The notes under the pieces are model-generated. The model worked only from the letters and a program-made list of their open reading frames with translations, did no database searches and was not told where the DNA came from. A stretch of 64,000 nucleotides of DNA, taken from positions 3,782,001 to 3,846,000 of the forward strand of contig NZ_AP026738.1 of assembly GCF_002157685.2 (NCBI RefSeq), read 5' to 3'. This document shows, piece after piece, positions 1 through 64,000 of this stretch (position 1 is its first letter; every line of letters begins with the position of its first letter). The stretch comes from Comamonas thiooxydans. GTDB lineage: Bacteria > Pseudomonadota > Gammaproteobacteria > Burkholderiales > Burkholderiaceae_C. Position numbers and translations under genes: made by a program.

Positions 1-686
1 TCTTCCACACTCAGTGCTTGAGAAAGGTTGCGCCGTGCATGCTCCAACGCCTGCTGGATACGGTCTGACTTGGGTGCCAGCTTGAGCATCTCCGAGTGCT
101 GTGACTGTCCGCCCGAGCGGCGCTGGTGCATGACCAAGCGATGTGCAACCGACCGTGCAACCTTCGCGCCCAGGTCTTTTTCCACCAGCGCCAACGCCAG
201 GTCGATCTCCGCAGTCATACCGGCAGAGGTCCAGATCGGTCCGTCGGCGATGTAGATGCGGTCGGCCTCAATCTGCGCCTGTGGGTGGCGCTGCTGCAAG
301 GCCTCGGCCCAATACCAGTGCGTGGTGGCGCGGCGTCCGTCAAGCAGGCCCGCGTCGCCCAGCAGGAAAGCGCCCGTGCACAGACCGGCCACGCGCCGCG
401 CGGATACCGCCACCTTGCTCAGTAACCGGATCAGTTCCGGTGCCGGAGCGAAGTCCCTTGGAGTGAGGTTGCCCGCAACCAGCCAGGTGTCTGCCCTGCT
501 GTGTACGGTGAGGGGCTTTGCCTGCAATGCAAGCCCGGCCGAGGCTCGGGCCGTACCACTCATCGCATAGGTTTCCACCTCATAAAAGGGCTTCTCCACC
601 ATCAGGTTGGCGAGTTCGAACACGGCCTGGGTGGCCAGCGCCATGACTTGGAAGCCTTCCGGCAGCATGTAACCGATGCGGTGCAT
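1..686 (-). CDS. GlxA/AraC-family transcriptional regulator, cut by the window edge
   Basis: The open frame begins MHRIGYMLPEGFQ and runs off the left edge, giving about 228 residues. The N-terminal part (about 1-170) is a DJ-1/PfpI-like glutamine-amidotransferase domain with the nucleophile-elbow segment GLCTGAFLLGDAGLLDG followed by ATTHW, as in GlxA-type regulators. The AraC-type HTH half should follow, but only its beginning (about 195-228) is inside the window. The gene is divergent from the SDR-thiolase-thioesterase operon at 803, with 116 bp between the starts, so it probably controls that operon. Its ligand cannot be read from the sequence. Confidence 0.85.
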   Translation of the reverse strand, partial: MHRIGYMLPEGFQVMALATQAVFELANLMVEKPFYEVETYAMSGTARASAGLALQAKPLTVHSRADTWLVAGNLTPRDFAPAPELIRLLSKVAVSARRVAGLCTGAFLLGDAGLLDGRRATTHWYWAEALQQRHPQAQIEADRIYIADGPIWTSAGMTAEIDLALALVEKDLGAKVARSVAHRLVMHQRRSGGQSQHSEMLKLAPKSDRIQQALEHARRNLSQALSVE

Positions 687-802
687 AAGGAACGTCCTTT
701 CCAATGTCCTTTTTCATGACTATATACGTCATTTACGACAAACCCCGCACATCGCACCATTCAGGCCATGGACAACATCCATCAACCTCAAGGAGTTTCA
801 CC

Positions 803-1603
803 ATGGCACAAACCCATCTCGGTACAGCCCTCATTACCGGGGCGTCCAGCGGCATCGGTGCGCTATATGCAGAAAAGCTCGCTCAGCGTGGCTATGACCT
901 GATCCTGGTCGCCCGCAACCGCGAACAGCTGAACGCGCTGGCGAGCAGCATCAGCACTCGCACCGGCCGTGCGGTAGAAGTCCTGCCGACCGACCTGAAC
1001 AACCGCGCTGAACTGGCGCGCGTGGAAGAGCAATTGCGCACGGACGCCAGCATCACCTTGCTGGTCAACAACGCGGGCATGGGCACACATACGCCCCTGC
1101 TGCACAGCGACGTTGAAAAGATGACCCGCATGGTCGATCTGAATGCCACGGTACCTATGCGGCTGGCCTATGCGGCGGCTCCTGGCTTCGTGGCTCGCGG
1201 ACGTGGAGCGATCATCAACATTGCGTCCATCGTCGCCATCTCCCCCGAGACGCTGAATGGCGTCTACGGTGCCAGCAAGGCTTTTGTGCTTGCCTTCAGT
1301 CAGTCGCTTCAGCATGAGTTGACTGACAAAGGTGTTCGGGTGCAGGCAGTGTTGCCTGGCGCTACGGCCACGGACTTCTGGGCCATCGGTGGATTGCCGA
1401 TAGAGAACCTGGATGCAAGCATCGTGATGAGCGCCGAAGACCTCGTCGATGCAGCACTGCTGGGGTTTGAGCGAGGAGAAAAGGTCTCGATCCCCTCGCT
1501 GCATGCTGGCGAGAAGTGGGATGCCTATGAGGCCGCACGCCGAGCTATGGCAGGCCAGCTGTCCAGCAACATCGTCGCCCAGCGCTACGCCGCCGCGCAC
1601 TGA
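803..1603 (+). CDS. SDR-family short-chain dehydrogenase/reductase
   Basis: A 266-residue classical SDR: NAD(P)-binding motif TGASSGIG near residue 11, NNAG near residue 86, and the catalytic Tyr-Lys pair in YGASK. I chose the ATG at 803 because AGGAG lies 7 bp upstream and the Rossmann fold starts just after it; longer in-frame starts only add sequence with no domain. It is first in a likely operon with a thiolase and a hotdog thioesterase, which suggests oxidation or reduction of a hydroxy- or keto-acyl intermediate. The substrate is unknown. Confidence 0.9.
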   Translation: MAQTHLGTALITGASSGIGALYAEKLAQRGYDLILVARNREQLNALASSISTRTGRAVEVLPTDLNNRAELARVEEQLRTDASITLLVNNAGMGTHTPLLHSDVEKMTRMVDLNATVPMRLAYAAAPGFVARGRGAIINIASIVAISPETLNGVYGASKAFVLAFSQSLQHELTDKGVRVQAVLPGATATDFWAIGGLPIENLDASIVMSAEDLVDAALLGFERGEKVSIPSLHAGEKWDAYEAARRAMAGQLSSNIVAQRYAAAH

Positions 1604-1624
1604 CTATCGCAAGGAGCCCATGTC

Positions 1625-2758
1625 ATGAAAGCCGTTATTGCAGCTTATGCGCGCTCGCCATTCCAATTCGCCCGCAAAGGCCGCCTGGCCGAAGTGCGGC
1701 CGGACACGCTGGCAGCCCAGGTTGTGCAGGGGTTGCTGAAGCGCTCCGACCTGGATCCTTCACTATTGGAGGATGTGATCCTCGGCTGTGCCTACCCCGA
1801 GGCCGCACAAGGCAACAATCTGGCGCGCATCGTCGGCCTGCTGGCTGGCCTGCCCGAAACCGTGGGCGGCATGACTGTGAACCGCTTTTGCGGCTCGTCG
1901 ATGCAGGCCGTTCATATTGCCGCAGCGCAGATCGAGGCCGGCATGGGCGACGCCTTCCTCTGTGTGGGCGTGGAGTCCATGACGATGGTTCCGCAGGGCG
2001 GCTTCAACTTCTCCCCGAACCCCTTGTTGCAGGCAAATACCGACGCCTATATTTCAATGGGCGAAACAGCGGAAAACGTAGCGCAGAGATGGGAGGTAAA
2101 CCGCGCCGACCAGGAGTTGCTGGCACTGCAATCCCATCTGAAAGCCGCCGCGGCCCGCGACCAGGGTCTGCTGGTCGATGAAATCGTGCCTATTCTTTTA
2201 CCAAGCGGAGAGCTGCTGGATGCCGACGGCTGCATACGCCCCGGCACCACACTGGAGGCCCTGGCCGGGCTCAAGCCCGCTTTCAGGCCAGATGGAGTGG
2301 TCACGGCGGGCACATCGTCGCCGTTGACCGATGGTGCTGCGGCCGTGCTGGTCACCCGAGACGATTTTGCCGAACGCCATGGTCTGCAGGCACTGGCGCG
2401 CATCCGCAGCTTCGCGACCGTGGGAGTGGACCCATCGATCATGGGCATAGGCCCGATCCCTGCCACGCGCAAGGCGCTGGCCCGTGCAGGTCTCTCTGTG
2501 GCCGATCTGGATGTGGTTGAGATCAACGAAGCTTTCTCTTCGCAGGCGCTGGCCTGCATCCGGGACCTCGGCCTGGACATGGCGACCGTGAATATTGACG
2601 GCGGCGGACTGGCCATCGGTCATCCACTTGGCGCCACTGGTGCGCGCATCACGGGCAAGGCAGCGGCCTTGCTTTCACGACGGCAGGGACGATATGCCCT
2701 GGCCACCCAATGCATCGGCGGTGGGCAAGGTATTGCTACGGTGCTGGAGAGACCGTGA
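1625..2758 (+). CDS. Thiolase (acetyl-CoA acetyltransferase / acyltransferase)
   Basis: 377 residues with the full thiolase signature: active-site Cys in NRFCGSSMQA (about residue 88), His in GHPLGATG, and the C-terminal Cys in CIGGGQG. AAGGAG lies 12 bp before the ATG at 1625; an overlapping ATG at 1620 is out of frame. Such enzymes cleave 3-ketoacyl-CoA or condense two acyl-CoAs. It sits 21 bp after the SDR gene and is followed by a thioesterase, so a small acyl-CoA module is likely. Whether it acts in degradation or synthesis cannot be told here. Confidence 0.93.
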   Translation: MKAVIAAYARSPFQFARKGRLAEVRPDTLAAQVVQGLLKRSDLDPSLLEDVILGCAYPEAAQGNNLARIVGLLAGLPETVGGMTVNRFCGSSMQAVHIAAAQIEAGMGDAFLCVGVESMTMVPQGGFNFSPNPLLQANTDAYISMGETAENVAQRWEVNRADQELLALQSHLKAAAARDQGLLVDEIVPILLPSGELLDADGCIRPGTTLEALAGLKPAFRPDGVVTAGTSSPLTDGAAAVLVTRDDFAERHGLQALARIRSFATVGVDPSIMGIGPIPATRKALARAGLSVADLDVVEINEAFSSQALACIRDLGLDMATVNIDGGGLAIGHPLGATGARITGKAAALLSRRQGRYALATQCIGGGQGIATVLERP

Positions 2759-2804
2759 GCTCATATCGACAGAGACCAAGACTTCAACTCCACTCAAGGA
2801 AACC

Positions 2805-3221
2805 ATGATGCTCCGTAGCACCGAAACCCTGGACAGTCTGCTTGAACGCCAGCGCGGCACACTGCCCGATACCTTTGGCGCACGACCGCTGGCACTTGCC
2901 GAAGGCCGCATGACCATGGAGCTGACTATTGCGCCGTGGATGATGGCTCCCAATGGCTTTCTACATGCTGCCACACAGGTGATGCTGGCCGACACCTGCG
3001 CCGGCTATGCAACCCTGGCTCATCTACCGGAGGGCGCGAAAGGATTCACGACACTGGAGCTGAAATCCAACTTCCTTGGTACTGCGAAGCAAGGAGTCTT
3101 GCGCGTGGAGGCCGTGGCCGAACATCTGGGAAGGACAACGCAGGTCTGGTCGGCCACCTTGTTCGATGACAAGGGGCGCAGGCTATCGCTCTTCCGTTGC
3201 TCGCAGATCGTGCTCTGGTGA
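2805..3221 (+). CDS. PaaI-family hotdog-fold thioesterase
   Basis: 138 residues. The single hotdog domain shows the PaaI-type pattern: NGFLHAATQVMLADTCAGYA (about residues 47-66) in the active-site helix region, then TTLELKSNFLGTA. The family hydrolyses acyl-CoA thioesters, often phenylacetyl- or hydroxyphenylacetyl-CoA, but specificity varies. The ATG at 2805 has AAGGA just upstream. It is last in the SDR-thiolase-thioesterase group, 46 bp after the thiolase. It may release a free acid or rescue CoA. Confidence 0.85.
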   Translation: MMLRSTETLDSLLERQRGTLPDTFGARPLALAEGRMTMELTIAPWMMAPNGFLHAATQVMLADTCAGYATLAHLPEGAKGFTTLELKSNFLGTAKQGVLRVEAVAEHLGRTTQVWSATLFDDKGRRLSLFRCSQIVLW

Positions 3222-3677
3222 CTGAGCCCTTGCCGCGCTTGAGTCAGCAGCCTAAAAACATCCGACAGAAATCAAGCGCTCCCGGGGTGAAGACGGCGTT
3301 CGGATGCCGCACGGCGCGCAGGCCAGGCTTTCGCTATGACCTGCGATCCGCGCCAACAGCGAACCTCCGTGCGAAAGTCAACCGAGCCGACGCGCAAGAC
3401 GCGCCCCTCTAACTCGCAGGAACCAGGCTACCTGCACCGTACATTCCGGCAGCGATGCGCTCAACGCAAGCTCCGCCATGAGTTTCACGCCGGGGCTGCG
3501 GCTCTATGGCGGCACACAAAATCTCTTGGCACTCCCCGCCACTTAATGAAGTGCAGCCATGCGCCGCAGCTGTGCCACGATTTCCATCCGACCGGTGGCG
3601 CCGAACTCGAGACCGTGATCGGCGACACCAGAGGCATGCTGCCATCCTTGACTTCAACGAGGCGCGGAGGGAGTGAG
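3222..3677. other. Intergenic gap with no convincing gene
   Basis: 456 bp between two gene ends (thioesterase on +, sirtuin on -). Short open frames exist on both strands, but none has a good ribosome binding site together with a recognisable domain. One minus-strand frame reads GLEFGATGRMEIVAQLRRMA around 3550-3620 before hitting a stop. It looks protein-like and could be the remnant of a decayed gene, but I cannot name a family. I see no clear terminator hairpin. Confidence 0.5.
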
Positions 3678-4529
3678 CTAGCTTGCCTCGATCAGGCCCA
3701 TCAGGACCTGACCCACATCGGCCTCCACCTTGAAAGCCAGCAATGCATCGGCCCTTGTCACGCCTTGATTGATGGCCACGATGGACTTGCCCTGCTCATG
3801 CGCTGCCAGCGCAAAGCGGTAACCCGAATACACCATCAATGAAGAGCCGGCGATCAGCACGGCGTCGGCCCTGGCCACGGCAGCCATGCAGGTCTGCACG
3901 CGTTCACGCGGCACGGTCTCGCCAAAGAACACCACATCGGGCTTGATCAGGCCTGTTCCGCAATGTGGGCAGGCCGGCACGACAAAATGGCTGAAGTCCT
4001 GGTTTTCCAGATCGGCATCGCCATCGGGCGCCGGTGCTGCATACAGTTCAACCCAGGCCGGGTTCAGCGCCAGCAGCCGCTGCTGCAGATCGGCACGGGC
4101 AGAGCGCTTGTCGCAGTCCATGCAGCGCACGGTGTCGATGCGCCCGTGCAGGTCCACGATATTCAGGCTGCCGGCCGCATCATGCAGGCCATCGACATTC
4201 TGGGTGATCAGCAACTCCAGTCGGCCTTGCTGCTCCAGTCGCGCCAGAGCCTGATGGGCGGAACCGGGCCGCGCCTGACCCATCACGCGCCAGCCCAGCA
4301 TGGAACGCGCCCAGTAGCGCTGACGCACCAGCACATCGCCCATGAAGGCCTGATAGGTCACGGGCTGGGGGCGCTTCCACTGTCCGTTGCGGTCACGATA
4401 GTCGGGGATTCCGACTTCGGTGCTGCAGCCGGCGCCACCAATAACCACCACACGCGGGTGCGCATGCAGCCAGTCTTGCAGGCGCCACAGCGCCAGAGCA
4501 TCCACACAATGGTTCACTGTTTCACTCAT
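3678..4529 (-). CDS. Sir2-family NAD-dependent protein deacylase, SIRT4-like class
   Basis: 283 residues. Sirtuin motifs are present: GAGCSTEVGIPDYRDRNGQW (NAD site, about 33-52), TQNVDGLH (about 109-116), the catalytic His in DLHGR, and two zinc CxxC pairs (CMDC, CPHC). The GIPDYRD form of the first motif is typical of class II (SIRT4-like) enzymes, whose activities include deacylation and lipoamidation. Its ATG overlaps the stop of the upstream cardiolipin synthase gene (TAATG), so the two are probably translationally coupled. A second sirtuin of another class lies at 16141-16914. Confidence 0.92.
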   Translation of the reverse strand: MSETVNHCVDALALWRLQDWLHAHPRVVVIGGAGCSTEVGIPDYRDRNGQWKRPQPVTYQAFMGDVLVRQRYWARSMLGWRVMGQARPGSAHQALARLEQQGRLELLITQNVDGLHDAAGSLNIVDLHGRIDTVRCMDCDKRSARADLQQRLLALNPAWVELYAAPAPDGDADLENQDFSHFVVPACPHCGTGLIKPDVVFFGETVPRERVQTCMAAVARADAVLIAGSSLMVYSGYRFALAAHEQGKSIVAINQGVTRADALLAFKVEADVGQVLMGLIEAS

Positions 4530-5983
4530 TACAGCAGCGGCGATGTCAATCGGGCCACGGAACCGACCAGCCGTCGCCGCAGACCTTTTTCGCTGCGATA
4601 TTGCACCATTCGGGCCTGGCCCAGGTCGGCCTCGAACTGCGCAGCGATGGCCTGATTCAGCTCTGGCCCGTAACCGATCACACAGACCTCGTAGTTGAGG
4701 AAAAAGCTGCGATAGTCAAAATTGGCCGTGCCGATCATCGCCATATTGTCATCGACCACCAAGGTCTTGGAGTGCAGCATGCTGGCCGCGTATTCATAGA
4801 TATGCACACCACAGCGAATCAGCTCGTCAAAATAGGAGCGCGCAGCGGCCGTCACCAATAGCGAATCCGACTTCTTGGGCACGAGGATACGGACTTCCAC
4901 ACCGCGCAGCGCGGCATTGGTGAGAGCGGTGAGCGCGCCTTCTGTCGGCACAAAATACGGCGTGGTCAGCAAGATGCGTTGCTGGGCTGCGTTGATGGCC
5001 GCCAGATAGGCGCGGTAGATGGCGTCAAGCTGGTCGTCGGGCCCCGAGGTCACGACCTGCATGGGGATGGGGCCGTCTTCGCAATCGGGCAGCAGGTCAT
5101 CGAGATCGTCGGGCAGGCGGTGCGGATTGTCGCTGCGGGTGTAGGCCCAGTCCTCGAGGAACACTGTCTGCAGCCAGTTGACGACGGCGCCTTCGACCCT
5201 GAGATGCACGTCATGATAAGCATCGTCACAAATGCGCTCGTTCTCTTCATCGGTGACGTTCACGCCGCCCGTAAAGCCCACCTTGCCATCGCAGACCAGA
5301 ATCTTGCGGTGGGTGCGGAAATTGACCACAGGCCGCAGCCTCCGCCCTATCTTGGCGTCGTGAAAGCGCAGCACCTCGGCCCCGGCCTGCAGCAGCGGCT
5401 CCAGAAATTTGCGCCCCAGCTTCTTGGAGCCCAGAGCATCCACCAGCAGACGCACCTGCACACCCTCACGGGCTTTATCGATCAGCAAATCACGCAAGGC
5501 CGTGCCGGTCTGATCGGGCTCGTAGATGTAGTACTCCAGATGCACATGGTGGCGTGCGGCGCTCACAGCCTCCGCAATCGCATCAAAGGTCACGGCTCCG
5601 CCCACCAGCAACTGCATGGAGGTGGCCGTGCTTACCGGGAAATCGCTGGTCATGCCAACCAGCCGTGCCACCTGACGCAGGCGCTCCTGCTGGGCCGGAA
5701 TGCGTTCCCTTAGCTTTTGCATGCTGTTGCGCACACGCGAACGCTTGCGCGAGCGCAACCGCTTGATACGCTGGCGCTTCATGCGTTGCGGACCGAAGTA
5801 GTAATAGACCATCAGACCCACCACAGGTAGCGCTGCCATGGACAACAGCCAGCTCAGCGTGGCAATCGGCTGGCTGCGCTGCAGCAAGATCCAGATGCCC
5901 ACCACGATGACATACAGCGACCAGCCCACGGATAGCCAGAGCTTGACGCTCTCGTGGCTCAGCTGCATTGCTATCCAGTCCAA
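4529..5983 (-). CDS. cls: Cardiolipin synthase (phospholipase D superfamily)
   Basis: 484 residues from the TTG at 5983, chosen because AGGAG lies 7 bp upstream; an ATG at 5968 has no such site. Two N-terminal membrane segments (about 12-35 and 40-60) precede two HKD motifs, HRKILVCDGKVGFTGG and HSKTLVVDDNMAMIGT, each H-x-K-x4-D. Cls enzymes join two phosphatidylglycerols, or PG with another lipid, into cardiolipin at the inner membrane. The basic stretch after the second membrane segment (QRMKRQRIKRL) is usual. The stop overlaps the sirtuin start. Confidence 0.92.
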   Translation of the reverse strand: MDWIAMQLSHESVKLWLSVGWSLYVIVVGIWILLQRSQPIATLSWLLSMAALPVVGLMVYYYFGPQRMKRQRIKRLRSRKRSRVRNSMQKLRERIPAQQERLRQVARLVGMTSDFPVSTATSMQLLVGGAVTFDAIAEAVSAARHHVHLEYYIYEPDQTGTALRDLLIDKAREGVQVRLLVDALGSKKLGRKFLEPLLQAGAEVLRFHDAKIGRRLRPVVNFRTHRKILVCDGKVGFTGGVNVTDEENERICDDAYHDVHLRVEGAVVNWLQTVFLEDWAYTRSDNPHRLPDDLDDLLPDCEDGPIPMQVVTSGPDDQLDAIYRAYLAAINAAQQRILLTTPYFVPTEGALTALTNAALRGVEVRILVPKKSDSLLVTAAARSYFDELIRCGVHIYEYAASMLHSKTLVVDDNMAMIGTANFDYRSFFLNYEVCVIGYGPELNQAIAAQFEADLGQARMVQYRSEKGLRRRLVGSVARLTSPLL

Positions 5984-6120
5984 TTGCGCACTCCTGTTGT
6001 TCGATGAACCATCACCACCATGCCCTCGCAGTATGGCAGCGGCATGGCAGACTGCGGCGGTCCGCCTGACCGGGGGAAACACCCTCCAGCAGGTGCCATG
6101 CTTTTGTACCGCGCTACAAA

Positions 6121-6136
6121 GCGTATATTGATACGC
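6121..6136. promoter_or_regulatory. Inverted repeat abutting the HTH regulator start codon
   Basis: GCGTAT-N4-ATACGC is a perfect 6+6 bp inverted repeat ending directly at the ATG of the Xre/HipB-like gene. Small Xre-type repressors often bind such dyads in their own promoter, so this is a plausible autoregulatory operator. It also occupies the ribosome binding region, where no Shine-Dalgarno sequence is visible, so leaderless or regulated translation is possible. Confidence 0.5.
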
Positions 6137-6433
6137 ATGATTTCCGAACTCATCACGACTCTGGCCCAGGCCCGCAAGACCGCCCGCATCACCCAGGCCG
6201 ATCTGGCCGAACGTGCCGGCCTGTCACGCATGGCCGTACAACGCACTGAAACTGGCGATGTAGACCCACGCTTTTCCACTCTGCAGGAAATGGCCCGTGT
6301 GCTGAATATGGAGCTGATCGCCGTGCCGGCCGAGCTGCACGCCCAGGTGCTGGCACTGATTCAGCCCCAGACCGACCAGACGGCTGCAGCCGACCGCATC
6401 GCCAGTCCGGTGACCGGCCAGGATTCGCTATGA
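6137..6433 (+). CDS. Xre-family HTH regulator, HipB-like
   Basis: 98 residues. The helix-turn-helix spans about 6-60 (QARKTARITQADLAERAGLS, then RMAVQRTETGDVDPRFSTL). The rest is a short tail. HipB antitoxins have this form, but no HipA kinase gene follows: the next gene encodes a GAF protein after a terminator. So this is either a solitary repressor or an orphan. I chose the ATG at 6137 because the HTH begins right after it; an upstream in-frame start at 6020 would add 39 residues of low-complexity sequence. Confidence 0.8.
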   Translation: MISELITTLAQARKTARITQADLAERAGLSRMAVQRTETGDVDPRFSTLQEMARVLNMELIAVPAELHAQVLALIQPQTDQTAAADRIASPVTGQDSL

Positions 6434-6468
6434 AGTCTCACGTATTGTTAACTTGAGAACCCTGTTTG

Positions 6469-6496
6469 CTCGGCCACAATGGCCCGAGATTTTTTT
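6469..6496 (+). terminator. Rho-independent terminator after the HTH gene
   Basis: The hairpin CTCGGCC-ACAAT-GGCCCGAG (one bulged C) is followed by ATTTTTTT. It separates the HTH gene from the GAF gene, so the two are probably separate transcripts. Confidence 0.7.
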
Positions 6497-6520
6497 ACGC
6501 GACACTCAGAGGTTTGAGAG

Positions 6521-7108
6521 ATGGCAATTCACAACTGGGATTACGCACCGGAGGCACTGGAGGTACGGGTCAGCGAATTGTTGCTGGCCACGGCAGATCG
6601 AAGCGACGAACTGGTCGATGAAAACGTGCGCCTGGTCCTGCAGGAGCTGCGCCAGCACCTCAATATGGAGGTGATTTTTGTCTCAGAGATCCGCAATGGC
6701 CAGCGTATGTTCCAGCATGTCGATACCGCCCCCGGCAAGGAATTGATTGCCACTGGCGGCGGCAGCCCCCTGGAAGAGTCGTTTTGCCAGTGCGTGCTCG
6801 ACGGCATTCTGCCCGGCCTGGTCCACGATGCGGCCAGCCACCCTGCCTTTGCCAAGCTGCCTGCAACTCCTTTTCGCGTGGGCGCCCATCTGAGCACGCC
6901 CATCGTGCTGGCCAGCGGCAAGGTCTACGGCACGCTGTGCTGCTTCAGCCAGGCGGCCGATGAAAGCCTGACGGCCAAGGACCTGCAAAAACTCGAATGC
7001 GTGGCCAGGATCACGGCTAGGCGAATCGATATCAAGCAGGCCCAGCAACTCCAACCGGCCGAAGAAAAGCGCACGCCTTCCGGCCCGGCTTCTCCCGGAA
7101 AGCTCTGA
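6521..7108 (+). CDS. Stand-alone GAF-domain protein
   Basis: 195 residues, almost all one GAF sensor domain (about 20-170). The segments VIFVSEI, PLEESFCQCVLDGILPGLV and VGAHLSTPIVLASGKVYGTL match the GAF fold seen in cyclic-nucleotide and haem/bilin sensors. No output domain (GGDEF, EAL, HTH or kinase) is present, so it may act with a partner protein. The C-terminal 25 residues are polar and probably disordered. The Cys pair in FCQC could bind a cofactor, but that is only a guess. Confidence 0.8.
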   Translation: MAIHNWDYAPEALEVRVSELLLATADRSDELVDENVRLVLQELRQHLNMEVIFVSEIRNGQRMFQHVDTAPGKELIATGGGSPLEESFCQCVLDGILPGLVHDAASHPAFAKLPATPFRVGAHLSTPIVLASGKVYGTLCCFSQAADESLTAKDLQKLECVARITARRIDIKQAQQLQPAEEKRTPSGPASPGKL

Positions 7109-7135
7109 AAACCAGCTCTCCGGGAAAAAGCTGCG

Positions 7136-7984
7136 TCAGTTCACCGCCACGCAGACCTGGCGCTGCTCGCCCAGTCCGTCAGCTCCCAGCCGCACCACGT
7201 CGCCGGACTTGAGGAAGACGGGCTCTGGCTTTTGTCCCAGGCCCACGCCTGCCGGTGTGCCGGTCAGCACCACGTCCCCCGGCTCCAGCGTCATGAACTG
7301 GCTGATATACGAAATGAGCGTGGGCAGGCTGAAAATGAAGTTGGCCGTATTGCCGTTCTGCATGCGCTTGCCGTTGACTTCCAGCCACAGGCCCACGCGA
7401 TGCGGATCGGTAATTTCGTCGGCCGTCACCAGCCAGGGGCCCAGCGGTGCAAACGTGTCATGGCTCTTGCCCTTGGTCCAGGTGCCGCCACGCTCCAATT
7501 GCCAGCCACGCTCGGACACATCGTTGGCCAACAGATAGCCGGCCACATGGGACAGAGCCTGCGCCTCGGTCACGCGCCGCGCGCGGCTGCCGATGACAAC
7601 GCCCAGCTCCACCTCCCAGTCGACCTTGTCCGCGCCCTGCGGAATCTGTACCGCATCGCCCGGACCGCAGATCGCCGTCACGGCCTTCATGAACAGCACG
7701 GGTTCGGCCGGCGCTGGCAGTCCGGCCTCGGCCGCGTGGTCGGCATAGTTGAGGCCCGCACAGACCAGCTTGCCCACCTGTGCCACGGGGCAGCCCAGGC
7801 GCGGCGTTCCGTCAACCCTGGGCAAACGGCTCCAGTCCGTATGCCGTATGCGCTCCAGCGCATCGGGACCTAGCTGGCCCGGGCCCCAATCGGGCACCAG
7901 GGCCGATGCATCACGCAGCACGCCGTCGGCGTCCAGCACGCCCGGGCGCTCCGCACCCGCGCTGCCATAGCGAAGCAGTTTCAC
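7136..7984 (-). CDS. Fumarylacetoacetate hydrolase (FAH) family protein
   Basis: 282 residues with the FAH C-terminal catalytic fold: GLNYADHAAE, then the metal-ligand region DWEVELGVVIG (acidic residues about 122-127), ANDVSERGWQ, and the end motif PGDVVLTGTPAGVG. The start is GTG at 7984, with AAGGAG 9 bp upstream. Family members cleave C-C bonds or decarboxylate and hydrate oxo-acids; ureidomalonase-type roles are also known. It is the second gene of a two-gene operon led by the AMDase-like gene, under the operator at 8834-8857. Confidence 0.88.
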   Translation of the reverse strand: MKLLRYGSAGAERPGVLDADGVLRDASALVPDWGPGQLGPDALERIRHTDWSRLPRVDGTPRLGCPVAQVGKLVCAGLNYADHAAEAGLPAPAEPVLFMKAVTAICGPGDAVQIPQGADKVDWEVELGVVIGSRARRVTEAQALSHVAGYLLANDVSERGWQLERGGTWTKGKSHDTFAPLGPWLVTADEITDPHRVGLWLEVNGKRMQNGNTANFIFSLPTLISYISQFMTLEPGDVVLTGTPAGVGLGQKPEPVFLKSGDVVRLGADGLGEQRQVCVAVN

Positions 7985-8033
7985 GATGGTTGTCTCCTTA
8001 TGAATCGGTCAGTGTCGCCCTCTAAGGCCTTCA

Positions 8034-8765
8034 TCATGCAATATCGAACAGACGGCCCCAGCCTTTGACGGAGGAAGGATCACGCCCGACCGCGCGCAGC
8101 ATGCCCCAGACCGTGGTGCTCACGGTATCGAGCAGCGGCACGCCCCAACGGCGCTCCACCTCTTCGGCCAGGTGCGCAGCGCGCAAATTGGTGCAGTAGG
8201 TCACGACGGCGTCGGGCTTGCCCTCTTCGATCACGTTGCCGATGAGTTGCAGCAGCTGCTCGGGCTCCACCAGCGCAAAGCTGTGGTTGACCGAGATGTC
8301 CAGATGGCGCTCTGCCGTGGTCTCGACGCCTGCGGCGCGGTAGTTGTTGACGATGCATTGCTGCACGTCCGCCGTGTACGGGCTGACGATGGCCAGCTTC
8401 TTCACGGAGAGCTTTTCCATCAGCTCATTGAGCGCCAGGATGGCCGTCGTGGCCTTGATGCCGGTGCGCTCGGCAATACGCTCGCACAGCCGCATGTCGG
8501 TCTCAAAGCCACGCCATCCTGCGGCCGTGCCGCTCCAGCCGATCACGTCCACCTTGGCATCGGCCAGCAGCTCGGCGGCGGCCAGGATCTTGCTGTCGTC
8601 AAACTGGTTCAGTGCCCCCTCGGCCAGCGAAATCTCGGTCACCGTGAAGCGCGAAAAATGGGCCGAGCAGTTGCCGGCACTGGCAGCCAGCGCGCTGGTC
8701 AGAGGCTCCAGCGCGGTGTTGGAAGAAGGCGTGAGCACGCCCAGGCATGTCGTAGTTGCAGTCAT
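8034..8765 (-). CDS. Maleate isomerase / arylmalonate decarboxylase-like protein
   Basis: 243 residues of the Asp/Glu racemase superfamily. GVLTPSSNTALEP (9-21) is the signature of the maleate isomerase / arylmalonate decarboxylase branch. The second catalytic Cys is present (Cys191 in TYCTNL). At the first Cys position the sequence reads WSGTAAG, with Gly79, as in arylmalonate decarboxylase (Gly74/Cys188), so isomerase or racemase chemistry by two cysteines is unlikely. The ATG at 8765 has GGAGA upstream. First gene of the minus-strand arm of the GntR-linked island. Confidence 0.8.
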   Translation of the reverse strand: MTATTTCLGVLTPSSNTALEPLTSALAASAGNCSAHFSRFTVTEISLAEGALNQFDDSKILAAAELLADAKVDVIGWSGTAAGWRGFETDMRLCERIAERTGIKATTAILALNELMEKLSVKKLAIVSPYTADVQQCIVNNYRAAGVETTAERHLDISVNHSFALVEPEQLLQLIGNVIEEGKPDAVVTYCTNLRAAHLAEEVERRWGVPLLDTVSTTVWGMLRAVGRDPSSVKGWGRLFDIA

Positions 8766-8833
8766 CTTGCTTGTCTCCGTTGTATGGCCAACCGGCAAAC
8801 CGGTTGGCCGGCATTGTTCACCTCGCCCAAACA

Positions 8834-8857
8834 AACGTCAACAATATTGTTGACAAT
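8834..8857. promoter_or_regulatory. Tandem GntR/FCD-type operator, minus-strand arm
   Basis: A perfect ATTGT-TG-ACAAT dyad (8846-8857) abuts a degenerate unit AACGT-CA-ACAAT (8834-8845). Together they contain the perfect 18-bp palindrome GTCAACAATATTGTTGAC at 8837-8854. The TTGT-N2-ACAA core fits FadR/FCD regulators. It lies 70-90 bp upstream of the AMDase-like gene. The same 12-mer recurs at 8969-8980. Confidence 0.7.
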
Positions 8858-8968
8858 AAATCAAAATCAAATCGCTCAAAGTTATCTGACAAGAAAATCT
8901 TCACTGCGTCGCCACCTTGCACCTCACAGCGTATTTCATAGAAAAATTCCCAAATAGGTGTTTACGAT

Positions 8969-8992
8969 ATTGTTGACAATATTGTCGACATT
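8969..8992. promoter_or_regulatory. Tandem GntR/FCD-type operator, plus-strand arm
   Basis: ATTGT-TG-ACAAT (8969-8980), identical to the dyad at 8846-8857, is followed directly by ATTGT-CG-ACATT (8981-8992). The centre TGTTGACAATATTGTCGACA (8971-8990) is a 20-bp palindrome with one mismatched pair. A TTGACA hexamer (-35-like) lies inside at 8973-8978, so binding should block the promoter of the MFS gene at 9046. Confidence 0.7.
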
Positions 8993-9045
8993 TAGATTTC
9001 GACCTCACATCGAACAACCAACCAACCGATGGAGCGAGACCCGAG

Positions 9046-10353
9046 ATGCAAAACCCAACCACACTTGCCGCGCCACAGGCGGCGGCAGCGCCGACCAAGG
9101 TGCGCTGGAAGATCTTCCTGATGATGCTTTTCCTGATCGCGGTCAATTACATTGACCGCGCATCGCTGTCCGTGGCCATGCCCATGATCGCCAAGGAGTT
9201 CGATCTCAGCCCTGCCGTTCAGGGCCTGCTGATGAGCTCCTTCTTCTGGACCTATGCCTTCATGCAGATTCCCGGCGGCATGCTGGCCGACCGTTTCGGC
9301 CCACGCGTGGTCATCGTCTGCTCCACCCTGGGTTGGGGCTTCTTCCAGGCCATCGCCGCAGCTTGCACCGGCTGGGTGTCGCTGCTGATCACCCGTCTGG
9401 GTCTGGGCGCCTCCGAGGCCCCCATCTACCCCGCAGGCGGCAAGCTCAACGGCATCTGGATGACCCAGAACGAACGCGGCCGCGGCGCCACGCTGCTGGA
9501 CGGTGGCGCACCGCTGGGCGCGGCCCTGGGCGCGCTGATCATCGCCGGCCTGCTGACTCACTTCGACTCCTGGCGCGTATCCTTCGTCGTCGCGGGCGTT
9601 GGCACCATGATCGCGGGTGTCTTTGCCTGGTGGTATATCCGCAACCATCCCCGTGAGCACGCCGGCGTCAATGAAGCCGAAGCTGCCTTCATCGAGGAAG
9701 CACATGCCGCCGACCTCGCCGCCGAACCCGCCCATGCCAGCGGCAAGGTGATGGACTTCTTCAAGTACCGCTCGGTATGGGGCATGTTCTTCGGCTGGAT
9801 GTGCTTCAACGCGCTGTTCTACGGCCTGCTGACCTGGATGCCCACCTACCTGTCCAAGGTGCATGGCATGGACATCAAGCAGATGGGCGGCGCCGTGTTC
9901 ATCATGTTCTTCTCCGGCTTCGTCGGTGAGATGGTCGGCGGCTGGATTGCCGACAAGTGGAAGGCTGCGGGCGCTTCGCAAGCCAAGGTGCTGCGCACGC
10001 TGTTCGGTATCGCCTCGATCATCGCCACCATCGCCATCTACAACGTGGCCCGCTTCAAGGACCCCGTGACCATCGTGATCCTGCTGTCGGTAACGCTGTT
10101 CTTCCTGCGCTGGTGCGGTCTGTTCTGGTGCGTTCCCTCCATTCTGGGCACCCGCAAGCGCGTTGGCTTCCTGGGCGGCGTCATGAACCTGGGCGGCAAC
10201 TTCGCCGGCATCGGCGTACCCATTCTGGTGGGCGTGATCGTGCAGGCCACCGGCTCCTACGACATGGCCATGATGCTCTTCGCTGCTGCAGGCGCAGGCC
10301 TGTTCGTCTGCTCGTCGATCGTGATCGACTACAGCAAGAAGATCCCGGTCTAA
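9046..10353 (+). CDS. MFS transporter, anion:cation symporter (ACS) type
   Basis: 435 residues with about 12 membrane segments. NYIDRASLSVAMPMIAKEF (about 27-45) followed by GGMLADRFGPR is the classic start of the ACS branch (phthalate, hexuronate, galactonate and similar organic anions). First gene of the plus-strand arm of the island, 54 bp after the tandem operator. It should import the substrate, probably a carboxylate-bearing compound, for the hydantoinase and serine hydrolase encoded next. Confidence 0.9.
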   Translation: MQNPTTLAAPQAAAAPTKVRWKIFLMMLFLIAVNYIDRASLSVAMPMIAKEFDLSPAVQGLLMSSFFWTYAFMQIPGGMLADRFGPRVVIVCSTLGWGFFQAIAAACTGWVSLLITRLGLGASEAPIYPAGGKLNGIWMTQNERGRGATLLDGGAPLGAALGALIIAGLLTHFDSWRVSFVVAGVGTMIAGVFAWWYIRNHPREHAGVNEAEAAFIEEAHAADLAAEPAHASGKVMDFFKYRSVWGMFFGWMCFNALFYGLLTWMPTYLSKVHGMDIKQMGGAVFIMFFSGFVGEMVGGWIADKWKAAGASQAKVLRTLFGIASIIATIAIYNVARFKDPVTIVILLSVTLFFLRWCGLFWCVPSILGTRKRVGFLGGVMNLGGNFAGIGVPILVGVIVQATGSYDMAMMLFAAAGAGLFVCSSIVIDYSKKIPV

Positions 10354-10394
10354 GTACCGCCCCGCCTCGCCTGGACACTTTGATGGAGAACCCC

Positions 10395-11609
10395 ATGCCT
10401 TTGCCCACACGCCGAGCCTTGGCCCTGACCTGCGCCACGGCCATCGCCTCAACCCTGAGCACATATGCCGCCACGCCAGCCAGCCGCAACTCCGTCGCCG
10501 TCCAGGCGAGTCCTGATTTCCCTGCTGCCGCCCCCGAGTCCGTAGGCGTGGATTCGCGCCCTCTGGTTCAGTTGTCCGAGATGATCCGCAAGGAAAACCT
10601 CGACGTGCGCAGCTTTCTCGTCGTCAAGGACGGCAAGCTGATCTATGAGCGCTACAGCCAGGGCCTGACGCGCAACCACAACTACGAGCTGTACTCCATC
10701 ACCAAGAACGTGACGGCCCTGGCCGCCGGCGTTCTGGTGGACGAGGGCCACAGCAAGCTCGACGAGAAAGTGGCGCCCATCCTGGCCAAGGCCCGCCCCG
10801 ACCTCCAGGACGCCTTCTCCGACAAGCAATCCATTGAACTGCGGCATGTGCTGTCCATGTCCACGGGCCTGATCTACAACTTCAAACCCACCGACGACCC
10901 CATCTACTACGGCGCCCCCGACCGTCTCAAGCTGGCGGCCGAAACCACGCCCAAGGTAGCGCCCGGCACGACCTTCGACTACACCGACGTCAACCCCATC
11001 CTGGCCAGCGCCACGCTGGGGGCCGACGCCGGTATGCCACTGCAGGACTTTGCGAAGGAGAGACTCTTCAAGCCCATGGGCATGAGCCATTACGCCTGGG
11101 AGCGGGCTGACGACAAGGGCCTGGTCTCCTCCGGCTGGGGGCTGCGCCTGCGCGCCGTGGATATGGCCAAGCTAGGCCAGCTGGTGCTGACCGGCGGCCG
11201 CTGGGACGGCAAGCAGATCGTCTCCCAGGCCTGGGTCCGTACCATGACCGCGCCCGCCTCGGCGCCATGGTATGGCTATTACTGGTGGATCAACGACATC
11301 GTCGCCACCGAGCCCGAAACCCACGCCATGGGCTTCAAGGGCCAGTTCATCGTGGTATTGCCCGAGCGCAATGCCGTGGTGGTCATGACCAGCATGCTGC
11401 CCATCGAAGGCGGCCTGCGCGAATCCCGGAACGTGCTGGCCATCCGCCGCATGGTCAATGACTACGTGCTGCCCGCGCTGAGCAACCAGGCCCATGCCAA
11501 ACCCACGCCCGCCCGCCACAAGGCGTTGGCGCGCGAACTCGAACTCGCATCACAACACCAGGGCAAGTCCGGAGCACCGGCAGACCCTACCGACACCCCG
11601 AAACTCTGA
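10395..11609 (+). CDS. Exported beta-lactamase-family serine hydrolase
   Basis: 404 residues. The start TRRALALTCATAIASTLSTY is a signal peptide, possibly Tat-type because of the Arg pair, so the enzyme is probably periplasmic. The serine beta-lactamase/class C motifs are SITK (Ser101-Lys104) and a Tyr motif YTDVN (Tyr195), with HAMGFKGQFIVV near residue 312 in the KTG-like strand. The ATG at 10395 follows GGAGA. Relatives include esterases, amidases and 6-aminohexanoate-dimer hydrolase. In this island it may hydrolyse an amide or ester before uptake; the substrate is unknown. Confidence 0.85.
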   Translation: MPLPTRRALALTCATAIASTLSTYAATPASRNSVAVQASPDFPAAAPESVGVDSRPLVQLSEMIRKENLDVRSFLVVKDGKLIYERYSQGLTRNHNYELYSITKNVTALAAGVLVDEGHSKLDEKVAPILAKARPDLQDAFSDKQSIELRHVLSMSTGLIYNFKPTDDPIYYGAPDRLKLAAETTPKVAPGTTFDYTDVNPILASATLGADAGMPLQDFAKERLFKPMGMSHYAWERADDKGLVSSGWGLRLRAVDMAKLGQLVLTGGRWDGKQIVSQAWVRTMTAPASAPWYGYYWWINDIVATEPETHAMGFKGQFIVVLPERNAVVVMTSMLPIEGGLRESRNVLAIRRMVNDYVLPALSNQAHAKPTPARHKALARELELASQHQGKSGAPADPTDTPKL

Positions 11610-11617
11610 TATTCAGC

Positions 11618-13051
11618 ATGAAATCCAGCGAATTTGATCTCGTAGTGCGCAATGCGCGCGTTGCCACCGCCAGCGACATCTTTGAATCCGATATAGCCAT
11701 CCGCGACGGCAAGATTGTCCAGCTGGGCACCAACCTGCCCGCCGGCGCCCGCGAATATGACGCTGCCGGCCGCGTGGTCACGCCCGGCGGCATCGACGCC
11801 CACTGCCACCTGGACCAACCCATGGAACCGCCGGTGCGCATGGCCGACGACTTCGACAGCGGCACGCGCGCCGCTGCCTGCGGCGGCACCACCACCGTGA
11901 TTCCGTTCGCCGCCCAGGCCAAGGGCCAGTCGCTGCGCGCGGCCGTGGAGGACTACCACCGCCGTGCCGACGGCAAGGCCCACGTGGACTACGGTTTCCA
12001 CATGATCGTCAGCGACCCCACGCCCGAAGTTCTGGAGAAGGAACTGCCCCAGTTGATCCGCGAAGGCTATACCTCCTTCAAGATCTACATGACCTATGAC
12101 GATCTGAAGCTCAACGACGGCCAGATCCTCGACGTGCTGGACGTGGCGCGCAAGTACGACGCCACTGCCATGATCCATGCCGAGAACGCCGACTGCATCC
12201 AGTGGCTGACCAAGCGCCTGGAAGCCAGCGGCCGCTCCGCTCCGCGCTACCACGCGGTCTCTCGCCCCATGCTGGTGGAGCGCGAAGCCACCCACCGCGC
12301 CATTGCCCTGTCCGAGCTGGCCGACGTACCCATTCTCATCGTCCACGTGTCGGGCCGCGAGGCTGTCGAGCAGATCCGCTGGGCCCGCTCCCACGGCATG
12401 AACATCATGGCCGAAACCTGCCCGCAATACCTGTTCCTGAGCGCAGAAGACCTGGGCATAGACGACAGTTATCAGGGTGCCAAGTGCGTGTGCAGCCCAC
12501 CGCCGCGCGACCAGGCCAACCAGGAAGTGATCTGGAACGGGCTGAACGACGGCCTGTTCACCGTGTTCTCCTCGGACCATGCGCCGTTCAACTACGATTC
12601 ACCCGAAGGCAAGAAGCCCAATGGCGAGGAGGTTTCCTTTGGCCACATTCCCAACGGTATTCCTGGCATCGAGACCCGCCTGTCGCTGCTCTACACGCAT
12701 GGTGTGCTGACGGGCCGCATGACACTCAACCGCTTCGTGGAACTGACCTCCACCAACCCGGCCAAGGTCTACGGCCTGCATCCGCGCAAGGGCAGCATTG
12801 CCATCGGCGCCGATGCCGACCTCGTGGTCTGGCAGGAAGGCGAACGCGCCATCAGCAACCGCGATCTGCACCACAACGTGGACTACACGCCCTATGAAGG
12901 CCAGCAGCTCAAGGCCTGGCCCTGCCTCACCCTGTCTGCGGGACAGGTAGTCTGGGACGGCGAGCAGTTCCACGGCCGCTCCGGCGGCGGCCGCTTCCTG
13001 CAGCGCGGCGCGCCCACACTGCTGCCCAAGCGCCACCAGGCCCGCTTCTGA
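11618..13051 (+). CDS. Hydantoinase / dihydropyrimidinase
   Basis: 477 residues, the usual length for this cyclic amidohydrolase. The binuclear metal site is complete: His62 and His64 in DAHCHLD, Lys155 in SFKIYM (the carboxylated lysine), His187, His243 and Asp320 in SSDHAPF. It opens cyclic diamides such as hydantoins or dihydropyrimidines to N-carbamoyl amino acids in the cytoplasm. It begins 8 bp after the serine hydrolase stop. No N-carbamoyl amino-acid hydrolase is found nearby, so the fate of the product is open. Confidence 0.93.
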   Translation: MKSSEFDLVVRNARVATASDIFESDIAIRDGKIVQLGTNLPAGAREYDAAGRVVTPGGIDAHCHLDQPMEPPVRMADDFDSGTRAAACGGTTTVIPFAAQAKGQSLRAAVEDYHRRADGKAHVDYGFHMIVSDPTPEVLEKELPQLIREGYTSFKIYMTYDDLKLNDGQILDVLDVARKYDATAMIHAENADCIQWLTKRLEASGRSAPRYHAVSRPMLVEREATHRAIALSELADVPILIVHVSGREAVEQIRWARSHGMNIMAETCPQYLFLSAEDLGIDDSYQGAKCVCSPPPRDQANQEVIWNGLNDGLFTVFSSDHAPFNYDSPEGKKPNGEEVSFGHIPNGIPGIETRLSLLYTHGVLTGRMTLNRFVELTSTNPAKVYGLHPRKGSIAIGADADLVVWQEGERAISNRDLHHNVDYTPYEGQQLKAWPCLTLSAGQVVWDGEQFHGRSGGGRFLQRGAPTLLPKRHQARF

Positions 13052-13062
13052 ATCCATTTCTA

Positions 13063-13141
13063 AATCAACCGATTACTTTGTCGGCTTCGCTTGTCGTGCT
13101 ACAGCACTGCCTGCGCTTCGCCTTCGCCCACTCGGTTGATT
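13063..13141. repeat. Long-spaced inverted repeat between the hydantoinase and racemase-like genes
   Basis: AATCAACCGA (13063-13072) is matched exactly in inverse by TCGGTTGATT (13132-13141), 59 nt apart. The interior is rich in CTTCGC/GCTTCG. This is most of the 124-bp gap inside the operon. It may be an inserted miniature repeat or a large RNA stem-loop that tunes expression of the downstream genes. Confidence 0.5.
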
Positions 13142-13175
13142 GAGAAACGGAGTAAAACCTCTTCACGAACACACC

Positions 13176-13922
13176 ATGAAACTGCTCATCATCAACCCCA
13201 ATATCTCCGAGAGTGTCACCGCCCTCATCGAGAAAGAGGCCAGGCTGGCCGCCGCGCCGGGCACGGAAATCACCATGATGACCGCGCCCATGGGCGTGGC
13301 TTATATCGAGACGCGTTTCGAGGCCATGATCGCAGCCTATGCCGTGGCCGAGCTGGCCGCCGAACATGCGCACCAGCATGACGCCGTCATCCTGGCGGCC
13401 TTTGGCGATCCGGGCCTCGAAGGCCTGCGCGAGGCGCTGGACATCCCCGTGCTGGGCATGACGGAGTCCGCGCTCATGAGCGCCTGCATGCTGGGCAAAC
13501 GCTTTTCCATCATCGCCATCTCCAGGCGCATCACGGCCTGGTATCGCGACATGGTGGAGCGCAATGGCCTGATTGACCGCTTGGCCAGCATCCGTTGTCT
13601 CGATGAGCCGCTGCGCGACATCGGCAGCGTTCAGGACGATCATGCAGCGCGCTTGCAGGCCCTGTGCGAAGCCGCCTTTCATGATGACGGCGCCGATGTG
13701 CTGATCATCGCCGGCGCGCCGCTGGCAGGCCTGGCCCGCTCCATCAAGCACCAGTTGCCGGTGCCCGCGGTTGACGGCGTCTCCAGCGCCGTCAACCATG
13801 CGCAAAGCCTAGTCTCGCTGGCTCCCGCGCCCGCCCGGGCCGGCAGCTTCGCCAAGCCGCCACGCAAGGACTTCAAGAACCTTCCTCCTGGACTGACTCA
13901 GCTCCTGAGCAAGCTGCCGTAA
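13176..13922 (+). CDS. Asp/Glu/hydantoin racemase-family protein lacking both usual catalytic cysteines
   Basis: 248 residues starting MKLLIINPNISESVT, as in hydantoin racemase HyuE. The two catalytic cysteines of HyuE (ACFGDPGL and GCAG) are replaced: the sequence reads LAAFGDPGLEG (Ala75) and IAGAPLAG (Ala181). The fold and the FGDPGL loop are kept, so the protein is probably folded and used, but two-base Cys racemisation is not expected. It sits between the hydantoinase and the GntR gene. It could be a lyase or decarboxylase, or a binding protein. I used the ATG at 13176 because the fold begins there. Confidence 0.85.
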   Translation: MKLLIINPNISESVTALIEKEARLAAAPGTEITMMTAPMGVAYIETRFEAMIAAYAVAELAAEHAHQHDAVILAAFGDPGLEGLREALDIPVLGMTESALMSACMLGKRFSIIAISRRITAWYRDMVERNGLIDRLASIRCLDEPLRDIGSVQDDHAARLQALCEAAFHDDGADVLIIAGAPLAGLARSIKHQLPVPAVDGVSSAVNHAQSLVSLAPAPARAGSFAKPPRKDFKNLPPGLTQLLSKLP

Positions 13923-13939
13923 AGGCTTCAAAGAAGCCT
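13923..13939 (+). terminator. Hairpin after the racemase-like gene
   Basis: AGGCTTC-AAA-GAAGCCT is a perfect 7-bp stem starting one base after the stop codon. No U-tract follows, so it may be an attenuator or mRNA-stabilising stem rather than a full terminator. It would set the GntR gene apart from the structural genes. Confidence 0.4.
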
Positions 13940-13991
13940 CATGCCGCGCGTCTATCGGGAGGCTTGCCAGCCGATACTAGAATTCACCCAC

Positions 13992-14711
13992 ATGTCGACA
14001 AAAACGGCTTTTAAAGTGAACAATCGAAACAGCGCCTCCCGCTCCGAAATCACCGTAGATGAAATGGCTTCGCGCATTGCGACTGCCATCCATGAACATC
14101 GTTTGCTACCGGGCACCAAGCTGGGAGAAGACAGGCTAGCCAGCATCTTCAACACCAGCCGCGCCCGGGTTCGTGAGGTTCTGGCCCGCATGGCCCGCGA
14201 GCAGATGGTGGAGCTTTTCCCCCAACGCGGTGCTTTTGTCGCCAAGCCGAGCATTGATCAGGCCTTGGATGTGTTTGAAGCGCGCCGCCTGATCGAACCA
14301 GGTGTGGTACAGCGCCTGGTCAAACATGTCGACAATACCAAGATTCGCAGACTCCAGGCCCACCTCAAGGCCGAGCGAGACGCTAGAAAAAATGCGGACA
14401 AACGCGCCACCGTCCGCCTATCAGGCGAGTTCCACGTGCTGCTGGCCGAACTCGCGGGCAACTCTGCACTGCTTCGCAGCATGCGTGAGCTGTCAACGCT
14501 GACCTGCCTGACCATTTCTCTCTACGAGTCTGCCGTCAATACCTGCTGCCTGGTGGACGAACATGAAGCCGTTGTCGACGCCATCATTGCAGGCAACAGC
14601 GAGCAGGCCGAACAATTGATGCTCAAGCACCTTGATCACATTCAGGGCAGCCTGCGTCTGGAGGCCGATGCAGACGGAGCAGATCTCGAAGAAATTCTGG
14701 GCGACATCTAG
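13992..14711 (+). CDS. GntR-family regulator, FadR/FCD type
   Basis: 239 residues: an N-terminal winged HTH (about 20-85; LGEDRLASIFNTSRARVREV) and a C-terminal all-helical FCD ligand domain (about 93-225) with the usual His residues in SGEFHVLL and DEHEAVVDAI. FCD regulators generally repress catabolic operons and are released by a pathway metabolite. It is the only DNA-binding gene in the island, and FCD regulators bind TTGT-N-ACAA dyads, matching the operators at 8834 and 8969. I took the ATG at 13992; an upstream in-frame start at 13941 overlaps a hairpin. Confidence 0.9.
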   Translation: MSTKTAFKVNNRNSASRSEITVDEMASRIATAIHEHRLLPGTKLGEDRLASIFNTSRARVREVLARMAREQMVELFPQRGAFVAKPSIDQALDVFEARRLIEPGVVQRLVKHVDNTKIRRLQAHLKAERDARKNADKRATVRLSGEFHVLLAELAGNSALLRSMRELSTLTCLTISLYESAVNTCCLVDEHEAVVDAIIAGNSEQAEQLMLKHLDHIQGSLRLEADADGADLEEILGDI

Positions 14712-14872
14712 GCAGCTAGGCAGTCACTCTTTGATATGACCCTGGCTTGCGCCATCTGCGCAACAGATGCCCCTGTCTCCACTGAAGATGGCTTGGCCGC
14801 GCGGAGTATCGATCTACAGGGTTAGCATGAGCGGCACCGCCCGATCACCCGACATCCGCCCCCGGGGCACTT

Positions 14873-15454
14873 ATGAGCACCACCCCTGCCCCAACCGCCA
14901 TCTCGCGCCCTCGCCCACGCGATCTGCGCGAGCTTTTCTGGTCGCTGACCTTTCTGGCCTTGCAGGGCTTTGGCGGCGTACTGGCCGTGGTCCAGCGCGA
15001 GTTGGTGGAAAAGCGCCAGTGGTTGAGCAACGAAGAATTCATCGAAGACTGGGCCGTGGCGCAGATCATGCCCGGCCCCAATGTGGTGAATCTGTCCATC
15101 ATGCTGGGCGAACGCTACTTCGGCTGGCGCGGTGCCGTCGTGGGGTTGTGCGGAATGCTGACGTTTCCCATGCTGGCGGTCATCAGCCTCACCCTGCTCT
15201 ATACCCAGTTCGCGGCCAACCCGGCCGTCGCCGGAGCACTGCGCGGCATGGGCGCCGTGGCGGCAGGGCTGGTGGCCGGCATGGGCCTGAAGCTGGCTGG
15301 CACACTGCGCAAGCACCCGCTGGGCAAGTGGTATTGCGCAGGGCTGGCCATCGCCGCCTTTGTGCTGGTGGCCGTGCTGCGCCTGCCGCTGTTCTGGGCC
15401 TTGCTGCTGGTGGGCGCAACAGGCTGCGTGCTGACCTACCGGAGGCTGGCATGA
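14873..15454 (+). CDS. chrA: Chromate transporter, N-terminal-half ChrA protein
   Basis: 193 residues. LFWSLTFLALQGFGG (about 21-35) and QIMPGPNVVNLS (about 64-75) are the CHR-domain signatures; about six membrane segments follow. In short-chain CHR systems two half-size proteins of opposite topology form the transporter. The stop overlaps the start of the second half-gene by ATGA. CHR proteins export chromate; other CHR members may move sulfate or other anions. Confidence 0.9.
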   Translation: MSTTPAPTAISRPRPRDLRELFWSLTFLALQGFGGVLAVVQRELVEKRQWLSNEEFIEDWAVAQIMPGPNVVNLSIMLGERYFGWRGAVVGLCGMLTFPMLAVISLTLLYTQFAANPAVAGALRGMGAVAAGLVAGMGLKLAGTLRKHPLGKWYCAGLAIAAFVLVAVLRLPLFWALLLVGATGCVLTYRRLA

Positions 15455-16050
15455 GCACGCTGACGATCGAGCTGCAGACCATGGACTGGCTGCATCTTTT
15501 TGCCTATTTCCTGACGCTGTCGCTGATGGCCGTGGGTGGAGCCATCACTGCTGCGCCCGATATGCACCGCTATCTGGTCGACGGCAATCGCTGGCTGTCG
15601 GAAACCCAGTTCACCAGTTCCATCGCCATTGCCCAGGCCGCCCCCGGCCCCAATGTGTTGTTCATCGCCCTGCTGGGCTGGAACGTGGGTCTGAATGCGG
15701 GAGGCGGCGCCGGCCCGGTGGCTTGGGGACTGGGAGCACTGGGTGTTGCGGTGAGCATGGTGGGCATTTTGCTGCCCAGCTCGCTGCTGACCTGGCAGGC
15801 CTCGCGCTGGGGTCAGCGCAACCGGGACAAACGCGGCGTGCGCGCCTTCAAGCAAGGCATGGCTCCGCTGGTGATTGGCCTGCTGCTGGCGACAGGCTGG
15901 CTGCTGGGCAGCGCCAGCGGCAACCCGGGCAAGGACTGGAAGCTATGGCTGCTGAGCCTTGCATGCACATTGCTGGTATGGCGCACACGCATTCATCTGC
16001 TGTGGCTGCTGGCTGCCGGCGCGGCGCTGGGGGCACTGGGCTGGGTGTAA
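15451..16050 (+). CDS. chrA: Chromate transporter, C-terminal-half ChrA protein
   Basis: 199 residues. LFAYFLTLSLMAVGGA (about 14-29) and IAQAAPGPNVLFIA repeat the CHR signatures of the preceding gene. About six membrane segments. The ATG at 15451 overlaps the previous stop by 4 bp, so the two halves should be made in equal amounts. No chrB or other metal-resistance gene is adjacent. Confidence 0.9.
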   Translation: MSTLTIELQTMDWLHLFAYFLTLSLMAVGGAITAAPDMHRYLVDGNRWLSETQFTSSIAIAQAAPGPNVLFIALLGWNVGLNAGGGAGPVAWGLGALGVAVSMVGILLPSSLLTWQASRWGQRNRDKRGVRAFKQGMAPLVIGLLLATGWLLGSASGNPGKDWKLWLLSLACTLLVWRTRIHLLWLLAAGAALGALGWV

Positions 16051-16140
16051 ACGCAGTACCGCCCCCCGGGGTTGGAAGATCGGCGTCAACTGCCAAAGCA
16101 GTCTCCTTACTGAGACAGCCGCTAGCAATCCAATGCTGGC

Positions 16141-16914
16141 CTACGCGGGACTTGCCAGCAGCAAGGGCAGCACCTGTGCCGATGGCATGGCGATCATCTG
16201 GTCGGCCACCGAGTCCAGCTCGCTGGCATGCGGGTTGATGATGACCACGCGCGCCCGGTTGCGCCTGGCGATCTTGGCCAAACCTGCTGCCGGGTAGACG
16301 GCGCCCGACGTGCCGATCACCAGCATCAGCTGACATTGCTCTGCCGCCTGCTCCGCCCTGGCCCAGGTCTGGCCGGGCAGAGACTCGCCAAACCACACGA
16401 CGGCAGGCCGCAGCAGATTGCCGCAGGCGGCGCAATGAGGCGGCTCGCCCGGAACAACCTGCTCCATGTCGCAGGACGCACAGCGGCGATTCAGCCAGCG
16501 ATTCCTGCTCAGCTCCCCATGCAGGCTCAGCACATCTTCACTGCCCGCCTGCTGGTGCAGGCCATCCACGTTCTGCGTGATGAGTGTCATTCGACCGGGA
16601 TGCTGCCTTGCCCAACGCGCCAGCGCCAGATGCCCCTCATTGGGGGTCACCTTGGCAACCAGCGCACGTCGGTGCTCGTACCAGCGCCAGACATGAGCCG
16701 GATCGCGGCGGTACCCCGCCTCGCTGGCCATTTCCTCGGGCTTGAACTGGGACCAATACCCGTCTGCATCCTCCCTGAAAGTGGGCACTCCCGACTCGGC
16801 GCTGACACCGGCCCCGGTTAGCACGGCCAGTCGCTGCGCCTCGCCCAGCCAGCGACGCACGCAGGCAATCGCACCCAAGGACGTCGAAGAATTGTCAATA
16901 AGTGCTTGAACCAA
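16141..16914 (-). CDS. Sir2-family NAD-dependent deacylase, CobB/SIRT5-like class
   Basis: 257 residues. The NAD site GAGVSAESGVPTFR (about 34-47), TQNVDGLH, catalytic HGE and the zinc pairs CASC and CAAC are all present. WYEHRR carries the Tyr-x2-Arg pair that in SIRT5 and CobB binds succinyl-lysine, so desuccinylase and deacetylase activity is likely. Divergent from the hybrid sensor kinase at 16979. The sirtuin at 3678 belongs to another class, so the two are not simple duplicates. Confidence 0.92.
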   Translation of the reverse strand: MVQALIDNSSTSLGAIACVRRWLGEAQRLAVLTGAGVSAESGVPTFREDADGYWSQFKPEEMASEAGYRRDPAHVWRWYEHRRALVAKVTPNEGHLALARWARQHPGRMTLITQNVDGLHQQAGSEDVLSLHGELSRNRWLNRRCASCDMEQVVPGEPPHCAACGNLLRPAVVWFGESLPGQTWARAEQAAEQCQLMLVIGTSGAVYPAAGLAKIARRNRARVVIINPHASELDSVADQMIAMPSAQVLPLLLASPA

Positions 16915-16978
16915 GGCTATAACCTCAAAAATCTAGTTGCAACGTGGAATACTTGAATTCCTCTGCGGAGCTTCTTCT

Positions 16979-18946
16979 TTGCCTGATATTGCACCACACC
17001 AGCATATGAACGAATCGGGCCAATTGTTCGCACTTCAGCAAGCCATGACGCCTGCAGCATTGGCATGGGGTCTTGTTGATGTCCAAACATTGGAACTGCG
17101 CTTTGCCAATCCTGCATTGCAGCGCCTTCTGCAGCCCAGTCACCAGGCACCCGGCATTCCCGAACGCGAGATTCTGGAAACAGCCAGGCTGGCTATCAGG
17201 CAGTGCATGGAGACAGGCCTGGAAGCGACCGCAAACTTGCCCGATCACCCCGGGCTCTGGCATTTTTCACCGATTCAGGGCAATGGCACGGCAGAAGCGG
17301 TGCAATGCTATGTATTGCCGACCGAAACCTCGTTTCGTGAACCCGATGACGAACTCGGGCTGGGGCATGTCAACCGCTTTGAGGACTTTCTGGACCACCT
17401 GCCCTACCAGGTCTGGATTGCAACACCCCATGGAGAGGTGACCTGGCTCAACCGGGCCCTGCATGAATACGCCTACCGTGAAGTACGCCCCCTGAGCCTG
17501 CGCGAAGGCATCTGGATTGATATCGTGCATCCCGACGATCTGGCGACCGTCAACACAGGTCTGTCGCGCGCCCTGATCACCGAAAAGCCGACGGGATACC
17601 GGCTGCGCATCAAGCGCCATGACGGACAGTTCCACTGGTTTTTTTCGTCGCTGTCTCCCGTCAAGAATGCGCAGGGCAGGATTCTCTACTGGGTCGGTGC
17701 CAACCTGGGCATAGACAGCCTCCGGCAATCCGAGAATCAGCTGCGCGACCAGATCACCACGCTGAGCCACCAGCTGAGACTCAAGCAGCAGGCGCTGGAT
17801 CAGGCCGAAACCTACCTCGCCCAGGCCCAGAAAATGGGCATGGTGAACCAGTTGTCTGCCGGTGTCGCGCATGACATGAAGAACCTGCTTTTCATCACCG
17901 GCCTGCATGCCGGCATGCTGGAAAAGCAGCTGGGTGAGCCCGAGCAGCTCGAACATGTGGATGTGATACTCAACACCATTCAGAAAGCGGGCAGCCTGGC
18001 ATCGCATCTGACCGGGTTCAGCAGTCGCAAATCCATGCAGCTGGCCGCTGCCGACCCCCGTGCACTGGTGCAGGATCTGGAGCCTCTGCTGAGCAAGGCC
18101 GTCGGCCACAACGCTGAACTGCAGCTGCACATGGCGTCCAGCATCTGGCCCATCAGCGTGGACAAGCTGTATTTCGAGAACTCACTGATCAATCTCTGCA
18201 TCAATGCGCGTGATGCCACCGAAGAACACGGCCAGATCACGCTGACCGCAGAGAACGTGCTGCTCAAGCGCGCCAGCCATGCGGGTGACTACGTAATGAT
18301 CAGCGTGGCCGACAACGGCATGGGCATGAGTGAAGAGATCAAGGCCCGCATCTTCGACATGTTCTTCACCACCAAGCCCGAAGGCAAGGGCGCGGGCCTG
18401 GGTCTGCCCATGGTCAAGAACTTCATGGACCATGTCCAGGGTCTGATCGAGGTGGAAAGCACCCCAGGCCTGGGCACCATCGTGAGCCTGTACTTTCCGC
18501 GCGCACAACCGGTCGTGCCGCAGAGCCCGCAAGCCTCGGCCCCGGCGGGCCGGCAGGAAACGATTTTGCTCATTGAGCCCGATCTGGCCACGCGCAATGC
18601 CATGGCCCAGGTGCTCTACGGACTTGGTTATCAGGTCGTGACCGCCTATCTACCCGAAGTCGCGCTGCGCTATATCAACAGCGGCATGAAGGTGGATCTC
18701 ATCATTGCCGCCGATGAGTTTTCCGGCGCCTTGAGCATCGCAAAAATGCAGGAAAAGCTGGCCCGTGAGCATGTTCTCATTCCGCTCATCCTCATGACCA
18801 GCAGCGAAGAGGCCGAAGTGCCGCATGCTCAGGAATGCCGCTATGTGGTGCTGAACAAGCCCATGGAGATTGGCGAGCTGGCACGCACCGTACAGCGCAT
18901 GCTGCATCCGGACTGCACGACGCCAGCCGATCTGCCGGCCGTCTGA
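16979..18946 (+). CDS. Hybrid sensor histidine kinase with PAS and degenerate receiver
   Basis: 655 residues from TTG 16979, preferred because GGAG lies 8 bp upstream; the ATG at 17006 has no such site. Order: a PAS-like N-terminus, a second PAS (about 134-247; VWIATPHGEVTWLN), a dimerisation domain with GVAHDMKN (His about 297), ATPase domain with NLCINARDA, DNGMGM and GAGLGLPMV, then a receiver (about 527-644). No membrane segment, so it is cytoplasmic. In the receiver the phospho-acceptor position reads Ala (DLIIAADEFSG), while the Lys (NKPM) is kept, so phosphorylation there is doubtful. Confidence 0.88.
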   Translation: MPDIAPHQHMNESGQLFALQQAMTPAALAWGLVDVQTLELRFANPALQRLLQPSHQAPGIPEREILETARLAIRQCMETGLEATANLPDHPGLWHFSPIQGNGTAEAVQCYVLPTETSFREPDDELGLGHVNRFEDFLDHLPYQVWIATPHGEVTWLNRALHEYAYREVRPLSLREGIWIDIVHPDDLATVNTGLSRALITEKPTGYRLRIKRHDGQFHWFFSSLSPVKNAQGRILYWVGANLGIDSLRQSENQLRDQITTLSHQLRLKQQALDQAETYLAQAQKMGMVNQLSAGVAHDMKNLLFITGLHAGMLEKQLGEPEQLEHVDVILNTIQKAGSLASHLTGFSSRKSMQLAAADPRALVQDLEPLLSKAVGHNAELQLHMASSIWPISVDKLYFENSLINLCINARDATEEHGQITLTAENVLLKRASHAGDYVMISVADNGMGMSEEIKARIFDMFFTTKPEGKGAGLGLPMVKNFMDHVQGLIEVESTPGLGTIVSLYFPRAQPVVPQSPQASAPAGRQETILLIEPDLATRNAMAQVLYGLGYQVVTAYLPEVALRYINSGMKVDLIIAADEFSGALSIAKMQEKLAREHVLIPLILMTSSEEAEVPHAQECRYVVLNKPMEIGELARTVQRMLHPDCTTPADLPAV

Positions 18947-18966
18947 GAACGGTTCGGCCGGGCCCA

Positions 18967-19000
18967 CAAAAAAGGCGCGGCTGCTTTCGCTGCCACGCCT
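18967..19000 (-). terminator. Terminator between the hybrid kinase and rlmB
   Basis: On the minus strand AGGCGTGGC pairs with GCCGCGCCT (one G-U) around a GC-rich loop and is followed by six T. It ends rlmB. The plus strand has a TTTCTTTT run after the same hairpin, so it may serve both genes. Confidence 0.75.
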
Positions 19001-19031
19001 TGCTTTCTTTTCAGTAGCAGGGCCAGCCGGC

Positions 19032-19802
19032 TCAGGCCTTGATCGCAACGGCTGCGGCCAGGCGCTGGCGCAATGCCTCATAAAGACACACACCGCTGGC
19101 CACGGACACATTCAGGCTCTCCACCGCGCCCTGCATGGGAATGCTGACCAGCGCATCGCAGGTCTTGCGGGTAAGCTGGCGCATGCCATCGCCCTCGGCC
19201 CCCAGCACCAGTGCCGTCGGTCCGGTCAGATCCATCTGGTAGAGATGTTTGTCGGCATCGCCGCTGGTACCGATGATCCAGATGCCGCGCTCCTTGAGTT
19301 CCTTGAGCGTGCGGGCCAGATTGGTGACCATAAAGTAAGGCACGGTCTCGGCCGCACCGCTGGCCACCTTGGCCACGGTGGCATTGATGCCGGCCGCATG
19401 GTCCTTGGGGGCGATCACGGCATGCACGCCGGCACCGTCGGCTACACGCAGGCAGGCCCCCAGGTTGTGCGGATCGGTCACACCGTCGAGCACCAGCAGC
19501 AGCGGAGCTTTCACCCCCTCCTCCTCCAGGTCGTCGAGCAACTCGTCGAGCGTACGTGTGTCCTTGACTTCTTCCACGCGCGCAGCCACGCCCTGATGGC
19601 CGTGAGAGCCAGCCAGCTTGGCAATGCGCAGGGCATCCGCCTCGATCAGACGCACACCGGCCTCCTTGGCACGATCCAGAAACTGGCGCATGCGCGCATC
19701 GCGACGCGAAGCCTCGAAATAGACTTCAATGATGGATTGGGGGGCGGTCTTCAGACGCACGCCTACGGCGTGAAAGCCGAAAAGAACTTTGGGGGACGAC
19801 AT
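19032..19802 (-). CDS. rlmB: 23S rRNA (guanosine-2'-O)-methyltransferase RlmB
   Basis: 256 residues, SpoU family. [12 protein letters not shown] at the start is the L30e-like substrate-binding domain. The C-terminal knotted SAM domain shows [30 protein letters not shown] and [14 protein letters not shown]. It methylates the ribose of G2251 in the 23S P-loop. It stands alone and converges on the hybrid kinase gene. Confidence 0.95.
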
Positions 19803-19996
19803 GGGGCCACATTATCCCGGCGTTTACGGCAGACCTGAGACTCGCAGGGCCATGTCTGGGCTGGCAGCTGAGGTTTTCCATTGCCGCTACACTGCGCCCC
19901 CAACGGGCAAGGCGCCGGCTCATCAAGCAGCACCAGCATAGCTTTTTCCGAGTGCGAGTCTTTACATGAAGCTCCACTGCCACCCAGAACGACTGA

Positions 19997-20016
19997 CAAC
20001 AGGCTCGAGCCTGTTG
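19997..20016. promoter_or_regulatory. Perfect 20-bp palindrome upstream of sstT
   Basis: CAACAGGCTCGAGCCTGTTG is a perfect palindrome 92 bp before the sstT start, in a 305-bp gap between rlmB and sstT. It is either a dimeric repressor site or an RNA stem in the sstT leader. A 23-codon open frame (from ATG 19966) spans it but has no clear ribosome binding site. I see nothing else of note in the gap. Confidence 0.45.
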
Positions 20017-20107
20017 CCCCTGCATTCACGCATATAGCCTCTTCATGTCCGGCATGAGGAGGCTTACGTGTTTGCATCCCCCTCCAATCCCATAACGAAT
20101 ACCCAGC

Positions 20108-21340
20108 ATGCTCAACGCCTTGCTCGATTGGTTCAACCGCAGCAGCCTGGTGCTGCAGATTCTGATTGCCCTGATTCTGGGCGGACTGGTAGCCTGGCTA
20201 TGGCCGGCCGCCGCCCAGTCGGTTTCCCTGTTGGGCAGCTTGTTCATTGCCGCGCTCAAGGCTGTCGCTCCGGTTCTGGTGCTGCTGCTGGTCATGGCGG
20301 CCGTCAGCAGCCACCGCCCCGGCCAGGAAACGCAAATCAAGCCCGTGCTCTGGCTGTATGTCATCGGCACGCTGGCGGCGGCCTGCGTGGCCGTTGCAGC
20401 CAGCGCGCTCTTTCCCTCGGTGATTCACTTTCGTGAAGCGCCCAAAGTCCAGAGCGTGCCCGGCGAGATCAGCCAGGTGCTGAGCACCGTCGTCCAAAGC
20501 CTGTTCGACAACCCCGTCAATGCATTGCTGAACGCCAACTACATCGGCATTCTTGCCTGGGCTATCGCGCTGGGCCTGGCACTACGCCACGCCACACCCA
20601 CCACCCGCACCATGGTGGAGGACTTTGGCCATGCCATCACCCGCGTGATTCAAGGCGTGATCCGTCTGGCCCCCTTCGGCATCTTCGGCCTGGTGGTCGC
20701 CACCTTCTCCTCCGGCGGGCTGGAAGCACTCAAGGACTACGCCCATCTGCTGGCCGTGCTGGTCGGCTGCATGGTGTTTGTGGCACTGGTGATCAACCCA
20801 GTCATTGTCTGGACACAGACTCGCCGCAATCCCTACCCGCTGGTGCTGACCTGCCTGCGCGAAAGCGCAGTGACCGCCTTCTTCACGCGCAGCTCGGGAG
20901 CCAACATTCCCGTCAATCTGGCCCTAGCCCAGAAACTCAGGCTCGACGAGAACACCTACAGCATCTCCATCCCGCTGGGCGCCACCATCAATATGGCCGG
21001 CGCTGCCGTCACCATCAGCGTGCTGACACTGGCCGCTGCCCATACGCTCAATATCTCGGTGGACATTCCCACTGCCATACTGCTGTGCGTGGTCTCTGCG
21101 GTCTGTGCCTGCGGTGCCTCGGGCGTACCCGGTGGCTCGCTGCTGCTGATTCCGCTGGCCTGCAGCCTGTTCAACATCCCCAACGATGTGGCAATGCAGG
21201 TGGTAGGTGTCGGCTATGTGATCGGCGTGATTCAGGATTCGACCGAGACAGCCCTCAATTCCTCGACCGACGTGCTGTTTACCGCAGCCGCCTGCCGCGC
21301 CGCAGAGCGCAGGGCTGGACTGGAAGTCGCGCGCATCTGA
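20108..21340 (+). CDS. sstT: Serine/threonine:sodium symporter SstT
   Basis: 410 residues, DAACS (dicarboxylate/amino acid:cation symporter) family. [11 protein letters not shown] (about 263-273) is the SstT form of the conserved serine-rich motif; [19 protein letters not shown] ends the protein. About eight membrane helices plus two re-entrant loops. Imports L-serine and L-threonine with Na+. It stands alone and converges on ybbA across a two-way terminator. Confidence 0.95.
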
Positions 21341-21364
21341 GGCTTGAACTCAGAATCCACGGAT

Positions 21365-21402
21365 TTAATAGCTGCAAGCGCTTATTTGATGAGCGCCAGA
21401 TC
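21365..21402. repeat. Dispersed AGCGCTT-type repeat element, copy 1
   Basis: TTTAATAGCTGCAAGCGCTT, then ATTTGATGAGCGCC. AGCGC..GCGCT arms form a stem. It belongs to a family with the core 'atagctgcaagcgctt' also seen in other gaps here (24025, 30636, 52375, 58369). It is directly upstream of a terminator. Confidence 0.55.
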
Positions 21403-21405
21403 TCC

Positions 21406-21438
21406 AAAAAGGCCTGTGATCACACAGGCCTTTTGGTT
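21406..21438. terminator. Two-way terminator between sstT and ybbA
   Basis: AAAAAGGCCTGTG-ATCA-CACAGGCCTTTTGGTTTTT: an 8-bp GC-rich perfect stem flanked by A and T runs, so it can stop transcription from both sides. Confidence 0.85.
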
Positions 21439-21440
21439 TT

Positions 21441-22121
21441 TCAGACAGAGCGCCCGGCTTCTATGGTGATGCTTCGATCACATTGCGCCGCAATCTCGCG
21501 GTCATGCGTAACCAGGATCAGAGTCGTGCCGCGCTCGCGGTTGAGCGCAAACATCAGCTCCATGATGGTCTGGCCCGTGGCGAAGTCCAGGCTGCCGGTG
21601 GGCTCGTCGGCCAGCAGCACGGCCGGCTCCACCACAAAAGCACGCGCCAGGGCCACTCGCTGCTGCTCGCCGCCCGACATCAGCCTGGGATAGTGATTGA
21701 GACGCTGGCCCAGGCCCACGCGCTCCAGCATCTGCGAAGCCCGTGCTCTCGCATCGCGCTGACCCGCCAGCTCCAGCGGCAGCATGACGTTTTCCAGCGC
21801 CGTGAGATTGCCCAGCAACTGAAAGCTCTGGAAGACAAAGCCCATCTTCTGTGCCCGCACCGCAGCCCGGTCGTCCTCGCTGAGTGCAAACAGATCCTGG
21901 CCCAGCAGGCGGACCGTGCCGCGACTGGGGGTATCGAGGCCGGCCAGAATCGACAGCAAAGTGCTTTTACCCGAGCCGGAGGCACCCACAATGGCAACGG
22001 TTTCGCCGGCAGTGAAACTCAGATTGATATCCCGCAAAATATCCAGCACGCCTGTGGAATCGCTCACCGATTTGGACAGCTGCTCAACGGCAATCAAAGG
22101 AATGGCAAGAGTTGTGGACAT
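21441..22121 (-). CDS. ybbA: ABC transporter ATP-binding protein YbbA
   Basis: 226 residues. Walker A GASGSGKSTLLSILAGLD, signature LMSGGEQQRVALARA, Walker B VLLADEPTG, LolD/MacB-type. It is divergent from a tesA-like esterase gene, the same pairing as ybbA-tesA in E. coli, which supports the name. Its ATG (22119-22121 on the minus strand) overlaps the esterase ATG by two bases. The partner membrane protein (YbbP type) is not in this window, so the subunit it works with is unknown. Confidence 0.9.
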   Translation of the reverse strand: MSTTLAIPLIAVEQLSKSVSDSTGVLDILRDINLSFTAGETVAIVGASGSGKSTLLSILAGLDTPSRGTVRLLGQDLFALSEDDRAAVRAQKMGFVFQSFQLLGNLTALENVMLPLELAGQRDARARASQMLERVGLGQRLNHYPRLMSGGEQQRVALARAFVVEPAVLLADEPTGSLDFATGQTIMELMFALNRERGTTLILVTHDREIAAQCDRSITIEAGRSV

Positions 22122-22851
22122 GAATCAATTGGATAGCAAAAACGTCAAGAGTCGCAGCCAGCACTTTGCACTGCAGCGCCGTCACTGTATCGCTGTTGCT
22201 CTGACGCTCGCCATTTCAGGGGCTTGCGGTGCGGCAGTGGCCTCATCGCCCGCCAGGAACAAGGAGCCGGCCAAGGCCGCTCCCGGCGCGAAACCCGGCC
22301 CGGTGCTGGTGCTTGGCGATTCTCTGAGCGCCGAATACGGCCTGACGCGCGGCAAGGGCTGGGTGCAGTTGCTTCAGCAGCGCATGAATGACGAAAAGAA
22401 TCCGCGCAAGGTGGTCAATGCCAGCATCAGCGGCGAGACCACGGCCGGCGGCAGAGCGCGCCTGGCATCGCTGCTCCGGCAGCATGAGCCGGGCATCTTG
22501 ATTCTGGAGCTGGGCGGCAACGATGCATTGCGCGGCCTGGCGCTGCAGAGCACGCAGCAGAATCTGGAAGTCATGATCAAGGCCGCCAGGGAGGCCGGGG
22601 CCCAGGTGCTGCTGGTGGGCATGCAGGTACCTCCCAACTATGGAGCGGCATATACCGAGCAGTTTGCCGATATGTTCAGGAGCATTGCCGACGCGCAAAA
22701 GCTGCCGCTGGTGCCGTTTCTGCTGTCGGGCATCGGCGATGCTGCGGACGCCGAGCGATGGTTTCAGAGCGACCGCATTCACCCCAATGCCCAGGCTCAG
22801 CCACAGATGCTGGCCAACGTCTGGCCCAAGCTCAGGCCTTTGCTGAAATAA
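22120..22851 (+). CDS. tesA: Arylesterase / lysophospholipase, GDSL family (TesA-like)
   Basis: 243 residues. GDSLSAEYGL (Ser block), GGND, and the catalytic Asp-His pair in SDRIHPN define a GDSL/SGNH hydrolase of the TesA type. A signal peptide lies in the first 45 residues (ALTLAISGACGAAVASS, probably cut after it), so the enzyme is periplasmic, active on acyl-CoA, arylesters or lysophospholipids. The ATG at 22120 overlaps the ybbA start and has only a weak ribosome binding site; no better in-frame start follows. Confidence 0.9.
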   Translation: MNQLDSKNVKSRSQHFALQRRHCIAVALTLAISGACGAAVASSPARNKEPAKAAPGAKPGPVLVLGDSLSAEYGLTRGKGWVQLLQQRMNDEKNPRKVVNASISGETTAGGRARLASLLRQHEPGILILELGGNDALRGLALQSTQQNLEVMIKAAREAGAQVLLVGMQVPPNYGAAYTEQFADMFRSIADAQKLPLVPFLLSGIGDAADAERWFQSDRIHPNAQAQPQMLANVWPKLRPLLK

Positions 22852-22868
22852 ACGGCGGCCGCGCGGCC

Positions 22869-23087
22869 TCAGTCGCCGCTACCTCCGCCATCGCCGCCGG
22901 AGTCACCGCTGTCCGAGCTGCAGACACCTTCGCCACTGCCCGAGCCACAAAAATAGCTGTCGTTGAAGACGTCGCTGCCGTCTTCACGGCTGCTTGCCGA
23001 AGTCCAGGCCAGCTGCGAATCAGCGCTGCGCCCCGGCACGCCGGACTGAGGCGAGAAGACTTTTTTCAACCAGTTCCAGAACTCCAT
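22869..23087 (-). CDS. Small hypothetical protein with Cys and Gly/Ser/Asp-rich tail
   Basis: 72 residues beginning MEFWNWLKKVF, an amphipathic N-terminal helix. Residues about 47-72 form an acidic, glycine-rich tail with two Cys (CGSGSGEGVCSSDSGDSGGD). GAGGGG precedes the ATG. No family recognised. It follows the DUF2189 gene by 20 bp in the same direction, so the two are probably cotranscribed. Function unknown. Confidence 0.6.
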   Translation of the reverse strand: MEFWNWLKKVFSPQSGVPGRSADSQLAWTSASSREDGSDVFNDSYFCGSGSGEGVCSSDSGDSGGDGGGSGD

Positions 23088-23107
23088 GGCATCCCCCTCA
23101 TTGCGCC

Positions 23108-23905
23108 TCAGGCAGCGATCTCCTTGCTTTCGGCGCGGACGCTGGCCTTATAGGCATGCCAGCTGGCACAGCCCAGCAGCGGCCCGATGACAATCAGACC
23201 CACACTGTAGAACAGCAGCGAGGCCGCGATCAACACGGTGATGATCAGCCCCCACAGCAGCATCACGCCCGTGTTGGCGCCCACCACGCGCATGCTGGTA
23301 ATGCAGGCCGTCAGCGCATCGGTATCCAGATCGAGAATGGCGGGCAGTGAAACCACCATGCTGGCAAACACCAAGGCAGCAAATATCCCGCCAACCGCGG
23401 TGTAGCCCAGCAGGAACTCCCAGTTCTCGGGCCGCAGCAGGGTCTGCAGCAGGGTTGCCGTACTGGGCATGCCGGTATCGAACGAAATGGCGAACACCAC
23501 CATGGCGGCGCGCCCCCAGAGCATCTCCAGCACCATCAGCACCATGACCAGCATGCCCATGCTGGCCAGATGCTTGTCCCAGCAGGTCAACGACTCCGAC
23601 AGCAGAACGGGCTTGCCCTGCTCCAGCTGCTTGCTGACGTAGTACAGACCCATGGCCAGGAAGGGGCCGACCAGCAGACAGCCGCTGGCCATGGACATCA
23701 GATATTCGGGGCTGGAGCGAAACACCCAGGCCATCAGACGTGCCATGCCCCAGAAACACAGGCCGTAGAACAGCGCAATGAAGGGTGCGCGACGCACATC
23801 GCTCAGGCCCAGCAGCAGCCATTGCCAAGGCTCGCTCCAGCGCAATTGCAGAATCTGCAGATTGCCGGACTCGGCCTTGACTTCGGAAACAGGGGAAGCT
23901 TGCAT
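23108..23905 (-). CDS. DUF2189 integral membrane protein
   Basis: 265 residues starting MQASPVSEVKA, with AGGAGG 8 bp upstream. About six membrane segments (for example LFYGLCFWGMARLMAWVF, CLLVGPFLAMGLYYV, AALVFASMVVSLPAIL). WLLLGLSDVRRAPFIALFYG followed by LLVGPFLAMGLY is characteristic of DUF2189, a family linked to cytochrome c oxidase genes in many proteobacteria but of unknown role. The small Gly-rich gene follows. Confidence 0.85.
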   Translation of the reverse strand: MQASPVSEVKAESGNLQILQLRWSEPWQWLLLGLSDVRRAPFIALFYGLCFWGMARLMAWVFRSSPEYLMSMASGCLLVGPFLAMGLYYVSKQLEQGKPVLLSESLTCWDKHLASMGMLVMVLMVLEMLWGRAAMVVFAISFDTGMPSTATLLQTLLRPENWEFLLGYTAVGGIFAALVFASMVVSLPAILDLDTDALTACITSMRVVGANTGVMLLWGLIITVLIAASLLFYSVGLIVIGPLLGCASWHAYKASVRAESKEIAA

Positions 23906-24024
23906 GCGAGACCCTCCTTGTCGCCCGTGCCGCACCTCGGTGGCGGCCGCTGACAGGAACAAGTTACCCGCTCAACCTCGAATCTGCATTGCGGAAAGCC
24001 CGCATGCCAGCCCCCGCGTTTTCA

Positions 24025-24131
24025 CTATTAAAACAAGAGCTTATAGCGCCCAGCTTTTATTGACTTCAGTCAATAAAAGCATTGGAATCGCTTCTCAACA
24101 ATCGCTGCTAGCTCCTATGTAAATAGCTTCA
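24025..24131. repeat. Composite dispersed repeat with a perfect 28-nt hairpin
   Basis: Between DUF2189 and metC. It holds GCTTTTATTGACT-TC-AGTCAATAAAAGC (24053-24080; 13-bp perfect arms) inside a longer repeat-like stretch including gcttatagcgc and atcgctgctagctcctatg. The hairpin lies just after the metC stop, so it could act as its transcription end or RNA-stabilising stem. Related to the other AGCGCTT elements in the window. Confidence 0.6.
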
Positions 24132-25352
24132 ACCAAAGGCCTTGTGCAGGGCCTGGGCCAGATCGGCCTGCAGATCGCTAGTATCTTCGAGGCCGATGGC
24201 AAAGCGCACCACGGTCCCTGCCTTGATATGGGGTGTGGCACGGCTGCGCATCTCGGGCAACTCGTAGGGCACGACCAGGCTCACCGGCCCGCCCCAGCTG
24301 TAGCCCAGCTTGAACAGGCGCAGGCTGTCGCAGAAGCGATCCACGGCCGCCTGATCGAAGCGCTCGTCGATAACCACGCTGAACAAACCGGCAGCCACGC
24401 CATCCTGGCTCTGGCCTTGTCCGCACAGCTGTTTCCAGCAAGCATGGCCCGGGGCGTCAGGCATGGCGGGGTGCAAGACCTGCGCCACGGCACTCTGGGC
24501 GGCCAGCCACTGCGCCAGCTGGCGTGCCGAGCGATCCTGTGCGTGATAGCGCAGACCGATGCTGGGCAGGCTGCGCAGCACGGCTTCGGCGTCGTTGCCG
24601 CTCACCCCCAGGCCCAGGCGCATGTGCGCGAGCTTGATACGCATATGCAGTGGCTGGTTGCGCGTGATGATGCTGCCCATCAGCACATCGCCGCCGCCGC
24701 TGGGGTATTTGGTCAGGGCATGGACCGTGACATCGACGCCCAGGCTGCCATCGCCCAGCAGGTCGAAGGGACGGAAAGCCAGACCCGCGCCCCAGGTGTT
24801 GTCCAACACCATGGTCACACCCCTGGCTCGGCACAGGCGCACCTGCTCGACGAGATCGGGAAACTCCATGGTTACCGAGCCAGGAGCCTCCAGCCAGACC
24901 AGCTTGGTGGCCGGCGTGATCTTGGCTGCCAGGTCTTCGACACACATGGGGTCGTAATACTGATGGCGAATGCCGAAATGGGCCAGCTCGCCCTCGGTCA
25001 GCGTCTTGTTGGGACCGTATACGTTATCGGGCACCAGCACCTCGTCACCCGTCCTGAGCAGCGCCAGCGACACCGTGGCAATCGCGGCCAGGCCGCTGGG
25101 TACCAGCAGGCATTGCAGACCGCCCTCCAGCGATGCCAGACGCTCTTCCAGGGTGTAGGTCGTGGGCGTGCCATGCAGACCGTAGGTGTAGCTGCTCTTG
25201 TCCAGCCAACGGCGCTCGCGCATGGCCTGCACGTTCTCGAAGTACACGGTCGACGCCTTGTGCACGGCCGGCTGCGGGCCTTCGAAGTCCGTCGGAGCCT
25301 TGTAGGGATGGTGAATCAGATGGGTGGAAAGCTTGTGGTCGGCTTGGGTCAT
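24129..25352 (-). CDS. metC: Cystathionine beta-lyase
   Basis: 407 residues, Cys/Met PLP-dependent family. PLP-binding Lys in VHALTKYPSGGGDVLMG (about residue 210); YGLHGTPTTYTLEERLASLE near residue 58 holds the Tyr and Arg that bind the phosphate; VWLEAPGSVTMEFPDL holds the Glu-Pro region. Converts cystathionine to homocysteine, pyruvate and ammonia in methionine synthesis. The C-terminus (WGGPVSLV) is usual for MetC rather than MetB. It stands alone. Confidence 0.9.
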   Translation of the reverse strand: MTQADHKLSTHLIHHPYKAPTDFEGPQPAVHKASTVYFENVQAMRERRWLDKSSYTYGLHGTPTTYTLEERLASLEGGLQCLLVPSGLAAIATVSLALLRTGDEVLVPDNVYGPNKTLTEGELAHFGIRHQYYDPMCVEDLAAKITPATKLVWLEAPGSVTMEFPDLVEQVRLCRARGVTMVLDNTWGAGLAFRPFDLLGDGSLGVDVTVHALTKYPSGGGDVLMGSIITRNQPLHMRIKLAHMRLGLGVSGNDAEAVLRSLPSIGLRYHAQDRSARQLAQWLAAQSAVAQVLHPAMPDAPGHACWKQLCGQGQSQDGVAAGLFSVVIDERFDQAAVDRFCDSLRLFKLGYSWGGPVSLVVPYELPEMRSRATPHIKAGTVVRFAIGLEDTSDLQADLAQALHKAFG

Positions 25353-25378
25353 GCCCTGATCTTAGTGCCATGCGAGCA

Positions 25379-25410
25379 CAAAAAAGCCAGAGGGCTTACG
25401 CGCTCTGGCT
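25379..25410 (-). terminator. Terminator of the BON lipoprotein gene
   Basis: On the minus strand AGCCAGAG-(10 nt)-CTCTGGCT then a T run at 25385-25379. Perfect 8-bp stem with U-tract. Confidence 0.8.
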
Positions 25411-25436
25411 TCATGCGAGATGCAGGCCGAAAGGTA

Positions 25437-25946
25437 TCAGCCAGCCTTCACGGTCAGATTGTTGTTGACCGAGGTCACGCCCTTGGCAGCCTTGGCGATC
25501 TCGCCGGCCTGGGTCTTGACGGCTTCGCTGGGCACGGTGCCGGTCAGGGTCACTGCGCCGCCCTTGGTGTCCACATTGATCTGCAGAGCGCTGATTTCCG
25601 GAGCCTTGATCAAATCGGTCTTGACGGCAGCGGTGATGCCAGCGTCATCGAGGGCAGCACCCGCCTTGGCAGCGCCTTCCTCCATCTTGTTGCCAGCCTT
25701 TTCCATGGCGGCACCAGTAGCTTCACCAGCCTTGGCCAATGCATCGGCAGCTGCATCGCCGGCCTTGGCCGTACCTTCTTCAATCTTGCTGCCAGCATTT
25801 TCCGCAGCCTTCTCGGTCTGGGAAATGGCGGAATCGAGCTTCTGGCCAGCGGTCTTGTTGTCGTCGGACTTGCCGCAGGCAGCCAAGCCAAAGGCCAAGG
25901 CGGTAATGGCCAGAACTTGAGCGGAACGCTTGAACATAGTGGTCAT
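25437..25946 (-). CDS. BON-domain lipoprotein
   Basis: 169 residues. MTTMFKRSAQVLAITALAFGLAAC is a lipoprotein signal with lipobox LAAC. An Ala/Gly/Glu/Lys-rich helical stretch (about 30-100) follows, then a BON domain (about 104-169; VKTDLIKAPEISALQINVDT, GAVTLTGTV, GVTSVNNNLTV). BON domains bind phospholipid; OsmY is the model. The ATG at 25946 has GGGAG upstream. A palindrome 95 bp upstream (26041) may be its regulatory site. Probably an envelope-stress periplasmic lipoprotein. Confidence 0.88.
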   Translation of the reverse strand: MTTMFKRSAQVLAITALAFGLAACGKSDDNKTAGQKLDSAISQTEKAAENAGSKIEEGTAKAGDAAADALAKAGEATGAAMEKAGNKMEEGAAKAGAALDDAGITAAVKTDLIKAPEISALQINVDTKGGAVTLTGTVPSEAVKTQAGEIAKAAKGVTSVNNNLTVKAG

Positions 25947-26040
25947 ATCGATTTCTCCCTTAATGCTTGCAAAAACATGACGGTCAACTGTAACGAACCA
26001 CCATTTTGGCTCGGATACGAACTTTTCCCGCATCCCTGTA

Positions 26041-26054
26041 GGACAAATTTGTCC
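26041..26054. promoter_or_regulatory. Perfect 14-bp palindrome upstream of the BON gene
   Basis: GGACAAATTTGTCC, centred about 100 bp upstream of the BON start, in a 176-bp gap. Looks like a dimeric repressor or activator site. A nearby TTCTGT-N5-ACAGAA stem (26085-26101) could be the weak end of the MFS gene. Confidence 0.45.
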
Positions 26055-26122
26055 GAATTTGTGACATTTGATTAATAAATGTTTTCTTCTGTGATTTACA
26101 GAAACTCTATGCAAGCCATGCG

Positions 26123-27388
26123 CTAATCCGCAACCCCTTGCATGCGAGGATGGCGTGCAAATGCCAAGCCCAGCAGGGTAGCCAACAGCATCACAAAGCA
26201 GGCAAACAGGCTCACGGCCAGCTGGACGCTCCAGTGGTCTGCAATCCAGCCCACTGCCATCATGGGCAGCATGGAGCCCAGCAAACCGATGGTCTGATAG
26301 GTAGACAACATACCTGCCCGGTTGTCGGGCCTGGCAAGACGGCCCACCATGGTCATGCCGGCCAGCATGCACATGCCATGCCCCAGTGCCGTCAAACACA
26401 CGCCCACGATGAACAGCAGCGTTGATCGCAGTTGCAGATTCAGCAACAGCATGCCGTTGCTGAGCACCAGCAGCGCCATGCCGGCAAAACCGCAGCGGTG
26501 CAGCGGCAGGCTGGCAGCCACCAGCTGAATGCCTGCAGAGACGAGCAAAATCACCGCAATGGCCGTACCGCTGACCACAGGGCCGCTCCAGGGAATCATC
26601 TGCTGCAGAAACAGCGGCGCCATGGAGGCATACAGCCCGAATACGCCAAACGCCACGAACGGGTAGCCGCAGGTCAGTGCAAAGGCCAGGGAATCCTCGC
26701 GCACAGGCCAGGTCAGCCGCGGCAGACAGTCCCGCCAGTGCAGGCGGCCCTGGGCCTGCCCCAGTTGGCCCGGATCCCGCCGCACCGACTCCGGCAGCTT
26801 GAGCGCGACAACGCCCGCCACACCGATGCAGCCCAGCACCAGCGGCACCAGATAGGCCGTCGTCAAGGGCTGAGGCAGCCACTGCCCCGCCACACCACCG
26901 ATCAAGGGTCCCAGACCAAAGCCCAGCACATTGAGAAAGCTGGCCACCATGGCCACCCGCTGAGGCTGTAGATGGGTGCTTCCGCTGGCCGCCAGCAGTG
27001 TCAGGCCCGTGGTGGCGCTGATGGTGATGAGGCTTGATGACACTCCCACCATGAAACGCCCGACGATCAGGCTGGGCAGATTCCAGGCCAGCATGGAGAT
27101 CAGGGTGCCCGCCAGCGTGAGACACAGAAAGCACTGCATCACGCGCTGAAAGCCGATGCGGTCAGGCAGGCGCCCCAGAAACAGCAGAGCGCACAGGCCA
27201 CCGCACATATAGAGCACATAGATCAGCGAGATATCGCTGGGCCGCAACTGCCAGGCTTGCTGATAGAGCGCATAAAGCGGACTGATCAGCGCTGCCCCCA
27301 GCACTCCCACCACCAGGCCGAAGCCCACCCACCAGACCGAGGCCTGTGCCGTTGTGGCGCCGGCCTGCCATGTATTGCTTTGCGACAT
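26123..27388 (-). CDS. MFS transporter
   Basis: 421 residues, about 12 membrane segments, with the MFS loop motif GRLPDRIGFQRVM (about 72-84). An AGAGGC site precedes the ATG at 27388. The Asn-Trp-rich N-terminus (MSQSNTWQAG) is not a signal peptide. Family type unclear; neighbours (BON lipoprotein, patatin) do not suggest a substrate. Drug or sugar-acid export are both possible. Confidence 0.85.
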   Translation of the reverse strand: MSQSNTWQAGATTAQASVWWVGFGLVVGVLGAALISPLYALYQQAWQLRPSDISLIYVLYMCGGLCALLFLGRLPDRIGFQRVMQCFLCLTLAGTLISMLAWNLPSLIVGRFMVGVSSSLITISATTGLTLLAASGSTHLQPQRVAMVASFLNVLGFGLGPLIGGVAGQWLPQPLTTAYLVPLVLGCIGVAGVVALKLPESVRRDPGQLGQAQGRLHWRDCLPRLTWPVREDSLAFALTCGYPFVAFGVFGLYASMAPLFLQQMIPWSGPVVSGTAIAVILLVSAGIQLVAASLPLHRCGFAGMALLVLSNGMLLLNLQLRSTLLFIVGVCLTALGHGMCMLAGMTMVGRLARPDNRAGMLSTYQTIGLLGSMLPMMAVGWIADHWSVQLAVSLFACFVMLLATLLGLAFARHPRMQGVAD

Positions 27389-27663
27389 TTGCTGCCTCTT
27401 GATCGTGCCGGACCTGCGACAGGGACAGAGCGCACAGGCGTTCGTCCTGTCGCGCCGTCAGAGCGGGCCAGCCACTTGCTTGTGATGAGAACATTGTCTG
27501 CACAGCCGCATCGGCACGCATAGGCCAAACAAAGGATACATGCCCCAAACTATTTGCCATCAAGCACAGGAAGCTATGCTTTTTGACGATCAAAACCAGT
27601 ATGCCAACGCATCAAACACCCGTCGCTATACTTTGCGCCCTAATGACAGCAGGATTTCCCGGC

Positions 27664-28695
27664 ATGCGCCTGAATGCTTTTTTGCGCCCCTTGGTCTGTT
27701 TGAGTCTGCTTGGCCTTGCCGCCTGCGGCAGCAATCCCCCCAGCCCCGCAGCGACACCCGAGCCGCCCACCGCAACTACATCAGCCCCCCCGATCAAGAT
27801 CGGCCTGGCGCTGGGCGGCGGTGCGGCCAAGGGCTTTGCCCACATCGGCGTCATCAAGATGCTCGAGGCCAACGGCCTCACGCCCTCATTCGTGGCCGGC
27901 ACCAGCGCCGGCAGCGTGGTGGGTGCGCTCTATGCAAGCGGCATGAACGCCTTTGAGCTGCAGGAAAAAGCCGTGGCGCTGGACGAAGCCAAGATCCGCG
28001 ACCTGCAACTGTCCGCTGGCGGTCTGGTACTGGGCCAGAAGCTTGAGGACTATGTGAATGAACAAGTCCACCGCAAACCGCTGGAGCAGATGGCCAAGCC
28101 CTTTGTCGCCATCTCCACGCGCCTGGAGGACGGTGAACGCACGGTGTTTGCACGCGGCAACGTGGGCCAGGCCGTACGCGCCTCCAGCAGCGTGCCGGGC
28201 GTGTTCCAGCCCGTCACCATCGGCAAGTACCACTATGTGGACGGCGGCATTGTCAGCCCCGTGCCGGTGGATGCCGTGCGCAATCTGGGTGCGGACATCG
28301 TGATCGCCGTGGACATCTCCAACAAGGCCAGCGGCAAGACCCCGGCCAATATGCTGGGAGCGCTCAATCAGTCGATTGCCATCATGGGCCAGAAGCTGGG
28401 CCAGGCCGAGCTGGCGCGAGCCGACATCATCATTCGTCCCAAGGTGCTGGACATCGGCCCGGCCGACTTCGCGCAGCGCAGCCATGCGATTGTGGAAGGC
28501 GAGAAGGCCGCCACTGCACTGATGCCGCAGATTCGCGAACGCATCGCCCAGTTGCGCGCCGAACGCGCCAAGGCCACTCAGGTAGCGCAGCAAAAGGCCG
28601 CCGAAGCCAGCTATCAGGACTGCCTGAAACAGCGCTCCAGCCTTCAAAAGCTGTCCGGCATGGTGGGTATGAGCGGCAACTGCGAAAAGCCCTGA
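27664..28695 (+). CDS. Patatin-like phospholipase lipoprotein (RssA-like)
   Basis: 343 residues. LVCLSLLGLAACGS is a lipoprotein signal (Cys about 20). The patatin catalytic dyad is GTSAGS (Ser) and DGG (Asp), with the oxyanion loop GGGAAKGFAHIG (about 52-63). The C-terminal 40 residues contain Lys/Ala-rich coiled coil. Start at ATG 27664 preceded by CAGGA; an earlier in-frame start at 27583 would place the signal inside the protein. Probably a periplasmic or outer-membrane phospholipase. Confidence 0.88.
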   Translation: MRLNAFLRPLVCLSLLGLAACGSNPPSPAATPEPPTATTSAPPIKIGLALGGGAAKGFAHIGVIKMLEANGLTPSFVAGTSAGSVVGALYASGMNAFELQEKAVALDEAKIRDLQLSAGGLVLGQKLEDYVNEQVHRKPLEQMAKPFVAISTRLEDGERTVFARGNVGQAVRASSSVPGVFQPVTIGKYHYVDGGIVSPVPVDAVRNLGADIVIAVDISNKASGKTPANMLGALNQSIAIMGQKLGQAELARADIIIRPKVLDIGPADFAQRSHAIVEGEKAATALMPQIRERIAQLRAERAKATQVAQQKAAEASYQDCLKQRSSLQKLSGMVGMSGNCEKP

Positions 28696-28714
28696 GCTGA
28701 ACCTGCTCCATGAG

Positions 28715-28741
28715 AAAGGCCCGCATCAGCGGGCCTTTTTT
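28715..28741 (+). terminator. Terminator after the patatin gene
   Basis: AAAGGCCCGC-ATCA-GCGGGCCTTTTTT: 10-bp perfect stem and U-tract; the A run on the other side may also serve the acyl-CoA dehydrogenase gene. Confidence 0.9.
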
Positions 28742-28756
28742 GCAGCGCTGCGAGGC

Positions 28757-30616
28757 TCAGAACGCCTCTTCCTCCAGCCCGGCACAGGTCATGTCGCGCG
28801 CCTTGACCACCTGCAGCCAGGCGCCGATGCGCGGCAACTCGTAATGGAAGAAGTAGCGCTGCGCCGCCATGCTGCCGCGGTGGGCGGCAATCGCCAGATC
28901 TTTGTCCATGGTCAGTACGGCCAGCGCCACATCCAGCCAGATCCAGGCCAGCACCAGATGACCGAAGGCCTGCATATAGGGCACGGCATTGGCCAAGGCC
29001 TCCTGGGGGTTGCCGCTCGCCCAGGCCGCCTTGGTGGCGGCGCCTACATCAGCCAGCGCACGCGCCAGTTGATTGGCATAGGTGCCCAGCTTCTCATGCT
29101 GCATGGCTCGCTGGATGGTGACGTTGATGCGTGCAGCCAGCAGCTGCAGGCCCTTGCCGCCATCCATGACGACCTTGCGGCCCAGTAGATCCATGGCCTG
29201 GATGCCATGAGTGCCCTCGTGAATCATGTTCAGGCGGTTGTCGCGCCAGTACTGCTCGACCGCGAAATCGCGCGTATAACCATAGCCGCCATGGATCTGG
29301 ATCGCCAGCGAATTGGCCTCCAGGCAGAACTCGCTGGGCCAGCTCTTGGCCACCGGCGTCAGCACCTCCAGCAGCAGCCTGGCTTCTGCCGCCTGCTGTG
29401 CTTCGCCCGTGTACTGTTCGTCCACCAATCTGGCGCACAGCAGGTTCAAGGCCAGCGCACCTTCGCAATAGGCCTTTTGCGCCAGCAGCATGCGTTTGAC
29501 GTCGGCATGTTCGATGATGCGCGACTGCGGCTTGCTCGCATCCTTGCCCCCCTCGCCTATGGGCCTGCCCTGTGGACGGCTTTGCGCATATTCGAGACTG
29601 GCGTGGTAGCCCGCCATGCCCAGCATGGAGGCCGCCATGCCGATGGAGATGCGCGCCTCGTTCATCATGTGGAACATGCATTTGAGGCCCTCGCCGGGCT
29701 TGCCGACCAGATAGCCGATCGCACCCGCGCCGCGCCCGTCCAGGCCTCCGCCATGCTGACCGCGCACCGGGTATTTGCCTTCGCCGAAATTGAGCAAGGT
29801 ATTGGTCGTGCCGCGCCAGCCCAGCTTGTGGTTGAGGCCCGCCAGGGCCACGTCGTTGCGCTCTCCGGTCAGCCGCCCCTCGGCATCGACCAGCTTCTTG
29901 GGCACGATGAACAGCGAAATTCCCTTCACGCCGGCAATGGTCTTGCCATCGGCGCCGGGAATCTTGGCCAGCACCAGGTGCACGATGTTCTCGGTCATTT
30001 CGTGGTCGCCCGAGCTGATCCACATCTTGTTGCCCTTGAGGCGATAGCGCGGCCCCAGCGCGTCACTCTCATGCTCGACGCCATCGGGCTCGGCGCGCGT
30101 GGCGATATCCGACAGCGAGGAGCCCGCCTGCGGCTCGGACAAGGCCATGGTGCCCGCCCAACGGCCGTTGAACTCGTTGGCGGCAAAGACTTTTTTCTGC
30201 CGCTCGGTGCCATGGGCCATGATGGCGTTGGCATTGCCCGAGGTCAGCATGTTCGAGCCAATGCTGATCGAAGCCGCTGCGAAAAAGCAGTTGGCCGCAG
30301 CCTCCACGGTATAGGGCAGCTGCATGCCGCCCATCTCGTAGTCCTGGGCCGCGCTGAGCATGCCCGATTCGGCATAGGCTTCGCGGGCTTCATAGGTGCA
30401 TTGAGGCAGGATGACCTTCTCGCCATCGAACTGCGGCTCCTGCAAGTCCACCGTGCGGTTGAAGGGCGCGTATTTCTCGCGCGCGATGCGCTCGCAGGTA
30501 TCCATCACCGCATCAAAAGTATCACGCGAATGATCGGCAAAGCGCGAACGGCTGGTCAGGCCTTCGGCCTGCAGCCAGTCGTAGAGCAGAAAGTCAATGG
30601 TGGAACGCAGGCGCAT
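28757..30616 (-). CDS. Acyl-CoA dehydrogenase, long C-terminal type
   Basis: 619 residues, longer than the usual 380 because of a C-terminal helical extension (about 470-619) found in this subgroup. FAD and substrate motifs: TMALSEPQAGSSLSD (about 155-169), KGNKMWISSGDHEMTENIVH, and GYGYTRDFAVEQYWRDNRLN, then the catalytic Glu in MIHEGTHGIQ. Oxidises acyl-CoA to enoyl-CoA, passing electrons to ETF. Separated from the thiolase-FadB operon by a terminator, with a repeat element 20 bp before its start. Confidence 0.92.
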   Translation of the reverse strand: MRLRSTIDFLLYDWLQAEGLTSRSRFADHSRDTFDAVMDTCERIAREKYAPFNRTVDLQEPQFDGEKVILPQCTYEAREAYAESGMLSAAQDYEMGGMQLPYTVEAAANCFFAAASISIGSNMLTSGNANAIMAHGTERQKKVFAANEFNGRWAGTMALSEPQAGSSLSDIATRAEPDGVEHESDALGPRYRLKGNKMWISSGDHEMTENIVHLVLAKIPGADGKTIAGVKGISLFIVPKKLVDAEGRLTGERNDVALAGLNHKLGWRGTTNTLLNFGEGKYPVRGQHGGGLDGRGAGAIGYLVGKPGEGLKCMFHMMNEARISIGMAASMLGMAGYHASLEYAQSRPQGRPIGEGGKDASKPQSRIIEHADVKRMLLAQKAYCEGALALNLLCARLVDEQYTGEAQQAAEARLLLEVLTPVAKSWPSEFCLEANSLAIQIHGGYGYTRDFAVEQYWRDNRLNMIHEGTHGIQAMDLLGRKVVMDGGKGLQLLAARINVTIQRAMQHEKLGTYANQLARALADVGAATKAAWASGNPQEALANAVPYMQAFGHLVLAWIWLDVALAVLTMDKDLAIAAHRGSMAAQRYFFHYELPRIGAWLQVVKARDMTCAGLEEEAF

Positions 30617-30635
30617 AGATTACCCATCAAAACAG

Positions 30636-30667
30636 GCTTCATCGCTTATGGATAAAGCGCTTGAAGC
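30636..30667. repeat. Dispersed AGCGCTT-type repeat with stem-loop
   Basis: GCTTCATCGCTT-ATGGATA-AAGCGCTTGAAGC, a near-perfect stem-loop. It lies 20 bp upstream of the acyl-CoA dehydrogenase start, so it may influence its leader. Reverse-strand copy of the same repeat family as 21365. Confidence 0.65.
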
Positions 30668-30692
30668 TATCAATTTCACATATCCAGAGGAG

Positions 30693-30740
30693 AAAAAAAG
30701 CCGCCTCCTGCTCCCACCCCAAGGTGGCCAGAAGACGGCT
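30693..30740 (-). terminator. Terminator after the thiolase gene
   Basis: On the minus strand AGCCGTCTTCTG pairs with CAGGAGGCGGCT (two G-U pairs) around a 24-nt loop and runs into a T tract. It ends the FadB-thiolase operon. Confidence 0.8.
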
Positions 30741-30754
30741 TGACCAAGCCCTGC

Positions 30755-31930
30755 TTACAGGACTTCAAACACGCCTGCCGCGCCCATGCCGCCGCCGATG
30801 CACATGGTCACGCAGACGCGCTTGGCGCCACGGCGCTTGCCTTCTATCAGTGCATGACCCGTCAGGCGCTGGCCCGATACACCATAGGGGTGCCCCACGG
30901 CAATCGCGCCGCCGTTGACGTTGAGCCTGTCGGCCGGAATGCCCAGCTTGTCGCGGCAGTAGATGACCTGCACGGCAAAGGCTTCATTGAGCTCCCACAG
31001 GTCGATATCGTTGATCGACAGACCCAGCTTCTTGAGCACCTTGGGAATGGCGTAGATGGGGCCGATGCCCATTTCGTCGGGCTCGCAGCCGGCCACGGCA
31101 AAGCCGAGGAAACGGCCCAGGGGCTTGAGGCCCTTGCGCGAGGCGTATTCCTCGCTGACCACGGCGCAGGCGCCTGCCCCGTCGGAGAACTGGCTCGCAT
31201 TGCCGGCCGTGATCACGCCGCCGGGCAGCGCGCTGCGCAGGCCGCTGATGCCTTCCTTGGTCGTACCCTCACGGATGCCCTCGTCCTTGCTGACGGTCAC
31301 CTCCTTGGTGATCAGACCGCGCACCTTGTCGGCCACGCCCATGACGGTCTTCATGGGGGCGATTTCCGCTTCGAACAGGCCGGCCGCCTGTGCCGCAGCC
31401 GCTTTCTGCTGGCTGGAAGCGCCATACTCATCCTGGGCATCGCGGCTGATGTTGTAGCGCTTGGCCACCTGCTCGGCAGTCTGCAGCATGCTCCAGTAGA
31501 TCTCGGGCTTCATGGCCGTCAGCTCGGGATCGAAAGCCATGTGCGGATTCAGGTGAGGCTGCACGCAGGAGATGCTCTCCAGGCCGCCCGCCACCAGCAC
31601 ATCGTTCTCGCCCGCGATGATGCGCTGGGCAGCCAGCGCAATCGCCTGCAGGCCCGAGGAGCAGAAGCGGTTGATGGTCAGGCCCGATGTCGTGACCGGC
31701 AGACCTGCACGCATGGCGATCAGACGGGCGACGTTGCCGCCGGTCGTGCCCTCGGGCAGGGACATGCCCATGATCACGTCCTCGACCTCGGCACCCTCAA
31801 TGCCGGCGCGCTCCACAGCCGCCTTGACGGCGTGGGCGCCCAGGGTGGGGCCATAAGTCATGTTGAAAGCGCCCTTCCAGCTCTTGGCCAGCGGAGTGCG
31901 CGCGGTAGAAACAATCACTGCGGATGTCAT
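30755..31930 (-). CDS. Acetyl-CoA acyltransferase (3-ketoacyl-CoA thiolase)
   Basis: 391 residues. Active Cys in [13 protein letters not shown] (about 88), GHPYGVSG (His, about 345-352) and [10 protein letters not shown] (Cys about 377). It follows the FadB-like gene by 45 bp in the same direction, so it should be the thiolytic partner of that multifunctional enzyme: it cleaves 3-ketoacyl-CoA to acetyl-CoA. AGGAC precedes the ATG. Confidence 0.93.
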
Positions 31931-31975
31931 GTTCTGTCCTTTGATTCTGGGTTTTTCGTGGCAGATCGTCCGCGC

Positions 31976-34075
31976 CTAGCTGAACTGCTTGCCTTCGGCG
32001 GCCAACTTGGCCAGCAGCGGCGCGGGCTGCCAGAACTTGGCATCGTCGTTGGGGTTCTGGGCAAAGCGGCCCATGGCCTGAACCACGTTGAACAGGCCGA
32101 CTTCGCCCGCATAGTGCATGGGGCCGCCGCGCCACAGAGGAAAGCCGTAGCCGGTCAGATACACCATGTCGATATCGCCGGACTTGCTAGCAATGCCGTC
32201 CTCCAGAATCTGCGCGCCTTCGTTGACCAGCGCATAAACCAGGCGCTGCACGATTTCCTCGTCGGAGATCTTGCGCGGCGTGATACCCAGGCTCTTGCGA
32301 TGCTCGTCGATCATCTTGGCCACCACCTCCGAAGGGATGGCATCGCGCTTGCCGGGCACATAGTCATACCAGCCCGCACCGGTCTTCTGGCCGAAGCGGC
32401 CCAGCTCGCACAGACGGTCCGCACTGGCGCTGTACTTCATATCGGGTTTTTCGACATAGCGGCGCTTGCGAATCGCCCAGCCGATGTCGTTGCCCGCCAG
32501 ATCGCCCATGCGGAACGGACCCATGGCAAAGCCGAACTTCTCGATGGCCTTGTCGACCTGCTGTGGCGATGCACCTTCGTCCAGCAGGAAGCCGGCCTGG
32601 CGGGAGTACTGCTCGATCATGCGGTTGCCGATGAAGCCGTCGCAGACGCCCGAGACCACGGCCGTCTTCTTGATCTTCTTTCCTACCTTCATCACCGTGG
32701 CCAGTACATCCTTGGCCGTGGCCTTGCCGCGCACCACTTCCAGCAGCTTCATCACATTGGCGGGACTGAAGAAATGCATGCCCACCACGTCCTGCGGACG
32801 CTTGGTGAAGGCGGCGATCTTGTCCACATCGAGCGTGGAAGTGTTGGATGCCAGAATCGCGCCGGGCTTGGCCACTTCATCGAGCTGCTTGAAGACCTGC
32901 TCCTTCACGCCCAGCTCCTCGAACACGGCCTCGATGATGAGGTCGGCATTCTTCAGATCGCCATAGTTGAGCGTGGTGGACAGCAGGCCCATGCGCTGCT
33001 CGTACTTCTGCTCGGAGAGCTTGCCCTTCTTGACCTGGGCCTCGTAGTTCTTGCGAATGGTCGCCACGCCGCGATCCAGGGCTTCCTGCTTGGTCTCCAG
33101 GATCGTGACGGGAATGCCCGCATTCAGGAAGTTCATGGAAATGCCGCCGCCCATGGTGCCGGCACCGATCACGCCCACGGCGCGGATCTCGCGCACCGGT
33201 GTATCGCCAAGCACGTCGGGGATCTTGGAGGCGGCACGTTCGGCCATGAACAGATGGCGCAGCGAACGCGACTCGGGAGTCATCATCAGCTGCATGAAGG
33301 CTTCGCGCTCGGCCACCATGCCGTCGTCGAACTTCTTGGTCGTGGCGTTCTTGACGGCTTCCAGGCAGCGCAGGGGCGCAGGGAAGTTCTTGGACATGCC
33401 CTGCACCATGGTGGCGGCAAACTCGAAATAGGCCTCGCCCTGGGGATGCTTGCAGGACAGGTCGCGCACACGCGGCAGCGGGCGGACATCGGCGACCTCC
33501 AGCGCCAAGGCCTTGGCCTCGGCCAGCAGCGTCTCGGCCGAAGCAGACATCTTGCTGAACAGCTTCTGGCCAAGCAGCATGGCCAGCATTTCGCTCATCA
33601 CGGTCTCGCCGCTGACAATCATGTTGAGTGCGGTTTCCACACCCAGTACGCGCGGCAGGCGCTGGGTGCCGCCGGCGCCTGGCAGAAGACCCAGCTTAAC
33701 CTCGGGCAGCGCCACGGCCGTGCCGGGGGCCGCAATGCGGTAATGACAGCCCAGCGCCAGCTCCAGCCCGCCTCCCATGCAAACGCTGTGAATCGCGGCG
33801 ATCACAGGCTTGGTCGACAGGTCCAGTTGCTGGATGACCGAAATCAGATGCGGCTCGCGGTAGGCATCTTCCTTGCCGAACTCGGTGATATCGGCTCCGC
33901 CGGAGAAGGCCTTGCCGGCGCCGGTAATGACGATGGCCTTGACGGCGTCATCCGCCAGAGCCTGGCGCAAACCCTCAACCACACCTCGTCTGGTGGCCAG
34001 ACCCAGGCCGTTGACCGGCGGGTTGTTCAAGGTAATGACGGCGATGGCTCCGTCCACTTTGTATTCAGCAGTCAT
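31976..34075 (-). CDS. fadB: FadB-like bifunctional enoyl-CoA hydratase / 3-hydroxyacyl-CoA dehydrogenase
   Basis: 699 residues. N-terminal crotonase domain (about 1-190) with the acidic residues of GGGLELALG and [19 protein letters not shown]; then the NAD(H) dehydrogenase domain from about 296 ([20 protein letters not shown]) and C-terminal HAD helical domain with the catalytic His in [18 protein letters not shown]. Runs two beta-oxidation steps, hydration and oxidation. It forms the operon with the thiolase. Slightly shorter than E. coli FadB (729). An imperfect TetR-type dyad lies upstream at 34107. Confidence 0.93.
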
Positions 34076-34106
34076 GCTGTTGTCCCCTGTTCAATAAATA
34101 GAAAAG

Positions 34107-34118
34107 AACGGTCGTGCG
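34107..34118. promoter_or_regulatory. Imperfect inverted repeat upstream of fadB
   Basis: GAACG-GT-CGTGC, one mismatch, centred about 37 bp before the fadB start, with the same -GT- centre as the perfect dyad at 39524. It resembles TetR-family operators of acyl-CoA operons. Weak alone. Confidence 0.35.
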
Positions 34119-34230
34119 TTTTTTATTTTCCGAATTTTGCTGCGTTGCGCAACTGATGCTTGTCCTGAGCGAGACAGCTCACAGAATGAGCACACCTCAT
34201 GTCAGAGACATCAAGCAAGGGCCTGGGCGA

Positions 34231-34312
34231 CCCCACCGCCCCGCAGCAAGGATGTCGTCCCCCTCCCGCAAAGCGAGAGAGGGGGAAGCGGCAAAGCCGC
34301 TCAAGGGGTGTG
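34231..34312 (-). repeat. Dispersed CCCCCTGAGCGGC-type repeat, copy 1 (reverse)
   Basis: In reverse it reads CCCCTTGAGCGGCTTTGCCG, then a CTTCCCCCTCTCTCGC / GCGGGAGGGGG hairpin and a GACGACATCC tail. Copies at 56439 and 59396 share the layout. This one fills the 242-bp gap between livF and fadB. Confidence 0.7.
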
Positions 34313-34317
34313 TCAGC

Positions 34318-35013
34318 TCAAACCTCCAGCCACTCCTTGCGAACCTTTTCGTTCGCCCTGAGGGTTTCGGGAGTTCCATCAAAAACAATATGCCCATGAC
34401 CCATGACCAGCGCCCGGTCCGAGATATTCATGGCGATGGTCAGCTTTTGCTCGATCAGCAGCACGGACACGCCACGATCCTTGATCTTCTTGAGGTATTC
34501 GCCCACCAGCTCCACGATCTTGGGTGCCAGCCCTTCCGTGGGTTCGTCGATGATGATGAGATCCGGGTCACCCATCAGCGTGCGGCAGAGCGTGAGCATC
34601 TGCTGCTCGCCGCCCGACATCACACCGGCCTCGGTGTGCTGACGCTCCTTGAGGCGGGGAAACATGGCATACATATCGTCGAAGCCCCAGCGACTGCCTT
34701 TGCCCTTGCCTTTCTGCCCCAGCATCAGGTTCTGATGCACGGTCAGATTGGGGAAGACATCGCGGCTCTCCGGCACATAACCGATACCCAGATGGGCCAC
34801 CTCGTAGGCTTTTTTGCCATGCAGGTTCTTGCCTTTCCAGTCCAGTGCCCCCTCCCAGTGCACCAGGCCCATGATGGCCTTGGCTGTGGTGGAGCGGCCC
34901 GAGCCGTTACGCCCCAGCAAGGCCACGATCTCGCCGGCATGGACCTCGAAGTCCACGCCATGCAGCACATGGCTTTTGCCGTAATAGGCGTGCAAATCAT
35001 TGATCTTTAGCAT
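34318..35013 (-). CDS. livF: Branched-chain amino-acid-type ABC transporter ATPase, LivF, with altered Walker A
   Basis: 231 residues, start MLKINDLHAYYGKSHVLHG at ATG 35013. Signature MSGGEQQMLTL, Walker B LIIIDEPTEGLAP. Walker A reads GRNGSGRST, with Arg40 replacing the lysine that holds the nucleotide phosphates. The DNA codon is a clear CGC. Hydrolysis may then depend mainly on LivG. It ends the liv operon. Confidence 0.93.
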   Translation of the reverse strand: MLKINDLHAYYGKSHVLHGVDFEVHAGEIVALLGRNGSGRSTTAKAIMGLVHWEGALDWKGKNLHGKKAYEVAHLGIGYVPESRDVFPNLTVHQNLMLGQKGKGKGSRWGFDDMYAMFPRLKERQHTEAGVMSGGEQQMLTLCRTLMGDPDLIIIDEPTEGLAPKIVELVGEYLKKIKDRGVSVLLIEQKLTIAMNISDRALVMGHGHIVFDGTPETLRANEKVRKEWLEV

Positions 35014-35023
35014 GGGGACTCCT

Positions 35024-35842
35024 TCAATGCGCAGAGGCCTGTTGATCGGCGACGGAGGAGCCCAGGTAGGCCTCCTGCACCCGCGCATTGGCACGCACGG
35101 CTTCGGGAGTGTCATAGGCGATGACCTCGCCATAGACCACCACGGCAATCTTGTCCGCGAGTCCGAAGACCACGCCCATGTCGTGCTCCACGGTCAACAG
35201 CGTCTTGCCTTCGGTGACCTTCTTGATCAGCTGAATGAAATGCGCGGTTTCGCTATTGCTCATGCCTGCCGTAGGTTCGTCGAGCAGGATGACGCTGGCA
35301 CCCCCGCCGATGGTGATGCCGATCTCCAGAGCGCGCTGCTCGGCATAGGTCAGGTTCACCGCGAGCGTGTCGCGCTTGCGGTGCAAACCGATCATCTCCA
35401 TCAGCTCGTTGGCACGTTCATTGGCATCGTGCAGATTGGAGAGAAAACGCCAGAAGCTGTAGCGGTAGCCCAGGCTCCAGAGCACGCTGCAGCGCAGGTT
35501 TTCAAACACCGAAAGCTTGGGAAAGATATTCGTGATCTGAAAGCTGCGCGACAGCCCCATGCGATTGATCTCGAAAGGCTTTTTTCCGTCAATGCGCTGG
35601 CCGTGCAGCAGCACCTCGCCACTGCTGGGCTCGAAGCGGCCGCTGATCAGATTGAACAACGTGCTCTTACCCGCACCGTTGGGGCCGATGATGGCGACGC
35701 GCTCGCCCGCATTGACCGCCAGATTGGCGCCGCGAATGATTTCTGTCTTGCCGAAGCTCTTGCGCAGATCGCGCAGCTCCAGCGCATGAGCCGACTGCTG
35801 CACCGCTTGCGCAGCCGGTTGATGGATGGCGATGCTGGACAT
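35024..35842 (-). CDS. livG: Branched-chain-type ABC transporter ATPase, LivG
   Basis: 272 residues. Walker A GPNGAGKSTLFNLISG (about 54-69), Walker B VILLDEPTAGM, and the LivG-type C-terminus (YGEVIAYDTPEAVRANARVQEAYLG). Pairs with LivF in the cytoplasm to drive uptake. The signature motif LTYAEQRALEI is a LivG variant of LSGGQ. Starts 3 bp after the livM stop. Confidence 0.94.
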   Translation of the reverse strand: MSSIAIHQPAAQAVQQSAHALELRDLRKSFGKTEIIRGANLAVNAGERVAIIGPNGAGKSTLFNLISGRFEPSSGEVLLHGQRIDGKKPFEINRMGLSRSFQITNIFPKLSVFENLRCSVLWSLGYRYSFWRFLSNLHDANERANELMEMIGLHRKRDTLAVNLTYAEQRALEIGITIGGGASVILLDEPTAGMSNSETAHFIQLIKKVTEGKTLLTVEHDMGVVFGLADKIAVVVYGEVIAYDTPEAVRANARVQEAYLGSSVADQQASAH

Positions 35843-35845
35843 GGT

Positions 35846-37186
35846 TCAGCCCTCCCCTTTCTTGATGCTTTCTTCGATCGCTTCCTGTATCCGGCCCCAG
35901 CGACGGGCCGTCAGTCGGCGCACGCCCTCCAGCAGGCCCATGCCGACCACGAACACCACGATCGCCACGGTCCAGGTGGCAGCAGCACTGGTGTCCAGCT
36001 CGGCTCCCATGAACGGCACCTTGGGGCCCAGAGCCGCATTGAGCTGCATGTGATAGATCATCTCGATCAGCGAGGCTGCACCGATCACCGTCACTATGCC
36101 CGCCGCCAGAATGCCCAGATAGGGCATCAGCAGGCGCTTGAAATGCCCGAACTTGGCCACACGCAGATTCATCATGATCAGGCTGGCCACACCGCCGGGG
36201 GCATACATGACCATGAGCAGGAACACCAGGCCCAGGTACAGCAGCCAGGCCTTGGTCAGCTCGGACAGCAGCACCGATGCCAGCACCAGCAGTACGGCAC
36301 CGATGATGGGGCCGAAGAAGAAGGTGGCACCGCCCAGGAAGGTGAACAGCAGATAGCCTCCCGAGCGCACCACGCTGACGCTGTCCATGGCCGTGATGAT
36401 CTCGAAATTGATGGCTGTCAACCCGCCACCAATGCCGGCAAAAAAGCCTGCAATGATGAAAGCGAAGTAGCGCACGCGTTGAGTGTTGTAGCCCACGAAC
36501 TCGACACGCTCGGGGTTGTCGCGCACGGCGTTCAGCATGCGCCCCAGCGGTGTGCCGGTGAAGGCGAACATGGCAGCCGTGCAGACAAAGCAATACACGG
36601 CAATCAGGTAGTACACCTGCAGGCCCGAGCCGAAATCCAGCCCGAAGAACTTGCTGTAGACCCGGTCCGTTGTGATGCCGCCCTCGCCGCCGAAGAACTC
36701 GGGAAACATCAGCGCCATGGACGCCACCAGCTCTCCCAGTCCCATGGTGATCATGGCAAAGGTGGTGCCGGATTTCTTGGTCGTCACATAGCCGAAGATC
36801 GCGGCGAAGAACATGCCCGCCAGGCCGCCCACGATGGGAATCAGCACCAGCGGAATGGCCATCTCGCCTGCAGCGGCCTTGTTCATGGCATGAATGGCCA
36901 GGAACGACCCCAGGCCGGTGTAGACCGCATGACCGAAGCTCAGCATGCCGCCCTGCCCCAGCAGGATGTTGTAGGACAGGCAGATGATGATCAGATAGCC
37001 GATCTGGCTGAGCATGGTCAGAGCCAGCGAGCTGGTGAAAATCAGCGGTGCCACGATCAGCGCCAGCGCAAACAGGCCCCAGATCAGAATTCGCCCTATG
37101 TTCAAGGGCTTGAAGCGGTAATGTCCCTGGGACCGAGCTTTGTCGGCAGCAGAAGAATTCATGGATGTTTTTGCAATCGAAGACAT
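35846..37186 (-). CDS. livM: Branched-chain-type ABC permease, LivM
   Basis: 446 residues, longer than E. coli LivM (about 425) because of an N-terminal 30-residue cytoplasmic tail and a C-terminal extension. About ten membrane segments; the LivM motifs GQGGMLSFGHAVYTGLGSF (about 96-114) and GRMLNAVRDNPERVEFVGYN are present. Forms the membrane channel with LivH. Confidence 0.94.
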   Translation of the reverse strand: MSSIAKTSMNSSAADKARSQGHYRFKPLNIGRILIWGLFALALIVAPLIFTSSLALTMLSQIGYLIIICLSYNILLGQGGMLSFGHAVYTGLGSFLAIHAMNKAAAGEMAIPLVLIPIVGGLAGMFFAAIFGYVTTKKSGTTFAMITMGLGELVASMALMFPEFFGGEGGITTDRVYSKFFGLDFGSGLQVYYLIAVYCFVCTAAMFAFTGTPLGRMLNAVRDNPERVEFVGYNTQRVRYFAFIIAGFFAGIGGGLTAINFEIITAMDSVSVVRSGGYLLFTFLGGATFFFGPIIGAVLLVLASVLLSELTKAWLLYLGLVFLLMVMYAPGGVASLIMMNLRVAKFGHFKRLLMPYLGILAAGIVTVIGAASLIEMIYHMQLNAALGPKVPFMGAELDTSAAATWTVAIVVFVVGMGLLEGVRRLTARRWGRIQEAIEESIKKGEG

Positions 37187-37189
37187 GGC

Positions 37190-38143
37190 TCAATCCCCTC
37201 TGGTACCCAGCAAGCCCTTGGGGCGGAAGATCAGAATCAGCACCAGGAACAGGTAAGGCAGGATCGGCGCGACCTGCGACAGCGTCAGCCGCAGCACGGG
37301 CCAACCGAAGGTGGACTCATTGACCTGATGGCCCATGGAGGTGAACAGGCCGGCCAGAGACCAGTCCAGCGCCACGGCAAAGGTCTGCACCAGACCGATC
37401 AGCAGCGAGGCCACGAAAGCCCCGGCCAGCGAACCCATGCCGCCGACCACCACCACCACGAAAATGATGGAGCCCACGGAGGCAGCCATGGCTGGCTCGG
37501 TCACATAGGTGTTGCCGCCGATCACGCCGGCCAGGCCGGCCAGCGCGCAGCCACCGCCAAACACCAGCATGAAGACACGCGGTACGTTGTGGCCCAGCGC
37601 CTCCACCATTTCGGGGTTCTTGAGCGCGGCCTGAATCACCAGGCCGATGCGTGTGCGCGTCAGCAGCAGCCAGACGGCCACCAGCATCAGCAGCGCCACC
37701 AGCATCACAAAGGAGCGCGACTTGGGGAACTGTGTGCCATACAAGGTAAACAGCGGTCCCTGCAGCGCCGACGGCAGCGCATAAGGCACGGTTCCCCGCC
37801 CCCATACCAGCTGCACCACCTCGAGAATCAGATAGGACAGGCCAAAAGTCACCAGCAACTCGGGCACATGACCATATTTGTGCACGCGGCGCAGGCTGTA
37901 GCGCTCGAACAGCGCCCCCAGCACGCCCACCAGCAGGGGGCAGAGAAAGAGCGCGGGCCAGAACCCGATGATGCCGCTGAGCGTGTATGCGAAGTACGCA
38001 CCCAGCATGTAGAAACTGGTGTGAGCGAAATTAAGCACGCCCATCATGCTGAAGATCAGCGTCAGGCCTGAGCTGAGCATGAAGAGCAGCAGCCCGTAGC
38101 TCACACCGTTGAGCATCGATATGGTGAAAAATTCAGGCGTCAT
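37190..38143 (-). CDS. livH: Branched-chain-type ABC permease, LivH
   Basis: 317 residues. NGVSYGLLLFMLSSGLTLIF (about 11-30) and FAHTSFYMLGAYFAYTL are LivH motifs; about eight membrane segments. First permease of the operon, 103 bp after livK1 on the minus strand. The neighbouring fad genes suggest the real substrate may be a carboxylic acid or aromatic acid rather than leucine. Confidence 0.93.
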   Translation of the reverse strand: MTPEFFTISMLNGVSYGLLLFMLSSGLTLIFSMMGVLNFAHTSFYMLGAYFAYTLSGIIGFWPALFLCPLLVGVLGALFERYSLRRVHKYGHVPELLVTFGLSYLILEVVQLVWGRGTVPYALPSALQGPLFTLYGTQFPKSRSFVMLVALLMLVAVWLLLTRTRIGLVIQAALKNPEMVEALGHNVPRVFMLVFGGGCALAGLAGVIGGNTYVTEPAMAASVGSIIFVVVVVGGMGSLAGAFVASLLIGLVQTFAVALDWSLAGLFTSMGHQVNESTFGWPVLRLTLSQVAPILPYLFLVLILIFRPKGLLGTRGD

Positions 38144-38246
38144 CGACTTGCCTTGTTCTCATGAGCAAAAAGACTGCGGCAGCACTGCACCTGTTATGCG
38201 TTCTTGTGGGTACGGATGCTGCAGCACGAGGGAGAGTGAGCCTGAT

Positions 38247-39482
38247 TCAGGACGGACGCTTCATCTGGCAACTGGTGGGCGTGCTGGCCACATAGGGCTC
38301 GTAGTACTTCACGGGGGCGAAGGTGTAACCGGTGTTTTCCGCGTCATAGGGGAACTTGCCGCCAGCCTTCTGCCACCTGGAGATATACAGGCCTTGCTGC
38401 AGTTGGTGGTCGCTCTTGCGCATCTCGACCTCGCCGTTAAAGCTCTTGAGCTTCATGCCCTCGAGTGCCGCCGCCACCTTGACCGGGTCGGTGGAGCCTG
38501 TCTTGACAAAGGCTGCATCCAGCAAGGCGAACACATGGTAGATGGAGCTTTGCGTCAGATCATCATTGAACTTCTTCTTGAAGCTTTCCATGCTGGCCTG
38601 AATCGGCGCACCCATGTTGTAGTGCCCGTAAGTCACGGTATAGACCTTGCCCTCGGACGCTGCGCCCATGGCAGTAGGCCCCCCAGGACCGAAGGCATAG
38701 TAGGTATAGAACTTGACGTTGTTCATCCCCGCATCATTGGCGGCCTTGAGCAGCAGCGACAGATCCGCTCCCCAGTTGCCGGTGATCACCGTATCGGCCC
38801 CCGACTGCTTGATCTTGGCCACATAGGGTGCAAAGTCGCGCACCTGGGCCAGCGGAGAGAAGTCATCACCCACGATCTGCACATCGGGGCGCTTTTTCTT
38901 GAGCAGGTCCTTGGCGTATTTGGACACCTGCTGACCATGACCGTAGTTCTGGTTGATCAGATAGACCTTTTTGACCTCGGCATCGTCCTTCATGAATGTG
39001 GTCAATGCCTCCATCTTCATGGAGGTATCGGCATCGAGACGGAAATGCCAGTAGCTGCATTTGTTGTTGGTGAGATCGGGATCCACCGCCGCGTAGTTCA
39101 GATAGAGCAGCTCCTTGCCCTTGTTGCGATTGTTGTGCTTTTCCAGCGCATCCATGATGGCCAGCGCCGGTCCCGAGCCATTTCCCTGCGTCACATAGCG
39201 CACGCCCTGATCCATGGCCGAGCGCAGCGCGGCCGTGGTCTCCTGCGGGCTGAGCTTGTTGTCCAGCGCCACGACCTCGAACTTCACGCCCGAGGCGTTT
39301 TTCTTGTTGAACTCTTCCGCCAGCAGCTGAAAAGTCTTGAGCTGATTCGTTCCCACGGCAGCCATCAGACCCGACAAGGGATCAATCCAGGCGACCTTGA
39401 CGGTTTCACCCTTCTGAGCCCATGCACCACCTGCACTCACAGCCATAGCCGAGAGGGCCACCGCACGCATAACCCATTTCAT
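38247..39482 (-). CDS. ABC transporter substrate-binding protein (LivK family), paralogue 1
   Basis: 411 residues. Signal peptide MKWVMRAVALSAMAVSAGGAWA, then KGETVKVAWIDPLSGLMAAV, the typical LivK-type start. Two lobes of a periplasmic binding protein; FSPLAQVRDFAPYVAKIKQSG and NWGADLSLLLKAAND are conserved. It stands before livH in the same direction. Its neighbour at 39712-40947 is a close paralogue with an identical C-terminal 17 residues. Confidence 0.92.
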   Translation of the reverse strand: MKWVMRAVALSAMAVSAGGAWAQKGETVKVAWIDPLSGLMAAVGTNQLKTFQLLAEEFNKKNASGVKFEVVALDNKLSPQETTAALRSAMDQGVRYVTQGNGSGPALAIMDALEKHNNRNKGKELLYLNYAAVDPDLTNNKCSYWHFRLDADTSMKMEALTTFMKDDAEVKKVYLINQNYGHGQQVSKYAKDLLKKKRPDVQIVGDDFSPLAQVRDFAPYVAKIKQSGADTVITGNWGADLSLLLKAANDAGMNNVKFYTYYAFGPGGPTAMGAASEGKVYTVTYGHYNMGAPIQASMESFKKKFNDDLTQSSIYHVFALLDAAFVKTGSTDPVKVAAALEGMKLKSFNGEVEMRKSDHQLQQGLYISRWQKAGGKFPYDAENTGYTFAPVKYYEPYVASTPTSCQMKRPS

Positions 39483-39523
39483 ACTTGTCTCCTTTCATTG
39501 TTTTTGCTAGCGACTGCCGACAA

Positions 39524-39539
39524 TCTACCGGTCGGTAGA
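39524..39539. promoter_or_regulatory. Perfect TetR-type inverted repeat before livK paralogue 1
   Basis: TCTACCG-GT-CGGTAGA, 7+7 bp with a 2-bp centre, 42 bp upstream of the livK1 start. Such dyads are typical of TetR-family repressors of acyl-CoA or organic-acid operons. No TetR gene lies in this window. Confidence 0.55.
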
Positions 39540-39661
39540 CTTTTTCCCGCTGGGGAAAGCCTTAGGAACTATCACGCATGCGACTTCCAAGGCCGATTCG
39601 CGGCAATTGGCGACACTTGTGCGACAGCTGCTCGCACTTGCAGACGAATGAAACCAGGGAA

Positions 39662-39687
39662 TAAAAAAGGACGCCACCAGGGCGCCC
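39662..39687 (-). terminator. Terminator between the two livK paralogues
   Basis: On the minus strand GGGCGCC-(5 nt)-GGCGTCC followed by T6. It ends paralogue 2, so livK1-livHMGF has its own promoter with the operator at 39524. Confidence 0.75.
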
Positions 39688-39711
39688 CGAATATCGATCC
39701 CGCCTCCCCGC

Positions 39712-40947
39712 TCAGGAGGGGCGTTTCATCTGGCAACTGGTGGGGGTGCTGGCCACATAGGGCTCGAAGTACTTCACGGGAGCAAAGGTATAACCCGTGT
39801 TCTCGGAGTCCATGGGGTATTTGCCGCCGGCCTTCTCCCATCGCGCGATGTACAGGCCCTGCTGCAGCTGGTGATCGGTCTTGCGCATCTCGACCTCGCC
39901 GTTGTAGTTCTGGAACTTCATGCCCTCCATGGTCGCGGCGACCTTGACCGGATCGGTTGTCTTGGCTTTTGCAAAAGCCTGATCGAGCATGTTCAGCCCC
40001 GTGTACACGGTGCCGGTGTACATATCCTCGTTGACCTTGGCCTTGAAGCCCTTGACGATCTTGTCCATGGCGCCGGGCATGTTCAGGTGGCCGTAGCCCA
40101 CCATATAGACCTTGCCGGCCGCCGCCGCACCCATGGCCGTGGGAGCGCCCGTGGCAATGGCGTAATAGGTGTAGAACTTGACGTTGTTCAGGCCCGCATC
40201 GTTGGCGGCCTTGATGAGCAGCGCCAGGTCCGAACCCCAGTTGCCCGTGATCACCGTGTCTGCGCCCGACTGCTTGATCTTGGCCACATAGGGCGCGAAG
40301 TCGCGCACCTGGGCCAGCGGAGAGAAGTCATCACCCACGATTTCCACATCGGGGCGCTTGCGCTTGAGCATCTCCTTGGCGTACTTGGACACCTGCTGGC
40401 CATGCGAGTAGTTCTGGTTGATCAGATAGACCTTCTTGATCTCGGGTACGTCCTTCATATACGTGGTCAAGGCCTCCATCTTCATGGAAGTATCGGCATC
40501 AAGGCGGAAATGCCAGTAGCTGCATTTGCTGTTGGTCAGGTCCGGGTCCACCGCCGCATAGTTGAGGAACACGACCTCCTTGCCCTTGTTGCGCGCATTG
40601 TGCTTTTCCAGCGCATCCATGATGGCCAGCGCCGGGCCCGAGCCATTGCCCTGGAACACATAGCGCACGCCCTGGTCCATGGCCGAACGCAGCGCGGCCG
40701 TGGTCTCCTGCGGGCTGAGCTTGTTGTCGATGCCGATGATTTCGAACTTCACCCCCGAAGCACTGCTCTTGTTGATTTCCTCGGCCACGTACTGCAGGCT
40801 TTTGAGCTGATTGGATCCCAGCGCTGCCATCAGGCCCGAGAGCGGGTCAATCCAGGCGACCTTGACGGTCTCACCCTTCTGCGCCATCGCACTCCCCGCG
40901 CACGCCAGGATCACCGATGCTGTCAAAGCCTTGATTGCAAACTTCAT
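39712..40947 (-). CDS. ABC transporter substrate-binding protein (LivK family), paralogue 2
   Basis: 411 residues, the same length as paralogue 1. Start MKFAIKALTASVILACAG with GGAGA before ATG 40947. Signal peptide then KGETVKVAWIDPLSGLMAAL. Its sequence follows paralogue 1 nearly residue by residue, with changes concentrated in the ligand-facing segment (TGAPTAMGAAAAGKVYMVGY against GGPTAMGAASEGKVYTVTY). A recent tandem duplication, with a terminator between the copies, lets the two feed one transporter with different ligands. Confidence 0.92.
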   Translation of the reverse strand: MKFAIKALTASVILACAGSAMAQKGETVKVAWIDPLSGLMAALGSNQLKSLQYVAEEINKSSASGVKFEIIGIDNKLSPQETTAALRSAMDQGVRYVFQGNGSGPALAIMDALEKHNARNKGKEVVFLNYAAVDPDLTNSKCSYWHFRLDADTSMKMEALTTYMKDVPEIKKVYLINQNYSHGQQVSKYAKEMLKRKRPDVEIVGDDFSPLAQVRDFAPYVAKIKQSGADTVITGNWGSDLALLIKAANDAGLNNVKFYTYYAIATGAPTAMGAAAAGKVYMVGYGHLNMPGAMDKIVKGFKAKVNEDMYTGTVYTGLNMLDQAFAKAKTTDPVKVAATMEGMKFQNYNGEVEMRKTDHQLQQGLYIARWEKAGGKYPMDSENTGYTFAPVKYFEPYVASTPTSCQMKRPS

Positions 40948-41133
40948 AGAGCGTCTCCGTTGGTGGTTATGAGCGACGCCCAGACTAAAGGGCAAGCCAG
41001 CGCCTGCAGCCTGGGGGTTGCCCTAGCGCATATCACTTTGGCGACTGCAGGGTTTACCTCAGGCCGAAGCTCCCAAAACAATAGCTGCCGGCGCCCGCCT
41101 ATAAAAATGCAGAGACTTATCCGATTCAGCGGC

Positions 41134-42054
41134 CTAGAGCGGCAACTGGCTTTCCGTCAGCGGCAGGCCGCTGGAGCTGGTCAGCACCTGCGGTTCCGGC
41201 AGTTCCCTATCCTCCAGAAGCGGGCCTATATCGCGCATCAACTCGTCGAAGCTCAGCCTGCCGGCCTTGACCTTGGCCAGCAGTTCGGCCACTCCGGGCA
41301 ATTGATCAAAGCGTGCTCCTGCAATCAGCGCCAGACACAGATAGTTGAGCAGATCGCGCGTACCAGCAAGCCCATGGCGGCGCGCAAATTCCAGTTGCTG
41401 ACGCGCAAACCAATGCATTGCCAGCGGCGGCAATCTGTCGCGCAGATGGACCTGGTTCAGATTCAGGTAATAGATCAGCAGATCGGGCACATTGCCCTTT
41501 ACCAACGCATCGACCTGAGCGGTGCTGAACTGAAGTGGCAGGGGCGCCGCAGGCCCGGCAAAATCAGCCACCGCATATTCATGCAACCGGCCCGATCGAC
41601 TCCAGCACCACCAGCGTGCAACCGGACCCAGCAAGGCCAGGCACTGGGCGGGGCGCAGCACGGGTTCGACGCCGGTTTGCGTGTCCGGATCGCTTTGTCC
41701 GAGCAAGGCCGCCAGCACGGCAGGGTCCCAGAAGGCAAGATAGCTGCCGTCGCCGCCAGGCAGTCTTGGATCCATGACCAGGCGCAGATGGGCCAGCAGC
41801 ACCGGCATCTCGCACTCGCTTGCCAGCAAGCTGGCACAAGGGCTGGCCTGCACCACATCGAGCACGGCCTCGAGAAAATTCTGCTGTGGCCTTTTCAAGG
41901 CCTGAGCAGTGCTGCCGAGGTGTACCAACCAGGGACTGAGCTTGCCCTCCTTGCTCGCGCGCGTGAAAGCAAACAAGGCCTCGGCACCGATTTCCGGCAC
42001 CTGTGCCAACAAGTCACTGTTCTGCGCCGCATCCAGCAACAGATACAGCTGCAA
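41134..42054 (-). CDS. DUF4123-domain protein, interrupted near its start
   Basis: 306 residues from TTG 42054, with LYLLLDAAQNSDLLAQVPEI, WLVHLGS and LRLVMDPRLPGGDGSYLAFW typical of DUF4123, the adaptor/chaperone domain that links type VI secretion effectors to VgrG. No VgrG or effector is near. In the same frame, ATG 42156 has a good AAGGAG and overlaps the previous stop, but a TAG at 42106-42108 stops it after 16 codons. So the gene was probably longer and is now either a pseudogene or restarts at TTG. Confidence 0.7.
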   Translation of the reverse strand: MQLYLLLDAAQNSDLLAQVPEIGAEALFAFTRASKEGKLSPWLVHLGSTAQALKRPQQNFLEAVLDVVQASPCASLLASECEMPVLLAHLRLVMDPRLPGGDGSYLAFWDPAVLAALLGQSDPDTQTGVEPVLRPAQCLALLGPVARWWCWSRSGRLHEYAVADFAGPAAPLPLQFSTAQVDALVKGNVPDLLIYYLNLNQVHLRDRLPPLAMHWFARQQLEFARRHGLAGTRDLLNYLCLALIAGARFDQLPGVAELLAKVKAGRLSFDELMRDIGPLLEDRELPEPQVLTSSSGLPLTESQLPL

Positions 42055-42152
42055 GGGCTTGCCTGCTGGCTTGCCGGTCGAATTAAGCTGCGACCAGCGC
42101 AGAGGCTAGCTCTTGCGTGCAGGCCTTGTTTGCGGCCACAGCGGCCCGGCGC

Positions 42153-42401
42153 TCATGGCAACTCCTTGTTCACAAAGGCTGAGCGCTGCTGTGCCCGGCG
42201 TGCCAGACATTCCAGACACACATTGCGCGGTGCGGCCGGGGCGACAGTCTCTGACCCGCAGGCTGCTGCAGGCAGACTCCATGCACCCAGCCCGCCCAGC
42301 AAGGCGGCTCCGAGAAGCTGGCGCCGCGGCAAGTCGTGGGCACGACCACCATCCGATATCGAGGGTGGCGAGCAGTCGCAAAAACCGGAAGCTGAAGGCA
42401 T
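42153..42401 (-). CDS. Small exported Cys protein with twin-arginine-like signal
   Basis: 82 residues. After a 24-residue leader, LPRRQLLGAALLGGLGAWSLP is a Tat- or Sec-type signal sequence (Arg pair before a hydrophobic stretch), then AAACGSE, a lipobox-like Cys. The mature part is short and includes a CLEC pair. Its stop overlaps the ATG at 42156 that leads into the DUF4123 frame (CCATGA), so the two are translationally coupled. Function unknown. The start could also be a TTG at the twin-Arg. Confidence 0.5.
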   Translation of the reverse strand: MPSASGFCDCSPPSISDGGRAHDLPRRQLLGAALLGGLGAWSLPAAACGSETVAPAAPRNVCLECLARRAQQRSAFVNKELP

Positions 42402-42436
42402 GGATGTCAACCAATGGCGCCAGAAGAGGCACAGAC

Positions 42437-42465
42437 AAAAAAGCCATCATCTCACGATGATGGCT
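42437..42465 (-). terminator. Terminator after the acyl-CoA ligase gene
   Basis: On the minus strand AGCCATCAT-(6 nt)-ATGATGGCT followed by TTTTTT. Perfect 9-bp stem. Confidence 0.85.
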
Positions 42466-42490
42466 TTGCTCTGGCCTGGCCGGGGGCCGC

Positions 42491-44134
42491 TCAGACCGCC
42501 GTGGGCAGTTGGTAGTCCTTGAGTTCCTCGCGCAGACGGGTCTTGAGCATCTTGCCTGTGGCACCGATCGGAATAGCTTCCACAAACACCACATCATCGG
42601 GAATCTGCCACTTGGCCGTCTTGCCCTCATAGAACTTCAGCAGCTCCTCACGCGTGATTTCCGCGCCGGGCTTCTTGACCACAGCCACAATGGGACGCTC
42701 GTCCCACTTTGGATGCGGCATACCTATGCAGGCCGCCATGGCCACGGCCGGGTTGGCCATGGCGATGTTTTCAATATCGATGGAGCTGATCCATTCGCCG
42801 CCGGACTTGATCACATCCTTGCTGCGGTCGGTGATCTGCATATAGCCGTCGGGGTCTATCGTCGCCACATCCCCCGTCGGGAACCAACCGTGGCCGTCAG
42901 CCCCGCGCACCAGGGGGTTGCCGCTGCCTTTGTAATAGCTGTCGATGATCCAGGGGCCGCGCACCAGCAGGTCGCCATAGCTCTTGCCATCCCAGGGCTG
43001 CTCGTCGCCGGCATCGTTGACGATCTTCATCTCCACACCATAGATCGCGCGCCCCTGCTTCTGCAGGATCTTCATCTGCTCTTCCTTGGGCAGTTCCAGA
43101 TGCTTGTTCTTGAGCGTGCACAGCGTGCCCAGCGGACTCATCTCCGTCATGCCCCAGGCGTGCAGCACCTCCACGCCGTAGTCGTCCTGGAAGGCCGTGA
43201 TCATGGCTGGCGGGCAGGCGGAGCCGCCGATCACCGTGCGATTGAGCTTGGAAAAACGTAGGCCACCCGGCTTCATATAGCCGAGCAGCATCTGCCAGAC
43301 GGTGGGCACGCCAGCAGCAAAGGTCACGCCTTCCGACTCGATCAGCTCATAGACCGACTTGCCGTCGAGCGCCGGGCCCGGAAAAACCATCTTGCAGCCC
43401 GTGAGCGCCGCCGAATAGGGCAGACCCCAGGCATTGACGTGGAACATGGGGACCACGGGCAGCACCGAATCACGGGCCGACAGGCACATCACATCGGGCA
43501 GCGCTGCAGCATAGGCGTGCAGCGTGCTGGAGCGGTGGCTGTAGAGCACGGCCTTGGGGTTGCCCGTGGTGCCGCTGGTGTAGCACATGCTGGAGGCGGT
43601 GTTCTCGTCAAACTGCGGCCAGCGGTATTGATTGGACTGGCCCGCAATCCAGCTCTCGTAGCTGACGAGGCCGGGAATGCCGCTGTCTGCCGGCAGCCGG
43701 TCTGCATCGCAGAGCACCACCCATTGCTGCACCTGCGGGCATTTGGCATGCACGGCCTGGATGATGGGTAAAAAGGTCAGGTCAAAGCACAGCACCTTGT
43801 CTTCGGCGTGGTTGACAATCCAAGCGACCTGCTCGGGGTGCAGGCGCGGATTGACGGTGTGCAGCACCCGGCCCGAGCCGCTGACGCCAAAATACATCTC
43901 CATGTGACGATAGCCATTCCAGGCCAGACTGGCCACCCTGTCGCCCTGGGCCAGGCCCATGGCATCGAGCTTGTTGGCAAGCTGACGCGAGCGCGCCGCC
44001 AGATCCTTGTAGGTATAGCGGTGGATATCGCCTTCCACACGGCGGGAGACTATCTCTCCATCGGCATGGTTGCGAGCGGCAAACTCGATCAGGGAAGAAA
44101 TCAACAGCGGCTGGCTTTGCATCAGACCCAACAT
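42491..44134 (-). CDS. Fatty acyl-CoA ligase (AMP-forming)
   Basis: 547 residues. AMP-binding motif [18 protein letters not shown] (about 184-201), [11 protein letters not shown] (about 330-340), [32 protein letters not shown] (about 420-451, shown in part), and the Lys of the C-terminal lobe in [11 protein letters not shown]. Activates fatty or aromatic acids to CoA thioesters. The ATG at 44134 has AGGAGA before it. Part of the acyl-CoA block; it would feed the dehydrogenase-FadB-thiolase path. Medium- or long-chain use is not decidable. Confidence 0.93.
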
Positions 44135-44362
44135 TGGCAGTCTCCTGGATATCGTTGTGATGATCGGGAAGCATCCTAGCGCGGGCTTCCGGGCCGTCAT
44201 CTGAGGACTGTCACCAATGCGTAACCTTGGCGACCTTTGTCCACATCCTCCCTCTGAACGATGTGCGCGCACTCAGGGAAAAACCTAGGCCGCCCTCCAA
44301 CGGAAACCGGCTCAACAACCCTGCAAACCCTGTCCTTGATGCTGCTCAAGCACAATGATTGC

Positions 44363-45874
44363 ATGAGCGAATCCCCTGCCCCGCAATGGCGCAAGCCCGG
44401 CCGCTTCGAAGCCCTGGGCCCGGCTTTTTTCACCTATCTGCAACCCACGCCCGTACCCGAGCCGCACTGGATTGCCACCAGCACCAGCACGGCCCGCTGG
44501 ATGGGTCTGAACCCCGAATGGCTGCACAGCGCCGAAGCGCTGCAAATCCTCAGCGGCAATGCTCTGACTACTCAGGGCCATAGTGACAGCAAGCCGCTGG
44601 CCACTGTCTATAGCGGCCACCAGTTCGGCGTCTGGGCCGGCCAGCTTGGCGATGGCCGTGCCATTCTGCTGGGCGAGACTGAGCAGGGCTTTGAAGTCCA
44701 GCTCAAGGGCGCAGGCCGCACCCCCTATTCGCGCATGGGCGACGGCCGGGCGGTCTTGCGTTCGTCGATTCGCGAATTTCTCTGCAGCGAAGCGATGGCA
44801 GCTCTGGGCATTCCCACCACGCGAGCGCTGGCGCTGACGGGCTCGCCCCTGCCCGTGGCACGCGAGACCATGGAGACCGCCGCCGTCGTGACCCGTGTGG
44901 CCGAGAGCTTCATCCGCTTCGGCCATTTCGAGCATTTCGCCGCGCGCGACATGCTGACCGAACTCAAAGCCCTGGCCGACCTGGTCATAGACCAGCATTA
45001 CCCGGAATGTCGTACGGCCGCTGCACTGAACGGAAACCCCTACGCCAATTTGCTGCAGGCCGTGAGCGAACGCACTGCCCGGCTGATGGCCCAGTGGCAA
45101 GGCGTGGGTTTTTGCCACGGTGTGATGAATACCGACAATATGAGCATTCTGGGCCTGACCATCGACTACGGCCCCTTCCAGTTTCTCGACGCATTCGACC
45201 CCGGCCATATCTGCAACCACAGCGACAGCCAGGGCCGCTATGCCTTTAACCGCCAGCCCCAGGTGGCCTACTGGAATCTCTACTGCCTGGGCCAGGCCCT
45301 ACTGCCGCTGATCGGCGACGAAGAACTGACGATTGCAGCGCTGGAGTCGTACAAGACCGTCTTTCCCGCCGCCTATGCGCGCCAGATGCTGGCCAAGCTG
45401 GGCCTGCCCGAGAACGAGGCCGGCACGCCTGCCACCGAAGGCCGCTTTGCGCAGCTGGTCAACCCGCTGCTGCAGATCCTGGCAGACAGCAAGGTGGACT
45501 ACACCATTTTCTTCAGCCGCCTGACTGATGCAGTTGCACAGAGGCAGGAAACGAAAATTGACTTTGAGCCACTGCGTGACATCATTCTGGATCGCGCCAG
45601 CTTTGATGCTTGGTCACTCACTTATTCAGAGCAACTGGCGCAAGTGGATCAAGCGCAAGCCTTCGATTTGATGCAAAAATCCAATCCGCGCTTTGTGCTG
45701 CGCAACCATCTGGGCGAGACCGTGATTCGCGCCGCCCAGGCAGGCGACTTTGCGCCTGTGCAGCAAATGCTGGCGGTGCTGCAAGCGCCTTATGAATCGC
45801 ACCCGGACCACGCCGACTGGGCCGGCTTCCCGCCCGACTGGGCTTCCTCGATTGAAATCAGCTGTTCATCATGA
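44363..45874 (+). CDS. selO: Protein adenylyltransferase SelO (YdiU)
   Basis: 503 residues. SelO pseudokinase motifs: [16 protein letters not shown] (about 90-105), [22 protein letters not shown] and [12 protein letters not shown]. The protein ends in ISCSS: Cys501 sits three from the end, matching the selenocysteine of eukaryotic SelO. SelO transfers AMP to redox and other proteins under oxidative stress. The stop overlaps the msrB start by ATGA (45871-45874), so it is coupled to a methionine sulfoxide reductase. Confidence 0.95.
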
Positions 45875-46287
45875 GCTTTCCTGTCCAGAAATCCGACCAA
45901 GAATGGCAAGCCCTGCTGCAGGACAAGGGTGCCGAAGCCGCGGCCTTCCAGGTCACACGCCACGCAGCCACCGAAAGGCCGTTCACCGGCAAATACGAGC
46001 AGTTCTGGGCCGATGGCAGCTACCACTGCATATGCTGCGGCAACAAGCTGTTCGACTCCCACACCAAGTTTGACGCCGGCTGTGGCTGGCCCAGCTTTGA
46101 CCAGGCCGTGCCCGGCGCCATCACCAATATCGTGGACCGCAGCCACGGCATGGTGCGCACCGAGACGGTATGCAGCAACTGCGGAGCTCATCTGGGCCAT
46201 GTCTTTCCCGACGGACCCACCGACACCGGCCTGCGCTACTGCATGAACTCGGCCTCGCTGGATTTCCAGAACGAGCCCCAAAAATAA
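45871..46287 (+). CDS. msrB: Peptide-methionine (R)-S-oxide reductase MsrB
   Basis: 138 residues. Zinc ligands C53-C56 and C101-C104, catalytic Cys124 in [17 protein letters not shown] and [10 protein letters not shown]. Reduces methionine-R-sulfoxide in proteins. The 4-bp overlap with selO suggests a joint oxidative-stress role. Confidence 0.97.
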
Positions 46288-46352
46288 GAGCTGCCAAGGC
46301 TTGGGCAGCAAGGGCTACGCTTCCAATCGGGCTTGCTGCGCTGGCGTTGCGT

Positions 46353-46371
46353 ATCAGCTTTGATAGCTGAT
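46353..46371. repeat. Short perfect hairpin after msrB
   Basis: ATCAGCT-TTGAT-AGCTGAT, 7-bp stem. May be a remnant of the AGCGCTT repeat family or a weak stop for selO-msrB; no T run follows. Confidence 0.4.
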
Positions 46372-46501
46372 TCCGTCCGGCGCACAAGGCTTTGCTCACA
46401 GTATGACCTGGGCTTTGGTGCATGATGCGGCTTTGCTCGCAGCACCGGGAACCTTGCCGCTGCTACGCAGTCTGAATTTCAGAACGACTACCATTTCGCG
46501 C

Positions 46502-47071
46502 ATGAAGCTGCTGATTGATTTCTTTCCCATCATCCTGTTTTTCGTGGCCTTCAAGGTCTGGGGCATTTACACCGCCACAGCCGTGGCCATTGTCGCCACC
46601 GTGGTGCAGATCGCCTATCTGCGCTTCAAGACCGGCAAGATCGAGCCCATGCAATGGATGAGCCTGGGCGTCATCGTACTGTTCGGCGGCGCCACTTTAC
46701 TGGCCCATGACGACAACTTCATCAAATGGAAGCCCACGGTGCTGTACTGGCTCATGGGCGGTGCGCTGCTGATCGGTCAGCTGGTGTTCAAAAAGAACCT
46801 GCTGCGCTCCGTCATGGGCGCGCAGCTGCAACTGCCCGACGCCATCTGGCTCAAGCTCAACTGGGCCTGGACCGCTTTCTTCGCCGCCATGGGCGGACTC
46901 AACATCTGGGTAGCCTATAACTTCGACACCGATACCTGGGTCAACTTCAAGCTGTTTGGTGGCATGGGACTGATGGTGGTGTTCGTGATTGCGCAAGCCA
47001 TCTACATGAGCCGCTACCTGCCCCAGGACGGCGTGCCCAACGCGGCCGAAGCCAAGGACAAGCAGCCATGA
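46502..47071 (+). CDS. yciB: Inner-membrane septation protein YciB (IspA/IspZ)
   Basis: 189 residues, about five membrane segments. MKLLIDFFPIILFFVAFKVW, then WMSLGVIVLFGGATLLAHDD and WKPTVLYWLMGGALL match YciB. Linked to cell-envelope synthesis and septation. Start at ATG 46502; the earlier in-frame start would add an unlikely tail. It overlaps the BolA gene by ATGA. Confidence 0.93.
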   Translation: MKLLIDFFPIILFFVAFKVWGIYTATAVAIVATVVQIAYLRFKTGKIEPMQWMSLGVIVLFGGATLLAHDDNFIKWKPTVLYWLMGGALLIGQLVFKKNLLRSVMGAQLQLPDAIWLKLNWAWTAFFAAMGGLNIWVAYNFDTDTWVNFKLFGGMGLMVVFVIAQAIYMSRYLPQDGVPNAAEAKDKQP

Positions 47072-47334
47072 GCCTGACCATCAGTGCCCAAGCCATGGAC
47101 GCCGCCTTGCGCCAGCGCCTGGCCCCGACCAGACTCGAAGTCATCGACGAGAGCTATCAGCATGCCGGTCATGCCGGAGCCAACGACAGCGGTGTGGGCA
47201 CGCATTTTCGCGTGCGCATCGCCGGCCCTGCCTTTGATGGAAAAACCCGCGTGGCACGCCACCGCCTTGTGTATGATGCACTGCAAGACTTCATTGACCA
47301 GGGTGTTCATGCCATCGCCATTGAAGTACTTTGA
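47068..47334 (+). CDS. BolA-family protein
   Basis: 88 residues. LEVIDESYQHAGHAG and HFRVRIAGPAFDGKTRVARH, with GVHAIAIEVL at the end, are BolA/IbaG-type. BolA proteins with monothiol glutaredoxins handle Fe-S clusters and influence shape. Overlap with yciB by 4 bp shows an operon, as in related betaproteobacteria. Confidence 0.94.
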   Translation: MSLTISAQAMDAALRQRLAPTRLEVIDESYQHAGHAGANDSGVGTHFRVRIAGPAFDGKTRVARHRLVYDALQDFIDQGVHAIAIEVL

Positions 47335-47352
47335 GAACGCACTGTTCTGACC

Positions 47353-47376
47353 ACAGGCTCCTTGACGGGAGCCTGT
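47353..47376 (+). terminator. Hairpin after the bolA gene
   Basis: ACAGGCTCC-TTGACG-GGAGCCTGT, perfect 9-bp stem with only TTG following. Likely transcription end or attenuation before the parvulin gene. Confidence 0.55.
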
Positions 47377-47421
47377 TGCGTATGGACTGAACTTCACTCA
47401 CTTTTCTCAATCACAACTCGA

Positions 47422-48213
47422 ATGAGCATGAAACAAAAGCAACTGGCCCGCATCGTGGCCGCCGCTGTTCTGGGCGCAGCCGCCCTGTCCGCCTCGGCCC
47501 AGAATGTGGCCATCGTCAATGGCAAGGCCGTTCCCATGGCCCGCGTCAATGCCTTGAAGACCCAGATCGAAGCCAGCGGCCAGCCTGTTGTGCCCGAGAT
47601 GGAAAAGATGATCAAGGATGAAGTCATCGCGCGTGAAATCTTCATGCAGGAAGCCAACCGTCGCGGTCTGGCCGGCTCCGAAGCCTACAAGCAGCAGATG
47701 GAAATGGCACGCCAGACCGTGCTGATCCGCGCGCTGTTTGACGACTTCCGCAAGAAGAACCCCGTGACCGATGCCGAAGCCAAGGCCGAGTACGACAAAT
47801 TCGTCGCTGCCAATGGCGGTAAGGAATACAAGGCCAGCCACATCCTGGTGGAATCCGAAGACCGCGCCAAGGCCATCATTGCCGAGGTGAAGGCCGGCAA
47901 GAAGTTTGAAGACATCGCCAAGAAGGAATCCAAGGATCCCGGATCGGGTGCCCGTGGCGGTGATCTGGACTGGGCCAACCCCAACAACTACGTACCCGAG
48001 TTCACCGAAGCCCTGATCAAGCTCAAGAAGGGCGAGATGACCGACGCGCCCGTCAAGAGCCAGTTCGGCTGGCACATCATCCGCATGGATGACGAGCGTC
48101 AGGCCGAAATGCCCAAGTTTGAAGATGTCAAACCCCAGATCACGCAACAGCTGCAGCAGCAAAAAGAGCAGCAGTTCCAAGATCAGCTGCGCAAAAGCGC
48201 AAAAATCCAGTAA
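47422..48213 (+). CDS. Parvulin-type peptidylprolyl isomerase, exported
   Basis: 263 residues. Signal peptide to about residue 25 (LGAAALSASAQN). N-terminal chaperone-like helices (about 30-130), then the parvulin domain (about 135-225) with KASHILVESEDRAKAIIAEV, SGARGGDLDW, and FGWHIIRMDDER. A periplasmic proline isomerase and foldase like PrsA or PpiC. Start at ATG 47422; MSM gives a choice of 47422 or 47428. Confidence 0.93.
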   Translation: MSMKQKQLARIVAAAVLGAAALSASAQNVAIVNGKAVPMARVNALKTQIEASGQPVVPEMEKMIKDEVIAREIFMQEANRRGLAGSEAYKQQMEMARQTVLIRALFDDFRKKNPVTDAEAKAEYDKFVAANGGKEYKASHILVESEDRAKAIIAEVKAGKKFEDIAKKESKDPGSGARGGDLDWANPNNYVPEFTEALIKLKKGEMTDAPVKSQFGWHIIRMDDERQAEMPKFEDVKPQITQQLQQQKEQQFQDQLRKSAKIQ

Positions 48214-48260
48214 CATGATCTAACGTCAGTACCCAAAAGTACTGGCCAGACCATCACCCA

Positions 48261-48285
48261 AGCCCGCGTCAAGCGGGCTTTTTTT
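48261..48285 (+). terminator. Terminator after the parvulin gene
   Basis: AGCCCGC-GTCAA-GCGGGCTTTTTTT. Perfect 7-bp stem with U-tract. Confidence 0.9.
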
Positions 48286-48288
48286 GTC

Positions 48289-49152
48289 TCATTGCGGCGG
48301 ATCCGCTATATATTTAGAAGCATTCTGCCCAGGTTTGGCATCATCCGGCTGCGTTTCCCCATGCTTTCGCGGGCGGCAATCCTGGGGCTTGCCTGCGATG
48401 CCAGAGGCTTTGTCTGCCCCCTCTTTTGCAGCTTGCGTGTTGCCATGCACCTCAGCCGTCAAGGGGCATAGCGGCAATTGCGCGCTTGACCTGGAGATCT
48501 GCGGCGCCATGGCCTCCGCCGTGGCAGCAGATTCTGTGGTCTCATCGCTGCGGGATGGCGCTTCGGCAGCCGGCTTTGCGGAGCGCGCCAGTCTGGCAGA
48601 GGCTGCCGCACCCGAGGCCGGAGCAGCCTCTGGCCGCAGCACAGGGGCTGATGCAGCTATAGATGCTTCCATATCCATAGCTTCTGGTGTTTTCTTTGCC
48701 TGGATTCGAGTCTTTTTTTCCGTGGATTTCTGCGCCAGCGCCGCTGCGCTCGGAGCCGATTCCGCCACGGCGGCGCGATCCGCATCCTCAACGGCCGGAG
48801 CCGGCTGCGATTCAGCTGGCTGGACGACTGCTTCGGCCCTGGAATCTCGCTCGCCCTCCTTGTCCGGGCCACGCCACCAAGCGGCATGCTGCAGCATCAG
48901 CCAGCCCACCAGTCCGACTGCCGCCAATCCGCCCAGCGCATGACGCAGCCAGAAGCGGTCATTGGCTGCAGGCTTGTCCATAGGCTCCGTGGGCTCCTGC
49001 CCCACACCTTCCGCGCGCTGGCGTGCGCGCTTGAGGATGGCAGCGCTGCTTTGCACACTGGGGCCACGGTCCTCTGCCACAGCCTCGTGGTAGAGCTCGC
49101 GCAGCGCATCGGGCTTGTCGTCGCCGGACGGGTTTTCGGGGTGCATATTCAT
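48289..49152 (-). CDS. Putative anti-sigma-like membrane protein
   Basis: 287 residues. N-terminal soluble part (1-66), one membrane segment (about 71-90; ALGGLAAVGLVGWLMLQHAAW) and a long Ala/Pro/Ser-rich periplasmic tail, low complexity. It lacks the zinc anti-sigma HxxxCxxC motif. The gene overlaps the end of the ECF sigma gene by 4 bp, so the pair is coupled and a regulatory role is likely. ALRELYHEAVAEDRG in the N-terminus could bind the sigma factor. Confidence 0.6.
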   Translation of the reverse strand: MNMHPENPSGDDKPDALRELYHEAVAEDRGPSVQSSAAILKRARQRAEGVGQEPTEPMDKPAANDRFWLRHALGGLAAVGLVGWLMLQHAAWWRGPDKEGERDSRAEAVVQPAESQPAPAVEDADRAAVAESAPSAAALAQKSTEKKTRIQAKKTPEAMDMEASIAASAPVLRPEAAPASGAAASARLARSAKPAAEAPSRSDETTESAATAEAMAPQISRSSAQLPLCPLTAEVHGNTQAAKEGADKASGIAGKPQDCRPRKHGETQPDDAKPGQNASKYIADPPQ

Positions 49153-49736
49153 GCCAGTTCCTCCAGCGCGGCGCGTAATTTGGTACGCGCATAGCGCAAA
49201 CGGCTCTTGGCCGTTTCCTCGGCAACGCCGGTGGCCTGGGCAATTTCGGCCAGCGTCAGATCAGCCTCGACCTGCAGCAGAAAACACTCGCGCTGCTCGG
49301 CCGGGAGCCGGGCCAGTGCAGACAGAATGGCCTGGGCCATGAGCTGGCGATCAAGTTGCTGCTCGGGCTCGAAGCCCGAGGCCGCAAACAGGCTTTCGGC
49401 CAGCCGCATGGACTCTGGCGTGTCTGCCGACAGGCTGATGCCCGGCCGCTGCCTGCGCCAGTGATCGACCAGGCGGTTGTGCGCCATGGTGAACAGCCAG
49501 GTCGTGAACTTGCTGCGCACCCCATAACGGGCGGCGCTATCCACCACGGCAAACCAGAGGTCCTGCGCCAGATCGTCGGCCAGCGCCGCATCGCCGGTGT
49601 TTCGATAGAAATAGCGCCATATGCGCAGGCTGTGCCGGGAATAAAGCGTCTCGAAAGCTGTGGCCTGCCCTGCGGCATAGCTGCACATCAGGGCTTCATC
49701 GGCGGGTTGGGCTTGGGCAAGCGACGGTGCAAGCAT
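49149..49736 (-). CDS. ECF RNA polymerase sigma factor
   Basis: 195 residues. Region 2 (about 25-95; LYSRHSLRIWRYFYRNTGD, ADDLAQDLWFAVV) and region 4 (about 135-190; LPAEQRECFLLQVEADLTLAEIA, ATGVAEETAKSRLRYARTKLR) are complete. It should direct transcription of a small stress regulon, including its own operon. It lies between the secreted protein gene and the membrane protein gene, both in the same direction. Confidence 0.93.
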   Translation of the reverse strand: MLAPSLAQAQPADEALMCSYAAGQATAFETLYSRHSLRIWRYFYRNTGDAALADDLAQDLWFAVVDSAARYGVRSKFTTWLFTMAHNRLVDHWRRQRPGISLSADTPESMRLAESLFAASGFEPEQQLDRQLMAQAILSALARLPAEQRECFLLQVEADLTLAEIAQATGVAEETAKSRLRYARTKLRAALEELA

Positions 49737-49775
49737 GCCTGCGATTATGCAAACTCCGACGACGGCGCATTCAAC

Positions 49776-50672
49776 TCAGTTGCGGGGTGGATCCGGCACA
49801 AAGCCGTTGTCCCCCGGGAAAGGATTGGGCGCGCGCGGCTGGGTCGGCCGTGGACGAGGCTCGCGAATGACGCCTCTGGCGACCAGATTGGCATAGCTGT
49901 CGTAACGGATACGCACCATCTGCCGGGGCTGGTCTGTATCGGCCTCGAAGTCCACCTGGGTGACTTGCGAGCGCTCCACCGCGCCATGGCCCGTACCCAG
50001 CGAGGGGGCTGGCGAGGCCGATGGTGCCCGACGCTCGGCGCTGCGGCTCTTGCTGGCGGCCTGCGGCACAGCGACATCCGCCGCCGCAGATTCAGCCGAC
50101 GAGGCGCCGACCGAGGCTTCGGGCTCATGGAGCGGCCCCTGGTAGGCAGCTGGCTCGGGCAGCTTTTCGCGGTACAGTGCGACCCCGATCACGCCAACAT
50201 CCTGCGGCCTGCCGGTTCTGGCGGCATAGGACATATCGCTTTGCGAGAAGTAGAACGCGGCCACGTTGTCATTGCTCTTGCGCCAGCCCCGCACGTCATA
50301 GCTGTCGCCCGCATCCAGCACATAGCCGCCTTCGGCGCGAGAGCTCGCCGTGCGGCCGTTGATGGCATTGACCCCGTCGACGCTGATGACGCCCATGATG
50401 CGGCGGCTCTCGAGGTTGCGGATGCGCACCGCATAGTTGGCACCGGGACGGCCCACCACCCACAGCTCCCCCTCGTGACTGTACTGGGGCAGTACCCGGC
50501 CCGTGGCACGTTCGATGATGCTGACCTGGGCCAGCTTGTGGTTGCCACGCGTCCAGGCCGAGGCCGGCGCGGCCAGCGCCAGCGCGGCAGCGCAGAGCAG
50601 CGAAGCGCGCAGCAGACGACCGCGCGACAGCAAGAAACCTGGAACCTGGGGTTCGATACGGACAGACAACAT
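49776..50672 (-). CDS. Exported hypothetical protein of the ECF operon
   Basis: 298 residues from ATG 50672, which has GAGGAGG 8 bp upstream. Signal peptide LLRASLLCAAALALAAPASA. A beta-rich domain (about 45-165) holds GRPGANYAVRIRNLESRRIM, GYVLDAGDSYDVRGWRKS and FYFSQSDMSYAARTG. The rest is Ser/Ala/Pro-rich. No named family recognised. It is first of three genes with the ECF sigma and membrane protein, so it is probably a target or sensor of that system. Confidence 0.75.
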   Translation of the reverse strand: MLSVRIEPQVPGFLLSRGRLLRASLLCAAALALAAPASAWTRGNHKLAQVSIIERATGRVLPQYSHEGELWVVGRPGANYAVRIRNLESRRIMGVISVDGVNAINGRTASSRAEGGYVLDAGDSYDVRGWRKSNDNVAAFYFSQSDMSYAARTGRPQDVGVIGVALYREKLPEPAAYQGPLHEPEASVGASSAESAAADVAVPQAASKSRSAERRAPSASPAPSLGTGHGAVERSQVTQVDFEADTDQPRQMVRIRYDSYANLVARGVIREPRPRPTQPRAPNPFPGDNGFVPDPPRN

Positions 50673-50865
50673 GGACAAGGCCTCCTCAAGATACAGCCAC
50701 AGCGGCATGAAACAAACTTGTCGGAGGCTGAAACGCAGCAGCAGACGCAACGGGGTCAGGACAGGCGCCCTGATTTGCAAGCATTTGCAACACAGCTTTG
50801 CGCTGCAGTTCTGCCCCGACGCGGCATGTCTGGCACAATCGCGCTCGCTGCGGCCCAAGGCAGGC

Positions 50866-50990
50866 AGCAATGCTGGGGGTGTCCTGACCATGACCGGTCA
50901 GGGCTGAGAGAGTCCCTTTGAACCTGATTGCGCAAGCGGTGTCTTGACGACCGCTTGCCCGAGATCATCCTCGCGCAGGGAAGCTGTCCA
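50866..50990 (+). ncRNA. TPP riboswitch upstream of cytX
   Basis: The THI-box core is clear: GGGGTGTCC, then a short P3 hairpin (CTGACC...GGTCAG), GGCTGAGAGAGTCCCTTTGA with ACCTGAT, a variable P5 arm (gcgcaagcggtg.../cgcttgcccgag) and GCAGGGAAGC. It controls the HMP/thiamin-precursor permease 86 bp downstream, normally shutting expression when TPP is high. Confidence 0.92.
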
Positions 50991-51076
50991 AGGTGTCAGA
51001 CCGCGACTCGCCATGTCTTTGATGGCCTGCCGCGCCAACCATGCGGCCCCTGCTTCGTTTTTCTGGCGGAGCATTC

Positions 51077-52369
51077 ATGAATTCATCTTCTTCCACATCG
51101 GCCAATCGGGCCCTGGCCCCGGTGACGGCCCAGGAGCGCGTCTTTGCCTGGCGCGACCATGCCTCGCTGTGGTTCAGTCTGGGCGTGGGCCTGCTGGTCA
51201 TGCAGATGGGGGCCTATCTGCTGCCAGCGCTCAGCCCGCTGCATGCGCTGATCGCGATCGGTATCGGCTCGCTGATCGGCGCCGGCCTGCTGGGCTGGGT
51301 GGGCAAGCTGGGTTGCGACAGCGGCCTGTCCAGCGCCGGGCTGATGCACAGCGTCTACGGCCGCCACTTCGCACGACTGCCTATCGTGCTCAACATCATC
51401 CAGCTGCTGGGCTGGGGCAGTTTCGAGCTGGTGGTGATGCGCGACGCCACCGTGGCGCTGGGTAAGCAAAGCGGCACCATGGGCGCCGCCTACTGGCCCT
51501 GGCTGGCCACGCTGCTCTGGGGTGGCGTGATTCTGCTGCTGATGAGCGGCTCCATGACCACCCTGGTACGCCGCATCATCTCGCGCGTGGCCTTGCCGCT
51601 GGTGATTGCCTCGCTGCTGTGGCTGAGCTGGCAATTCCTCAAAATGGCCGGCGCCACCGGCCTGGGCAACTTGCTGGCCCGCGAGGGTGCGGGCGGCATG
51701 AGCATGCTCGGCGCTGTCGATCTGGTGATCGCCATGCCCATCAGCTGGCTGCCACTGGTGGCCGACTATGCGCGCCACGGCAAAAGCGGCAAGTCCGCGC
51801 TGACGGGCGCCTGGACCGGCTTTGCCCTGGCCAATATCTGGTGCTACTCCCTGGGCGTGCTGGTGGCCCTGACCCTGCCCAGCGAAGACCTGGTCACGGC
51901 CCTGCTGCTGGCCCAGGGCGGGCTGATTGCCCTGTCGCTGATTCTGATCGACGAGGTGGACAACGCCTATGGCGATGCCTACTCGGGTGCCATGTCGGCC
52001 CACAGCCTGCAACCGCGCTGGAGCATTCGCCGCTGGGGCCTGCTGATCGCGGCCCTGTGCACGGCACTGGCCATGGTGCTGCCCATGCACAGCCTGGAGC
52101 CGTTTCTGCTGTTGCTCAGCTCCTGCTTTGTGCCGCTGTTCGGCGTGATGCTGGGGCGCCTGGCCTTTGGCACCGATGCCGTGCAACTGATGCAAAAAGC
52201 GCCCGCCGTGCGCTGGGATGCCGTGGCCATCTGGGTGCTGGGCATTGCCTTCTATCACCTGCTGCCCTATGTCAGCACGGCCCTGGGTTCGGCACTGCCC
52301 ACGCTGGCGCTGACCTTTGCGGCGGCAGTCGCCACACGCCAGCCGCAGCCTCGCTCCGTTGCCGCCTGA
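51077..52369 (+). CDS. cytX: Hydroxymethylpyrimidine permease CytX
   Basis: 430 residues, NCS1 (cytosine/purine-type) permease with about 12 membrane segments; FAWRDHASLWFSLGVGLLVMQ and LLGWGSFELVVMRDA (about 120-134) are typical of CytX. The TPP riboswitch ahead shows thiamin-linked control: it imports the pyrimidine precursor HMP. GGAG 6 bp before ATG 51077 decides the start. Confidence 0.93.
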   Translation: MNSSSSTSANRALAPVTAQERVFAWRDHASLWFSLGVGLLVMQMGAYLLPALSPLHALIAIGIGSLIGAGLLGWVGKLGCDSGLSSAGLMHSVYGRHFARLPIVLNIIQLLGWGSFELVVMRDATVALGKQSGTMGAAYWPWLATLLWGGVILLLMSGSMTTLVRRIISRVALPLVIASLLWLSWQFLKMAGATGLGNLLAREGAGGMSMLGAVDLVIAMPISWLPLVADYARHGKSGKSALTGAWTGFALANIWCYSLGVLVALTLPSEDLVTALLLAQGGLIALSLILIDEVDNAYGDAYSGAMSAHSLQPRWSIRRWGLLIAALCTALAMVLPMHSLEPFLLLLSSCFVPLFGVMLGRLAFGTDAVQLMQKAPAVRWDAVAIWVLGIAFYHLLPYVSTALGSALPTLALTFAAAVATRQPQPRSVAA

Positions 52370-52374
52370 TAAAA

Positions 52375-52436
52375 AATCAAAATCAATAGCGAAAAGCGCC
52401 CTCTAACAGAGCGCTTCAGCCATTTTCTCTATTACT
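52375..52436. repeat. AGCGCTT-type repeat after cytX
   Basis: ATCAATAGCGAAAAGCGC, then CCTCTAACAGAGCGCTTCAGC. AAGCGC and GCGCTT arms form a stem. Fills the whole gap to the ankyrin gene. Same family as 21365, 30636 and 58369. Confidence 0.6.
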
Positions 52437-53203
52437 TACCTAGCGCCCGCGGCCTGGAGCAGCTGCACCACGGCCTTCTGCCCGCGCTGGCGTGCATGGG
52501 CCAGGGCCGTCACCCCATCCTTGTCGGGCAGATTCAGATCCGCCTTCGCGTCGATCAAGGCCTGGATGATGGCCTGATGGCGCGGCCCGCCATCGCTGAG
52601 CACCACGGCCTCCATCAGGCAGGTCCAGCCCAGCCGGTTGACATGGTTCACATCCACACCAGCCATGATCAGCGCCTGGGCGGTTTCCAGATGGCCGCGC
52701 TCGCAAGCCGGAATCAGGGCCGTGCCGCCATAGCGGTTGGTGCTCTTGAGATCGGCGCCATAGGAGATCGTCATGCGCACAATCTCCAGCCGGCCCTGCG
52801 CGCCGGCCAGCAGATAGGAGCTGTCCTGCATCTGGTTCTGGATATTGGGGCTGGCACCATGCATCAGCAGCGATCGCGCCACCTCGATATGGTTGGCAGC
52901 CGTGGCCAGCAGCAACGGGGTATTGCCCCGGGCGTCCTGCACGTCGACAGGCGCGTTGCCGGCCAGCAGGTTGCGCACCGCCACGGCATCGCCCTGCGCG
53001 GCAGCGGCCAGCAATTGCTGGCCCAGCATCTGCGGGTCCCCCGCCTTTGCCGCCGCAGCAGCGGCAGGTGTTGCAGCCGGAGCATTCGCCGACGCCCTAC
53101 TCTGGCAGGCGGTCAGCAGCGTCGCTGCTGCCAGAGCTGTCAATGCAAGCGTCAATCGAGTCGTCAACGAGGCGCGCCCATAGGCGCTGGTTGGCTGGTT
53201 CAT
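52436..53203 (-). CDS. Ankyrin-repeat lipoprotein
   Basis: 255 residues. ALTALAAATLLTACQS is a lipoprotein signal (Cys33). Five ankyrin repeats cover about 85-255 (GNTPLLLATAANHIEVARSL; GGTALIPACERGHLETAQAL; GWTCLMEAV; GVTALAHARQRGQKAVVQLL). Likely a periplasmic or outer-membrane anchored protein-binding scaffold. Solitary and of unknown partner. Confidence 0.9.
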   Translation of the reverse strand: MNQPTSAYGRASLTTRLTLALTALAAATLLTACQSRASANAPAATPAAAAAAKAGDPQMLGQQLLAAAAQGDAVAVRNLLAGNAPVDVQDARGNTPLLLATAANHIEVARSLLMHGASPNIQNQMQDSSYLLAGAQGRLEIVRMTISYGADLKSTNRYGGTALIPACERGHLETAQALIMAGVDVNHVNRLGWTCLMEAVVLSDGGPRHQAIIQALIDAKADLNLPDKDGVTALAHARQRGQKAVVQLLQAAGAR

Positions 53204-53326
53204 GGCATTCCTTCATGGCTGTCGGGCGTTCAGCCCCTGTCAGCTTTCTACAGGAACTATAGCTAGCCACGCAAGTCCGATGAGGGTTACAGCCTGTTTT
53301 CAATCGATAAAAGGAGAATCTGCCTC

Positions 53327-53800
53327 GTGCCTTGCAACCGCTGGATCCGCACCGCCGCCACTTCAAGCCTGATCGCGCTGGGTGCGCTCACCGCCGGCCT
53401 GCTGCCGGCCCTCGCACAAGCCCAGGAATTTGTCAGCATCAAGGGCAAGACCGTGAATGTGCGCGAGCAGCCCAACACCCGCTCCGCAACCCTCTGGGAA
53501 CTGAGCAAGGGCTATCCGCTGCAAGTCACCCAGCGCAAGGGCCAGTGGCTGCGCGTGAAGGACTATGAGTCGACGCTAGGTTGGGTCCACGCTCCGCTGA
53601 CCAGCAAGAGCCCGCACATGGTGGTGACGGCGCGCACGGCCAATCTGCGCTCCGGCCCCGGCCAGAAACACAACCGGGTAGGCAAGCTGGAGCAGCATGA
53701 GGTGCTGCAGACTCTGAAAAAGCAAGGCAGCTGGGCCCAGGTCCAGCGCAGCAATGGCCAAAGCGGCTGGGTGGCCAAGAATCTGGTCTGGGGCTGGTAA
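53327..53800 (+). CDS. Exported protein with two bacterial SH3 domains
   Basis: 157 residues. Signal peptide (about 1-33, ending AQAQ). Two SH3b repeats: GKTVNVREQPNTRSATLWEL and TANLRSGPGQKHNRVGKLEQ, with GWVHAPL and GWVAKNLVWGW. SH3b domains bind cell-wall peptides. Start is GTG 53327 with AAGGAG 10 bp upstream. Stands alone, convergent with thiD. Confidence 0.9.
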   Translation: MPCNRWIRTAATSSLIALGALTAGLLPALAQAQEFVSIKGKTVNVREQPNTRSATLWELSKGYPLQVTQRKGQWLRVKDYESTLGWVHAPLTSKSPHMVVTARTANLRSGPGQKHNRVGKLEQHEVLQTLKKQGSWAQVQRSNGQSGWVAKNLVWGW

Positions 53801-53825
53801 GCCCTACAACACGAACACCCAAAGC

Positions 53826-53852
53826 AAAGGCCTGCAGCTGCAGGCCTTTTTT
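53826..53852. terminator. Two-way terminator between the SH3 gene and thiD
   Basis: AAAGGCCTGCAGCTGCAGGCC followed by T6; perfect palindrome with A and T flanks. Confidence 0.88.
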
Positions 53853-53869
53853 GCGGGCGCCGGCGGCAA

Positions 53870-54742
53870 TCAGCCTTCGACGATCAGCTGCGCTCGTGGC
53901 GCATAGCCGTGATTGAGGGGGCCATGGCCCTGGCCGGTATAGACCTCGGCTCCTGCCTCGATGGCACCCAGAATATAGCGGCGCGCCTCGGTCACTGCGG
54001 CCTCCAGCGCCAGCCCCTGGGCCAGGAAGGAGGCAATCGCCGACGACAGCGTGCAGCCCGTGCCATGGCCGTTATGGGTGACGATGCGCTGCGACTGCAG
54101 GCGCAGATAGTCGCCAGCCGGCCGGCCTTGCCGGCCCAGCACATCCATGACCAGATCACCGCTCAGATGCCCGCCCTTGAGCAATACGGCCGGCGCCCCC
54201 ATGGCCAGCAGATCGGCCACGGCCGCATCCAGCGCTCCAATGCCTTCGATGTTGCGACCCAGCAGCAAAGCTGCTTCATCCAGATTGGGGGTAATCACCG
54301 TAGCCAGCGGGAACAGCTCCTGCACCAGCGCCTGGGCCGTCTCGGGAACGATCAGGCGATCGCCGCTGGTGGCCACCATCACCGGGTCCAGCACCACGTT
54401 CCTGACCCGGTGGCGACGAATCGCATCCGCCACCACGCTCACCACATCGGGGGTTGCCAGCATGCCGATCTTGACGGCATCGACGCCTATGTCCTGCACA
54501 ACGGCATCGATCTGGCCGCGCACGGTATCCAGCGGAATGCCATGAATACCCGTCACGCCCAGCGTGTTCTGCACGGTGATGGCCGTGATAGCCGTCATGC
54601 CGTAGCAGCCCAGAGCCGCACAGGTCTTGAGGTCGGCCTGGATGCCGGCGCCGCCGCCGCTGTCCGAGCCGGCGATGGAGAGCACGCGTGCATAGCGCTT
54701 TTTTGCGGCGCCGGAGATGGGGGAAGAAGCAATCACTGTCAT
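53870..54742 (-). CDS. thiD: Hydroxymethylpyrimidine/phosphomethylpyrimidine kinase ThiD
   Basis: 290 residues. SIAGSDSGGGAGIQADLKT (about 22-40), DPVMVATSGDRLI and HGTGCTLSSAIASFLAQG are ThiD signatures. Phosphorylates HMP twice in thiamin synthesis. It is divergent from the TPP riboswitch and thiO, so shared control is possible, but the riboswitch reads only the other strand. Confidence 0.95.
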   Translation of the reverse strand: MTVIASSPISGAAKKRYARVLSIAGSDSGGGAGIQADLKTCAALGCYGMTAITAITVQNTLGVTGIHGIPLDTVRGQIDAVVQDIGVDAVKIGMLATPDVVSVVADAIRRHRVRNVVLDPVMVATSGDRLIVPETAQALVQELFPLATVITPNLDEAALLLGRNIEGIGALDAAVADLLAMGAPAVLLKGGHLSGDLVMDVLGRQGRPAGDYLRLQSQRIVTHNGHGTGCTLSSAIASFLAQGLALEAAVTEARRYILGAIEAGAEVYTGQGHGPLNHGYAPRAQLIVEG

Positions 54743-54814
54743 GGCAAAAATTATCGCCCATGCGCATGGTCAATGCGTGCTGTTTGCGGTTGTGCTGTAA
54801 TGTCCAACGGACGA

Positions 54815-54968
54815 AACAGGGGTGTCCCGCAGGCAAGCAGCCTGTGCGGACTGAGAAACACCCTGGGGCTGCGCCAGCCAACGGCTGCGCATCAGAGCAC
54901 CATCCGTGCCCTGCGCCCCCTGCACCCGATCCAGGTCATGCTGGCGTGGGGAGTTTCACAAGCCGCAA
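54815..54968 (+). ncRNA. TPP riboswitch upstream of thiO
   Basis: THI-box core: GGGGTGTCCCGCAGGC, GGACTGAGAAACACCC, a long extra arm (about 50 nt), ACCCGATCCAGGTCATGCTG and GCGTGGGGAGTT. It governs the thiO-thiS-thiG-thiE operon. The longer arm separates it from the copy at 50866. Confidence 0.9.
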
Positions 54969-55032
54969 GGCATGCCGCGTTTTGTCCTGCACATGGCCCT
55001 GTTCCTGTGTCCGGATGGAAAACGATTTGCAC

Positions 55033-56127
55033 ATGTCATTGCTACAAGCTTCTTCAAAGATCGCAATTCTCGGTGGCGGCCTCATGGGCCGTCTGCTGGC
55101 CCTGGCCCTGGCCCAGCGCGGTCATGCCATCGACCTCTATGACGCGCATGGCCCGCAAGGCGATGGCGCTGCGGCGCGCGTGGCAGCCGCCATGCTGGCG
55201 CCGCTGGCCGAGTCGGCCATTACCGAGCCCGGCGTGGTGCGCATGGGCCAGCATGGACTCAAGCGCTGGCCCGAGCTCATAGCTCAGCTCGAGCAGCATG
55301 TGTTCCTGCAGCAAAACGGCACGCTGATTCTCTGGCACCGCCAGGATCAGGGCGATGCGGCGCGCTTTTTCGGTCTGCTGGAGAAAAACCGGCGCATCAA
55401 CCCCAGCCTGCCGGCCATGCAGGAGAAGACCGGCGCGGCGCTGCAGGACTGCGAGCCCGCGCTGCAGGGACGCTTCAACCAGGCCGTCTATCTTCCCGGC
55501 GAAGGCCAGCTCGACAACCGCCAGTTGCTGACGGCGCTGGTCGACAAGCTCAGCGCCCTGGGCGTGCAGCTGCACTGGGACAGCCCGCGCGAGATCGGCG
55601 ACTTCCGCCCCGGTGAGGTCGGCCAGCCCGACTTCGTGTTCGACTGCCGGGGCCTGGGGGCCCGCAGCCAGTGGAAGCAACTGCGCGGCATTCGCGGCGA
55701 GGTGGTGCGCATCCACGCGCCCGAAGTCACGCTGCAGCGCCCCACGCGCCTGATCCATCCGCGCTACCCCATCTATATCGCGCCCAAGGAAGACCACCTG
55801 TTCGTGATTGGCGCGACCGAGATCGAGTCCGACGATATGTCGCCGGCCAGCGTGCGCTCCACGCTGGAGCTGCTGAGCGCTGCCTATACCGTGCACTCCG
55901 GCTTTGCCGAAGGCCGGATTGTGGAGATCGCCACCCAGTGCCGCCCCACCCTGCCCGATAATCTGCCCGCCGTGCGCCTGCTGACGCCACGCGTCATGGA
56001 AGTCAACGGCCTCTACCGCCACGGCTTCATGATCTCGCCCGCCATGCTGGACGTGGTGCTGGAGCTGGTGGACCACAACGACTCGCCGCTGGCGCGCGAG
56101 TTCGATGTCGCCGTGCATCGCGGCTGA
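55033..56127 (+). CDS. thiO: FAD-dependent glycine oxidase ThiO
   Basis: 364 residues, DAO family: FAD motif AILGGGLMGRLLALALAQRG (about 11-30), GLGARS and the end motif YRHGFMISPAML. Makes the dehydroglycine used by ThiG for the thiazole ring. First gene after the TPP riboswitch. Starts at ATG 55033. Confidence 0.93.
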   Translation: MSLLQASSKIAILGGGLMGRLLALALAQRGHAIDLYDAHGPQGDGAAARVAAAMLAPLAESAITEPGVVRMGQHGLKRWPELIAQLEQHVFLQQNGTLILWHRQDQGDAARFFGLLEKNRRINPSLPAMQEKTGAALQDCEPALQGRFNQAVYLPGEGQLDNRQLLTALVDKLSALGVQLHWDSPREIGDFRPGEVGQPDFVFDCRGLGARSQWKQLRGIRGEVVRIHAPEVTLQRPTRLIHPRYPIYIAPKEDHLFVIGATEIESDDMSPASVRSTLELLSAAYTVHSGFAEGRIVEIATQCRPTLPDNLPAVRLLTPRVMEVNGLYRHGFMISPAMLDVVLELVDHNDSPLAREFDVAVHRG

Positions 56128-56232
56128 GCTGCGAGCCCGAACTTTGGCGCACAGCACTTGCACCCCCGGCGCACGCAAGCACCGTCGTGCAGAGGTTTAA
56201 CTTAGCACCCGCTTTATTTTCCGTTTCATGCC

Positions 56233-56430
56233 ATGAAGATCACTCTCAACCAGCAAGCCACCGAGCTGCCAGCCCATGCCACCGTGGCCGATGCGCTGGC
56301 GCAGATGCAGGCCAAGCCCCCGTTTGCCGTGGCGGTCAACACGGTGTTCGTGCCCAAGACGCAGTACACCGACCATCCGCTCAGTGAGGGCGACAGGATG
56401 GAAGTCATCTCTCCGGTGACTGGCGGCTAG
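56233..56430 (+). CDS. thiS: Sulfur carrier protein ThiS
   Basis: 65 residues ending in GG (SPVTGG), the C-terminus activated for sulfur transfer. Ubiquitin-like fold with LPAHATVADALAQM and FAVAVNTVFVPKTQY. Supplies sulfur to ThiG. Confidence 0.95.
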   Translation: MKITLNQQATELPAHATVADALAQMQAKPPFAVAVNTVFVPKTQYTDHPLSEGDRMEVISPVTGG

Positions 56431-56438
56431 GAATGAAT

Positions 56439-56510
56439 CCCCCTGAGTCGCTTCGCGCCTTCCCCAAGGGGACGACACCCTCGCAGCGAGGCGGTTCATG
56501 CTCGGTGTCA
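56439..56510 (+). repeat. Dispersed CCCCCTGAGCGGC-type repeat, copy 2
   Basis: CCCCCTGAGTCGCTTCGCGCC, then TTCCCCAAGGGGACGAC and CTCGCAGCGAGGCGG: a shortened copy of the elements at 34231 and 59396. It lies inside the thi operon between thiS and thiG (160-bp gap). Confidence 0.6.
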
Positions 56511-56589
56511 CTGACTTGGCACATGCCTGTTTGAGGTTCATTGGGCTTCACGCGCATTGCGATACAAAGACAAGAGATATAGATAAATC

Positions 56590-57393
56590 ATGAATACCAA
56601 AACCACCGACGACGCCCTGGTTCTCTACGGCCAGCGTTTTGAAAGCCGCTTGCTGCTGGGCACCTCGCGCTACCCCTCGCCGGCGATTCTCGAAGCCGCT
56701 GTGGAGCGTTCCAGGCCCGCCATGGTCACGGCCTCGCTGCGCCGCCAGGGCAGCAATGCCGCCGAGACCGGTGCCAGCTTCTGGGAGCTGCTGCGCAAGC
56801 TCAATGTGCCCGTGCTGCCCAACACGGCAGGCTGCATGACCATCCAGGAAGCCGTGACCACGGCCCATATGGCGCGCGAAGTCTTCGACACACCCTGGAT
56901 CAAGCTGGAGCTGATCGGCGACGACTACACGCTGCAGCCCGACACGCTCAATCTGGTGGAGGCTGCCTCCATCCTCATCAAAGACGGCTTCCAGGTCCTG
57001 CCCTACACCACCTACGATCTGGTGCTGTGCCAAAAGCTCGTCGACGTGGGCTGCCAGGCCGTCATGCCCTGGGCCGCGCCCATCGGCACCGGCCGCGGCC
57101 CCATCAACCCCTATGCCATGCAGATGCTGCGCGAGCGCCTGAAGGTGCCGCTGATCGTCGATGCCGGCCTGGGCCGTCCCTCCCACGCCTGCACCGTGAT
57201 GGAGTGGGGGTATGACGCCGTGCTGCTGAACACCGCCGTGGCCCTGTCCGAAGACCCCGTGGCCATGGCCGGCGCGTTCTCCGATGCCGTCAATGCCGGT
57301 CACGCCGCCTGGCGCGCTGGCGCCATGGCAGAGCAGAACGCAGCCCAGCCCAGCACGCCCGTGCTGGGCACCCCTTTCTGGCATCAGGAATAA
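56590..57393 (+). CDS. thiG: Thiazole synthase ThiG
   Basis: 267 residues. TIM-barrel enzyme with the catalytic Lys in WIKLELIGDDYTLQPD (about 100-115), MPWAAPIGTGRGPINPY, and ALLIVDAGLG-like PLIVDAGLGRPSHA. Forms the thiazole phosphate from deoxyxylulose-5-phosphate, dehydroglycine and ThiS thiocarboxylate. Confidence 0.96.
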   Translation: MNTKTTDDALVLYGQRFESRLLLGTSRYPSPAILEAAVERSRPAMVTASLRRQGSNAAETGASFWELLRKLNVPVLPNTAGCMTIQEAVTTAHMAREVFDTPWIKLELIGDDYTLQPDTLNLVEAASILIKDGFQVLPYTTYDLVLCQKLVDVGCQAVMPWAAPIGTGRGPINPYAMQMLRERLKVPLIVDAGLGRPSHACTVMEWGYDAVLLNTAVALSEDPVAMAGAFSDAVNAGHAAWRAGAMAEQNAAQPSTPVLGTPFWHQE

Positions 57394-57403
57394 AGGCCGG
57401 CCC

Positions 57404-58345
57404 ATGGACTCCCCAGAAATCAAGGCCCTGGTGCAAGCCATCATCCACCAGCACAGTGCCAACTTTGGCGCCCAGCTGCACCACGATGCCAACTCGGTCG
57501 AGCTGACGCCACAGCCCGTGCCGCCCGCACTGCGCCAGGAGCCCGCCTATCTGGCCGCGCTGGAGGCCTGCAGCCAGCTGGGCTTTATCGCCGTAGATGC
57601 GCAGACACTGGCCCAGGCCTGGCAGTGCCAGAGCGAGCGCAACAATCACTTCGATGCCACCCACTGGCCCGACGACCCACGCGACTTCGGTCTCGGCAAG
57701 GCCGACCCGGCCCAGGCCTTTGCCCACTGCCCGCGCGAGCTGGGCCTGTATGGCGTGCTGCCCACGGCCGAATGGGTGGGCCGCATGGCCCGTGCGGGTG
57801 TGCCCACGGTGCAGCTGCGCTTCAAATCCGGCGACCAGGCCGCTGTGGCCCGTGAAGTCAAGGCTGCTGTCGAAGCCGTCAAGGGCACACATGCACGCCT
57901 GTTCATCAACGATCACTGGCAGGCCGCGCTGGACGCAGGCGCCTACGGCATCCATGTGGGCCAGGAAGACCTGGACGTGATCGGCCAGCGCGATCTGGAG
58001 ACCATCCGCACCTCGGGCACCCGCTTGGGCGTCTCCACCCATGGCTACGCCGAGATGGTGCGCGCCCATGCCGTCCAGCCCAGCTATATCGCCCTGGGCG
58101 CCGTATTCCCGACCACGCTCAAGAAGATGGCGACGGCCCCGCAAGGTCTGGCGCGTCTGGCGGCCTATGTGCGACTGATGCAGCAATACCCGCTGGTCGC
58201 GATTGGCGGTATTTCCGAAGACCTGTTCCCCGCCGTTCGTGCCACGGGCGTGGGCTCGGTGGCCGTGGTACGCGCCCTGGTCAACGCCCCCGATCCAGAG
58301 GCAGCAGCCCAGCATCTGCTGCAGCGCATGGAGGCCGCAGCCTGA
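57404..58345 (+). CDS. thiE: Thiamin-phosphate synthase ThiE with long N-terminal extension
   Basis: 313 residues. The ThiE barrel lies at about 110-313 (GVPTVQLRFK, INDHWQAALDAGAYGIHVGQ, GVSTHGYAE, ALGAVFPTTLKKM, VAIGGI). Residues 1-108 are extra, with LTPQPVPPALRQEPAYLAAL but no motif I can name. Joins HMP-PP to thiazole phosphate. Last gene of the thi operon, 10 bp after thiG. Confidence 0.92.
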   Translation: MDSPEIKALVQAIIHQHSANFGAQLHHDANSVELTPQPVPPALRQEPAYLAALEACSQLGFIAVDAQTLAQAWQCQSERNNHFDATHWPDDPRDFGLGKADPAQAFAHCPRELGLYGVLPTAEWVGRMARAGVPTVQLRFKSGDQAAVAREVKAAVEAVKGTHARLFINDHWQAALDAGAYGIHVGQEDLDVIGQRDLETIRTSGTRLGVSTHGYAEMVRAHAVQPSYIALGAVFPTTLKKMATAPQGLARLAAYVRLMQQYPLVAIGGISEDLFPAVRATGVGSVAVVRALVNAPDPEAAAQHLLQRMEAAA

Positions 58346-58368
58346 GCGCATCTACTTCCAACTTAATG

Positions 58369-58407
58369 GCTGCCAGCGCTTGATATAGGTGCTGGCAGCT
58401 TTTTTTT
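58369..58407 (+). terminator. Terminator of the thi operon, built from a repeat element
   Basis: GCTGCCAGC-GCTTGATATAGGT-GCTGGCAGC then T8. A 9-bp stem with a long U-tract. It matches the AGCGCTT repeat family (tggctgccagcgctt). Confidence 0.8.
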
Positions 58408-58672
58408 ACTGCATGCTCAACGAATGCAGCAGTGCCGGACATGCCTGGGGCACGAAACTCCGGAAATGACAAGATTGAATGCCCGCAGCCAGCGGGCATT
58501 TTTGCTGGCAGCCGCTGTGCAGACCGCATATCTGCTGGGTTTTCTTGATCGGCGCAAGCCCTGTTCGCGGTAAAAGCGGACACACAGGTGACAACCCTGA
58601 GCCCCGCAGTTGCGGCACAGCCGGTCCCACACGCGACAATGGGGCGGTTACCAGTCACGCATAAGACAGAAC
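58408..58672. other. Gap before the Crp/Fnr gene with a second terminator-like hairpin
   Basis: AATGCCCGC-AGCCA-GCGGGCATT followed by TTT lies at about 58481-58505, just after a stem near 58408-58430. Two terminators within about 100 bp with no gene between them could mark a short RNA. No promoter is evident. No coding frame is convincing. Confidence 0.4.
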
Positions 58673-59392
58673 ATGGACGAGCCAATTCTTAGTATGGAAG
58701 AACGTGAGGCGATCAACTCTGGTCGCTGGTTTTCATCCCTTTCGCCCTCTTTGCGGCACGACATTCTTCGATGCGCTTACGTCAAACGATACAAAGATGG
58801 CATGCTCATCTGCGCTCGCGGCGAACCGCCCGAGGAGTGGATTGCCTGCGCACGTGGCGCGGTGCGGGTCAGCTCCACCTCCATCACGGGCAAGCAGATC
58901 ACGCTGACCTATGTGGAGCCGGGCATCTGGTTCGGGGATGTGGCGATTCTAGATGGCGACAAGCGCACTCACGACGCCTATGCACATGGCGAGACCACGT
59001 TGCTGTGCGTCTCCAAGGCGGACTTCAAGCGCATTCTGGCAGAGCATGTGGAGTTTTCCGAAGCGATCTTGCGCCTCAATGCACGCCGAGTACGTCAGCT
59101 CTACGGCCTGGTGGAAGACCTCAACACCTTGCCGCTGCGCGCGCGCCTGGCCAAGCAGTTGCTGCACCTGACGCGCAGCTATGGCGTGATGAGCCTGTCG
59201 GACAGCAACGAAATCCGCATCGGCCTGCATCTGGCCCAGGAAGAGCTGGCCCAGTTGCTGGGCGCCTCGCGCCAGCGCGTGAACCAGGAGCTCAAGTCCA
59301 TGGAGCGCGAGGAAGTGATTCGCATCGAGCCGGGTGGCCTCATCGTGCGCGACCGGGTGACGCTGCTGCGCATTGCAGACACGGATCACTGA
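58673..59392 (+). CDS. Crp/Fnr-family transcriptional regulator
   Basis: 239 residues. Cyclic-nucleotide-binding-like beta-roll (about 30-140; GEPPEEWIACARGAVRVS, FGDVAILDGDKRTHDAYAHG) and a C-terminal HTH (LAQEELAQLLGASRQRVNQE, about 186-205). The Glu of the cAMP-binding GEL motif reads Asp, so the ligand is uncertain; no Cys set for an Fe-S cluster. It may regulate the following kinase/dehydrogenase pair. Confidence 0.9.
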   Translation: MDEPILSMEEREAINSGRWFSSLSPSLRHDILRCAYVKRYKDGMLICARGEPPEEWIACARGAVRVSSTSITGKQITLTYVEPGIWFGDVAILDGDKRTHDAYAHGETTLLCVSKADFKRILAEHVEFSEAILRLNARRVRQLYGLVEDLNTLPLRARLAKQLLHLTRSYGVMSLSDSNEIRIGLHLAQEELAQLLGASRQRVNQELKSMEREEVIRIEPGGLIVRDRVTLLRIADTDH

Positions 59393-59395
59393 TTC

Positions 59396-59510
59396 ACCCC
59401 CTGAGCGGCCTTGCCGCTTCCCCCTCTCTCGCTTCGCTGCGCTTGCGGGAGGGGGACGATGCCATCGCCGCGAGACGGCTCTTGCTCGGCATCTCTGGCG
59501 GGGATCGCGC
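59396..59510 (+). repeat. Dispersed CCCCCTGAGCGGC-type repeat, copy 3
   Basis: CCCCCTGAGCGGCCTTGCCG, then CTTCCCCCTCTCTCGC, GCGGGAGGGGGACGATGCC and a CGCCGCGAGACGGCTC tail. Longest of three copies (34231 reversed, 56439 shortened). The CTCTCTCGC...GCGGGAGGGGG arms form a stem. No coding frame. Confidence 0.7.
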
Positions 59511-59645
59511 CAGTTTTCACCTTCGTTTCTCTCTTGCCGCGTTCTGCGGCAGCACTCCCATTTCACGCATTCGCTCGCTGCACTTTTGTGCGGCGTGGCG
59601 GGCTGCGCCTTGCCCATCACAAATCGAACAAAGGACTGAGACAGC

Positions 59646-60731
59646 ATGAGCACTTATGAGCATTTCGTCGGCACCCGCGCGGTTTCCGATCAGCATGCGT
59701 TTGATATCGATGCCATGACCAACTGGATGAGCCGGCATGTCCAGGGCTTTGAAGGTCCGCTGCAGGTGGAGATGTTCAAGGGCGGCCAGTCCAACCCCAC
59801 CTACAAGCTGATCACGCCCGGCCGTAGCTATGTGATGCGCGCCAAGCCCGGTCCCGTGGCCAAGCTGCTGCCTTCGGCCCATGCGATCGAGCGCGAATAC
59901 CGTGTCATGAAGGGCCTGGCCGGCACAGATGTGCCCGTGCCGCATATGTATGCGCTGTGCGAGGATGAATCCGTCATCGGACGCGCCTTCTACATCATGG
60001 AATTCATGGAAGGCCGTGTGCTCTGGGACCAGTCCCTGCCCGGCATGACGCCTGCGCAACGCGCCGAGATCTACGACGAGATGAATCGCGTGATCGCGGC
60101 CCTGCACAGCGTGAAGTTTGCCGAGCGCGGCCTGGCCGACTACGGCAAGAGCGGCAATTACTTCGAGCGCCAGATCGGTCGCTGGAGCAAGCAGTATGTG
60201 GCCTCCGTGACCCAGCCCATCCCCGAGATGGACAAGCTGATGGAGTGGCTGCCCGCCCATATGCCGGCCAGCGCACGCGACGAGGGACGTGTCTCCATCG
60301 TGCATGGCGACTACCGCCTGGACAATCTGATGTTCCACCCCACCGAGCCGCGCGTGATTGCCGTGCTGGACTGGGAGCTGTCCACGCTGGGGCACCCGCT
60401 GGCCGACTTCAGCTACCACTGCATGAGCTGGCATATCCCGGCCGAGCTGGGCCGCGGCATCGCGGGGCTGGACATCGCAGGTCTGGGCATCCCTGCCGAG
60501 CACGACTACATCCAGCGCTACTGCCAGCGCACCGGCATTGCCGATGTGGCCACGCTGCAGCGCGACTGGAACTTCTACCTGGCCTACAACATGTTCCGCA
60601 TCGCCGCCATCTTGCAAGGCATTGCGAAGCGCGTCGAGGCCGGCACGGCCTCCAGCGCCCAGGCCAAGGCCTCGGGCGACACCGCCCGCCCCATGGCGGA
60701 ACTGGCCTGGTCCTTTGCCCAGCGCGCCTGA
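59646..60731 (+). CDS. APH-type phosphotransferase next to an acyl-CoA dehydrogenase
   Basis: 361 residues. Kinase motif [13 protein letters not shown] (about 219-231) with catalytic Asp, and [18 protein letters not shown] (about 240-257) with the metal Asp. N-terminal nucleotide region [14 protein letters not shown]. Resembles the kinase part of mammalian ACAD10/11 and LvaA of the levulinate pathway, which phosphorylate 4-hydroxyacyl-CoA. The dehydrogenase-like partner follows 52 bp later. Confidence 0.9.
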
Positions 60732-60783
60732 CTTTTTATCCACCACCACGCAACTTGACCGTCCCACAATAAAAGGAGCACTC

Positions 60784-62058
60784 ATGGACTTCGACTACTC
60801 GCCCAAAACCAAGGACTTGCAGCAACGCCTGCTCAAGTTCATGGACGACTACATCTACCCGGCGGAAAAGGAATATGCCGACGAGATGCAGGCCAACACG
60901 GCCGCCGGCAAGCGCTGGACGCCGCTGCAAACCATTGAAAAGCTCAAGCCCAAGGCCCAGGCCGCGGGCCTGTGGAATCTGTTTCTGCCCGTGGACAGCG
61001 CCGAGGCTTCGGGCTACCACGGCGCGGGCCTGACCAATCAGGAATACGCACCGCTGGCCGAGATCATGGGCCGCGTGCCATGGGCTTCCGAAGTCTTCAA
61101 CTGCTCCGCGCCGGATACCGGCAATATGGAGACCATTGCCCGCTACGGCAGTGCCGAGCTCAAGGAGCGCTGGCTCAAGCCCCTGCTGGAAGGCAAGATC
61201 CGCTCGGCCTTCGCCATGACCGAGCCCGAAGTCGCCTCCTCCGACGCCACCAATATCTGCACCCGTATCGAGCGCCAGGGCGACGAATACGTGATCAACG
61301 GTCACAAGTGGTGGATCTCGGGTGCCGGCGATCCTCGCTGCCAGGTCTTCATCACCATGGGCAAGACCGACCCAGAAGCGGCCAAGCATTCGCAGCAGAG
61401 CATGATCATCATCCCGGCCGATGCCAAGGGCATCCGCATCGCGCGTCCTCTGAACGTGATGGGCTATGACGATGCACCCCACGGCCATATGGAGATGTAC
61501 TTCGAGAACGTGCGCGTTCCCGTCGGCAACATCCTGCTGGGCGAAGGACGCGGCTTCGAGATCGCCCAGGGCCGCCTCGGCCCCGGCCGCATTCACCACT
61601 GCATGCGCCTGATCGGCCTAGCCGAGCGTGCGCTGGAGCTGATGTGCAAGCGCGCCAGCAGCCGCGTGGCCTTCGGCAAGAGCGTGGCCCAGCAGACCGT
61701 GACGCAGGAGCGCATTGCCGAAGCGCGCTGCAAGATCGACATGGCGCGCCTGCTCACGCTCAAAGCCGCCTGGCTGATGGACGTGGCCGGCAACAAGGTG
61801 GCCAGAACCGAGATCGCCATGATCAAGGTAGTGGCCCCCAGCATGGCCTGCCAGGTCATAGACTGGGCCATGCAGGTCCACGGCGGCGGCGGCATGTGCG
61901 ACGACTTCCCGCTGGCCTATGCCTATGCCGCAGCACGCACGCTGCGCTTTGCCGACGGCCCCGACGAGGTGCACCGCAACGCGATTGCCAAGTGGGAGCT
62001 GGGCAAATACGGCAGCTACGGCAAGAACGCCGAAGTGCCCATCACGCGCGGCGGCTGA
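60784..62058 (+). CDS. Acyl-CoA dehydrogenase-family protein, ACAD10/11-like
   Basis: 424 residues. [20 protein letters not shown] (about 141-160), the FAD site [14 protein letters not shown] and the C-terminal [18 protein letters not shown]. The DGPDEVHR form is typical of ACAD10/11 and LvaC-type proteins that remove phosphate and rearrange 4-phosphoacyl-CoA, not the usual YEGT catalytic Glu. Together with the upstream kinase it would convert 4-hydroxyacyl-CoA to a 3-hydroxy product. Confidence 0.92.
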
Positions 62059-62105
62059 TGCAAGGCGGCAGGAGCGGCTTGCGCAGCTCCTGCCCCGGAA
62101 ACAAG

Positions 62106-62138
62106 AACACCCCGTCAGCGAAGCTGCGGGGTGTTTTT
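62106..62138 (+). terminator. Terminator after the acyl-CoA dehydrogenase gene
   Basis: AACACCCCG-(12 nt)-CGGGGTGTT with a T run. Strong stem. Confidence 0.85.
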
Positions 62139-62190
62139 CATGGGAAAGACCGACTGCAGATCTGCTATCAATAAGGAAGCTTCTCTCGCA

Positions 62191-62208
62191 TGAAATCAAA
62201 TGATTTCA
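62191..62208. promoter_or_regulatory. Perfect inverted repeat in a convergent gap
   Basis: TGAAATCA-AA-TGATTTCA, 8+8 bp. In a 238-bp gap between two gene ends, so promoter control is unlikely; it may be an RNA stem or a remnant. Adjacent gctatcaataaggaagct resembles the dispersed repeat family. Confidence 0.35.
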
Positions 62209-62296
62209 GATATAAAACATTCCAAAACTTAATGAAATGATGCGGAAGCCGCTTCCCTGTCAATAGCAAGACCCGGACCCAAGCCGGCCACCGGAC

Positions 62297-64000
62297 TTAG
62301 AAGCTCTCCCACTCGCCATCGTCTGCCGTCGCGGCCTTTTGCGACTGGGGTGCTGCTGCGCTTTTCCCGGGGCTCAGAACCGGCGGCTTGCTCGCAGCCG
62401 ACATCGCGGGACGCCTGAGCGCAGCCGACGGGACCTTGAGCGGGGCCGGAACCTTGATCGCAGCCCTGGCAGGCGCGGACCTGAGCGCCGCAGGCGCCAG
62501 GGCCGGTGTGGCCTGCAGACCGGACTGAGCGCCGAGCTTGAAGAAGCTCACCGTCTCGGCCAGCGCGGCGGCCTGGCTGCGCAGCGCATCGGTCGCGGCC
62601 GCCGCCTCCTCCACCAGGGCGGCGTTCTGCTGGGTCATCTGATCCATCTGCGTCACGGCCTGGGTGACCTGCTCGATGCCCGAGGTCTGCTGGTGGCTGG
62701 CCACCGAGATCTCGCCCATGATGTCGGTGACACGGCGCACGCTCATCACGATCTCGTCCATGGTCCTGCCGGCCTCGTCGACCTGGGTGCTGCCTTCCTG
62801 CACCTTGCTCACGGAGTCGTCGATCAGCTGCTTGATCTGCTTGGCCGCCTCGGCCGAGCGCTGGGCCAGGGTGCGCACTTCGGAGGCCACCACGGCAAAG
62901 CCACGGCCCTGGTCACCCGCACGGGCCGCTTCCACCGCCGCGTTCAGCGCCAGGATATTGGTCTGGAAGGCGATGGAGTCGATCACGCCGATGATGTCCA
63001 CGATCTTGCGCGAGGACTCGTTGATGGCCGACATGGTCTGCACCACCTGGGCCACGGTGGCTCCACCGCGTACGGCCACCTGCGATGCGGCAGACGCCAT
63101 CTGATTGGCCTGCTGTGCATTGCCGGCGTTCTGCTGCACGGTGGCGGTCAACTCCTCCATGGAGGCTGCCGTCTGCTCCAGCGAGCTGGCCTGCTCTTCG
63201 GTGCGCGAGGACAGATCCTGGTTGCCGCTGGCAATCTGGCTGCTTGCCGAGGCAATCGAGTCCGTGCCCTGGCGCACCTGACCCACGATGCGTTGCAGGC
63301 TTGTATTCATGTCCTTGAGCGCCTGCAGCAACTGGCCCACCTCATCCTGGCTTTGCACAGTGATACTGGCGCTCAGATCGCCCGCAGCCACGGACTGGGC
63401 CAGTTGAACGGCCGACTGCAAAGGACGCGAGATGGAGCGTGCGATCAGCACCGCCAGCGCCACACCGATGACGATGGAGCCCAGCAGCAGCGCCATCACC
63501 CACCAGCGGGCAGCGGCATACAGGTCATCGCCGGCCTGATTGGTTTCCTCGGTCGCCTGATGGTTGATCTCGCTGAGAGCGTCCAGCCGTGTATTGATGC
63601 CGCGGCTGATCTTGAGCGACTCGCCGCGCAAGATTTCGCTGGCGTCATCATTGAGCAACTGGTGCGACAGATCCACCACCTTGGCCGTCTGCACGGCATA
63701 GGCCTTGAGCTCCTCGCCGATTTCGGCCAGCAGGGCTCGCTCCTTGTCGGTCCTCACGTACTTGGCATACGACTGCTGGTTCTGGACCAGTTCGTCCCAG
63801 AGCTTGGGCATGCTCTTGTCATAGACCGCCATTTCCTCGGACGACTGCGCCATCACATGCTGCATGGTCTGCGAGCGATAACGCTGAAGCTGATAACGCA
63901 TGTCCTGCAGGTTGCGGGCCGCCGGCAGCCACTGGCGCGCCAGATCGGTGGCCGTGGCATTGACACGCTCCATCTGGACCAGGCCGTACAGACCCGATAC
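62297..64000 (-). CDS. Methyl-accepting chemotaxis protein, cut by the window edge
   Basis: At least 567 residues; the frame is open to the right edge, so the N-terminus (first membrane segment) is missing. Helical ligand domain, membrane segment (VMALLLGSIVIGVALAVLIA), HAMP (ISRPLQSAVQLAQSVAAGDL), and the signalling tip with QTNILALNAAVEAARAGDQG. The C-terminus ends EWESF, a CheR/CheB-binding pentapeptide. A long Ala/Pro linker precedes it. Ligand unknown. Confidence 0.94.
   Translation of the reverse strand, partial: VSGLYGLVQMERVNATATDLARQWLPAARNLQDMRYQLQRYRSQTMQHVMAQSSEEMAVYDKSMPKLWDELVQNQQSYAKYVRTDKERALLAEIGEELKAYAVQTAKVVDLSHQLLNDDASEILRGESLKISRGINTRLDALSEINHQATEETNQAGDDLYAAARWWVMALLLGSIVIGVALAVLIARSISRPLQSAVQLAQSVAAGDLSASITVQSQDEVGQLLQALKDMNTSLQRIVGQVRQGTDSIASASSQIASGNQDLSSRTEEQASSLEQTAASMEELTATVQQNAGNAQQANQMASAASQVAVRGGATVAQVVQTMSAINESSRKIVDIIGVIDSIAFQTNILALNAAVEAARAGDQGRGFAVVASEVRTLAQRSAEAAKQIKQLIDDSVSKVQEGSTQVDEAGRTMDEIVMSVRRVTDIMGEISVASHQQTSGIEQVTQAVTQMDQMTQQNAALVEEAAAATDALRSQAAALAETVSFFKLGAQSGLQATPALAPAALRSAPARAAIKVPAPLKVPSAALRRPAMSAASKPPVLSPGKSAAAPQSQKAATADDGEWESF

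Follow-up and report, generated by a model that had tools for sequence, protein, structure and literature searches.

Genes and promoter palindromes of the locus

The window analysed here, the whole 64 kb stretch of DNA, contains a group of seven genes in two divergent arms; a preliminary description had placed them there, and all seven were confirmed in position. The minus-strand arm comprises a core gene for an AMDase/EutA-like protein (AMD, 8034..8765; PF17645, Amdase, 83.5 bits, cut-off 25.9) and an optional accessory gene for a fumarylacetoacetate-hydrolase family protein (FAH, 7136..7984; PF01557, 250 bits), which reaches 414 bits with NF053535, under the cut-off of 500. The plus-strand arm begins with an MFS transporter (9046..10353; PF07690, MFS_1, 176 bits), for which the nearest NCBIfam model is that of the D-galactonate (ACS) subfamily, TIGR00893 (239 bits, under the cut-off of 395). 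This is followed by an optional accessory serine hydrolase of the beta-lactamase family (10383..11609; PF00144, 118 bits), with a putative signal peptide judged by eye from its N-terminus, and by three core genes. These encode HYD, of the D-hydantoinase/dihydropyrimidinase family (11618..13051), RAC, of the Asp/Glu/hydantoin-racemase family (13176..13922; PF01177, 143.6 bits over 31), and a transcriptional regulator (13941..14711). The regulator belongs to the FCD-type GntR proteins, as its GntR winged helix (PF00392, 47.9 bits) and FCD domain (PF07729, 84.6 bits) both score over cut-off; an internal ATG start at 13992 is possible for this gene.

D-Hydantoinases and dihydropyrimidinases hold a binuclear metal center with four His residues, a carbamylated Lys, and an Asp. 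HYD exceeds the curated cut-offs of TIGR02033 (538 versus 393 bits) and PRK13404 (763 versus 647 bits), and the motifs HxH, SFK, HAEN, VHVSG, and SSDH, which we take to hold the metal ligands, are invariant among 40 aligned homologs. The enzyme looks complete, in agreement with the preliminary description, and no other protein of its genome passes the TIGR02033 cut-off. A hydantoinase of the Hydantoinase_A type (PF01968) was also considered and was rejected, with no match in the same genome.

The divergent intergenic region contains the operator-like palindrome TTGTTGACAA at 8847..8856 (no strand assigned). The palindrome recurs at 8970..8979 and is followed there by a one-mismatch copy at 8982-8991. 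Both full copies match TTGTYRACAA exactly, and they are the only two exact matches in the entire window.

Gene neighborhoods across genomes

We searched 399 genomes of one bacterial family, counting RAC at 60% identity or more and AMD at a threshold of E 1e-40. RAC was present in 32 of the 399 genomes and AMD in 34; both occurred in 29, compared with 2.7 expected by chance, although the genomes are related and the co-occurrence p-value thus overstates their independence. In 25 of the 29 genomes, the two genes lie on one contig within 12 kb. The genes of the cluster are grouped beyond chance.

Taking genes no more than 10.5 kb from RAC as near, we find HYD at 31 of the 32 family loci, and AMD and the GntR gene at 26 each. 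Of the six loci with no AMD in that range, four have it on another contig and two have none at threshold. The transporter type varies, with the MFS protein of the window at 11 loci, TRAP systems at nine, and NMT1-type ABC systems at seven. FAH-superfamily genes of two unlike types are near RAC in 12/32 (one match, at L057, is a fragment), aminotransferases in 5/32 (the nearest model being the aspartate-glyoxylate enzyme BhcA, under its cut-off), and the serine hydrolase in 4/32; the locus of a near relative, C. testosteroni JL40, lacks the serine hydrolase. FAH and the serine hydrolase proved optional, and the seven-gene set was rejected as a unit for that reason. The neighborhood search, which the preliminary description had suggested as a check, gave a positive outcome for a smaller unit of HYD, RAC, AMD, the FCD-type GntR regulator, and a transporter.

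The 32 loci do not include the genus-search loci L085-L088 or the related-locus entries L016-L018. They do include genome G077, whose RAC match reaches residue 161 and is closed there by an in-frame TAG, and the loci of G164, G161, and G445, each of which runs into the end of its contig; in G161, AMD is present as a contig-end piece, which enters the near-RAC count but is absent from the 34-genome AMD count. A single stretch of one strain is entered twice, as L017 and L088, which places near-duplicates in the alignments of 43, 40, and 31 sequences and in the 72-locus set. Clustering of open reading frames was blurred by shadow frames and served only for picking representatives.

The RAC loci of the family are spread over 22 genera, and related sets occur on plasmids of Paraburkholderia, Cupriavidus, Klebsiella, and Arthrobacter. 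Near-minimal arrangements are MFS-AMD-HYD-RAC with a divergent GntR gene in Paraburkholderia, MFS-AMD-HYD-RAC in Cupriavidus, and MFS-GntR-RAC-HYD-AMD in Arthrobacter, where the hydantoinase is just 32% identical to HYD. Among 10 loci with cysteine-free RAC proteins fetched from outside the family, two lack HYD and three lack AMD. No description of the cluster was found among titles and abstract openings of open-licence PMC articles, a scope that leaves its unpublished status unproven.

The promoter palindrome is shared as well. TTGTYRACAA ranked first by count among 256 half-sites in the cluster promoters and occurs at promoters of clusters across genera, with 70 kb of promoter windows containing 18 exact copies and 1.27 Mb of other sequence containing one. 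We infer that the GntR protein binds this palindrome.

The racemase relative and carbamoylase genes

RAC is a member of the Asp/Glu-racemase family (PF01177; phmmer match to 5lfd, 1.1e-37) and shares its sequence family with the allantoin/hydantoin racemases, including the Klebsiella enzyme KpAllR (3QVJ) and Pseudomonas AllR (5LFD), at E values of 1e-37 to 6e-34. The catalytic cysteines of KpAllR are Cys79 and Cys184 (PMC12661438), which align with Ala75 and Gly180 of RAC, upholding the earlier remark that this racemase relative is devoid of its cysteines and setting it outside the two-cysteine hydantoin/allantoin racemases. Both cysteines are absent from every checked RAC homolog of at least 42% identity, with one truncated homolog visible at the first site only. 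RAC carries the motif AAFGDPG (43 aligned sequences), and in the tree, the six two-cysteine sequences form a clade apart from the RAC group (100/98). Across 16 diverse RAC sequences, the two sites are Ala or Val, and Gly, and never Thr or Ser. The invariant residues of these 16 include R47, E49, D78, and Y123. A further difference is a conserved motif near residue 45, which reads YIETRFEA in RAC and IEGHFDE or VEGNFES in the racemases. These features suggest that "hydantoin racemase" annotations within the RAC group should not be trusted at face value.

The missing thiols have to be read with some care. In the Pseudomonas allantoin racemase (5LFD), the first motif reads AGYGEHG and offers no cysteine, yet the protein bears the name of a racemase; loss of the thiol is therefore not sufficient to rule out racemization. 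Cys-to-Thr variants of Asp/Glu racemases exist (PMC8142540). RAC and AMD could be isomerases or racemases that employ other acid/base residues, for which the invariant R47, E49, D78, and Y123 of RAC might serve; the locus would then be a variant of hydantoin use that differs in stereochemistry and has an unusual racemase. We consider this improbable, given that the two sites hold neither Thr nor Ser and that the motif near residue 45 has changed too.

Hydantoin-utilization (hyu) clusters, which encode a hydantoinase, a carbamoylase, and a hydantoin racemase, likewise place a D-hydantoinase-family gene beside a hydantoin-racemase-family gene, a transporter, and a regulator. Whereas hyu clusters contain a carbamoylase, the module here has none, as the preliminary description had noted for the seven genes, and instead has a thiol-less racemase relative with an AMDase-like partner; membership in hyu requires a carbamoylase in the cluster. 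Nor does one generally lie just outside, the finding that the preliminary description had named as evidence against its reading. M20 carbamoylase-family genes are near RAC in 1/32 (a scan covering loci other than the six plasmid loci L140-L145) and nitrilase-type genes in 0/32; the window's own genome supplied the queries, three from the M20 group and three nitrilases. A fourth nitrilase query from that genome was likewise without a match, and a distant D-carbamoylase could escape such queries. Amidase-signature genes are near RAC in 11/32, none of them in Comamonas. Three TIGR01879 (M20 carbamoylase family) proteins score over cut-off elsewhere in the genome of the window, and one of these, at 1837548, adjoins a hydantoinase/allantoinase-like gene at 1838854. 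Either the amidase-signature genes or these three M20 proteins could stand in for a carbamoylase.

Such a distant M20 protein would allow ordinary hydantoin use, in which HYD yields an N-carbamoyl amino acid, the M20 carbamoylase finishes the route, RAC is a racemase that has degenerated or does without thiols, and AMD is a bystander. The three TIGR01879 proteins and the Pseudomonas racemase, with its first cysteine missing, speak for this reading. We nevertheless regard it as unlikely, since none of the three M20 genes is near the cluster, the one at 1.84 Mb has a ring-opening neighbor of its own, an M20 gene accompanies just one of the 32 RAC genes, AMD accompanies RAC in 29 of the 32 genomes, and both cysteines are gone across a widely spread RAC group.

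The AMDase-like protein and a proposed route

AMD has a single cysteine, C191, at the AMDase position, together with G79. Residues G79, T80, Y130, N160, and C191 are invariant among 31 aligned sequences, as is P13. Its closest PDB match is the maleate cis-trans isomerase 4fq7 (E 3e-14). Maleate cis-trans isomerases have two active-site cysteines, and in the 4fq7 alignment, AMD has Gly79 at the first of these positions and Cys191 at the second; membership in that group was rejected. The match does raise a cyclic imide route, in which HYD would act as an imidase (e.g., on maleimide), an amidase would free the dicarboxylate, and AMD would isomerize maleate to fumarate. The amidase-signature genes at 11 loci fit such a route, but the invariant glycine at the first cysteine position, the lack of any role for RAC, and the 21 loci, that of the window included, with no amidase match near RAC make it very unlikely.

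AMD shares with the Bordetella-type arylmalonate decarboxylase (AMDase, EC 4.1.1.76) the Amdase Pfam domain, the cysteine of position 188, and the glycine of position 74. The published AMDase criteria are G74, C188, T75, Y126, and P14, plus S76, P15, G189, V156, and M159 (PMC4996985). The first five have counterparts in AMD, namely G79, C191, T80, and Y130 by alignment and P13 by eye. The remaining five and the motif LMGTSLSF do not; AMD instead has A81 for S76, T192 for G189, N160 for V156, F163 for M159, and WSGTAAGW (by alignment), and S14 for P15 (by eye). The published pattern GLGLxxVxxxGY, for residues L40, V43, and Y48 of the AMDase hydrophobic pocket, was not spotted by eye in AMD, in a stretch outside the alignment. 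AMD reaches 78.9 bits with the equivalog NF052327 (cut-off 225) and 69.9 bits with TIGR02990, for EutA of ectoine use (cut-off 318), where the Arthrobacter AMD homolog scores 112. Based on several departures from the published criteria and the NF052327 score, a prototype AMDase was rejected. Because AMD departs from these criteria, the malonate-like product of the preliminary description keeps a conditional standing, while its conserved carbamoylase-free unit with a cysteine-less racemase relative, an AMDase-like partner, and a GntR regulator is supported.

The genes probably form a switchable set for the import and opening of a ring-shaped nitrogen compound. In our preferred reading, to which we assign a probability of roughly 50%, the module takes up and opens an anionic cyclic ureide or imide, and cofactor-free AMD and RAC steps follow; we infer the substrate class, the order of steps, and both reactions. 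The cluster would be an accessory catabolic operon under its own GntR regulator. The transporter, which at many loci is of a carboxylate type, would import an organic anion bearing the cyclic ureide or imide, and HYD would hydrolyze the amide bond of the ring in the manner of hydantoinases and dihydropyrimidinases to give a ureido- or amido-acid. On this acid, AMD may use its single cysteine for enolate chemistry without a cofactor, resulting in decarboxylation if ring-opening places two carboxylates on one carbon and in isomerization otherwise. RAC is still of the racemase fold family and very probably continues to bind the ureide. Without thiols, RAC would have no two-cysteine proton transfer, and its step may be lyase-type or hydrolytic, such as removal of the carbamoyl or amide nitrogen. 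In one cofactor-independent epimerase, a Cys-to-Thr change gave a dehydratase (PMC8142540). The core could be tailored to particular substrates or exits by the genes for FAH, serine hydrolase, amidase, TRZ/ATZ-type hydrolase, aminotransferase, and SDR proteins.

Barbiturase and ureidomalonase constitute the oxidative pyrimidine pathway. It likewise opens a pyrimidine-like ring and proceeds to an amidase-signature enzyme, as found at some loci here, but its ring is opened by an enzyme of the cyanuric-acid-hydrolase family, whereas the enzyme for this step in the module belongs to the hydantoinase family. In a more far-reaching and doubtful reading, taken up below, a candidate substrate by chemical reasoning would be a carboxylated hydantoin or dihydropyrimidine, whose ring-opening would give a malonate for AMD to decarboxylate. 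For 5-hydroxyhydantoin-5-carboxylate (alloxanate), the same reasoning would lead to ureidoglycolate and then to glyoxylate and urea, an exit that the BhcA-like aminotransferases and FAH-family genes would fit.

Transporters of the TRAP, tripartite, or ABC type often adjoin AMDase genes, as they do AMD (PMC4996985). The main text of that 2016 survey uses "hydantoin" three times, always within "hydantoin racemase," and thus names no hydantoinase neighbor there; its discussion describes the natural AMDase substrate as still to be identified. An AMDase relative in which a single cysteine is placed in the same way is now tied by neighborhood to a hydantoinase and a thiol-less racemase relative. It is possible, if doubtful, that RAC founds a cysteine-free class of the Asp/Glu racemase superfamily that removes ureido or amide nitrogen and, with its AMDase-like partner, provides a carbamoylase-free route. 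If true, the module would also demonstrate a natural function of AMDase-like enzymes. In this context, the AMDase substrate question can be reduced to a few enzyme assays, with ureides and ring-opened acids as the compounds to try.

The catabolic island and its conservation in the family

All seven genes of the island at 7136..14711, in a 5.9 Mb genome assembled on a single contig, were recovered by family models as complete, confirming the preliminary description of them and its observation as a whole. The left arm encodes, leftward on the minus strand, a fumarylacetoacetate-hydrolase (FAH) family protein and an arylmalonate-decarboxylase (AMDase)-like protein, AMD. The right arm encodes on the plus strand, in order, an MFS transporter, a beta-lactamase-family serine hydrolase, a D-hydantoinase/dihydropyrimidinase family protein (HYD), an Asp/Glu/hydantoin-racemase family protein (RAC), and an FCD-type GntR regulator. 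HYD scores above the curated D-hydantoinase/dihydropyrimidinase cut-offs and alone among proteins of this genome passes that of TIGR02033. The closest named RAC relatives returned, a set from which own-genome records were possibly omitted, come from Comamonas terrae (95% identity) and C. testosteroni JL40 (94%). Immediately after the GntR gene come a chromate-transporter gene (14873-15454, PF02417) and a probable second half (window 14873-16050); in near Comamonas relatives the former likewise comes after the island, and it appears unrelated. Two different minus-strand reading frames flank the island (3678-4529 and 16141-16914), named Sir2-like (NAD-dependent deacetylase) by eye from the sequence, with weak cross-matches.

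We searched 399 genomes sampled from Burkholderiaceae_C for RAC at E 1e-40 and took identity of at least 60% as the close form; 40 genomes matched, 32 of them with the close form. AMD gave 34 matches in the same genomes at the same E-value. The close-RAC and AMD sets share 29 genomes versus 2.7 expected (hypergeometric p ~1e-35, which ignores kinship among genomes), and 25 of these 29 encode both proteins on one contig, at most 12 kb apart. Neighbors were scored with representatives as queries in up to 20 kb around each of the 32 RAC genes (the window itself for its own genome), and the following counts cover 32 loci from 22 genera at up to 10.5 kb from RAC. This gene-neighborhood check placed HYD near RAC in 31 loci, AMD in 26, and GntR in 26. 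Transporters were of the window's MFS type (11/32), other MFS (4/32), TRAP (9/32), NMT1-type ABC (7/32), or SBP6-type ABC (7/32); the transporter type changes between loci while the HYD-RAC-AMD core is constant. Amidase-signature proteins (11/32), TRZ/ATZ-type hydrolases (8/32), an epimerase/SDR pair (7/32), and BhcA-like aminotransferases (5/32) also recur. The island has no carbamoylase gene, as claimed, and at the family loci queries from the window's genome placed the M20 carbamoylase family near one of the 32 RAC genes and the nitrilase family near none.

HYD is missing only from L066, probably through a contig break, because another contig of that genome (L126) begins with HYD beside AMD and GntR. 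Six loci lack AMD: four belong to genomes with AMD on another contig and two to genomes without AMD at threshold. Five AMD genomes lack a RAC of at least 60% identity. In three (G231, G271, G401), AMD lies beside HYD and a more divergent RAC that is also cysteine-free; in G242, it accompanies HYD, GntR, TRAP, an amidase, and a 29% RAC relative; in G235, the 20 kb around AMD held no marker gene. The close RAC form occurs in 5 of 37 Comamonas genomes, and the close form of the module is therefore accessory within the genus. At L083 (G077), an in-frame TAG ends the RAC match at residue 161, possibly a sign of a decaying copy; at L085 (G021), a Comamonas relative, the MFS match falls into two pieces (6527 and 7041), and the transporter gene may be broken. 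A gene annotated as DUF3830 recurs beside the module (L121-L123, L079, L145; matches of 55-57%).

Plasmids and the wider phylum

At E 1e-30, RAC matched 19 of 72,556 plasmid records, six of which were inspected for gene content. On a Paraburkholderia plasmid, MFS, AMD, HYD (67% identical), and RAC are joined by a DUF3830 gene and a divergent GntR gene. In Cupriavidus metallidurans, MFS, AMD, HYD, and RAC are consecutive, with no GntR match in that stretch, where the record is unannotated. Arthrobacter ZXY-2 encodes MFS, GntR, RAC, a dihydropyrimidinase merely 32% identical to HYD, and AMD. Methylobacterium nodulans combines HYD, AMD, and RAC with ABC and SDR genes; Defluviimonas groups RAC, an amidase, HYD, and a class V aminotransferase, with an AMD relative ~9 kb off. 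Klebsiella oxytoca pIron_OXY (L140) carries an ABC system, oxidoreductases, AMD, HYD (65%), an FAH-type gene, GntR, and RAC. It is an ABC-transporter form of the module on an Enterobacteriaceae plasmid. Its RAC shares 59% identity with that of Comamonas, as does the RAC of another Klebsiella plasmid, from K. michiganensis.

Across the phylum, the RAC profile matched 77 of 398 genomes at E 1e-40, and motifs were checked in the 30 matches turned into loci. Twelve are of the cysteine-free AAFGDP type, two of them within the family; the other 18 comprise a second cysteine-free type (1), one-cysteine ACFGDPG (5), allantoin-racemase type (5), and proteins with both cysteines (7). Among the ten AAFGDP-type loci outside the family (L176-L185), eight have a HYD relative of at least 53% and seven an AMD relative of at least 46%.

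A thiol-less racemase relative and its AMDase-like partner

PMC12661438 gives Cys79 and Cys184 as the catalytic residues of the Klebsiella allantoin racemase KpAllR. These align with Ala75 and Gly180 of RAC, bearing out the report of a racemase without its cysteines, and AAFGDPG is invariant in 43 aligned RAC sequences, near-duplicates included. A second class, more remote from RAC (37-39% identity) and with motifs such as AVSxD and AGAxMA, is likewise cysteine-free; its loci contain either HYD plus AMD or TRZ-type plus amidase genes. Its members at L121-L123, L128, L130, L131, L133, and L075 lie mostly near TRZ/ATZ-type hydrolases and amidase-signature genes. L014 and L015 encode hydantoin-racemase-type proteins with both cysteines (ACFGDPG and GCAGM). 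In a 56-row tree, the six two-cysteine rows form one clade (100/98), and the cysteine-free label needs two changes versus 14.8 in shuffles; cysteine-free RAC may have a single origin. A one-cysteine class (ACFGDPG but GGAxLAG) occurs at L158, L160, L161, L162, L166, and L075 (at 12212), the last directly preceding a HYD gene; the four neighborhoods fetched around one-cysteine proteins (L186, L188-L190) held neither HYD nor AMD.

The alignment shows that RAC is not a two-thiol racemase. Against a non-racemase role counts the Pseudomonas allantoin racemase, which also lacks the first cysteine (AGYGEHG) and is still named a racemase in the PDB. PMC8142540 describes single Cys-to-Thr racemases, as well as a human epimerase that one Cys-to-Thr change turns into a dehydratase. 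Because of the Pseudomonas protein and the Cys-to-Thr racemases, that RAC is not a racemase is only likely. The human epimerase we take to have another fold than RAC.

AMD contains an Amdase domain and retains G74, T75, Y126, and C188 of Bordetella AMDase as G79, T80, Y130, and C191, invariant in 31 aligned sequences that include near-duplicates. It differs at S76, G189, V156, and M159 (A81, T192, N160, and F163) and, by eye, at P15 (S14). The criteria in Table 4 of PMC4996985 reject AMD as a prototype AMDase, and that paper calls arylmalonate activity highly unlikely for automatic AMDase annotations without the hydrophobic pocket. Maleate isomerase is excluded, as the first cysteine is missing. 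Given both exclusions, we propose for AMD AMDase-like single-cysteine chemistry and claim nothing further.

Proposed regulation and chemistry

The palindrome TTGTYRACAA has two exact copies in the 64 kb window, both between the divergent arms. Over 72 related, partly redundant loci, we compared 300-base windows upstream of cluster genes with the rest: with at most one mismatch, 86 copies fall in 70 kb of promoter windows versus 117 in the remaining 1.27 Mb (13-fold), and a copy lies in a promoter window at 35 of the 72 loci. To allow for the higher AT content of promoters, we ran the comparison for each of the 256 palindromes built in this way. Half-site TTGT ranks first by promoter count (18 exact copies, 1 elsewhere); the next AT-rich half-site, ACAA (12 and 0), fits a phase-shifted reading of this repeat. 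The GntR protein presumably recognizes these sites.

MFS and TRAP transporter types point to organic anions as cargo, which suggests that the module imports such a compound. HYD would hydrolyze a ring amide; were a carboxylate borne on the ring carbon beside the cleaved carbonyl, the product would be a malonate, for which a single-cysteine decarboxylase would fit as the next enzyme. This scheme follows the preliminary description, whose interpretation stands in part: the HYD-RAC-AMD core is conserved, but the FAH superfamily, assigned a finishing role there, is near RAC in 12 of 32 family loci and the serine hydrolase in 4. Nitrogen could be released by amidase-signature enzymes where these are encoded. 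Neither the Comamonas loci nor the Paraburkholderia, Cupriavidus, and Arthrobacter stretches gave an amidase-signature match, so in such loci release would fall to RAC, AMD, another genome-encoded amidase, or a carbamoylase acting in trans, for which the window's genome offers three M20 carbamoylase-family proteins as candidates.

The module belongs to a known kind, hydantoinase-based catabolism; its oddity is a conserved thiol-less racemase relative tied to an AMDase-like protein.
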